Shown here in pieces: positions 1 to 23,512 of a stretch of DNA of 23,512 bases. The notes beneath the pieces are model-generated. The model saw nothing but the letters and a program-made list of their open reading frames with translations, ran no database searches and was not told the origin of the DNA. Position numbers and translations under genes: made by a program. Within the stretch, counting starts at the first letter, position 1, and the number at the start of each line of letters is the position of its first letter. The DNA is taken from positions 1 through 23,512 of IMG/VR virus record IMGVR_UViG_3300048126_000088, one strand, 5' to 3'. Source of the stretch: a virus.

Positions 1-174
1 AACGTGATACGCATGTTTTGCGATTTCTAGGTTTGAACCAGTTTCAACACCGTGACAGTTACGGACATACATACCGTATAAGTTTTGAAAGTAAGTGTTC
101 CCTGAAGAAGGAGCTCCGACCATCCAGTGGTCGTGCATTGAACGCATACTTAATTGAGATGCTGGATTACTCAT
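1..174 (-). CDS. Partial phage protein of unknown function (N-terminal 58 residues)
   Basis: The frame opens with ATG at 174 and stays open for 58 codons to the window edge, so only the N-terminus is visible. A GAGG ribosome binding site lies about 10 bases upstream. The visible part begins MSNPASQLSMRSMHDHW and is rich in His, Met and Asn; it has no signal peptide or membrane segment. It sits about 75 bases downstream of a TATAAATA late promoter that directly follows a terminator, so it is probably the first gene of a late transcription unit. I do not recognise the family. The plus-strand frame over the same bases has no ribosome site and is a shadow. Confidence 0.75.
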   Translation of the reverse strand, partial: MSNPASQLSMRSMHDHWMVGAPSSGNTYFQNLYGMYVRNCHGVETGSNLEIAKHAYHV

Positions 175-249
175 TTTTGTTTTTCCTCGTTAGAATTCTA
201 ATGGACTTGGTGTGCATATATCTGGCCAGAGATCACTTCCAAGTCATAT

Positions 250-257
250 TATTTATA
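250..257 (-). promoter_or_regulatory. T4-type late promoter (TATAAATA)
   Basis: The minus strand carries an exact TATAAATA, the -10 element read by the T4 gp55/gp33 late RNA polymerase. Its first bases are the end of the U-tract of the terminator at 254-283. It points at the gene starting at 174. No -35 element is expected for this promoter class. Confidence 0.8.
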
Positions 258-283
258 AAAAAACCGGACGCGAAGTCCAGTTT
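254..283 (-). terminator. Rho-independent terminator of the 4027-to-291 gene block
   Basis: On the minus strand a 9-position stem (AAACTGGAC with GTCCGGTTT, one mismatch) closes a TTCGC loop and is followed by a run of seven T. It lies 8 bases past the stop codon of the 68-aa membrane protein gene. Confidence 0.85.
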
Positions 284-290
284 ATGAGTA

Positions 291-497
291 TTATTTCTGC
301 TCTTCTTTCCAGATAGTCCAGAGTCCGTATAGGACACCTGCGTATGCGACCATACCGATGAGCGATTCAAACAAGATGTAACTACCACAGACTGCGACGA
401 TTACTGTCCCGTCCCATGTAGTACGTTCCCCTAGGCGTTCTTTAAACCACGCCTGTGCTATTGCGACGTATGCCGCTACTTTAGTCATTCCCCACAT
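291..497 (-). CDS. Small membrane protein, 68 aa, unknown function
   Basis: I chose the ATG at 497 (MWGMTKVAAY) because a GGAGA site sits 6 bases upstream; an earlier in-frame start at 533 lies deeper in the previous gene and lacks a site. The protein has a short amphipathic N-terminus, a charged patch with KERLGERTTWDG, then about 30 hydrophobic residues (roughly 28-60) that form one or two membrane passes, and ends WKEEQK. It overlaps the ATP-grasp gene by 13 bases and is the last gene before a terminator. The shape resembles small holin-like marine phage proteins, but no specific family assignment is safe. Confidence 0.75.
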   Translation of the reverse strand: MWGMTKVAAYVAIAQAWFKERLGERTTWDGTVIVAVCGSYILFESLIGMVAYAGVLYGLWTIWKEEQK

Positions 498-1408
498 TGT
501 TGTTCTCCTTTTATGTGACTTGCGAATACCCAAAAATTTTCGTCAGTATTTTTAGTGAAAGACTCTAACCACGAGTCGGCATCACCCATGAAGTCCGAAT
601 ACATACTATGTCGTCCGTTGTGTTCGAACCAATAAACTTTTAAGTCGGATGTGATACACCCCGACACGTTTCCTTCATAATTGCCACCAAGACTTGCCAC
701 GTATTCCAACCAGTCTTCGCATTTCTCTCTGTAGACTTCTTCTTGTTCCGGTGTTAGATCTCTCATGCAGGTCAGATTTCTCCAGTCAGTCTCAGCGCCC
801 AGAATCTTGTAACCCGACACATCACCGTGAATCCCTTTGATCGACGTGATCGTATATGTACCGTTGCAGATTCGATATTGACAATATCCTTCAACCTCAA
901 AATCTACCTCTTTCTCTACGTATGCGGGAGACGCACCTTCTTCGCTGAAAATCATATTCTGATATTCAAGGTCTGCGTCCGGCAAAACCTTCCACGCCTG
1001 ACACCACGTGTCGTGATACTTCGATTTCAGATAGGTTGTGTAAGGAAACCGTTGCATCTCGTTCAGATTGCACTCTAGAATCACTTCTGGGAGTTCGAAT
1101 CCATACTCCCAAGCCTTCTGTCGCGTTTCCCACTTATAAAGTTCGAGACGCGAACTTTCCAACGTGTTTCCAAAATAAGTGTAGTCGTCAGACGGAGACA
1201 GTGTTAGGCCCGCCATGTTACTTACCACAATGTCGGGTTTAAATCTTTCTATCTCTTCCTCTGCCCACGATAGCGCCTTTGGACCACCATAGTATATGTT
1301 GATACCTCCGGCGTGTTGATTAATCAACTTTACGGTGTGACCTTTCTCCTCTAACGCGGGAACGAGACTTTCATACGTCTCTGTCAATGCAAAGAGCAGT
1401 ATCCTCAA
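485..1408 (-). CDS. ATP-grasp (PurD/GARS-like) enzyme
   Basis: This 307-aa protein opens with a Rossmann-like strand (RILLFALTETYESLVPALEEKGH) as in ATP-grasp pre-domains. It then has an ATP-grasp core: YVEKEVDFEVEGYCQYRICNG near residues 163-183 recalls the nucleotide-binding strand pair, and YWFEHNGRHSMYSDF near 260-274 recalls the E-x-N-x-R metal and ATP site of PurD-type ligases. Such enzymes join a carboxylate to an amine or thiol with ATP. The start is TTG at 1408, overlapping the radical SAM stop as TTGA; no nearby ATG would keep the first strand. It lies directly downstream of a radical SAM gene and a glycosyltransferase gene. The substrate is unknown. Confidence 0.7.
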   Translation of the reverse strand: MRILLFALTETYESLVPALEEKGHTVKLINQHAGGINIYYGGPKALSWAEEEIERFKPDIVVSNMAGLTLSPSDDYTYFGNTLESSRLELYKWETRQKAWEYGFELPEVILECNLNEMQRFPYTTYLKSKYHDTWCQAWKVLPDADLEYQNMIFSEEGASPAYVEKEVDFEVEGYCQYRICNGTYTITSIKGIHGDVSGYKILGAETDWRNLTCMRDLTPEQEEVYREKCEDWLEYVASLGGNYEGNVSGCITSDLKVYWFEHNGRHSMYSDFMGDADSWLESFTKNTDENFWVFASHIKGEQQCGE

Positions 1409-2397
1409 GTGTTGTCCCTATAGTCGTTGAGTGTGAAATTTGTTCCATGCATTTTCATGAGGTCACGTTCATGGTTGGTGTATACTAGAACCTCTGGATC
1501 ATCGACTAAAAAATCACATGATTTACAGAAATCTGGGTATTCGCCCGTTCTGTGTTGTTGTCGTAACTCTTCGTATGCCTCACCGAAGAAGATGTCTTCA
1601 ATAGTGTCGTCCTGACAGTGTCCAAGGACCGCTTCGTCATCACGTCCCAGTACCTGACAACAAGGGTGTACAGCACCATGTTTACCGTCAAGACCTCCAG
1701 CACGTATAACAACATCTGGACTAAATGGTCGTCCACAACTCTTCACCTTACCTGTTCTTGCGTTATCACCAATCTCATATGCCCCTGACCAGTTGTGCAT
1801 CTTCCAGATCTCTGTCTTGACGCCCAACTCCTCGACCAACGCTTTGTATTTAGTGAGTTCCTCATCTATTTTTTCGTTGTCCGTGATTAGGTGATAGGTG
1901 GACACTACGCAATCTGCGCCTGTCTCATTTACATAGGAAACCATTTCCTGAATGTTGCGCTTAATATGCGCGTAGTGCCCACCCACAGCGTTGTACATCC
2001 ATTGGGTATAGTCTTGTTCGTCTGACCCAATGAATGAAAATCGGTAGAAGTCCAGTCCCGCATCGACACAGTCGCGCATGTACTGACCTTCCATTTTGAA
2101 TCCGTTTGAGAAGATGAAACACTTCGCTCCATACTTCTTTACTACCTTTATATATTCAGGTAGATTTTTTGCCATCGTCGCTTCACCAGATCCGTCAAGG
2201 TTCACGACACGGACTCCGTGCTTCGCACAGTCTGCGACGTATCCCTCAAACTCATCGAGTTTCATGATGCGACGGAATCCTCTATGACGACCTCCCTCAC
2301 GAAGATCTTGTGGGCACATCGAACACGAGTAGTTACATCCGCCCGCGACCTCGATGACCGCACGGTCTATCGTAAAGGTTTCTCTAGTCATTTCCAT
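1405..2397 (-). CDS. Radical SAM/SPASM-type enzyme
   Basis: Residues 21-28 (CNYSCSMC) are the CxxxCxxC motif that holds the radical SAM 4Fe-4S cluster, and DGSGEAT at 68-74 is the usual SAM-binding glycine motif. The C-terminal third carries Cys221, Cys246, Cys247, Cys261, Cys291 and Cys294 (CKSC), a SPASM-like set for auxiliary clusters. The length of 330 aa fits the family. These enzymes cut SAM to a 5'-deoxyadenosyl radical to modify peptides, sugars or cofactors; the substrate here is unknown. The gene overlaps the upstream glycosyltransferase by 14 bases and the downstream ATP-grasp gene by 4. The ATG at 2391 is an alternative start with no effect on the domains. Confidence 0.9.
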   Translation of the reverse strand: MEMTRETFTIDRAVIEVAGGCNYSCSMCPQDLREGGRHRGFRRIMKLDEFEGYVADCAKHGVRVVNLDGSGEATMAKNLPEYIKVVKKYGAKCFIFSNGFKMEGQYMRDCVDAGLDFYRFSFIGSDEQDYTQWMYNAVGGHYAHIKRNIQEMVSYVNETGADCVVSTYHLITDNEKIDEELTKYKALVEELGVKTEIWKMHNWSGAYEIGDNARTGKVKSCGRPFSPDVVIRAGGLDGKHGAVHPCCQVLGRDDEAVLGHCQDDTIEDIFFGEAYEELRQQHRTGEYPDFCKSCDFLVDDPEVLVYTNHERDLMKMHGTNFTLNDYRDNT

Positions 2398-3265
2398 AAT
2401 ATTGTCTCATTCTATTTTCGTAATCTACTGCTTTATCTTTAGTGTGTCCAAGTAGGGGGCCTATATTAGATAACCACCACCAAGGATTCTTTTTCTCATA
2501 CGACACCGTTGGGTTTATCCGTAACGCATTCGGTGTATGGTATTTAGTCACACCCTCACCAGAGATTACCGCCATCGGTCGTGCAAAGTTCTTTGCGATG
2601 TAGTGCCAGATACCGTCGTAACAGATCACCATACGCGAGGTAGATATTAGGTCCATCGCCTCACGGACGGGTGTTCGATATCCCAACTCATAAACGTTAA
2701 ACCCCATCGTCTTTAGGTCTCTGATCAGACATTCCCAATCCTCGTTGGTGAACTGTCTCTTCCACGTTCGGGGTTTCTCTGCGTTCCAAGTCGGTCTCCA
2801 TATAACCACACGGTTATCAACAATGTTTCTAAACGCGTCCTCACGAAAAATCCAGTCGTTGTCGGGGGCAGTAGATCCGGTCATGTCATTGTAGTAACCG
2901 CTCTCAAACCAAAATCTTGCCTTTTCCATACCATGACTTTTCGCAGCGATACGTTTCTCTCCACTGGGATCGGTAACAATGTCGTCCGCAAACTTCCAGT
3001 GTTTGTATCTACCTTGCGCGTTAAAGATATGATGTATCTCTACGCGTTCTTTCTGGTGGTAGAAGTTATGAATATAATCACATCGCTCGATGATGGTTTC
3101 CGGATCTTCGAAATGGTGCAGGTAGTCCTCACCGTGTTCCCAGTGAAACTCTAGATTTATTTTAGAAACGTTTTGATCTGCGGCATACCTGTGACACGAG
3201 TTCAACGCCCACATGAAATCACCTACGCCGGGCGTTCCTCTCCAAGTCACTAATTCTGAGGCCAT
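2384..3265 (-). CDS. GT-B glycosyltransferase, heptosyltransferase (GT9)-like
   Basis: This 293-aa protein starts with a glycine-rich segment RGTPGVGDFMWALN (residues 9-22), as in the N-terminal half of GT9 enzymes. The second half has VVIWRPTWN, a helix-strand pair ending in FNVYELGYRTP, then LISTSRMVICYDGIWHYIA, the usual donor-site layout of ADP-heptose:LPS heptosyltransferases. It would transfer a sugar from a nucleotide donor. Its ATG overlaps the stop of the holin-like gene as TGATG, and its 3' end overlaps the radical SAM start, so the three are translationally linked. The family call rests on pattern recognition, and donor and acceptor are unknown. Confidence 0.65.
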   Translation of the reverse strand: MASELVTWRGTPGVGDFMWALNSCHRYAADQNVSKINLEFHWEHGEDYLHHFEDPETIIERCDYIHNFYHQKERVEIHHIFNAQGRYKHWKFADDIVTDPSGEKRIAAKSHGMEKARFWFESGYYNDMTGSTAPDNDWIFREDAFRNIVDNRVVIWRPTWNAEKPRTWKRQFTNEDWECLIRDLKTMGFNVYELGYRTPVREAMDLISTSRMVICYDGIWHYIAKNFARPMAVISGEGVTKYHTPNALRINPTVSYEKKNPWWWLSNIGPLLGHTKDKAVDYENRMRQYYGND

Positions 3266-3600
3266 CAGTTCGTCTTAATACTCTTCACTTTACGTGCCGA
3301 TCCTGTTGAAGTATATAGACCAAACCAAGCAGCGCCTGCTCCGACCACCACAGATATAAGACCTGCTTGTGATGCATTTGGTTCAGGTATCGTCATGAAC
3401 CATTGTGTGGTTTCAATGAGTAGGTACAAATAGGTACCAATGAATGCTCGCGGGAAAAGTCGATACGCATCGATTACATCCGCGAACTGTAGTAGAGGTT
3501 CAAAACGAGTCGGTACCACTTCTTTCTGGGTGGTATCGAATTCGACCTCCAGTTCTAGTTTTTTCTTGATAGGTGCTACTACTACTGTTTCTTCTGTCAT
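3265..3600 (-). CDS. Holin-like small membrane protein, 111 aa
   Basis: After a charged N-terminus with a KKKLELEVEFD segment, the protein has two hydrophobic stretches: about residues 52-69 (AFIGTYLYLLIETTQWFM) and 80-97 (GLISVVVGAGAAWFGLYT). These are separated by a short PEPNASQ loop, and the tail is basic. Two passes with a tight turn fit holins or related phage membrane proteins, and the GAGAAWFGLY pattern is familiar to me from marine T4-like phages. It overlaps its neighbours at ATGA (upstream) and TGATG (downstream). The lysozyme is more than 4 kb away, so a role in lysis is only a suggestion. Confidence 0.65.
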   Translation of the reverse strand: MTEETVVVAPIKKKLELEVEFDTTQKEVVPTRFEPLLQFADVIDAYRLFPRAFIGTYLYLLIETTQWFMTIPEPNASQAGLISVVVGAGAAWFGLYTSTGSARKVKSIKTN

Positions 3601-3866
3601 TTGGTGAACCTTTTATTAATCCATTTGTAGGCGGCATATATGGACAATCCATAGAACGCAAGAACACTCATTGGCAGACCGATGTAGATCAACTCCCACG
3701 GATGAAGAAATAACAACTCCCACGAAAGATCTACGATTGCCTGCACATCACTTGTTCTAGAAACATCTGTCATGTCCATAGCGACGTTGTATTCGTCTAC
3801 TATTCCATTCCATGTATCTACGTCCATACAGACCAGATCATCTGGACAGATAAATTCTTCTTCCAT
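3597..3866 (-). CDS. Small membrane protein, 89 aa, unknown function
   Basis: I chose the ATG at 3866 (MEEEFICPDDLVC), which overlaps the preceding stop as TGATG; a GTG three bases upstream is an alternative. The N-terminal half is acidic with two Cys (C7 and C13 of the ATG form). A hydrophobic span near residues 57-78 (ELIYIGLPMSVLAFYGLSIY) is followed by a basic end AAYKWINKRFTK, which fits one membrane pass with a cytoplasmic C-terminus. It is the second of three consecutive small membrane-type genes. I do not recognise the family. Confidence 0.7.
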   Translation of the reverse strand: MEEEFICPDDLVCMDVDTWNGIVDEYNVAMDMTDVSRTSDVQAIVDLSWELLFLHPWELIYIGLPMSVLAFYGLSIYAAYKWINKRFTK

Positions 3867-4027
3867 CACTTAACCTTAAAATCTTTTGGGTCGCCGTTGA
3901 TCAGTTCCTTCGCCTTATCTTCCCAGACGAATGGTAACAGTCCATGCACAAACGACACAAACGCAATCGTCCATGCTCTGTATAAGTGTTCGAAGTAATT
4001 AAGACCTATATCCTTTAGATGTCCCAT
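3866..4027 (-). CDS. DUF6356-like small membrane protein, 53 aa
   Basis: This is a short complete gene with an AAGGTTGA ribosome site a few bases before the ATG at 4027. The protein starts MGHLKDIGLNYFEHLYRAW, continues with a hydrophobic helix TIAFVSFVHGLLPFVW, and has a charged tail. The order G-x-x-Y-x-E-H-x-x-x-A followed by a V-H-x-L-x-P-F helix matches my memory of the DUF6356 family of small bacterial and phage proteins. The stop overlaps the next ATG by one base (TGATG). It is the first gene after the carbamoyltransferase terminator; no clear promoter lies between, so read-through from 5641 is likely. Confidence 0.7.
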   Translation of the reverse strand: MGHLKDIGLNYFEHLYRAWTIAFVSFVHGLLPFVWEDKAKELINGDPKDFKVK

Positions 4028-4043
4028 ATTCAACCTTTATTTT

Positions 4044-4072
4044 TATTAAAATGGGGTGCCCGAAGGCACCCC
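4044..4072 (-). terminator. Rho-independent terminator after the carbamoyltransferase gene
   Basis: A perfect 8-bp GC-rich stem (GGGGTGCC/GGCACCCC) with a TTCG tetraloop on the minus strand is followed by ATTTTAAT. It lies 22 bases past the carbamoyltransferase stop. The T-tract is interrupted, so some read-through into the 53-aa gene is plausible. A second short stem (CCCGA/TCGGG) just upstream could compete. Confidence 0.8.
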
Positions 4073-4094
4073 GAGCGAAGTCGGGATTCGGTGC

Positions 4095-5612
4095 CTAGAA
4101 CACCTTCACCTCATACTTCTGTTCCCACATCTCGGCGTCCAGTTCGTCATTAACCATAGGACGGCCTCGAATGTTGAGAGAGGTGTTCAGGAGCATTGGT
4201 ACTCCTGTCCTGTCGTAGTACTCCTCGATGACCTTACGGAACACCGATTCGCAATTCTTCTTCACGATTTGAACACGTGCAGTTCCATCTACGTGTGTTA
4301 CTGGAGCATAGTCATGTTTTGCCCATGAGGTGAACTGCATATGTTCATTCATTGGTCCGTCGAAGTATTCCTCCGCATATTCCTCTAGGATAGCAGGTGC
4401 GAACGGACGATACTTCTGTCGTCTTTTAATTGTGTTTACAGTGTCTTGTACGTCGTATCTTACATCAGCAATAAGGGAGCGGTTGCCAAGAGCACGAGGA
4501 CCGAACTCAGCCCTTCCACTAGCAATTCCACAATAGCGATGTTCAAGTAAATGATCGACGATACTGCTAGGATTAACATCCCTTTCGATATTATGCCCCG
4601 CATAAGGACTCCATATTAATTTGTCTTTTCCTGTTGCCTTTGCCCACGATCGGGCTGCTGTCCCCAAACCAGACCCCGCGTCGGTCGGAGATACTGCAAT
4701 ATGTACCTCATCAAACAGTTCAAACAATCTGGAGTTGATTACAACGTTCTGTGCACACCCACCAGAATAACATAACTTCTTACCATATTTAGACGCCTCG
4801 CGCATTATACCCATAATTGCATAGTCCGCGAAATCTTGAACCGCACGTGCGACAACTTTGTCTTCTAACGCACTGATTCTTATTTTGAATTCTTCTCTCC
4901 ACTTCTTACGTGCGATCTCGCGAGGTGATGTTTCGATACCAACTGCAATACCCTCTGCGATCTCTGGTGCGATGTCCTCTAGGTCATCATACCAGTTGAT
5001 CAACCACTGCGTCAGTTCGTTGGACTTTTCATCGGTTTCGTGGTATGCGGACAGTCCCATGACGACGTATTCGTCTTCGAGTGGGCGTAGACCTAGTAAC
5101 TTGGTCGCGACTGTGTAGACCAGACCGACCGACTTCGGATAGTGCCACTCTTTGATTAGATTGAACTTGTGGTCCATGATGGTCGCAGTCTGCAACTCAC
5201 CGACACCATCGATCGATACCAAAACGGTATCCTCTGCGGAGTCCCACGGGCGCGTGTAGAACGCTGCCGCACAGTGTGACTCGTGGTGTAAGTGGTTTAC
5301 ATCAAAGTGTTGCGCGTTCGGGATGATCATGCGATTGAAGGTTTCTTCTGCGGTATCTGGACGACCCTTTAGATGTGTAGTGTCTCCTGTGGTGTCGATT
5401 CCTCCACGCATATCAAACTTGAGGGTTTGGTCCTCGTAGAATGATACGTGATCGTCGTCCCTGACCATATCCCATAGTACTTCTGGAAGATGTGGATCGT
5501 TTTTCTTTTTGGAGTAACGTTCTCCGTGAGTTGCGAACTCGACTGTGCCATCTTCATTGATGATCGCGAATCCAGCATCATGATAATATTCACTGTAACC
5601 AACAAATCTCAT
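4095..5612 (-). CDS. NodU/CmcH-family carbamoyltransferase
   Basis: This 505-aa protein transfers a carbamoyl group from carbamoyl phosphate to a hydroxyl, usually on a sugar or antibiotic. Family marks in order are GYSEYYHDAG (5-14), NHLHHESHCAAAFY (106-119) with the metal-binding His cluster, SIDGVGE (133-139), CYSGGCAQNVVINSRL (281-296), SPTDAGSGLG (308-317), GRAEFGPRALGNRS (366-379) and a C-terminal NTSLN (476-480). Together these give the Kae1-like N-domain and the NodU C-domain. At 505 aa it is a little shorter than bacterial relatives, mostly at the C-terminal end. It is a single-gene late unit: a late promoter lies just upstream and a terminator just downstream. Exact substrate unknown. 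Confidence 0.93.
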   Translation of the reverse strand: MRFVGYSEYYHDAGFAIINEDGTVEFATHGERYSKKKNDPHLPEVLWDMVRDDDHVSFYEDQTLKFDMRGGIDTTGDTTHLKGRPDTAEETFNRMIIPNAQHFDVNHLHHESHCAAAFYTRPWDSAEDTVLVSIDGVGELQTATIMDHKFNLIKEWHYPKSVGLVYTVATKLLGLRPLEDEYVVMGLSAYHETDEKSNELTQWLINWYDDLEDIAPEIAEGIAVGIETSPREIARKKWREEFKIRISALEDKVVARAVQDFADYAIMGIMREASKYGKKLCYSGGCAQNVVINSRLFELFDEVHIAVSPTDAGSGLGTAARSWAKATGKDKLIWSPYAGHNIERDVNPSSIVDHLLEHRYCGIASGRAEFGPRALGNRSLIADVRYDVQDTVNTIKRRQKYRPFAPAILEEYAEEYFDGPMNEHMQFTSWAKHDYAPVTHVDGTARVQIVKKNCESVFRKVIEEYYDRTGVPMLLNTSLNIRGRPMVNDELDAEMWEQKYEVKVF

Positions 5613-5640
5613 GAGTATATTCCGTAGTTAATAACTTAAT

Positions 5641-5648
5641 TATTTATA
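5641..5648 (-). promoter_or_regulatory. T4-type late promoter of the carbamoyltransferase gene
   Basis: An exact TATAAATA on the minus strand sits about 30 bases upstream of the ATG at 5612. It overlaps the last base of the T8 tract of the terminator at 5647-5675, the same arrangement as at 250-283. Confidence 0.85.
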
Positions 5649-5675
5649 AAAAAAAGGGGGGTCAAAAGACCCCCC
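5647..5675 (-). terminator. Rho-independent terminator of the HAD-phosphatase operon
   Basis: On the minus strand a perfect 8-bp stem GGGGGGTC/GACCCCCC with a TTTT loop is followed by a run of eight to nine T. It lies about 23 bases past the stop at 5699 and ends the early operon started by the promoter at 6864-6892. Confidence 0.92.
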
Positions 5676-5698
5676 GACATGCTACCTTGAGCGGGAAC

Positions 5699-6271
5699 TT
5701 AATGTCCTAAAACGTAGTCATATATATCTTTCCAATTACGCATCAATGGGAACTCACTGTCCTGATTGTAACCGTGTGACATCACTACAGACTCTAGACC
5801 TACCTTCGCACCAGCGACGGCATTCTCTACCTTGTCCTCTACCCACAGACATCCTGTGTCGCGGTAGAACTCCAACTTTTCGTCTTTGTCGGCTCCCGTG
5901 TCGAGATAAATGTACTTCTCAAAGACGGTTGGACCAAAAAGTTCTTGGAGATTTTTGGTGCGCAGATGCTGCGCGTATTCGTCGTTACTCAAAGAGGTGA
6001 TTGCGTGAAATATATAACCGTGATCTTCGTGCAACTTACGAACATACTTGATTGCGTCACGGAGTGGTGGGATCTTTCTAACTGTCGCACTCTCGTTGAA
6101 CATACGACAAAGTCGTTGCTTCTCATTTCGTTCCAAACCATACATGATACCTACGTCATACACGTCTGGACTCTTTACCACATAACCGTGGCGTTTCATC
6201 CACTGTTGGAATGCATATCCCCAGTCTAATAAAACACCATCACAATCAACAAGTATTACTTTATCCCTCAC
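5699..6271 (-). CDS. HAD-superfamily phosphatase
   Basis: The 190-aa protein starts at a GTG that overlaps the previous stop as GTGA. It has the HAD motifs in order: LVDCDGVLLDW (7-17) with nucleophile Asp9 and acid Asp11, AITS (90-93) as motif II, a Lys near 129-132 as motif III, and LWVEDKVENA (142-151) as the acidic motif IV. A helical cap insert lies between motifs I and II. The form resembles phage 5'-nucleotidase-like HAD proteins that dephosphorylate nucleotides or sugar phosphates. It is the last gene of an early operon and ends at a strong terminator. The substrate cannot be read from the sequence. Confidence 0.85.
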   Translation of the reverse strand: MRDKVILVDCDGVLLDWGYAFQQWMKRHGYVVKSPDVYDVGIMYGLERNEKQRLCRMFNESATVRKIPPLRDAIKYVRKLHEDHGYIFHAITSLSNDEYAQHLRTKNLQELFGPTVFEKYIYLDTGADKDEKLEFYRDTGCLWVEDKVENAVAGAKVGLESVVMSHGYNQDSEFPLMRNWKDIYDYVLGH

Positions 6272-6441
6272 GGGGCGACTCCCTCCTCTCTAACATTTTG
6301 CATAATAACATAAACCTCACTGGGACTCAATCCCTCATCATACAGTGCGACCTGCATATTTGCCCAATCAGGCGCATATTCTGTTGTGTACATATAGTGA
6401 GTGACGATGTCGTCGATTTTAACTTGGATTTCTCTGGTCAT
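6268..6441 (-). CDS. Small phage protein, 57 aa, unknown function
   Basis: The ATG at 6441 overlaps the upstream stop as ATGA and has an AAGGTGG site just before it, so I prefer it to a longer in-frame start at 6480. The protein begins MTREIQVKIDDIVTHYMYTT and looks soluble and mostly helical, with the sequence YDEGLSPSEVYVIMQNVREE near the end resembling a short helix-turn-helix-sized pair. No family is recognised. It is the third gene of the four-gene early operon. Confidence 0.65.
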   Translation of the reverse strand: MTREIQVKIDDIVTHYMYTTEYAPDWANMQVALYDEGLSPSEVYVIMQNVREEGVAP

Positions 6442-6623
6442 ACCACCTTGCCCTCTCGTATAAATTTGTCGGCATACCACTCTAAATCGTGGCGATTTTC
6501 ACCGAATTTCACAGCTACTGATAGACCGTCTTGATACATCACTAGACGATATTCATATTTGTCGGTTGGTGCCTCATCGACTACCGCACGACGACCATGT
6601 TTATGGTTTACCGCTTCGTACAT
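6438..6623 (-). CDS. Small phage protein, 61 aa, unknown function
   Basis: The ATG at 6623 follows directly after the TAG of the previous gene. The 61-aa product has a basic N-terminus and a central YEYRLVMYQDG / SVAVKFGENRHDLEWYADKF block that reads as two strands and a helix. The block looks similar in layout to the end of the neighbouring 68-aa protein (GDNYDRFVDKADEF), so the two may be diverged tandem copies. Function is unknown. Confidence 0.65.
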   Translation of the reverse strand: MYEAVNHKHGRRAVVDEAPTDKYEYRLVMYQDGLSVAVKFGENRHDLEWYADKFIREGKVV

Positions 6624-6830
6624 CTAGTTAGCCCATGCGTTCACATGTGCAAACTCATCTGCCTTGTCGACGAATCGATCATAGTTATCACCTAACTGAG
6701 TCATTACAATCGCGTCAGCGTCGGTATCGACCATATACAGGGCATATGTTCGTTTAGAACCTTCTAAGGTTTTGCGTATCTCAGACGCAATTCCTAGTTC
6801 GGCGTTCTCAACTCGATAAAGTGTTTCCAT
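6624..6830 (-). CDS. Small phage protein, 68 aa, first gene of an early operon
   Basis: The ATG at 6830 (METLYRVENAEL) is chosen because a GGAGATTAGA site lies just upstream and because the open frame further upstream, to 6899, runs through the -35 and -10 boxes of a sigma70-type promoter. The product is soluble, acidic at its C-terminus and carries a YALYMVDTDADAIVMTQLGDN block. It shares a strand-strand-helix layout with the next gene. I do not recognise it. Confidence 0.7.
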   Translation of the reverse strand: METLYRVENAELGIASEIRKTLEGSKRTYALYMVDTDADAIVMTQLGDNYDRFVDKADEFAHVNAWAN

Positions 6831-6863
6831 TTCTAATCTCCGTTCTCTCACTTCCAAGTCTAT

Positions 6864-6892
6864 ACTATACATGAGAGAGGAGTGTTTGTCAA
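6864..6892 (-). promoter_or_regulatory. Sigma70-type early promoter for the 6830-to-5699 operon
   Basis: On the minus strand TTGACA (6887-6892) and TATAGT (6864-6869) are 17 bases apart. An A/T-rich block upstream (to 6910) is nearly the same as that before the promoter at 10937-10966. Transcription should start near 6857, just ahead of the ribosome site of the 68-aa gene. Confidence 0.8.
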
Positions 6893-6914
6893 CACTCATT
6901 TTAAAAATATGCTG

Positions 6915-6949
6915 GTATTATTCACAAAAAACTCCTATGGGAATAATGC
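6915..6949 (-). other. Weak AU-rich hairpin at the 3' end of the GT-A gene
   Basis: A 9-bp stem (GCATTATTC with GAATAATAC, one G-U pair) with a 17-base loop surrounds the stop codon of the glycosyltransferase gene. It has no T-tract, so it may be a weak end signal or an mRNA-stabilising structure rather than a full terminator. Confidence 0.3.
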
Positions 6950-7801
6950 TCTAGTGAATTTGGTTTCGTCGCCTTCCCGTTGCGTATTGTATCTACGATC
7001 GTTCCAGTGGCGTACCATGTCTACTTTCCATTCACCACCAGTGTAGTGACAGAAACGTGCTTTTTGGAAGAACTCTTCTTCCGATGCATAGTGGGGGGAG
7101 TCGTTCCACGTCTGGTCGATGGTTTCGATATCGAAATCGTGTTTCATCAACTGCGCGGAGATGTAGGGTTGATCATTCATGATGGACATGTGGAAGTCGC
7201 CCGTGTAACACCATTCTTCCCAAGGTAGGAACAGTTCACGTGCACGTAGACGCGCTTCTTTGGTCCATAGGACCACACCCGTGTTCATGATGGTTATCTT
7301 AGAGGGACGATTGGGCGGCATCACTGGGACGATTGGGCAGTCGTGTAGGGAGAACTTACGACAGAAGTTGTCGTAAGTGTCGCCGGGCCCATCCCATGAA
7401 TTGTAACCACCGCCGGAGGCAGTAACGAAATCTGATTCTAAGACACCATAGACATCCGCACCGGACTCCATGAGATCAAAGATATTTTCGTCAGTGTTGA
7501 CCACGATGTCTGTATCTGCAAACAACAGGTTGTCGTATTGGTCAAAAATAGGGTCTAACCAGACACGTGCGCACTCGTGCAGTAGGGATGTCGAACATCC
7601 GTGACCTTCGGTCGCTACGCGTTTGTTGGAGTAAATGTGTGTTGCATCGATTCGTTCTGCATACTTCTCGAACGACTCGCGTGAGATCTTGGCGACCTCT
7701 TCGTAGAGAGAGGAACGAGAACCGTCCCACCCTTTGATACCACCACGTTTGTCGACTTCCTTAGACGTGATCATATACTGAAAGATTACATTTTTAGACA
7801 T
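6935..7801 (-). CDS. GT-A fold glycosyltransferase (GT8-like)
   Basis: The 288-aa protein has the nucleotide-sugar transferase layout. An N-terminal strand and a helical region lead to NLLFADTDIVVN (91-102) with the metal-binding DxD at 96-98. Next come a small-residue stretch around GGGYNSWDGPGD, then IMNTGVVLWTKEARLRARELF, which is the conserved NxG acceptor-side motif. A later DQPYISAQLM and a terminal CHYTGGEWK with the metal-ligand His complete the pattern. It would move a sugar from a UDP-type donor. The start overlaps the lysozyme stop by 8 bases, so it is co-expressed late. Acceptor unknown; virion or host-surface glycan is a guess. Confidence 0.8.
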   Translation of the reverse strand: MSKNVIFQYMITSKEVDKRGGIKGWDGSRSSLYEEVAKISRESFEKYAERIDATHIYSNKRVATEGHGCSTSLLHECARVWLDPIFDQYDNLLFADTDIVVNTDENIFDLMESGADVYGVLESDFVTASGGGYNSWDGPGDTYDNFCRKFSLHDCPIVPVMPPNRPSKITIMNTGVVLWTKEARLRARELFLPWEEWCYTGDFHMSIMNDQPYISAQLMKHDFDIETIDQTWNDSPHYASEEEFFQKARFCHYTGGEWKVDMVRHWNDRRYNTQREGDETKFTRALFP

Positions 7802-8309
7802 TCTCTAACCTTGTCATAAGTCGTTCGGCACGGTTGCTTACTTGACGATACCATCTCGAATCGCGACCTTCAACTGCCGCATTCTTATAGTCACCACGTT
7901 CTAGGTGACCGTTCATTTTCTTAAACTTACTTAGTCTTGGTCTACCAAGGTTAAACATCATGTTGACCAAGATCTCTTTGACCTCGCCTGGAAAACAAGA
8001 CCACATGTGTCCGTATAACACACCACACTCTCGCAAGGCGATGTCGAGATCTGATTCGAAGACCTGTGCAACCCTTTCTGGGGAAACTTTCGTTCCGACT
8101 GGAGCGCCGTACTCGCCGTCACTTTTCGTGATGAGATGCCCAACACCGAACGTGGGATAGTTGAGATGGTCGAGGTAAATCTCATAAACAACTCCTTCAT
8201 CGGTTTTTAACTGTTCAAATACTGCCTGTCTATTCATTTCAAAAACAACTGCGTTTGATTTACCGATGGGCACTATCTTATCTACAAACTTCGCCCACAG
8301 CGAACGCAT
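7794..8309 (-). CDS. e: T4-type lysozyme (endolysin, GH24)
   Basis: This 171-aa muramidase cuts the MurNAc-GlcNAc bond of peptidoglycan at lysis. The T4 lysozyme catalytic set is intact: Glu38 in TDEG, Asp47 in YLDH and Thr53 in PTFGVGHL, at the same spacing as T4 Glu11/Asp20/Thr26. The C-terminal SRWYRQVSNRAERLMTRL matches the T4 SRWYNQTPNRAKRV region. An N-terminal extension of about 24 residues precedes the T4 start; the chosen start has an AGGAGAGA site and is preferred to the internal Met25. The extension is not a clear signal peptide. Small membrane proteins lie just upstream, as expected for a lysis region. Confidence 0.93.
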   Translation of the reverse strand: MRSLWAKFVDKIVPIGKSNAVVFEMNRQAVFEQLKTDEGVVYEIYLDHLNYPTFGVGHLITKSDGEYGAPVGTKVSPERVAQVFESDLDIALRECGVLYGHMWSCFPGEVKEILVNMMFNLGRPRLSKFKKMNGHLERGDYKNAAVEGRDSRWYRQVSNRAERLMTRLENV

Positions 8310-8317
8310 GGTCTCTC

Positions 8318-8509
8318 CTATAGTTTAACCACTAACGCGGTAAGAATACCCGCGAGAAGAACGTTGGTCATCAACAGTTCTAGTGCTAGGATTGTGTGGT
8401 ACCAGATCCAACGCGTTTTGTATGCGTTGTCAACCGAAATATCTTGTGGATCTGGATCATTATCTACCTTATTCACCTTCGCATGTTGAAACCACTTTGA
8501 AAAAAGCAT
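8318..8509 (-). CDS. Small single-pass membrane protein next to lysozyme, 63 aa
   Basis: The protein has a charged N-terminal half (WFQHAKVNKVDNDPDPQDISVDNAY) and a hydrophobic C-terminal helix from about residue 37 to 62 (HTILALELLMTNVLLAGILT). It starts 8 bases upstream of the lysozyme gene with an AGGGAAG site. Position and shape suggest a lysis accessory such as a holin, but a single C-terminal anchor is also common in other phage proteins. No family is assigned. Confidence 0.7.
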   Translation of the reverse strand: MLFSKWFQHAKVNKVDNDPDPQDISVDNAYKTRWIWYHTILALELLMTNVLLAGILTALVVKL

Positions 8510-8517
8510 GATCTTCC

Positions 8518-8760
8518 CTATACGTTAATTGTATTGTCCTTACCGGACGTTTCTTTTATTTCTTTTAATTTTTCGGACCAATCTCGACCCGCAATCGAAT
8601 GCGCATCTCTAGTTCCCGATACTAATTTAGGGGCGGAAGACGCACTATGATATCGTTCGTATTCCGGATGATCAGCCTTCCACTGATCGTATTCAGATAT
8701 CCGGAGAATCACGTCAATGACTTCTCCGGTATCCTTGTTTTTAAACTCATACTGTGGCAT
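8518..8760 (-). CDS. FmdB-like phage protein lacking zinc cysteines, 80 aa
   Basis: The N-terminus MPQYEFKNKDTGEVIDVILRISEYDQW follows the strand pattern of FmdB-type zinc-ribbon regulators (M-P-x-Y-E-F, then T-G), but the two CxxC pairs are absent. The second half, with APKLVSGT and a lysine-rich SEKLKEIKETSGK end, matches small proteins I associate with cyanophage-type T4-like genomes. It is a late gene between a small basic protein and the lysozyme region. Function is not known; the FmdB likeness is my reading of the N-terminal pattern only. Confidence 0.7.
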   Translation of the reverse strand: MPQYEFKNKDTGEVIDVILRISEYDQWKADHPEYERYHSASSAPKLVSGTRDAHSIAGRDWSEKLKEIKETSGKDNTINV

Positions 8761-8837
8761 TATATTTCCATTACCAAGATTTGATCACGTCACTACGACA
8801 GGAGTCTCACGGTCGCACCTGAAGAGATAGTCACCTC
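8761..8837 (-). other. 77-base non-coding gap with an unused perfect Shine-Dalgarno
   Basis: The gap after the 36-aa gene begins, on the minus strand, inside AGGAGGTGA, a perfect anti-16S match that overlaps the stop of that gene. No ATG follows at usable distance. Short complementary pieces (AGGAG/CTCCT, GCGAC/GTCGT) could fold. It may be a structured leader for the 80-aa gene; I see no gene in it. Confidence 0.3.
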
Positions 8838-8948
8838 CTATCGAAATTGTTGAAAAGCGGAACGGACGGAGTTTGAATAATTATTCACTCTCGTTCGATT
8901 ACTCGTATACTTTCCTCGATTGCGTTGGTTCAACTTTTGTCTCGACAT
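8838..8948 (-). CDS. Very small basic protein, 36 aa
   Basis: A GGAGAAACACC ribosome site precedes the ATG at 8946-8948, and the frame ends at TAG (8838). The product, starting MSRQKLNQRNRGKYTSNR, has eight Arg, two Lys, many Asn, Gln and Ser, and no acidic residue, so it is strongly positive and probably disordered. Such peptides often bind nucleic acid or are packed in virions, but that is inference. It fills an otherwise empty gap between two late genes. It is too short for homology to be judged by eye. Confidence 0.6.
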   Translation of the reverse strand: MSRQKLNQRNRGKYTSNRTRVNNYSNSVRSAFQQFR

Positions 8949-8997
8949 GGTGTTTCTCCTTAATGTTAGTGTAATGTGTCGAATTGTTTGAGTGTTA

Positions 8998-9432
8998 TCA
9001 CTCGACGATCAAGTCTGGAAATGCCTCCTGTACTAGTTTCTTGGTTATATAACGACATGGTGCCTTCTTGGCAACCATCTTCAAGACCAACTCTGCATCC
9101 TCTGGATGTATGGATTCGAGCAGGCCAATGAACTTGTTCTCCCTTTTAAAATCAGGCAGCCGATCGCCCGAACCACCTTGGACAAACCATCCAAAGTCTT
9201 TATGCATTTTATTGAGGGATGAAGGAACCGATTGTGGTTCATTTGGGGTAAAAGGTGGGCGTCCTTCGGGAACATTAAACACCAAAGATTCGTCAAACGA
9301 ACCGCGAAGAACATCACGGAACGCCCAGTTGTCGGAGTATTTTTTAAGGACATCGAGTCGATTATCTCGACCATCCGCCTTCTTGAATTCTTCGAAAATT
9401 TCGAAAACTTCTCTACGGTAATTCGTAATCAT
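8998..9432 (-). CDS. DUF6433-like conserved phage protein, 144 aa
   Basis: I start the gene at the ATG at 9432, which has GAGAAGG upstream and follows the previous stop by one base; an earlier TTG at 9447 overlaps that gene. The protein begins MITNYRREVFEIFEEF, has a central FDESLVFNVPEGRPPFTPNE and PSSLNKMHKDFGWFV, and ends with LLESIHPEDAELVLKMVAKK and KLVQEAFPDLI. This order is what I remember of the DUF6433 family, common in T4-like marine phages. It is soluble and helical. Its role is unknown; the late promoter upstream suggests a virion or assembly-phase function. Confidence 0.8.
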   Translation of the reverse strand: MITNYRREVFEIFEEFKKADGRDNRLDVLKKYSDNWAFRDVLRGSFDESLVFNVPEGRPPFTPNEPQSVPSSLNKMHKDFGWFVQGGSGDRLPDFKRENKFIGLLESIHPEDAELVLKMVAKKAPCRYITKKLVQEAFPDLIVE

Positions 9433-9433
9433 G

Positions 9434-9703
9434 TTATGCCTTCTCAATTGGATAACAGACGTATCGCTTCCTCTCTATGAGTATTTCTTGTTTCGTAGTA
9501 CATGCAAACAAGAATTGCCTTAGTCCGATATCATACCTAATAATAGTATTGCGATCTTGTCCAGTCTTTCTCTCTAGTTGAGCGATTCGACTATCTTTTT
9601 GATCTATCACCTTTATATATTCATCAAGTAACTTTGTTGTGCCACCAATCCAGACCAAAGAACACAACAAGGCACTAAGTGCCGCTGTATATAAGGTGCG
9701 CAT
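9434..9703 (-). CDS. Membrane-anchored coiled-coil protein, 89 aa (spanin-like shape)
   Basis: The N-terminus MRTLYTAALSALLCSLVWIGG is a signal-anchor (about residues 4-21). It is followed by a likely coiled coil (KLLDEYIKVIDQKDSRIAQLERK) and a C-terminal part with Cys68 and Cys83, which fits a periplasmic domain with a possible disulphide. This shape and the closeness to lysozyme suggest an inner-membrane spanin or another lysis accessory, but there is no sequence proof. It is the first gene after the late promoter at 9729-9736, and its AGGAG site lies in the hairpin at 9707-9748. Confidence 0.7.
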   Translation of the reverse strand: MRTLYTAALSALLCSLVWIGGTTKLLDEYIKVIDQKDSRIAQLERKTGQDRNTIIRYDIGLRQFLFACTTKQEILIERKRYVCYPIEKA

Positions 9704-9706
9704 TCG

Positions 9707-9748
9707 ACTCTCTCCTATAGTCTACAATTATTTATAGACAGAGAGAGT
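9707..9748 (-). promoter_or_regulatory. Hairpin that can hide the ribosome site of the 9703 gene
   Basis: On the minus strand ACTCTCTC (9748-9741) pairs perfectly with GAGAGAGT (9714-9707), and an inner GTCTA (9739-9735) pairs with TAGAC (9724-9720) around a 10-base loop. The 3' arm contains the AGGAG ribosome site. RNA made from upstream promoters carries both arms; RNA starting at the late promoter within the structure lacks the 5' arm and leaves the site free. T4 gene e and soc are known to use this scheme. Confidence 0.65.
9729..9736 (-). promoter_or_regulatory. T4-type late promoter of the lysis-type region
   Basis: An exact TATAAATA on the minus strand lies 26 bases before the ATG at 9703. 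The start of transcription would fall near 9722. It probably drives the co-oriented block down to the glycosyltransferase ending at 6935, since I see no other promoter or strong terminator inside that block. Confidence 0.85.
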
Positions 9749-9749
9749 T

Positions 9750-9950
9750 CTAGTCGGGCAGTTTGTCTACTTTTGTTTTAACAAATGTGCGTCCCTTAGT
9801 ACTAAACAGTCGTGTCACAAACGGGATGAAGGGCGCACCCTCTTTGGTTTGGTAACCGTGAAGGTGCGTGTTGCGTTCGGACGTGTAGTAAATGTAGTTA
9901 CTCGCACGTCCATCCCACTCAGTGGTCTCTATCAGTTTGTTATAACTCAT
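9750..9950 (-). CDS. Small phage protein, 66 aa, unknown function
   Basis: The ATG overlaps the stop of the DUF932 gene as ATGA, so the two are translationally coupled. The product starts MSYNKLIETTEWDGRASNYI, is basic near its end (KGRTFVKTKVDK) and has no membrane segment. A high share of Tyr, Thr and Phe suggests a small beta-rich fold. No family is recognised. It ends right before the late promoter hairpin, so early RNA passing through it would carry that hairpin. Confidence 0.65.
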   Translation of the reverse strand: MSYNKLIETTEWDGRASNYIYYTSERNTHLHGYQTKEGAPFIPFVTRLFSTKGRTFVKTKVDKLPD

Positions 9951-10906
9951 GCTGCCACCGCCATTTCGACGGCGAGTTCAGCAGCACGCTTCTTCTTGAC
10001 TTGGTTTGCACCGTACCATGCAGAAGTCATTCGACCGTCCGCAGTACGACCCAACTGGTGGTCAGTGAGGTAAGTCACAGAGTTGAATGCCTGCCACCAT
10101 GAACCACGACCGAACTCAGCGCCAGGTTGAGTCTCCAACAACTCGAATGCCTTCTTAGCGTTTGGTGCGAGATCTTTGTAACCACGTACTTCATCAGCAG
10201 GTGACTGTGATGGGAACAGAGAGTTGTAGTACTGAATCAGAGTGTCAGCAGTGAACTGTCGATTGGACAACAACTGTGCCATCTCTTTGTACTGGTCGAA
10301 CTTCTCGTGAGCGAGACCTAGGTGTTCTTTGACCATCTGTGGGTCAAACGCACGTCGGTGATTCACTTTGATACCGTTAGTTGCAGAACCCTTCAGAGCG
10401 AGGGACAGAGTGTTCATGCAAGTCACACGAACTGGAGTGAATCGAATGTCGATAGACTTACCGTACTCATGTGGGTTAGAGAACAGAAGGTATGAATCGA
10501 CTTGATCACCCTTCAGGATGTCGAACGACTCTTTGATGCGAGCCATTGCGTATACGATCTTACCGTCTTTGAGTGAACCCGCAGAGTTCATCTCCATGTC
10601 ACCCGCAGAACAGTAGTCATTGAAGAAAGTGAATGCTTCCTCGTTCTGACAGGGTGACCATGCACCACCCACCTGAGTGAGAACTGCATTATCAGAAGAA
10701 CGCACCAGCGCCTCCATACCTGTAGGTATCAGATCAACACCCTCTTTAGCAGCATAGGTTGGAACTTTCTCGACCGTCCAGTCGACACCAGCTTTCTGCA
10801 TCATCTGTATGGGAGTTAGATCATTAGAGACTTCGGTACCAATACCCCAAGGGCATCGACCAACAGTTGCGGAAGTTTCGATTTGCAGTACATTGTTCAT
10901 AGACAT
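9947..10906 (-). CDS. DUF932 domain protein, 319 aa
   Basis: The sequence has the DUF932 layout of phage and plasmid proteins: GIGTEVSNDLTPIQMMQKAGVDW near residues 21-43, a PTG...VRSSDNAVLTQVGGAWSPCQNEEAF block near 61-91, GSLKDGKIVYAMARIKESF, then RFTPVRVTCMNTLSLAL. The last part has WWQAFNSVTYLTDHQLGRTADGR, also seen in the family. DUF932 proteins have no established function, though they are often found near DNA-metabolism genes of mobile elements. The gene is preceded by a strong sigma70-type promoter, so it is probably expressed early. The start at 10906 has AAGGAAT upstream. Confidence 0.88.
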   Translation of the reverse strand: MSMNNVLQIETSATVGRCPWGIGTEVSNDLTPIQMMQKAGVDWTVEKVPTYAAKEGVDLIPTGMEALVRSSDNAVLTQVGGAWSPCQNEEAFTFFNDYCSAGDMEMNSAGSLKDGKIVYAMARIKESFDILKGDQVDSYLLFSNPHEYGKSIDIRFTPVRVTCMNTLSLALKGSATNGIKVNHRRAFDPQMVKEHLGLAHEKFDQYKEMAQLLSNRQFTADTLIQYYNSLFPSQSPADEVRGYKDLAPNAKKAFELLETQPGAEFGRGSWWQAFNSVTYLTDHQLGRTADGRMTSAWYGANQVKKKRAAELAVEMAVAA

Positions 10907-10936
10907 AATATAGATTCCTTATTCAATTGAGTAGCC

Positions 10937-10966
10937 ATTGTATCACATGTTTTTGCAACATGTCAA
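10937..10966 (-). promoter_or_regulatory. Sigma70-type early promoter of the DUF932 gene
   Basis: TTGACA (10961-10966) and TACAAT (10937-10942) are 18 bases apart on the minus strand. The spacer holds two copies of the palindrome ACATGT seven bases apart, a possible binding site. A/T-rich sequence reaches 10984, directly next to the stop codon of the upstream gene. Confidence 0.85.
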
Positions 10967-10984
10967 CACTTATTTTAAAAATAA

Positions 10985-11185
10985 TTACAAATAATCTGGG
11001 CGGTATTTGTGGTAGAGTTTTACCGACTCATCTTCGAGTCCCATCTTCTTGAGACGACCCATCATAACACGAATCTTTTGAGACTCATCTCTCCCCTTAA
11101 TGTATGCACGATGGTCATCACTGAAGTGATAGGTCCAATCGTGATTCTGGAGCATACTTTCCAACAATTCCATTTCGGGTCTCAT
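10985..11185 (-). CDS. Small basic phage protein, 66 aa
   Basis: The ATG at 11185 overlaps the upstream stop as ATGA. The product begins MRPEMELLESMLQNHDWTYH and continues with YIKGRDESQKIRVMMGRLKKM and LYHKYRPDYL, which suggests two or three helices with a positive surface. I do not recognise the family. It is the third gene under the promoter at 11791-11819 and ends directly before the next promoter. Confidence 0.7.
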   Translation of the reverse strand: MRPEMELLESMLQNHDWTYHFSDDHRAYIKGRDESQKIRVMMGRLKKMGLEDESVKLYHKYRPDYL

Positions 11186-11484
11186 GCCGCAAACTCCGAC
11201 TTAGGTGAGAATCTAGGGTAGAGTCGAAAGTGCGCCAACTCAGTAAGAGTCTGAGTGTACGTGATGGGGTCCATCAAACACTTCGCATCAAGGGCATCAT
11301 AATACACCATAGAATCATTTTCTATTTCTAACCAGAAGAAGTCATCGTTGAAGAAAGAGTTCTCCGATATCTTATGAACCGGAACATTCAGGTTGTTGAT
11401 GACACGAACGGGAACCTTCAGGAATGACGCTGAAGGATCGGTGATGTAAGTAACTGCGTTGGCACGGTTAGTATTGAAACTCAT
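11182..11484 (-). CDS. Phage protein, 100 aa, unknown function
   Basis: The ATG overlaps the previous stop as TAATG. The N-terminal part (MSFNTNRANAVTYITDPSAS) leads to a strand-rich stretch FLKVPVRVINNLNVPVHKI and an acidic aromatic block FFNDDFFWLEIENDSMVYYDA; the end is AHFRLYPRFSPKSEFAA. It has no membrane segment. It looks like a small soluble early protein. No family is recognised. Confidence 0.7.
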   Translation of the reverse strand: MSFNTNRANAVTYITDPSASFLKVPVRVINNLNVPVHKISENSFFNDDFFWLEIENDSMVYYDALDAKCLMDPITYTQTLTELAHFRLYPRFSPKSEFAA

Positions 11485-11756
11485 TACACTGACTCCTTTA
11501 CTTTCAATTTTTGAGAAGACGTATCGATGATAATGTCACGAACACGTTCACGATCAAGAGAGTCACCATGACCCCAAGTTTCGTGCCGCGTAGTACTAGA
11601 ACAGATTTCGAGATACTTCATGATTGCACGTTCAACGATAGACACTGACAAACCCTCTACAGGGTACAAACCGTCATAGGCATAAAAGGACAACACATAG
11701 TTACGGAATTCAACTAGGTCTGGGTTAGAACGCATTGCAATATAGTTAGTAGTCAT
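11484..11756 (-). CDS. Phage protein, 90 aa, first gene of an early unit
   Basis: I use the ATG at 11756 (MTTNYIAMRSN), which is preceded by AGAAGAGAGA; a TTG two codons upstream is less likely. The protein is soluble and helical, with FRNYVLSFYAYDGLYPVEGLS and IVERAIMKYLEI, and ends with a lysine-rich SSQKLKVKESV. It is directly downstream of the promoter at 11791-11819. Function is not recognised. Confidence 0.7.
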   Translation of the reverse strand: MTTNYIAMRSNPDLVEFRNYVLSFYAYDGLYPVEGLSVSIVERAIMKYLEICSSTTRHETWGHGDSLDRERVRDIIIDTSSQKLKVKESV

Positions 11757-11790
11757 AATCAAATCTCTCTTCTCATTAATTTATGTAACC

Positions 11791-11819
11791 ATTATACTTC
11801 TTTTGGAAACATATGTCAA
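11791..11819 (-). promoter_or_regulatory. Sigma70-type early promoter
   Basis: TTGACA (11814-11819) and TATAAT (11791-11796) are exactly 17 bases apart on the minus strand. The bases after the -10 read GGTTACATAAA, the same as after the promoter at 12329-12357. A possible small stem (GTGACT/AGTCAC) lies upstream near 11830-11855. Confidence 0.88.
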
Positions 11820-11850
11820 CACTTAAACGTGACTTATTTTAGGTAATTAG

Positions 11851-12018
11851 TCACAAACTAGATTTCTCCAGTTTCTCGATTTGAAATTGAAGCGTGAGGA
11901 TACGATCCTCGACACGTGCGTTGTCTTCGGGAGACAACTCCCCACGCACCTCACAGAGGCACATCAACTCGTTATAGAGATCACCTACTACTGCGTTAAT
12001 GTTGTTAACCAAACTCAT
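11851..12018 (-). CDS. Small coiled-coil protein, 55 aa
   Basis: The ATG at 12018 has a strong AAGGAGGC site, which overlaps the end of the upstream gene. The longer frame that reaches 12267 runs through that upstream gene and is rejected. The product starts MSLVNNINAVVGDLYNELMC and is helical throughout, with a heptad-like end RVEDRILTLQFQIEKLEK. It has Cys20 and Cys22. It could be a small regulatory or inhibitor protein, but nothing in the sequence proves it. Confidence 0.7.
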   Translation of the reverse strand: MSLVNNINAVVGDLYNELMCLCEVRGELSPEDNARVEDRILTLQFQIEKLEKSSL

Positions 12019-12019
12019 A

Positions 12020-12295
12020 TTATGCCTCCTTAGGCGCAAACAATTTACCGAAACCTTCGACCAGAAGGTTGTAAGAGTAGATCTCGTATTTCCACTCATG
12101 ATCAAAACCGTAGTCGTCAGACTCGTAGGCATCACGTTCTGCTTTCTCGTAACGCTTCTCAAAACCTTGGAGAGCATCAAGAGTATCTTCAGTACCCATG
12201 AAACCTTTGATAATTCTAAGCGCTTGGTTGAAACCAATGTCTGATGATTCCATCTCTTCGCGGTCAAATGAATCTTGGTAAATAATTCGTGCCAT
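12020..12295 (-). CDS. Acidic phage protein, 91 aa
   Basis: The ATG at 12295 follows AGAGAGAAAG about 5 bases upstream. The product begins MARIIYQDSFDREEMESSD and has a helical acidic centre (FEKRYEKAERDAYESDDYGFDHEW). It is soluble with no known motif. It is the first gene under the promoter at 12329-12357 and is two bases from the following small gene. Function unknown. Confidence 0.7.
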   Translation of the reverse strand: MARIIYQDSFDREEMESSDIGFNQALRIIKGFMGTEDTLDALQGFEKRYEKAERDAYESDDYGFDHEWKYEIYSYNLLVEGFGKLFAPKEA

Positions 12296-12328
12296 GTCTT
12301 TCTCTCTCTATCTCAACTTTATGTAACC

Positions 12329-12357
12329 ATTATAGTACATGTTTCGAAAAGACGCAA
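12329..12357 (-). promoter_or_regulatory. Sigma70-type early promoter with a weaker -35 box
   Basis: TTGCGT (12352-12357) and TATAAT (12329-12334) are 17 bases apart. The -10 is followed by GGTTACATAAA and preceded by ACATGT two bases away, as at 10937-10966. The -35 box matches TTGACA in four of six positions. Confidence 0.75.
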
Positions 12358-12383
12358 GAGTTATTTGTGGTAATTTGTCACAT

Positions 12384-12797
12384 TTATTGGGGGAGATGTT
12401 TGGCGTGGATTTTACAACCGATGAACGCGTTGTAGTAATCGTCTCTCAGGAGTACATCGTACTCGAACTGGAGTTTCGCTTCGTAGTAGGAACACTCGCC
12501 TTTGGTTCGGCAGAGTTTGAGGATTTCTCGTTTGTAGTTCTCGGCACCGCGTTGCGCGACTGCCTCTTTTAGATCTTGACTTGATCCGTAGTACTTGGAC
12601 CAGTCAGATTGGACGCGCGTCTTGACACGGCGTTTGCGGGTCTTGGTGACAGGAAGTGTCTTGGGTTTCCAAAAGAACTTCTTACCGATATATTTCATAC
12701 CAGTGTCCAGTTCGGTGATTTGGTAGACGAACCCTTGGTAGTCTTCTAGGAAGGTCTCTTCGGGTTCGAATATCTTGTCTTCATACAACCATGTCAT
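12384..12797 (-). CDS. GIY-YIG-like nuclease domain protein, 137 aa
   Basis: Residues 22-38 (GFVYQITELDTGMKYIG) carry a degenerate GIY and a YIG element at the usual spacing. The following parts are a basic loop (TKTRKRRVKTRVQSDW), KYYGSSQDL, and KREILKLCRTKGECSYYEAKLQFE with Glu106 in the place of the catalytic metal-binding Glu. This is the pattern of small nuclease-like proteins of T4-like phages. It would cut or bind DNA in the infected cell. It is the last gene of the nucleotide-metabolism operon, 4 bases past the nucleosidase-like gene. The first motif has V-Y in place of G-I-Y, so activity is not certain. Confidence 0.75.
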   Translation of the reverse strand: MTWLYEDKIFEPEETFLEDYQGFVYQITELDTGMKYIGKKFFWKPKTLPVTKTRKRRVKTRVQSDWSKYYGSSQDLKEAVAQRGAENYKREILKLCRTKGECSYYEAKLQFEYDVLLRDDYYNAFIGCKIHAKHLPQ

Positions 12798-12801
12798 GCA
12801 A

Positions 12802-13332
12802 CTATATAGAGTTGCTGTAAACCTCTATGAAATGTGGTTCACCATTGGCGACACTTTTACTCCATTCCTCCGCTGCACCATCGTCCGCCTTATCACTGAC
12901 GTACTTGTAACATCGGAACTCGACACCTGCATCCTGACAGACTTTGGCAATTGCATAGGCCTCCATCTCGACTAGATCTGCTGGGATATCAAGGTTCGGG
13001 TCTGCAACGAAATCATCACCTGTACTGCAAGTGAGTCCGTCACCTTCTCCAAGAACAACCCCATCTTCGAACGGAGTCTGTCCCAGACTGTAACCCAATC
13101 CAGCGCAAGACATGTCTCGTTGTACGAATTGTGTCACTTCGTGGATACCACCATCTACGGTGATACCACCTGCGGTTCCGAAATTCCAAACCACATTCGG
13201 TTTGTGTCGTTCTATTAATTTTGCAGCAGTCATCGTTGCATTGACTTTACCGACTCCGGTAAAAAAGACATTGTCCCACTGGGACATTTTTGGAGCCTCT
13301 AATTCTAAGGCAATGAGGATGATGTCGGACAT
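12802..13332 (-). CDS. MTA/SAH-nucleosidase-like protein (PNP/UDP superfamily)
   Basis: I start at the ATG at 13332 (MSDIILIALELEAPK), one base past the apt stop, as its first strand fits the family; the longer form to 13380 overlaps apt. The family marks are FFTGVGKVNATMTA (23-36), NFGTAGGI (50-57), CSTGDDFV (102-109), VEMEAYAIA (121-129) with the ribose-binding Met-Glu, and VSDKAD (145-150) with the catalytic Asp147. Members release adenine from methylthioadenosine, S-adenosylhomocysteine or 5'-deoxyadenosine. At 176 aa it is shorter than the usual 230, so some surface loops are missing. The neighbour apt can reuse the adenine, which supports the call. Confidence 0.82.
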   Translation of the reverse strand: MSDIILIALELEAPKMSQWDNVFFTGVGKVNATMTAAKLIERHKPNVVWNFGTAGGITVDGGIHEVTQFVQRDMSCAGLGYSLGQTPFEDGVVLGEGDGLTCSTGDDFVADPNLDIPADLVEMEAYAIAKVCQDAGVEFRCYKYVSDKADDGAAEEWSKSVANGEPHFIEVYSNSI

Positions 13333-13333
13333 C

Positions 13334-13861
13334 TTACTTATCATATGTAACCACGCTATAGGTTTTGATTTGTTGACCACGGAGTTTTTCCGTGCCTCCT
13401 AGAAACTCTAGGTCGATGACACACCCATAAGATATTCTAGAGACATCGAATGACTGTAACAACTCTGTGATAGCAAGTGCGGTCCCACCTGTCGCACTCA
13501 CATCATCAATGATACACACTTGACTGTTCTTATTAAGTGGCGCAGTTGTTTTGATTTCAAGTGTTCGTGACGCATACTCGCATTTGTATTCACGAGACTT
13601 CACGGGTGGGGGTAACTTGTTAGGTTTGCGCACAATGTGTAGTGGTATTCCAAGGTAAAGTGCAATAGGCGCTCCCCACAAGAACCCACGCGCATCTGGT
13701 GCGACGATGTCCGTATAACCCTTGTCTTCCATATAGTTTACAAGGGTACGAACACTCTGTTGGAACGCCTGCGGGTTCTGTAGGAGACTGGTTACGTCTA
13801 CGAAGTTGATCCCTTCTTCAGGCCAATCTGGAACCGACTGTATAACTTGTTTTAAATTCAT
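13334..13861 (-). CDS. apt: Adenine phosphoribosyltransferase
   Basis: This 175-aa protein has the usual length and pattern of APT, which makes AMP from adenine and PRPP. It opens with VPDWPEEGINFVDVTSLLQNP (10-30), has APDARGFLWGAPIA (54-67) and VRKPNKLPPP (77-86), and carries the PRPP-binding loop VCIIDDVSATGGTA (115-128). The ATG at 13861 is chosen because the longer frame to 13957 runs through the zinc-ribbon gene and because the family starts here. It is co-transcribed with nrdA and nrdB and sits one base before the nucleosidase gene, so it fits a purine salvage role during infection. Confidence 0.92.
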   Translation of the reverse strand: MNLKQVIQSVPDWPEEGINFVDVTSLLQNPQAFQQSVRTLVNYMEDKGYTDIVAPDARGFLWGAPIALYLGIPLHIVRKPNKLPPPVKSREYKCEYASRTLEIKTTAPLNKNSQVCIIDDVSATGGTALAITELLQSFDVSRISYGCVIDLEFLGGTEKLRGQQIKTYSVVTYDK

Positions 13862-13868
13862 ATCACTA

Positions 13869-14012
13869 TTAATCCGATTCTTCCGCCTCAGCATCTGCAC
13901 CACACATGGGACAATAACACGGAACTTCGTCTTCGTACAGACTTGCGTACTGTACACGAATAACCGTGGTCATATCACATATCGGACATTCAATTGTGTA
14001 CTCATGTTCCAT
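13869..14012 (-). CDS. Zinc-ribbon protein, 47 aa
   Basis: The ATG at 14012 overlaps the nrdB stop by one base (TGATG), and the TAA lies 7 bases before apt. The product starts MEHEYTIECPICDMTTVIRV. It has two knuckles, CPIC (9-12) and CPMCG (34-38... Cys34 and Cys37 with an extra Cys32), about 21 residues apart, a clear zinc-ribbon spacing, and ends with an acidic tail. Small zinc ribbons in T4-like phages often bind nucleic acid or RNA polymerase, but a target is not evident here. The tight overlap with nrdB suggests translation from the same message. Confidence 0.78.
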   Translation of the reverse strand: MEHEYTIECPICDMTTVIRVQYASLYEDEVPCYCPMCGADAEAEESD

Positions 14013-14989
14013 CATGCAACCTCAGTTTCCAATTCCTCCCAACCGAAGTCGTCGCCGTCCATTCCAGCAACTGAGTATTCGGTAACACGTTTCTCAAAGA
14101 AGTTGTCGTGTGATGCACCGTTTAGTACCCAGTCTAACCACGGTAGAGGATTGTCTTTTTGATTAAATTTAGGCTTCAGTCCCAACTGAAGCAATCGTCT
14201 ATCTGCAATGTGTCTAATGTAGTCGCGGACTTCTTGTTTGGTTAGTCCCTGTACATCATTACCATCAAACGCAAGGTCAATAAATTTGTCTTCTAATTTG
14301 ACAGCGTTTCGCGACATCTTATATATCTTGGATTTAAGTTCATCGTTAACTGCGCGGGGGTGTTCCTCGCAGAACGTGCGGAACAACTTTGCGTTACCTT
14401 GTACGTGGATAGTCTCATCACGGATGGACCATTCTACGATAGTTGCCATACCCTTCATCTTACCGAATCTCTGGAAGTTAAGTAACATGACAAACGACGC
14501 GAATACCGACATACCTTCGTTGAACACTGACTGTGCCAACGCAAGTGCAAGACCCATATGCGATTGGGTATTTCCCTCTTTCATGAAATCGATCTTGTCC
14601 GCCATTTCTTTATAATCAAGAAACTTGTGGAAGTCTTCGTCTGGTAGACCAAGGGTATCATTCAGTAAGGCATACGCACGTTGGTGCACTGCCTCTCGTG
14701 CCGCAAATGATGATAGCATGTTGCGGACTTCGTTGTTTTTAAATTTTGGAATCAGTAGTTCGTGGTAGTTCTCTCCTACCTGAACGTCTGACTGCGTGAA
14801 GAGTCGTAGGACGTGTGTGATGAACTCTTTCTCTGCGGCGGACAGTTTGGTCTTCCAATCCTGTACGTCTTCTGATAGTTCTGCTTCGTCCTCAATCCAG
14901 TGGATTTCTTCATGTTTCTTTGCTAAATCGACCGCCCACGGATAGTGGAACGGTTTATATGTTTCTGAAAATTTTAGTAAAGATGACAT
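14012..14989 (-). CDS. nrdB: Ribonucleotide reductase class Ia, beta subunit
   Basis: The 325-aa protein provides the diiron-tyrosyl radical for reduction of ribonucleotides. The metal and radical residues are in place: Asp68, Glu99 and His102 in AREAVHQRAY, radical Tyr106, then Glu158, Glu192 and His195 in IRDETIH. It follows nrdA by 32 bases and partners with it. The acidic, aromatic C-terminal tail (DDFGWEELETEVA) would dock to the alpha subunit. Phage copies supply dNTPs for replication. There is no intron or insertion. The start at 14989 has TAGGAC upstream. Confidence 0.96.
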   Translation of the reverse strand: MSSLLKFSETYKPFHYPWAVDLAKKHEEIHWIEDEAELSEDVQDWKTKLSAAEKEFITHVLRLFTQSDVQVGENYHELLIPKFKNNEVRNMLSSFAAREAVHQRAYALLNDTLGLPDEDFHKFLDYKEMADKIDFMKEGNTQSHMGLALALAQSVFNEGMSVFASFVMLLNFQRFGKMKGMATIVEWSIRDETIHVQGNAKLFRTFCEEHPRAVNDELKSKIYKMSRNAVKLEDKFIDLAFDGNDVQGLTKQEVRDYIRHIADRRLLQLGLKPKFNQKDNPLPWLDWVLNGASHDNFFEKRVTEYSVAGMDGDDFGWEELETEVA

Positions 14990-15021
14990 ATAAGTCCTAT
15001 TAATGTTATTGTTAAATTATA

Positions 15022-17013
15022 TTAACCTTCACAGGCACGACATTCATCGCCTGATTCGGTCTCGTTGTAATCACTTTCCAAGTGACTCATTAGGTCTTCA
15101 TATCCACCCACATATCGACCTTCGATGTAAATCTGTGGGACAGTTTTGACCTTTCGCCCAGTTACTTCTGCAGCGGTTTTACCGATCTCTTCCAAATCGA
15201 TATAGTCAAACGGCATACCGCGCAGTGACAACTCTTCTGTCGCCAACTTACACCACGGACAGTTACTCTTGCCGTAGATGATGGTGCGGTTATCGTCTTC
15301 GAGTGCTACCCGTTCGACTTTGTCCGAAACCGTCTCTGCCCTTGACTTGGCTTCGGTACGTAGATAATAAAGACCTTTTAGTCCTTGTCTCCACGCGTTG
15401 AAGTGCACCTTGTTGACATATCTTTTCGGCGCACCGGATGGGAAGAACAAATTAACCGACTGACCCTGACAGATATATTTTTGTCGATCAGCGGCATGTG
15501 TTATTACCCAATTCTGGTCTAGTTCCTGAGCGGTCTTATATACCGCCTTCTCTCCTTCGTTAAGGAATGGTAGGTGTTGCACCGACCCTTTTTTAGTAAT
15601 GATACTAGACCATGTAGATTCGTTGTTATGACCCTTATCCTCTAGGAGTTTCTCTAGGTGCGCATTCTTCACAAGGAAGGATCCCGCACGTGTACGATGC
15701 GTGTACGCACATGCCTTGAGGGGTTCAATAGATGGGGATGTTGATAGTATTACGCCCGATGATGCATTAGGCGCAATCGCTAAAAGGTGTGAGTTTCTTC
15801 TTCCGGTATGTTCACCGTCGATATATTCACCGCGTTCTTTTGCCAGTAGTTTTGTTTCAGCGATAGCGTCGTCTGAGATGTGTTGGAACACCACCTCATT
15901 GATCTCTCTAGCCTTGTCAGATTCCCAAGCAACAGAGTGTTTTTGTAGGAGTGAGTGGAATCCCATCGCTCCCAATCCAATACTTCTTTCTCTCTCTGCC
16001 GAATAACGAGCGCGGGAAATACTATCGGGCGCGTGATCGATGAAATATTGGAGAACGTTATCCAACATACGAACAATATCACGCACGATATTAGTGTCTT
16101 TCCATTCATCATAGTACTCTAAGTTTAAAGAAGACAAACAACAGACGGCAGTGCGGTCTTCGCTTGTCGGTAAGTGAATTTCATTACATAAGTTCGAACC
16201 ATGAATGCGTAGTCCCTTCTCCTTGAGAGCCATCGGTAGACCACGATTCGCAGTGTCGATAAAATTCAGGTAAGGTTCACCTGTACGGAAACGAATCTCA
16301 AGAATGCGTTCCCATAGTTTTCGGGCATTGACTGTGTCCTTGACCGCACCATCCTTCGGATCACGTAGATCGAAGTCAGTGTTGTTGATGACTGCCGCCA
16401 TGAACTCATCGGAGATGTTGATCGCATTGTGGATGTTCAACGCTTTACGTTGTACGTCTCCCGTAGGAATTCGAATGTTTATGAACTCAATAATGTCTGG
16501 GTGTGACACATCCAGATAAGCCGCGTAAGACCCTTTACGCGTCTTCCCCTGACGGTATGCAATCATGTCCGCATCGACCGTATGCATAAAAGGAATAGGG
16601 CCAGGCGCTATGTCTGAGACCGTCCGAACATTACCCCAGTGTCCTCCGACACCACCACCCATGACAGACAACCATCTTAGTTCGGATGAGTGTTCAATCA
16701 ATCCTTCGAGTGTGTCTGGAACATAGGTAAGAAAACATGAGATAGGCAGACCTTTGCCTTTGGTCTCACCGTTTTTTGGAGCATTAGATAGTACAGGAGA
16801 TGCGAACATGAACCACTTTTTACTCACATACTCGTACAACCTTTCTGCTAGTTTTTCGTCTAACTCACCTTGAAAGACCGCCCATGCATTTGATGCTCTC
16901 ATGTAAGCGTCTTGTGGAGAGGTCTCATCTTCCATCATATAGAAGTCTTTCAACATACCCACAGCATAATCTTTCAACAGACGATCACGATCATATTTAA
17001 CATCTATTGTCAT
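15022..17013 (-). CDS. nrdA: Ribonucleotide reductase alpha subunit with a built-in glutaredoxin domain
   Basis: This 663-aa protein holds the class Ia catalytic subunit in residues 1 to about 560. The active-site cysteines are present: Cys93 in LPISCFL, NLCNE at 274-278 with Cys276 and Glu278, and Cys291 in AVCCLSSLN; Tyr549-Tyr550 are the radical-path pair. The N-terminal ATP cone is missing, so dATP inhibition through that site is not expected. Residues 576-646 form a glutaredoxin domain with CPWC (585-588), TVP (624-626) and GGYED (636-640). After it comes ECRACEG, the CxxC tail that normally ends NrdA. The reductant is therefore placed between core and tail. It is the first gene after a strong promoter at 17050-17078. 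Confidence 0.96.
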   Translation of the reverse strand: MTIDVKYDRDRLLKDYAVGMLKDFYMMEDETSPQDAYMRASNAWAVFQGELDEKLAERLYEYVSKKWFMFASPVLSNAPKNGETKGKGLPISCFLTYVPDTLEGLIEHSSELRWLSVMGGGVGGHWGNVRTVSDIAPGPIPFMHTVDADMIAYRQGKTRKGSYAAYLDVSHPDIIEFINIRIPTGDVQRKALNIHNAINISDEFMAAVINNTDFDLRDPKDGAVKDTVNARKLWERILEIRFRTGEPYLNFIDTANRGLPMALKEKGLRIHGSNLCNEIHLPTSEDRTAVCCLSSLNLEYYDEWKDTNIVRDIVRMLDNVLQYFIDHAPDSISRARYSAERERSIGLGAMGFHSLLQKHSVAWESDKAREINEVVFQHISDDAIAETKLLAKERGEYIDGEHTGRRNSHLLAIAPNASSGVILSTSPSIEPLKACAYTHRTRAGSFLVKNAHLEKLLEDKGHNNESTWSSIITKKGSVQHLPFLNEGEKAVYKTAQELDQNWVITHAADRQKYICQGQSVNLFFPSGAPKRYVNKVHFNAWRQGLKGLYYLRTEAKSRAETVSDKVERVALEDDNRTIIYGKSNCPWCKLATEELSLRGMPFDYIDLEEIGKTAAEVTGRKVKTVPQIYIEGRYVGGYEDLMSHLESDYNETESGDECRACEG

Positions 17014-17049
17014 TTTTATCCCATATTAATATTTTTTGCTAGATTTGTC

Positions 17050-17078
17050 ATTATAACAAAATCGAAGTGGTCTGTCAA
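17050..17078 (-). promoter_or_regulatory. Sigma70-type early promoter of the nrdA operon
   Basis: TTGACA (17073-17078) and TATAAT (17050-17055) are 17 bases apart, both perfect consensus boxes. The -35 box abuts the stop codon of the upstream gene. It should drive nrdA through to the GIY-YIG-like gene, with no terminator seen between. Confidence 0.9.
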
Positions 17079-17414
17079 CTACTTACTATAGTCGTAGAAC
17101 GGTTCATCTTGTTGAAAAGAGTAGTTCTCAATCACCATCTGTTTTCCGGTATCCCAGAACTTGCGACAGCATTTTGCCATGTATTCTTCCTGTTCTTCAA
17201 CGTCAAGAAGTCCCTCCCACATGAGATGATTCTCAAATGAGTTTTCGAAATTCTTTACTAGGAATCTGTTTGGTGGGATGTCATCGCCCGTGTATCCGCA
17301 CATGGATACAAAGATTAGAGTATTTGCATCTAAAGATCGAAGTGTTTCATCGGGGTTGTCGTCGGGGTTTTCAAGGATGACGACTTTATAGTCACCATAA
17401 TCTTCACACTTCAT
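17079..17414 (-). CDS. Acidic phage protein, 111 aa, unknown function
   Basis: The ATG at 17414 (MKCEDYGDYKVVILENPDDN) has an AGGA site 9 bases upstream and is preferred to a TTG nine bases earlier. The protein reads as strands and helices with ANTLIFVSMCGYTGDDIPPN, EEYMAKCCRKFWDTG and an acidic aromatic end. It has four Cys, but no standard metal motif. It has its own sigma70-type promoter at 17445-17473 and so is likely an early gene. I do not recognise the family. Confidence 0.72.
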   Translation of the reverse strand: MKCEDYGDYKVVILENPDDNPDETLRSLDANTLIFVSMCGYTGDDIPPNRFLVKNFENSFENHLMWEGLLDVEEQEEYMAKCCRKFWDTGKQMVIENYSFQQDEPFYDYSK

Positions 17415-17444
17415 TTGATACAATTCCTAAAATTAACGAGTAGA

Positions 17445-17473
17445 ATTATATATCAAAATTGGTTCGGTGACAA
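17445..17473 (-). promoter_or_regulatory. Sigma70-type early promoter
   Basis: TTGTCA (17468-17473, five of six matches) and TATAAT (17445-17450) are 17 bases apart on the minus strand. It lies in the gap between the 197-aa gene and the 111-aa gene and marks the change from late to early genes. Confidence 0.75.
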
Positions 17474-17485
17474 GGATTATTTTGA

Positions 17486-18079
17486 TTATTTTTTAGGAAC
17501 GAATCGACGGGCAATCTGGACAGGAGTTTTCTTCTTACGGCGACGGACAATCACAGTATCTGTGTCGTCTCCGGTACCCGCAACACCAGATGTTGTGGTC
17601 ATCTCCATCTGAATTTCTTTGGCAGAGAAGTAGAAGGTCGTACCACTTCTAGATCTTTCTGGTTGGATGTTGTATCCAGTGATGTATCGTTTGATCAGTC
17701 GCGCATAGAGTTTCTCACGACTTTGCAACTTGTTGGTGTTGTTCCTGTCATCCTTTGCGGCAGACAGGTTGAAGTAAACGGGTTTTTCTTTCTTGATAAA
17801 TTCTCTGAGAAGTTTTATAACAGTTGCGAAAATGCGCATAGCGTCACCTTCTCCAGTTAACGCCTGACTTCCATTGCGAACGAATGAGATCTCCCAGTCC
17901 GTCTCATCATAGTCATCAATGTGTTCGTCACCTTCAAAGTAGACACTGACCTTATCACCACTGTCGGTGGTAAAGTCGGATCGGTATTCGGTCTTCCCTG
18001 TTTTATTCAGGGTAGCCTTATACGGATTGTTCATCGACTCCAAGATGAAGTCGAGTTGTAGATCCTCTAGGGTTCTCAC
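17486..18079 (-). CDS. Conserved T4-like phage protein, 197 aa, unknown function
   Basis: The gene starts at a GTG that overlaps the previous stop as GTGA. The N-terminal two thirds, with NPYKATLNKTGKTEYRSDFT, GDKVSVYFEGDEH and DWEISFVRNG, reads as a beta-rich domain, followed by a helix TVIKLLREFIKKEKP and YARLIKRYITGY. The C-terminal tail (GTGDDTDTVIVRRRKKKTPVQ) is disordered and basic. The domain layout is like late hypothetical proteins of marine T4-like phages. It lies in the block of co-oriented genes downstream of the late promoter at 21334, so a virion link is possible. Confidence 0.72.
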   Translation of the reverse strand: MRTLEDLQLDFILESMNNPYKATLNKTGKTEYRSDFTTDSGDKVSVYFEGDEHIDDYDETDWEISFVRNGSQALTGEGDAMRIFATVIKLLREFIKKEKPVYFNLSAAKDDRNNTNKLQSREKLYARLIKRYITGYNIQPERSRSGTTFYFSAKEIQMEMTTTSGVAGTGDDTDTVIVRRRKKKTPVQIARRFVPKK

Positions 18080-18672
18080 TTGTGGACCTCGTTTGCGGAG
18101 AACAGAACTCTGCGTCCTGTCTTAATATGAACACCTTCGTAAATGGCGATACCCAAGATGTCATCAATGTGGTTGTGATCAGTCACTCGGATCTGATCGT
18201 CCTTACGGACTATATCTTCTGCTTTATCGGTGAGTGTGTCGTTTTGCATACGATACACACCTGGGCCTAGGTTACCATTCTCTACGAGATACCACTTGGA
18301 CTGAGACTCCAATAGGAAGTCCATTATGTCGATGCCCGTCTCTGTGTGGATCTTCTCGACCTGTTTGTTAGACAATTCTCCGTGTTCTTTAATGAGTGCA
18401 AGAGCGGCACCATAACGTGCAACAACAGATTGACCGCCTGGCGCTTTAGCCATGATCTTCTTCAGATTATAAACCAGACGGTGGAATGCCGTGTAATGAT
18501 CACGATAGTTCTCACGATCATCTATTTTGTCAGTATTAAAATCCTTCCTTTTTTTACCTTCTTTATCGATGATCCCTGCTTTAAACGCAGGTGTTTCCTC
18601 GAACGGAGTAACGAGTAATTTTAAGAAACGAATTGTGTATACCAAATCAGCGGCAGATTTTAGGATTCCCAT
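18076..18672 (-). CDS. Conserved T4-like phage protein, 198 aa, unknown function
   Basis: An AGAGGTG site precedes the ATG at 18672, which overlaps the previous gene by 13 bases. The sequence begins MGILKSAADLVYTIRFLKLL and continues with TPFEETPAFKAGIIDKEGKK and FHRLVYNLKKIMAKAPGGQS. It is mixed helical with a C-terminal beta part (VYRMQNDTLTDKAEDIVRKD). The N-terminal half looks like a family I have met in cyanophage-type T4-like genomes, always without function. Its place between two other such genes suggests a conserved late gene block. Confidence 0.75.
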   Translation of the reverse strand: MGILKSAADLVYTIRFLKLLVTPFEETPAFKAGIIDKEGKKRKDFNTDKIDDRENYRDHYTAFHRLVYNLKKIMAKAPGGQSVVARYGAALALIKEHGELSNKQVEKIHTETGIDIMDFLLESQSKWYLVENGNLGPGVYRMQNDTLTDKAEDIVRKDDQIRVTDHNHIDDILGIAIYEGVHIKTGRRVLFSANEVHK

Positions 18673-19028
18673 CGGACACCTCTTAACTTTTCTACTACGT
18701 ATTTATCCATTTCAATTCCCGTAAGATCAGTATTGTGTATGGCTCGAAGAAAAATAAGGAAAGGTTTTAAGGCAGACCACTGTTCAAGTGGTATTTTGTG
18801 TGCAAGAATTTCAACTCCGGCCTCGTGACCGAACACATTAAAGATCACAATGAGGTGATTTAAGATGAGACGTTCTGCAAGATCGTTGTTCTGGTAGTAT
18901 CGATTGACCAGTCTCTTGACGTATTTAAAACGTTTTATATCATCAAAGAACTCATCTCCATCAATACATGAAGGATTGTAATAATTCTTTGCAGCGTATA
19001 TTACGATGTTCTTGCTATTTAACTTCAT
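18660..19028 (-). CDS. Conserved T4-like phage protein, 122 aa, helical
   Basis: The start at 19028 overlaps the glycosyltransferase stop by 14 bases. The protein has YAAKNYYNPSCIDGDEFFDD, KRFKYVKRLVNRYYQNNDL and AERLILNHLIVIFNVFGHEA in sequence, a pattern that recurs in marine T4-like phages, and is probably all helical. Its function is unknown. It is co-transcribed with the 198-aa and 197-aa proteins that also belong to this recurring gene group. Confidence 0.75.
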   Translation of the reverse strand: MKLNSKNIVIYAAKNYYNPSCIDGDEFFDDIKRFKYVKRLVNRYYQNNDLAERLILNHLIVIFNVFGHEAGVEILAHKIPLEQWSALKPFLIFLRAIHNTDLTGIEMDKYVVEKLRGVRWES

Positions 19029-19965
19029 AGTATGGTGGTATCAACTCTGGTAGTTGGTATTTTTCGGGGTACATGTCCGGTTTGATCTTATTTAGTTGTT
19101 CTAGTAACAACTCTCTCCAATCATAATCGACCTCATCGTTGCGTGTTGTACTCTGCATATCTTGCATGTAGAGGTATGTGTATCTAGGTCTCTCGTTATG
19201 TACTCGCATGTCCAACTCACCGTCGAATGCCAGTTTCTTCAGTTTGTAGTATTGGACCTGATCCTCACCCACGACAATCGCGGGATCGTAGTCCATCATC
19301 TCTGCCGCCTTGCGCGAGAAGAATACCATTCGGTTCAGAGAGTTTCCTCTGTCGTTGTATCGGTGACACCAGTCCGTCAGTTCCTCTGCGCAGACCGCCC
19401 AATAGTGACGTTTGTCAGCATCAATATGTGGATGGTGTCTCTCGTAGTATCTGATCTTACTCTCCACCCCATTGTTACTACCCGGCTTCTTCGCGGACTC
19501 ATATCTCCACTTGGGGACATATTTCTTGGGGAAGTAGATGAAGTCTTCGGAACGAGAGTCCGGTCTCGCATTTAGAATCTTCAACAGACCCTCATCCCAT
19601 CGGGAGAAAGATATCTGGTTGTAGAGACAGATCACGTCGGGTGCGTCTGTATCGACGACTGCGCGGTAGAAGTTCTTTCCATAAGGCGTAATGAGATCAT
19701 CACCGTCCACGTGGACCATGTAATCGTGTTTGCTCTCTAGGAATATTTTGAGGACTGCGTTCTTACCCGTTGCGGGTGTGCCGTCGGAGTCGGTGGCGAA
19801 CCACTCGATCTTGTTCCTTTCGCAGTATCCTATCACCTCATACTCGTATTCAGAGTCTTGGGTGTTAATAACGACCGTGGTTTGGTCTTTAGATAGGGTG
19901 TCGAATTGACGAATAAGCGTATCGATATCACTACTAGTCAATACGTAGAATCTCAGACTTGACAT
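19015..19965 (-). CDS. GT-A fold glycosyltransferase (GT2-like)
   Basis: The 316-aa protein has the GT2 layout in its N-terminal half: a first strand (LRFYVLTSSDIDTLIRQFD), a middle strand VVINTQ, EVIGYCERNKIEWFATDS, and MVHVDGDDLITPYG with the DxD-type metal site at 87-90. The second half contains ELTDWCHRYNDRG and VVGEDQVQYYKL, where the Glu-Asp could be the catalytic base region. It would transfer a sugar from a nucleotide donor. Its position in a virion and structural gene block hints at glycosylation of a virion part, but the acceptor is unknown. Confidence 0.8.
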   Translation of the reverse strand: MSSLRFYVLTSSDIDTLIRQFDTLSKDQTTVVINTQDSEYEYEVIGYCERNKIEWFATDSDGTPATGKNAVLKIFLESKHDYMVHVDGDDLITPYGKNFYRAVVDTDAPDVICLYNQISFSRWDEGLLKILNARPDSRSEDFIYFPKKYVPKWRYESAKKPGSNNGVESKIRYYERHHPHIDADKRHYWAVCAEELTDWCHRYNDRGNSLNRMVFFSRKAAEMMDYDPAIVVGEDQVQYYKLKKLAFDGELDMRVHNERPRYTYLYMQDMQSTTRNDEVDYDWRELLLEQLNKIKPDMYPEKYQLPELIPPYYEVK

Positions 19966-20171
19966 TAAGCGCTTCGTTTCTGGTAAATCTTCTCAGCGAG
20001 TTCGTCTTTTGTTAGGCGTTTAAGGGAACACTCCCTGTCAACGCCTTCCTTAATTGCTATCTCAATGAGTCGATCTTTCCTCATTTTGTGTATGGGAAGT
20101 TTTTCAACACAGGTTTCGTGGGTCTTTCTCAGACCCACTAACTTAATGAGTAACTCCCATAGCGAGTTCAT
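19965..20171 (-). CDS. Small basic protein with a SAP/Rho-N-like helix pair, 68 aa
   Basis: The second half (MRKDRLIEIAIKEGVDRECS then LKRLTKDELAEKIYQK) has two helices around a turn in the manner of SAP or Rho N-terminal domains, which bind nucleic acid. The N-terminus MNSLWELLIKLVGLRKT is amphipathic. The stop overlaps the next ATG as TAATG. Cys21 and Cys48 are present but no metal site is apparent. The fold guess is weak because the segment is short. It sits between an internal-protein-like gene and a glycosyltransferase. Confidence 0.65.
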   Translation of the reverse strand: MNSLWELLIKLVGLRKTHETCVEKLPIHKMRKDRLIEIAIKEGVDRECSLKRLTKDELAEKIYQKRSA

Positions 20172-20177
20172 AATACA

Positions 20178-20918
20178 CTACTTAGGCTCTGAAGCCTTCT
20201 TGGTAGATTTACCCGCTTTAGACACAGTTTCATGACTATCGTCTTCCATATCTTCAATCTTCTTATCAGACTTACCTTTGTGAATTTCTTGAGCACGTTT
20301 GGTGTCTGGAGTAGTAGAATCTTCTGGGGTCTCTCCCTTCGCAGCCTTTTGTGTCGCTTCGATCAATGCAGACCAGAACTCTTCAAACGCTTCCTTGGTC
20401 TCGATCTTAGAGATCTCTGCCTTCTTGTCAGCGGTCTTTGGGTTCTTTTTCAACTTGCTGTCACCACCTTCTGGTTCTGGCTTTTCTTCTTCCTCATCGT
20501 CATCACTCTCTGGTGCTGGTTCTTCGGACTCTTCTTCGCCGTCGTCTTTCTTAGGTGGAACTGGGGACTTCTTCTTCTTTGGTTCTTCTTCAGACTCTTC
20601 TTCGTCCTTCTCAACCTCTTCCTTCGCTGGTTTCTTACCACCATCGATTGCATCGTCAGTTGCCTTACGACGCTTGTGTAGGTATTCGTCAGAAGAATCT
20701 ACATCGCCATCATTGTCGATGTCCTTGTCCTTACGATCAGCGAACTTTTTATCATTTGCCTTATCGTCTACTGGATCAAGTTTCTTCTCGTGGACGCCTT
20801 TACCATCGCAATGGTCGCATCCTTCGCCCTTGCACTTAGGACATTCAGTCTCTTCTTTTTGCTTACGCTCGGAGACCATTCCCAAATACGCCTCCATAAT
20901 TTTAGTGATATCTGACAT
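20178..20918 (-). CDS. Acidic, low-complexity prohead-core-type protein with zinc knuckle and EF-hand-like loop
   Basis: This 246-aa protein begins MSDITKIMEAYLG, with Ile7-Met8-Glu9 matching the T4 prohead protease rule (I/L-x-E). Then come CPKC and CDHC (26-37), a DnaJ-like zinc knuckle, and DIDNDGDVDSSD (66-77), a 12-residue EF-hand-like calcium loop. Residues 95 to 160 are Glu/Lys/Pro/Ser-rich and disordered. A helix near 172-195 (AFEEFWSALIEATQKAAK) is the only folded-looking part after that. Such charged proteins are typical of phage prohead cores or packaged internal proteins. The plus-strand frames over this gene are shadows caused by the repeats. Confidence 0.75.
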   Translation of the reverse strand: MSDITKIMEAYLGMVSERKQKEETECPKCKGEGCDHCDGKGVHEKKLDPVDDKANDKKFADRKDKDIDNDGDVDSSDEYLHKRRKATDDAIDGGKKPAKEEVEKDEEESEEEPKKKKSPVPPKKDDGEEESEEPAPESDDDEEEEKPEPEGGDSKLKKNPKTADKKAEISKIETKEAFEEFWSALIEATQKAAKGETPEDSTTPDTKRAQEIHKGKSDKKIEDMEDDSHETVSKAGKSTKKASEPK

Positions 20919-20933
20919 AATAGTCTCCGTTAA

Positions 20934-21245
20934 TTAGGCGTCAAAAAATATTTTGACGATCACACCGGCAAAGACTGTTGCGGTTAGAGTAATGATATAC
21001 TGCATCACCTTCACGGTCTTACCTTGTTCGTTTACACTATCTTCGATGTCGTCCATTCTCTGAGAGAAACGGTTCATACGTTCGAAGTGTTGTGCGTTTC
21101 CTTTCTCTATATTGATCAACTTCTCCTCTGCACGAGCTAAGTTAATCATTGCATCGGAAAGTTTGTCGATTTTATCCTCAATTCTAGCGAGGCGTTGTTC
21201 TTCACGTTGCACATGCTCATACAAGTCTTTGGAGTTATCGCTCAT
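20934..21245 (-). CDS. XhlA-like coiled-coil protein with C-terminal membrane anchor, 103 aa
   Basis: Residues 8 to about 75 form a heptad coiled coil (RIEDKIDKLSDAMINLARAE and RFSQRMDDIEDSVNEQ), and residues 80-101 (VMQYIITLTATVFAGVIVKI) form a single membrane anchor. This is the layout of the haemolysin XhlA family, which takes part in phage-driven lysis of some bacteria. It may therefore be a holin-like or lysis accessory protein; another membrane role is possible. It is the first gene after the late promoter at 21334-21341, with a leader of about 80 bases and only a weak ribosome site. Confidence 0.75.
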   Translation of the reverse strand: MSDNSKDLYEHVQREEQRLARIEDKIDKLSDAMINLARAEEKLINIEKGNAQHFERMNRFSQRMDDIEDSVNEQGKTVKVMQYIITLTATVFAGVIVKIFFDA

Positions 21246-21333
21246 TTCGATTGTTCCATTAGTATGTGTTAAATGATATAAGTCATCTATATGATCTAGT
21301 GGATCCTTGTTCTGACTTACGAGTTAATGTTTC

Positions 21334-21341
21334 TATTTATA
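21334..21341 (-). promoter_or_regulatory. T4-type late promoter before the XhlA-like gene
   Basis: An exact TATAAATA on the minus strand lies in the 101-base gap after the stop at 21347. It should drive the 103-aa gene and the genes down to 17486, as I see no terminator in between. Confidence 0.8.
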
Positions 21342-21346
21342 CGAAA

Positions 21347-21697
21347 TCAATTATCTACCTTGGCACCTGATCGCCACTGGTAACATGACCAGTAACGTGC
21401 CTTCCACTTCGGGCCAGGGTCGTCACAGTTGTGTCTTGCCCTGAAACTTTTACGACGATTTGGATCGTCTCTCTTGATTTCCATGTTAGGATCACCAAAG
21501 TTCACCTTGACTACATTACCTTTATCATTATTGACATACACAGAAAACTTCTTTGGACCATCGGGTGTACGGAACGGATTGTTCAGTTTAACCTTCTTGC
21601 CCTGATACTCCGATTCCTCGACGACAAGAGTCTCGCCCGCACATGATTCGCAGCAGGCGTCAATAGTGTCTTCAAGGAATGTATTAAACGGTTTCAT
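21347..21697 (-). CDS. Conserved Cys-containing virion-type phage protein, 116 aa
   Basis: The ATG at 21697 (MKPFNTFLEDTIDACCESC) fits best; the longer frame to 21922 runs through the upstream gene. GGAGA and GAGG lie just upstream. The core KKFSVYVNNDKGNVVKVNFG, DPNMEIKRDDPNRRKSFRA and RHNCDDPGPKWKARYWSC is a well-conserved domain in marine phages, often next to or inside prohead and structural proteins. The leader Phe7-Leu8-Glu9 resembles the leader in three neighbouring genes. Cys in CCESC and in the C-terminal domain may bind a metal. Function is not known. Confidence 0.8.
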   Translation of the reverse strand: MKPFNTFLEDTIDACCESCAGETLVVEESEYQGKKVKLNNPFRTPDGPKKFSVYVNNDKGNVVKVNFGDPNMEIKRDDPNRRKSFRARHNCDDPGPKWKARYWSCYQWRSGAKVDN

Positions 21698-22865
21698 TCT
21701 CCAGAACCTCTTCACAGTTGTAGGTCTTACCCGCGAATACAAACGTAGAGTCACCTTTCGCCTTCGCCTGTTTCGCGGCGTAGATGAACTGACCTTTGTC
21801 TTCGGTCTTGACTGACTCGTTGTACTTACCCTTGCCATGTTTTGCAAGTAATGCTTTTGCCTTGGAGCTATCGTGGAAAGAGAATGTATAAGACTTACCG
21901 TCTTTTTCGTCCTTGACCACATAACCAGATTTGGTCATCTTAGTGATCTTGCCCATTCTCTTATCGCCATTCTTAGGTTCGTAGAAATCAACACCTCTTC
22001 CAACGTTGATTGAGTTCTTTGTCTCTGCGCCCATGCCTTTAGTTGCAAGAGTTCGGTAATTTTCATCAAGCGATTCTACTGATTCCTCTAACCCTTCACG
22101 CATGAGTTTACCACCTTTCACTCTGAATCCGTTATCTTTTAGGATTTTAGTAATAGTGGTCTTCTTTACCAAGTCGTCCATATCCTTGAGCAACTTAGTC
22201 AAACCCATGAATGCCTTATCCTGTACACTTAAAGAGGAATTCATAAACATAACACGTGCGAATGCAGCGGCCTTCTCGAACTCAATACCCTTTTTCTTAT
22301 GTTTCAAGAGTTCATTAGATATCTTTTCAAAATCTGCGGCTTCATCAAGTTCTACATCCTCAACATCTTCTTTAACAGTTCCGGACACACGCAATGCTGC
22401 GATGAATGCCTTGCCTTGTGGACCTTTGATGCCTGCCTTAGCCATTGCTTTATTGATAGCACCGCGATTCCACGGTCCCATGTTTACTGCTTCGTCAAGT
22501 TCGGTCGACTCATTAGTACCTAGAATCTTGTATGATTTGATACTTGCAGCCATATTACCTAGCGCAAGAGTCGCGTCCTTACCATTACGACTGTATAGGT
22601 GATACTTACCTTTACCATCAATGGTCATATTAACCTTGTCGACATTGTACTTTGCACTACGAGATGTACTCTTTACAGTGAAAACTCGCTTCTGACTAGA
22701 ACTAATAGAAGAACCGAATTCAATCTCAATTCGCATTCCCTTCTTTAACTTCTCAAAGTCGGACCGTGATACTGCTGCCTCTGTTAGATCAAGCTGTACC
22801 GACTCTTCGACAGACTCAAGCTCAGCAGTGACCTTAGTTTCTCTTAATTCAAAAAAATCTTTCAC
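21684..22865 (-). CDS. Modular prohead-core-type protein with repeated protease-site linkers, 393 aa
   Basis: The start is a GTG at 22865 with AGGAAG upstream, one base past the previous stop. The leader MKDFFELRET has Leu7-Arg8-Glu9. Four domain-like segments are joined by acidic linkers that carry L-x-E sites at LTE (27-29), LDE (123-125), LDE (173-175) and LEE/LDE (259-268). The first segment (about 33-113) is beta-rich, the second and third are helical, and the last (about 285-385) has KMGKITK-like strands around SGYVVKDEKDGKSYTF and a second fold QFIYAAKQAKAKGDSTFVFAGK. This suggests a precursor cut by the prohead protease. No single family name is certain. Confidence 0.75.
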   Translation of the reverse strand: MKDFFELRETKVTAELESVEESVQLDLTEAAVSRSDFEKLKKGMRIEIEFGSSISSSQKRVFTVKSTSRSAKYNVDKVNMTIDGKGKYHLYSRNGKDATLALGNMAASIKSYKILGTNESTELDEAVNMGPWNRGAINKAMAKAGIKGPQGKAFIAALRVSGTVKEDVEDVELDEAADFEKISNELLKHKKKGIEFEKAAAFARVMFMNSSLSVQDKAFMGLTKLLKDMDDLVKKTTITKILKDNGFRVKGGKLMREGLEESVESLDENYRTLATKGMGAETKNSINVGRGVDFYEPKNGDKRMGKITKMTKSGYVVKDEKDGKSYTFSFHDSSKAKALLAKHGKGKYNESVKTEDKGQFIYAAKQAKAKGDSTFVFAGKTYNCEEVLENETV

Positions 22866-22866
22866 T

Positions 22867-23049
22867 TTAACTTCCTCTGGATGCGCCTCGAAATACCTTA
22901 GACGGAGCGCGGTTTGTATTATTTAATTTAAGACTGGGGCCTTGCGACCCCGTCATGTTAAACTTATTATTTTCAGAACTAGTAGACTGCAACCTTTCTC
23001 GTTTCTCTTGAGACATCTTTTTGTTGCGTGGTTTCTTAGTCTTACTCAT
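22867..23049 (-). CDS. Small basic disordered protein, 60 aa
   Basis: The ATG at 23049 has AAGGAAT upstream. The product begins MSKTKKPRNKKMSQEKRERL and is rich in Lys, Arg, Ser and Asn with no hydrophobic core. Such peptides may bind DNA in the capsid, but this is inference. It lies between two genes with capsid-targeting-type leaders but does not show that leader itself. Confidence 0.65.
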   Translation of the reverse strand: MSKTKKPRNKKMSQEKRERLQSTSSENNKFNMTGSQGPSLKLNNTNRAPSKVFRGASRGS

Positions 23050-23058
23050 ATTTATTCC

Positions 23059-23511
23059 TTATTTTACTTTGTCCTGTCGTCGACGATCTCGGGCCATTCG
23101 CAACCAGTCTTTTGATGCGCGACTGTTATGTTGTCTGACCGCACTGAAAATCTTTTCAGACTCCGCCTTTGCTTTTTTAAACTTAGGATCTTTCTTTACC
23201 GAATCAGGAGTCAACCCTGTAGAACCCCTAGGAAACTTTTTAAGTTTATCCGCCGAGACTCTTTGCATCTTATCAAGTTCTCGTGACTTATTATACCACG
23301 CATCAAACTGGGCGTCAGTAGATTCTACTGCGTAACCCATCTTCTTCAGTTCAGCCTTGGAGAAGGATGGTGGTGGTTTACTGAAAAAGTCAGCCGATTT
23401 CTTGATCCTGTCTAGTTTCTTTTGAGACCCAAGACCATGTTTCGACGCACGAGCGGAAAGACGGTCTTGTGCAGACCGCCTTGCTTCTCTTATTTCAGTA
23501 AACTTTTTCAT
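23059..23511 (-). CDS. Basic internal-protein-like phage protein, 150 aa
   Basis: The ATG at 23511 is one base from the window edge, so its ribosome site is not visible; the gene itself looks complete. The leader MKKFTEIREA has Ile7-Arg8-Glu9 before Ala10, as in T4 internal proteins, whose leader is cut after Glu by the prohead protease. The rest is very basic and helical (RRSAQDRLSARASKHG, KKLDRIKKSADFF, ARDRRRQDKVK) with PPPSFSKAELKKMGY in the middle. A DNA-packed internal head protein is the best guess. Confidence 0.72.
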   Translation of the reverse strand: MKKFTEIREARRSAQDRLSARASKHGLGSQKKLDRIKKSADFFSKPPPSFSKAELKKMGYAVESTDAQFDAWYNKSRELDKMQRVSADKLKKFPRGSTGLTPDSVKKDPKFKKAKAESEKIFSAVRQHNSRASKDWLRMARDRRRQDKVK

Positions 23512-23512
23512 G

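Follow-up and report, generated by a model that had tools for sequence, protein, structure and literature searches.

A late-expressed gene set of uncultured marine T4-like viruses locks a Twitch-type radical SAM enzyme to a glycosyltransferase and probably decorates an unusual sugar coat

Introduction

The closest described counterparts of the gene set reported here are the LPS or O-chain cassettes of T4-like marine phages, represented by the LPS clusters of P-SSM2 and S-SSM7 and by the PMP hypervariable region, which contain glycosyltransferases, a Nol-like carbamoyltransferase, a UDP-glucose dehydrogenase and sometimes radical SAM cassettes. The GT8 genes of pelagimyophages, beside which radical SAM cassettes are found, have been interpreted as modifying the host O-chain (PMC7029224). 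For single enzymes, the nearest described systems are BtrN, a Twitch radical SAM dehydrogenase that oxidizes an aminocyclitol alcohol in butirosin biosynthesis; the GT9 (BAHT) enzymes TibC, WaaF and WaaC; and the carbamoyltransferases GdmN, novobiocin carbamoyltransferase, TobZ and NodU. Phage carbamoyltransferases of the latter fold, described from metaviromes, are able to modify 5hmC (eLife 2021, PMC8670742). Full SPASM domains are defined by seven cysteines in the pattern CX9-15GX4C-gap-CX2CX5CX3C-gap-C and bind two clusters, and the function of radical SAM enzymes in this subfamily is not readable from sequence similarity (PMC6231123).

Here, we analyzed 23,512 nucleotides of a viral record (positions 1 to 23,512 of IMG/VR record IMGVR_UViG_3300048126_000088; the whole stretch is hereafter called the window) together with more than 300 uncultured relatives, and describe a group of uncultured marine T4-like viruses with a conserved, late-expressed gene set. 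A preliminary description of the window had proposed an uncharacterized phage modification pathway with a sugar or glycan theme that included carbamoyl transfer, and our analysis supports that proposal.

Results

A GT-B glycosyltransferase gene (2384-3265), a radical SAM gene (1405-2397) and an ATP-grasp gene (485-1408) lie head to tail on the minus strand of the window, as do all features given below, with overlaps of 14 b between the first two and 4 b between the last two. Pfam matches for the radical SAM protein and fold matches for the other two bear out this trio, which had been noted before. Of the overlaps of 1 to 14 b that had been ascribed to it, the 1-b overlap in fact joins the GT-B gene to a 111-aa ORF upstream. 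The trio had also been taken for one unit; the genes are indeed joined, but the transcription unit is larger: the genes from a carbamoyltransferase (4095-5612) through the ATP-grasp gene lie behind a T4-type late promoter (TATAAATA, 5641-5648), the carbamoyltransferase coming first after it. The exact late-promoter motif occurred within 120 nt upstream of the carbamoyltransferase in 26 of 49 loci, mostly at 33 to 41 nt, against a background of 1.8%. An intrinsic terminator (GGGGGGTC-TTTT-GACCCCCC-T8, 5656-5675) ends the upstream unit, which holds a HAD phosphatase gene (5699-6271), and at the far end of the operon a terminator (283-261) followed by a late promoter (257-250), together spanning 250-283, marks the start of a variable downstream unit; a late promoter precedes the next gene there in 25 of 25 loci. 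A possible internal terminator (4053-4072) falls between the carbamoyltransferase and a DUF6356 ORF, a gap that in many relatives is only a few bases long and so leaves no room for it.

Small putative membrane proteins are interleaved with the enzymes: a DUF6356-family protein of 53 to 55 aa (3866-4033; PF19883, E = 3e-6 for the copy in the relative L002), a 90-aa protein (3597-3869), the 111-aa protein between carbamoyltransferase and GT-B, recognized by synteny and by hydrophobic segments read from its sequence (3265-3600), and, as the last gene of the operon, a 68-aa protein (291-497) with an ATG start preceded by AGGAGAACAACA. In another clade, the place of the 111-aa ORF is taken by a family (c29) without homology to it (hhalign probability 2%). 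The variable unit opens with the start of a sulfotransferase-like gene (1-174; 239 aa in L002), whose family aligns to a second one (c9; hhalign probability 100%) that matches Sulfotransfer_3 (E = 1.8e-7), and its cargo across relatives comprises GT25, GT8-like, sulfotransferase and methyltransferase genes. A conserved core, made up of the GT8-like GT-A, HAD phosphatase, O-carbamoyltransferase, GT-B and radical SAM genes, is bounded by an endolysin on the upstream side, of lysozyme type in the window (7794-8309) but of the peptidase M15 type in some other clades, and by holin-like genes on the downstream side, among them a 3TM family (c14).

The GT-B and radical SAM genes were adjacent in 79 of the 80 loci found with either one, the sole exception being a contig end, and this linkage was seen in both search directions. 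The two genes overlap in nearly all loci, most commonly by 14 b (54 of 80). GT-A, HAD and carbamoyltransferase genes are core neighbors in 71, 70 and 69 of 82 loci, respectively, and as a group they are missing beside the pair in some clades (L058, L068 and many of L102 to L127). The ATP-grasp gene is present in 11 of 82 loci, at two alternative positions, and absent from 71; one relative without it has a radical SAM protein that is 99% identical. It is an optional extra outside the fixed unit. The trio therefore fails as the unit that the preliminary description had made of it: the ATP-grasp gene is routinely apart, the GT-B and radical SAM genes are the opposite, and the amino-acid-like group that had been proposed rests on an optional gene. 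Among GenBank records, this GT-B and this radical SAM gene were present in C48C1 only. A cyanophage origin was considered and rejected, psbA being absent from all 10 records examined.

The radical SAM protein (330 aa) matches Radical_SAM (PF04055, E = 1.6e-12, score 48 against a cut-off of 29.5) and SPASM (E = 6e-8). Its CxxxCxxC motif (C21, C25 and C28) lies in the PF04055 domain, as in BtrN and the superfamily at large, and is invariant in 24 sequences together with C221, C246, C247, C291 and C294. The Pfam SPASM model covers Twitch domains as well, and these five C-terminal cysteines come with no CX2CX5CX3C, so that of the earlier radical SAM/SPASM label the first half stands and a full SPASM domain gives way to the shorter Twitch type. 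Four cysteines (C221, C246 or C247, C291 and C294), as in BtrN, predict a single auxiliary cluster, and the profile aligns to BtrN best in its Twitch region (E = 9e-5). Judged from sequence, the enzyme is of Twitch type, with a truncated SPASM domain at its C terminus and a BtrN-like cysteine pattern; the similarity to BtrN is distant and at profile level only, and the phage enzyme has an extra invariant cysteine beside C246. The gene is under purifying selection (dN/dS 0.02 to 0.05 where dS is unsaturated) and evolves more slowly than its neighbors, which, together with its lock to one glycosyltransferase, suggests that the reaction is essential to these phages. A cellular origin of the gene was rejected: genome-collection matches of at least 70% came only from L086 and L087, which carry the phage neighborhood and look like mis-binned phage contigs, and the remainder reached at most 32%. 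The nearest cellular relative inspected lies on a Magnetococcales contig with Gfo/Idh/MocA, SDR, TylF-like methyltransferase and B12-binding radical SAM genes as neighbors.

The GT-B protein of the window (293 aa) had no Pfam match of its own and no curated HMM match. Only 3 of 29 members of its family touched the Pfam GT9 model (PF01075), none significantly (best E = 0.078), and sequence-only PDB searches with the GT-B, GT-A, HAD and ATP-grasp proteins gave no useful match. An AlphaFold2 model (pLDDT 88.8), from an alignment built of window and IMG/VR sequences, matched TibC (E = 2e-5, probability 1.00), WaaF (1psw, E = 5.5e-4) and WaaC (E = 7.4e-4) in Foldseek searches of the PDB, and these three proteins filled ranks 1 to 19 (probability 0.99 to 1.00). 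The predicted GT-B fold is thus held in common with the heptosyltransferase superfamily; on the model, the phage enzyme is GT9-like at fold level only (TM about 0.47, 10 to 15% identity), and its donor is not necessarily ADP-heptose. Two motifs are invariant, GxGD (residues 13 to 16) and YDGxW(H/Q) (216 to 221). The D-G-x-W-H of the second resembles the D-[ST]-G-x-x-H of GT9, and the first lies near the N terminus, the region in which WaaC has its catalytic Asp. Selection is purifying here too (dN/dS 0.07 to 0.12 where dS is unsaturated). An HMM search with the ATP-grasp protein (307 aa, TTG start) gave no match; a low-confidence model (pLDDT 59) points to the family, as all 50 listed Foldseek PDB matches were ATP-grasp enzymes (probability 1.00, from E = 3.4e-7). 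Residues K140, E165-K166, E245, E262, N264 and R266 are invariant in five sequences, and dN/dS is 0.08 (purifying selection, where dS is unsaturated).

The carbamoyltransferase, HAD and GT-A genes are present as previously stated. The first, a NodU/TobZ-type O-carbamoyltransferase, matches Carbam_trans_C (E = 4e-44) and Carbam_trans_N (E = 1e-27) above cut-off and conserves the GPRALGNRS motif; its closest PDB matches were GdmN (E = 5e-41), novobiocin carbamoyltransferase and TobZ, and it shares catalytic motifs and homology across most of its length with these and with NodU. Outside C48C1, the closest homologue from a phage shows 38.7% identity to it, and the carbamoyltransferases of cyanophage and pelagimyophage cassettes are at most about 39% identical. 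The HAD phosphatase (NT5C-like, phrog_420) has invariant DxDGV, S93, K129 and E145-D146, and the GT8-like GT-A glycosyltransferase (6935-7801) invariant DxD (96 to 98) and HYTGGxxK (252 to 259), with Glyco_transf_8 matches in 20 of 21 family members (best E = 1.5e-5).

Elsewhere in the genomes, a UDP-sugar dehydrogenase (UGD) and an epimerase occur in one copy each in all 10 long locus records, adjacent in nine and apart in L112, which has no GT-A/HAD/carbamoyltransferase group. Both occur in 1 of 10 control phages (Fisher p = 1.2e-4 against the locus records, kinship ignored). C48C1 also encodes a UDP-galactopyranose mutase. ADP-heptose biosynthesis genes were sought by comparing the C48C1 epimerase, dehydrogenase and 'cytidyltransferase' with NCBIfam; the epimerase matched GalE best, below cut-offs, and the comparison gave no assignment of a donor sugar.

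Discussion

We consider it likely that the gene set is a phage-encoded late glycan pathway, through which the infected cell or the virion probably receives an unusual, decorated sugar coat. The cyanophage and pelagimyophage cassettes have the same presumed purpose; what sets the present genes apart is their fixed arrangement as a late operon within the lysis module. In the pathway that we propose, the phage would produce a UDP-uronic acid or its epimer, and the two glycosyltransferases would attach sugars to some acceptor. The radical SAM enzyme may oxidize, epimerize or otherwise activate an unreactive sugar C-H, with a BtrN-like reaction as the nearest precedent; the carbamoyltransferase would cap a hydroxyl, and the ATP-grasp protein, where present, might contribute one more linkage of the carboxylate/amine kind. 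Strain-specific decoration could come from the variable downstream genes (GT25, GT8, sulfotransferase and methyltransferase), and the host envelope glycan, remodeled late, would block superinfection or the re-adsorption of progeny. Such an envelope glycan, LPS or similar, is the likeliest acceptor, though we propose it tentatively: the best GT-B fold match, TibC, is a protein glycosyltransferase, so that the acceptor may be envelope or virion. More tentative still is the proposal of a phage-specific pathway in which a dedicated Twitch radical SAM enzyme, as the obligate partner of the GT9-like glycosyltransferase, carries out C-H chemistry on a sugar or on a glycan under assembly, yielding a carbamoylated, radical-tailored sugar on envelope or virion late in infection.

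The main alternative acceptor is a virion protein, with the GT-B enzyme glycosylating a phage structural protein in the manner of TibC, a protein heptosyltransferase (PMC4358343), and with radical and carbamoyl tailoring of the sugar. Late expression from the promoter before the operon coincides with virion assembly, and TibC chains are the best fold matches; the locus, however, sits in the lysis module and not in the structural block, its genes are interleaved with small membrane proteins, and its GT8 and GT25 partners belong to families usually linked to LPS, which together make this acceptor unlikely, if still a serious candidate.

We think it improbable that the genes are separate auxiliary functions sharing a late operon, the radical SAM enzyme producing a cofactor or small molecule that has nothing to do with the glycosyltransferases. 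Relatives of the HAD protein are indeed present in 277 phage records, of which almost all lack the remaining genes, and cyanophages likewise hold carbamoyltransferase relatives without the rest of the set, but the overlapping GT-B and radical SAM genes are never apart where the contig allows, and UGD and epimerase accompany the locus. Slightly less credible again is tailoring of a ribosomal peptide (RiPP-like) by the radical SAM and ATP-grasp proteins; the preliminary description had seen such a pair as typical of peptide or small-molecule tailoring. Peptide pathways do contain radical SAM and ATP-grasp pairs, the fold matches of the low-confidence ATP-grasp model include the peptide macrocyclase MdnC, and SkfB is a Twitch enzyme that acts on a peptide. 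Against this, the enzyme is of Twitch type with BtrN-like cysteines, its fixed partner is a glycosyltransferase and not the rarely present ATP-grasp protein, and, as had been suspected, no precursor is evident: among ORFs of at least 45 aa, no small ORF beside the radical SAM gene is conserved across clades, the 111-aa, c29 and c104 families being mutually unrelated. Carbamoylation and glycosylation of 5-hydroxymethylpyrimidines in phage DNA is very improbable, since, although DNA glycosylation occurs in phages and the 5hmC carbamoyltransferase is a phage member of the same superfamily, a thymidylate synthase/dCMP hydroxymethylase homologue was found in none of 12 locus records, complete C48C1 included, by a search that detected the positive controls T4 (td, gene 42) and phiM12, glycosyltransferase-flanked carbamoyltransferases came from unmodified contigs (PMC8670742), and the operon is expressed from a late promoter.

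Phage glycan genes are usually viewed as loose, variable islands, whereas in this gene set the tie between a radical SAM enzyme and a single glycosyltransferase holds throughout hundreds of uncultured viral contigs. This pairing predicts that the product of one enzyme is the substrate of the other. Should the substrate of the radical SAM enzyme prove to be a sugar, this would be a radical sugar enzyme dedicated to a virus, and a new modification of the surface or the virion might come to light through it.

Gene order and phage relationships

The window, a 23.5-kb uncultured virus record, is kin to the T4-like Kyanoviridae; in GenBank the locus genes occur in a single phage, 'Phage C48C1' (OQ984149, a complete record). 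The genes run, on the minus strand, from an endolysin through a GT8-like glycosyltransferase (GT-A), a HAD phosphatase, an O-carbamoyltransferase and three small putative membrane proteins to a GT-B glycosyltransferase (2384-3265), a radical SAM enzyme (1405-2397), an ATP-grasp protein (485-1408), a small membrane protein (68-aa ORF, 291-497) and a sulfotransferase-like gene. The locus is flanked by the endolysin on one side and a 3TM holin-like gene on the other; in relative loci L048, L050, L057, L061, L062 and L067 a peptidase M15 endolysin takes the place of the lysozyme-type gene at the same position. Since psbA was absent from the ten locus records searched, these phages are probably not cyanophages.

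Elsewhere in the window, a ribonucleotide reductase large subunit (15022-17013) has an apparent C-terminal glutaredoxin-like extension (CPWC), and a 316-aa ORF (19015-19965) with a DxD-like motif resembles another GT-A glycosyltransferase, though it matches no family model. The C48C1 locus record (L085) encodes a DUF285/PARCEL repeat protein (15154-16413; C48C1 65153-66415), a family whose model derives from surface proteins of Mycoplasma and Listeria, here in a marine phage.

A near-invariant gene pair with an optional partner

Radical SAM relatives were drawn from IMG/VR in two overlapping scans (323 and 335 candidates). GT-B was present in 81 of the first 82 loci, and the one without it starts inside the radical SAM gene; the reverse search from GT-B found an adjoining radical SAM gene in 79/80 loci, two with a gap of ~210 bases, and the sole exception stops 2 bases past GT-B. 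Where gene calls make them neighbours they always overlap, by exactly 14 bases in 54/80. The preliminary description, which read GT-B, radical SAM and ATP-grasp as one unit, was right about overlaps of 14 and 4 bases within the trio, but its 1-base overlap belongs to GT-B and the ORF upstream, and the ATP-grasp gene is mostly absent, occurring in only 11/82 loci. Because it also varies in place (upstream of GT-B in L039, L040 and L070), is missing from L005 despite 99% identity between the radical SAM proteins of L005 and the window, and adjoined the pair in all ten contigs found by direct search of its family, ATP-grasp is an accessory gene, optional yet specific.

The carbamoyltransferase (69/82), HAD (70/82) and GT-A (71/82) genes are frequent companions; in a distinct clade (L058, L068 and many of L102-L127), GT-B and radical SAM alone are retained, with other partners. 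Downstream in L058, L059, L068 and L069, which belong to the clade without the carbamoyltransferase group, lie a second, different radical SAM protein (family c105), a methyltransferase (c106) and a HAD-nucleotidyltransferase fusion (c50). Two contigs bearing the phage locus, from a Sphingobacteriales MAG (L086, JAAXIF010000028, with a methyltransferase inserted between GT-B and radical SAM) and a Euryarchaeota MAG (L087, JABJFP010000319), are probably mis-binned phage DNA in public genomes.

Signals for probable late transcription

Four exact T4-type late promoters, TATAAATA (257-250, 5648-5641, 9736-9729 and 21341-21334, minus strand), occur in the window against 0.7 expected, all on the coding strand. 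The carbamoyltransferase has one of them ahead of it, immediately past a strong terminator, and another, also past a terminator, precedes the sulfotransferase-like gene; at least two of the four sit directly past an intrinsic terminator in a compact terminator/late-promoter junction. Among the loci compared, 26/49 carbamoyltransferase genes and 25/25 sulfotransferase-like genes have this motif in the 120 nt ahead of them, against 0/54 for GT-B, 0/55 for radical SAM and 0/6 for ATP-grasp (background 1.8%). From this promoter and terminator distribution, the carbamoyltransferase through the 68-aa ORF most likely forms one transcription unit, expressed late. A possible internal terminator (4072-4053), for which many relatives have no room, may leave the window's distal genes less strongly expressed.

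Protein identities and sugar supply

Identities were assigned at family or fold level. GT-B had no HMM match, and its confident predicted model (pLDDT 88.8) has TibC, WaaF and WaaC as nearest solved structures, with GxGD and YDGxW invariant. The radical SAM enzyme has three invariant radical SAM cysteines and five further C-terminal ones; the seven-Cys SPASM motif is absent from it, and its sequence fits a single-cluster Twitch type. Its profile match is the Twitch region of BtrN, which oxidises an aminocyclitol; because sequence clusters do not predict function in this subfamily (PMC6231123), a BtrN-like reaction is a lead and no assignment. ATP-grasp gave a poor predicted model yet clear ATP-grasp fold matches, the carbamoyltransferase is a relative of GdmN and TobZ, and the GT8-like GT-A carries DxD and HxxGG motifs. 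All core genes compared are under purifying selection, the radical SAM protein changing slowest (mean column identity 79% versus 53% for GT-B).

Each of the ten long locus-bearing records has a single NAD-dependent epimerase gene and a single UDP-glucose/GDP-mannose dehydrogenase gene, adjacent by coordinates in nine, whereas of ten controls (T4, a Sinorhizobium phage and eight T4-like phages of marine origin) only Bellamy has both (Fisher 1.2e-4, which overstates independence because the records are related). Together with a UDP-galactopyranose mutase in C48C1, this co-occurrence of genes lying outside the locus ties it to nucleotide-sugar metabolism.

A proposed glycan modification pathway

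We propose that the phage would make a UDP-uronate or epimer, whose sugar the GT8- and GT9-like enzymes would transfer; the radical SAM enzyme might alter it at a C-H position and the carbamoyltransferase would carbamoylate it, with ligation by the ATP-grasp protein as an optional step and strain-specific decoration possibly added by downstream genes. As acceptor we tentatively prefer the host envelope over a virion protein. Base hypermodification is unlikely, since a test that detects T4 td and gene 42 found no thymidylate-synthase-family enzyme in 12 locus records, an absence that weighs less in the eleven other than C48C1, the sole complete genome record. A RiPP pathway is also unlikely, as no precursor among ORFs of 45 aa or more is conserved between clades.

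T4-like marine phages are on record as carrying surface-glycan cassettes in which GT8, carbamoyltransferase and even radical SAM genes occur (PMC7029224 among sources), and the literature searched yielded no description of this fixed GT-B/Twitch radical SAM pair.
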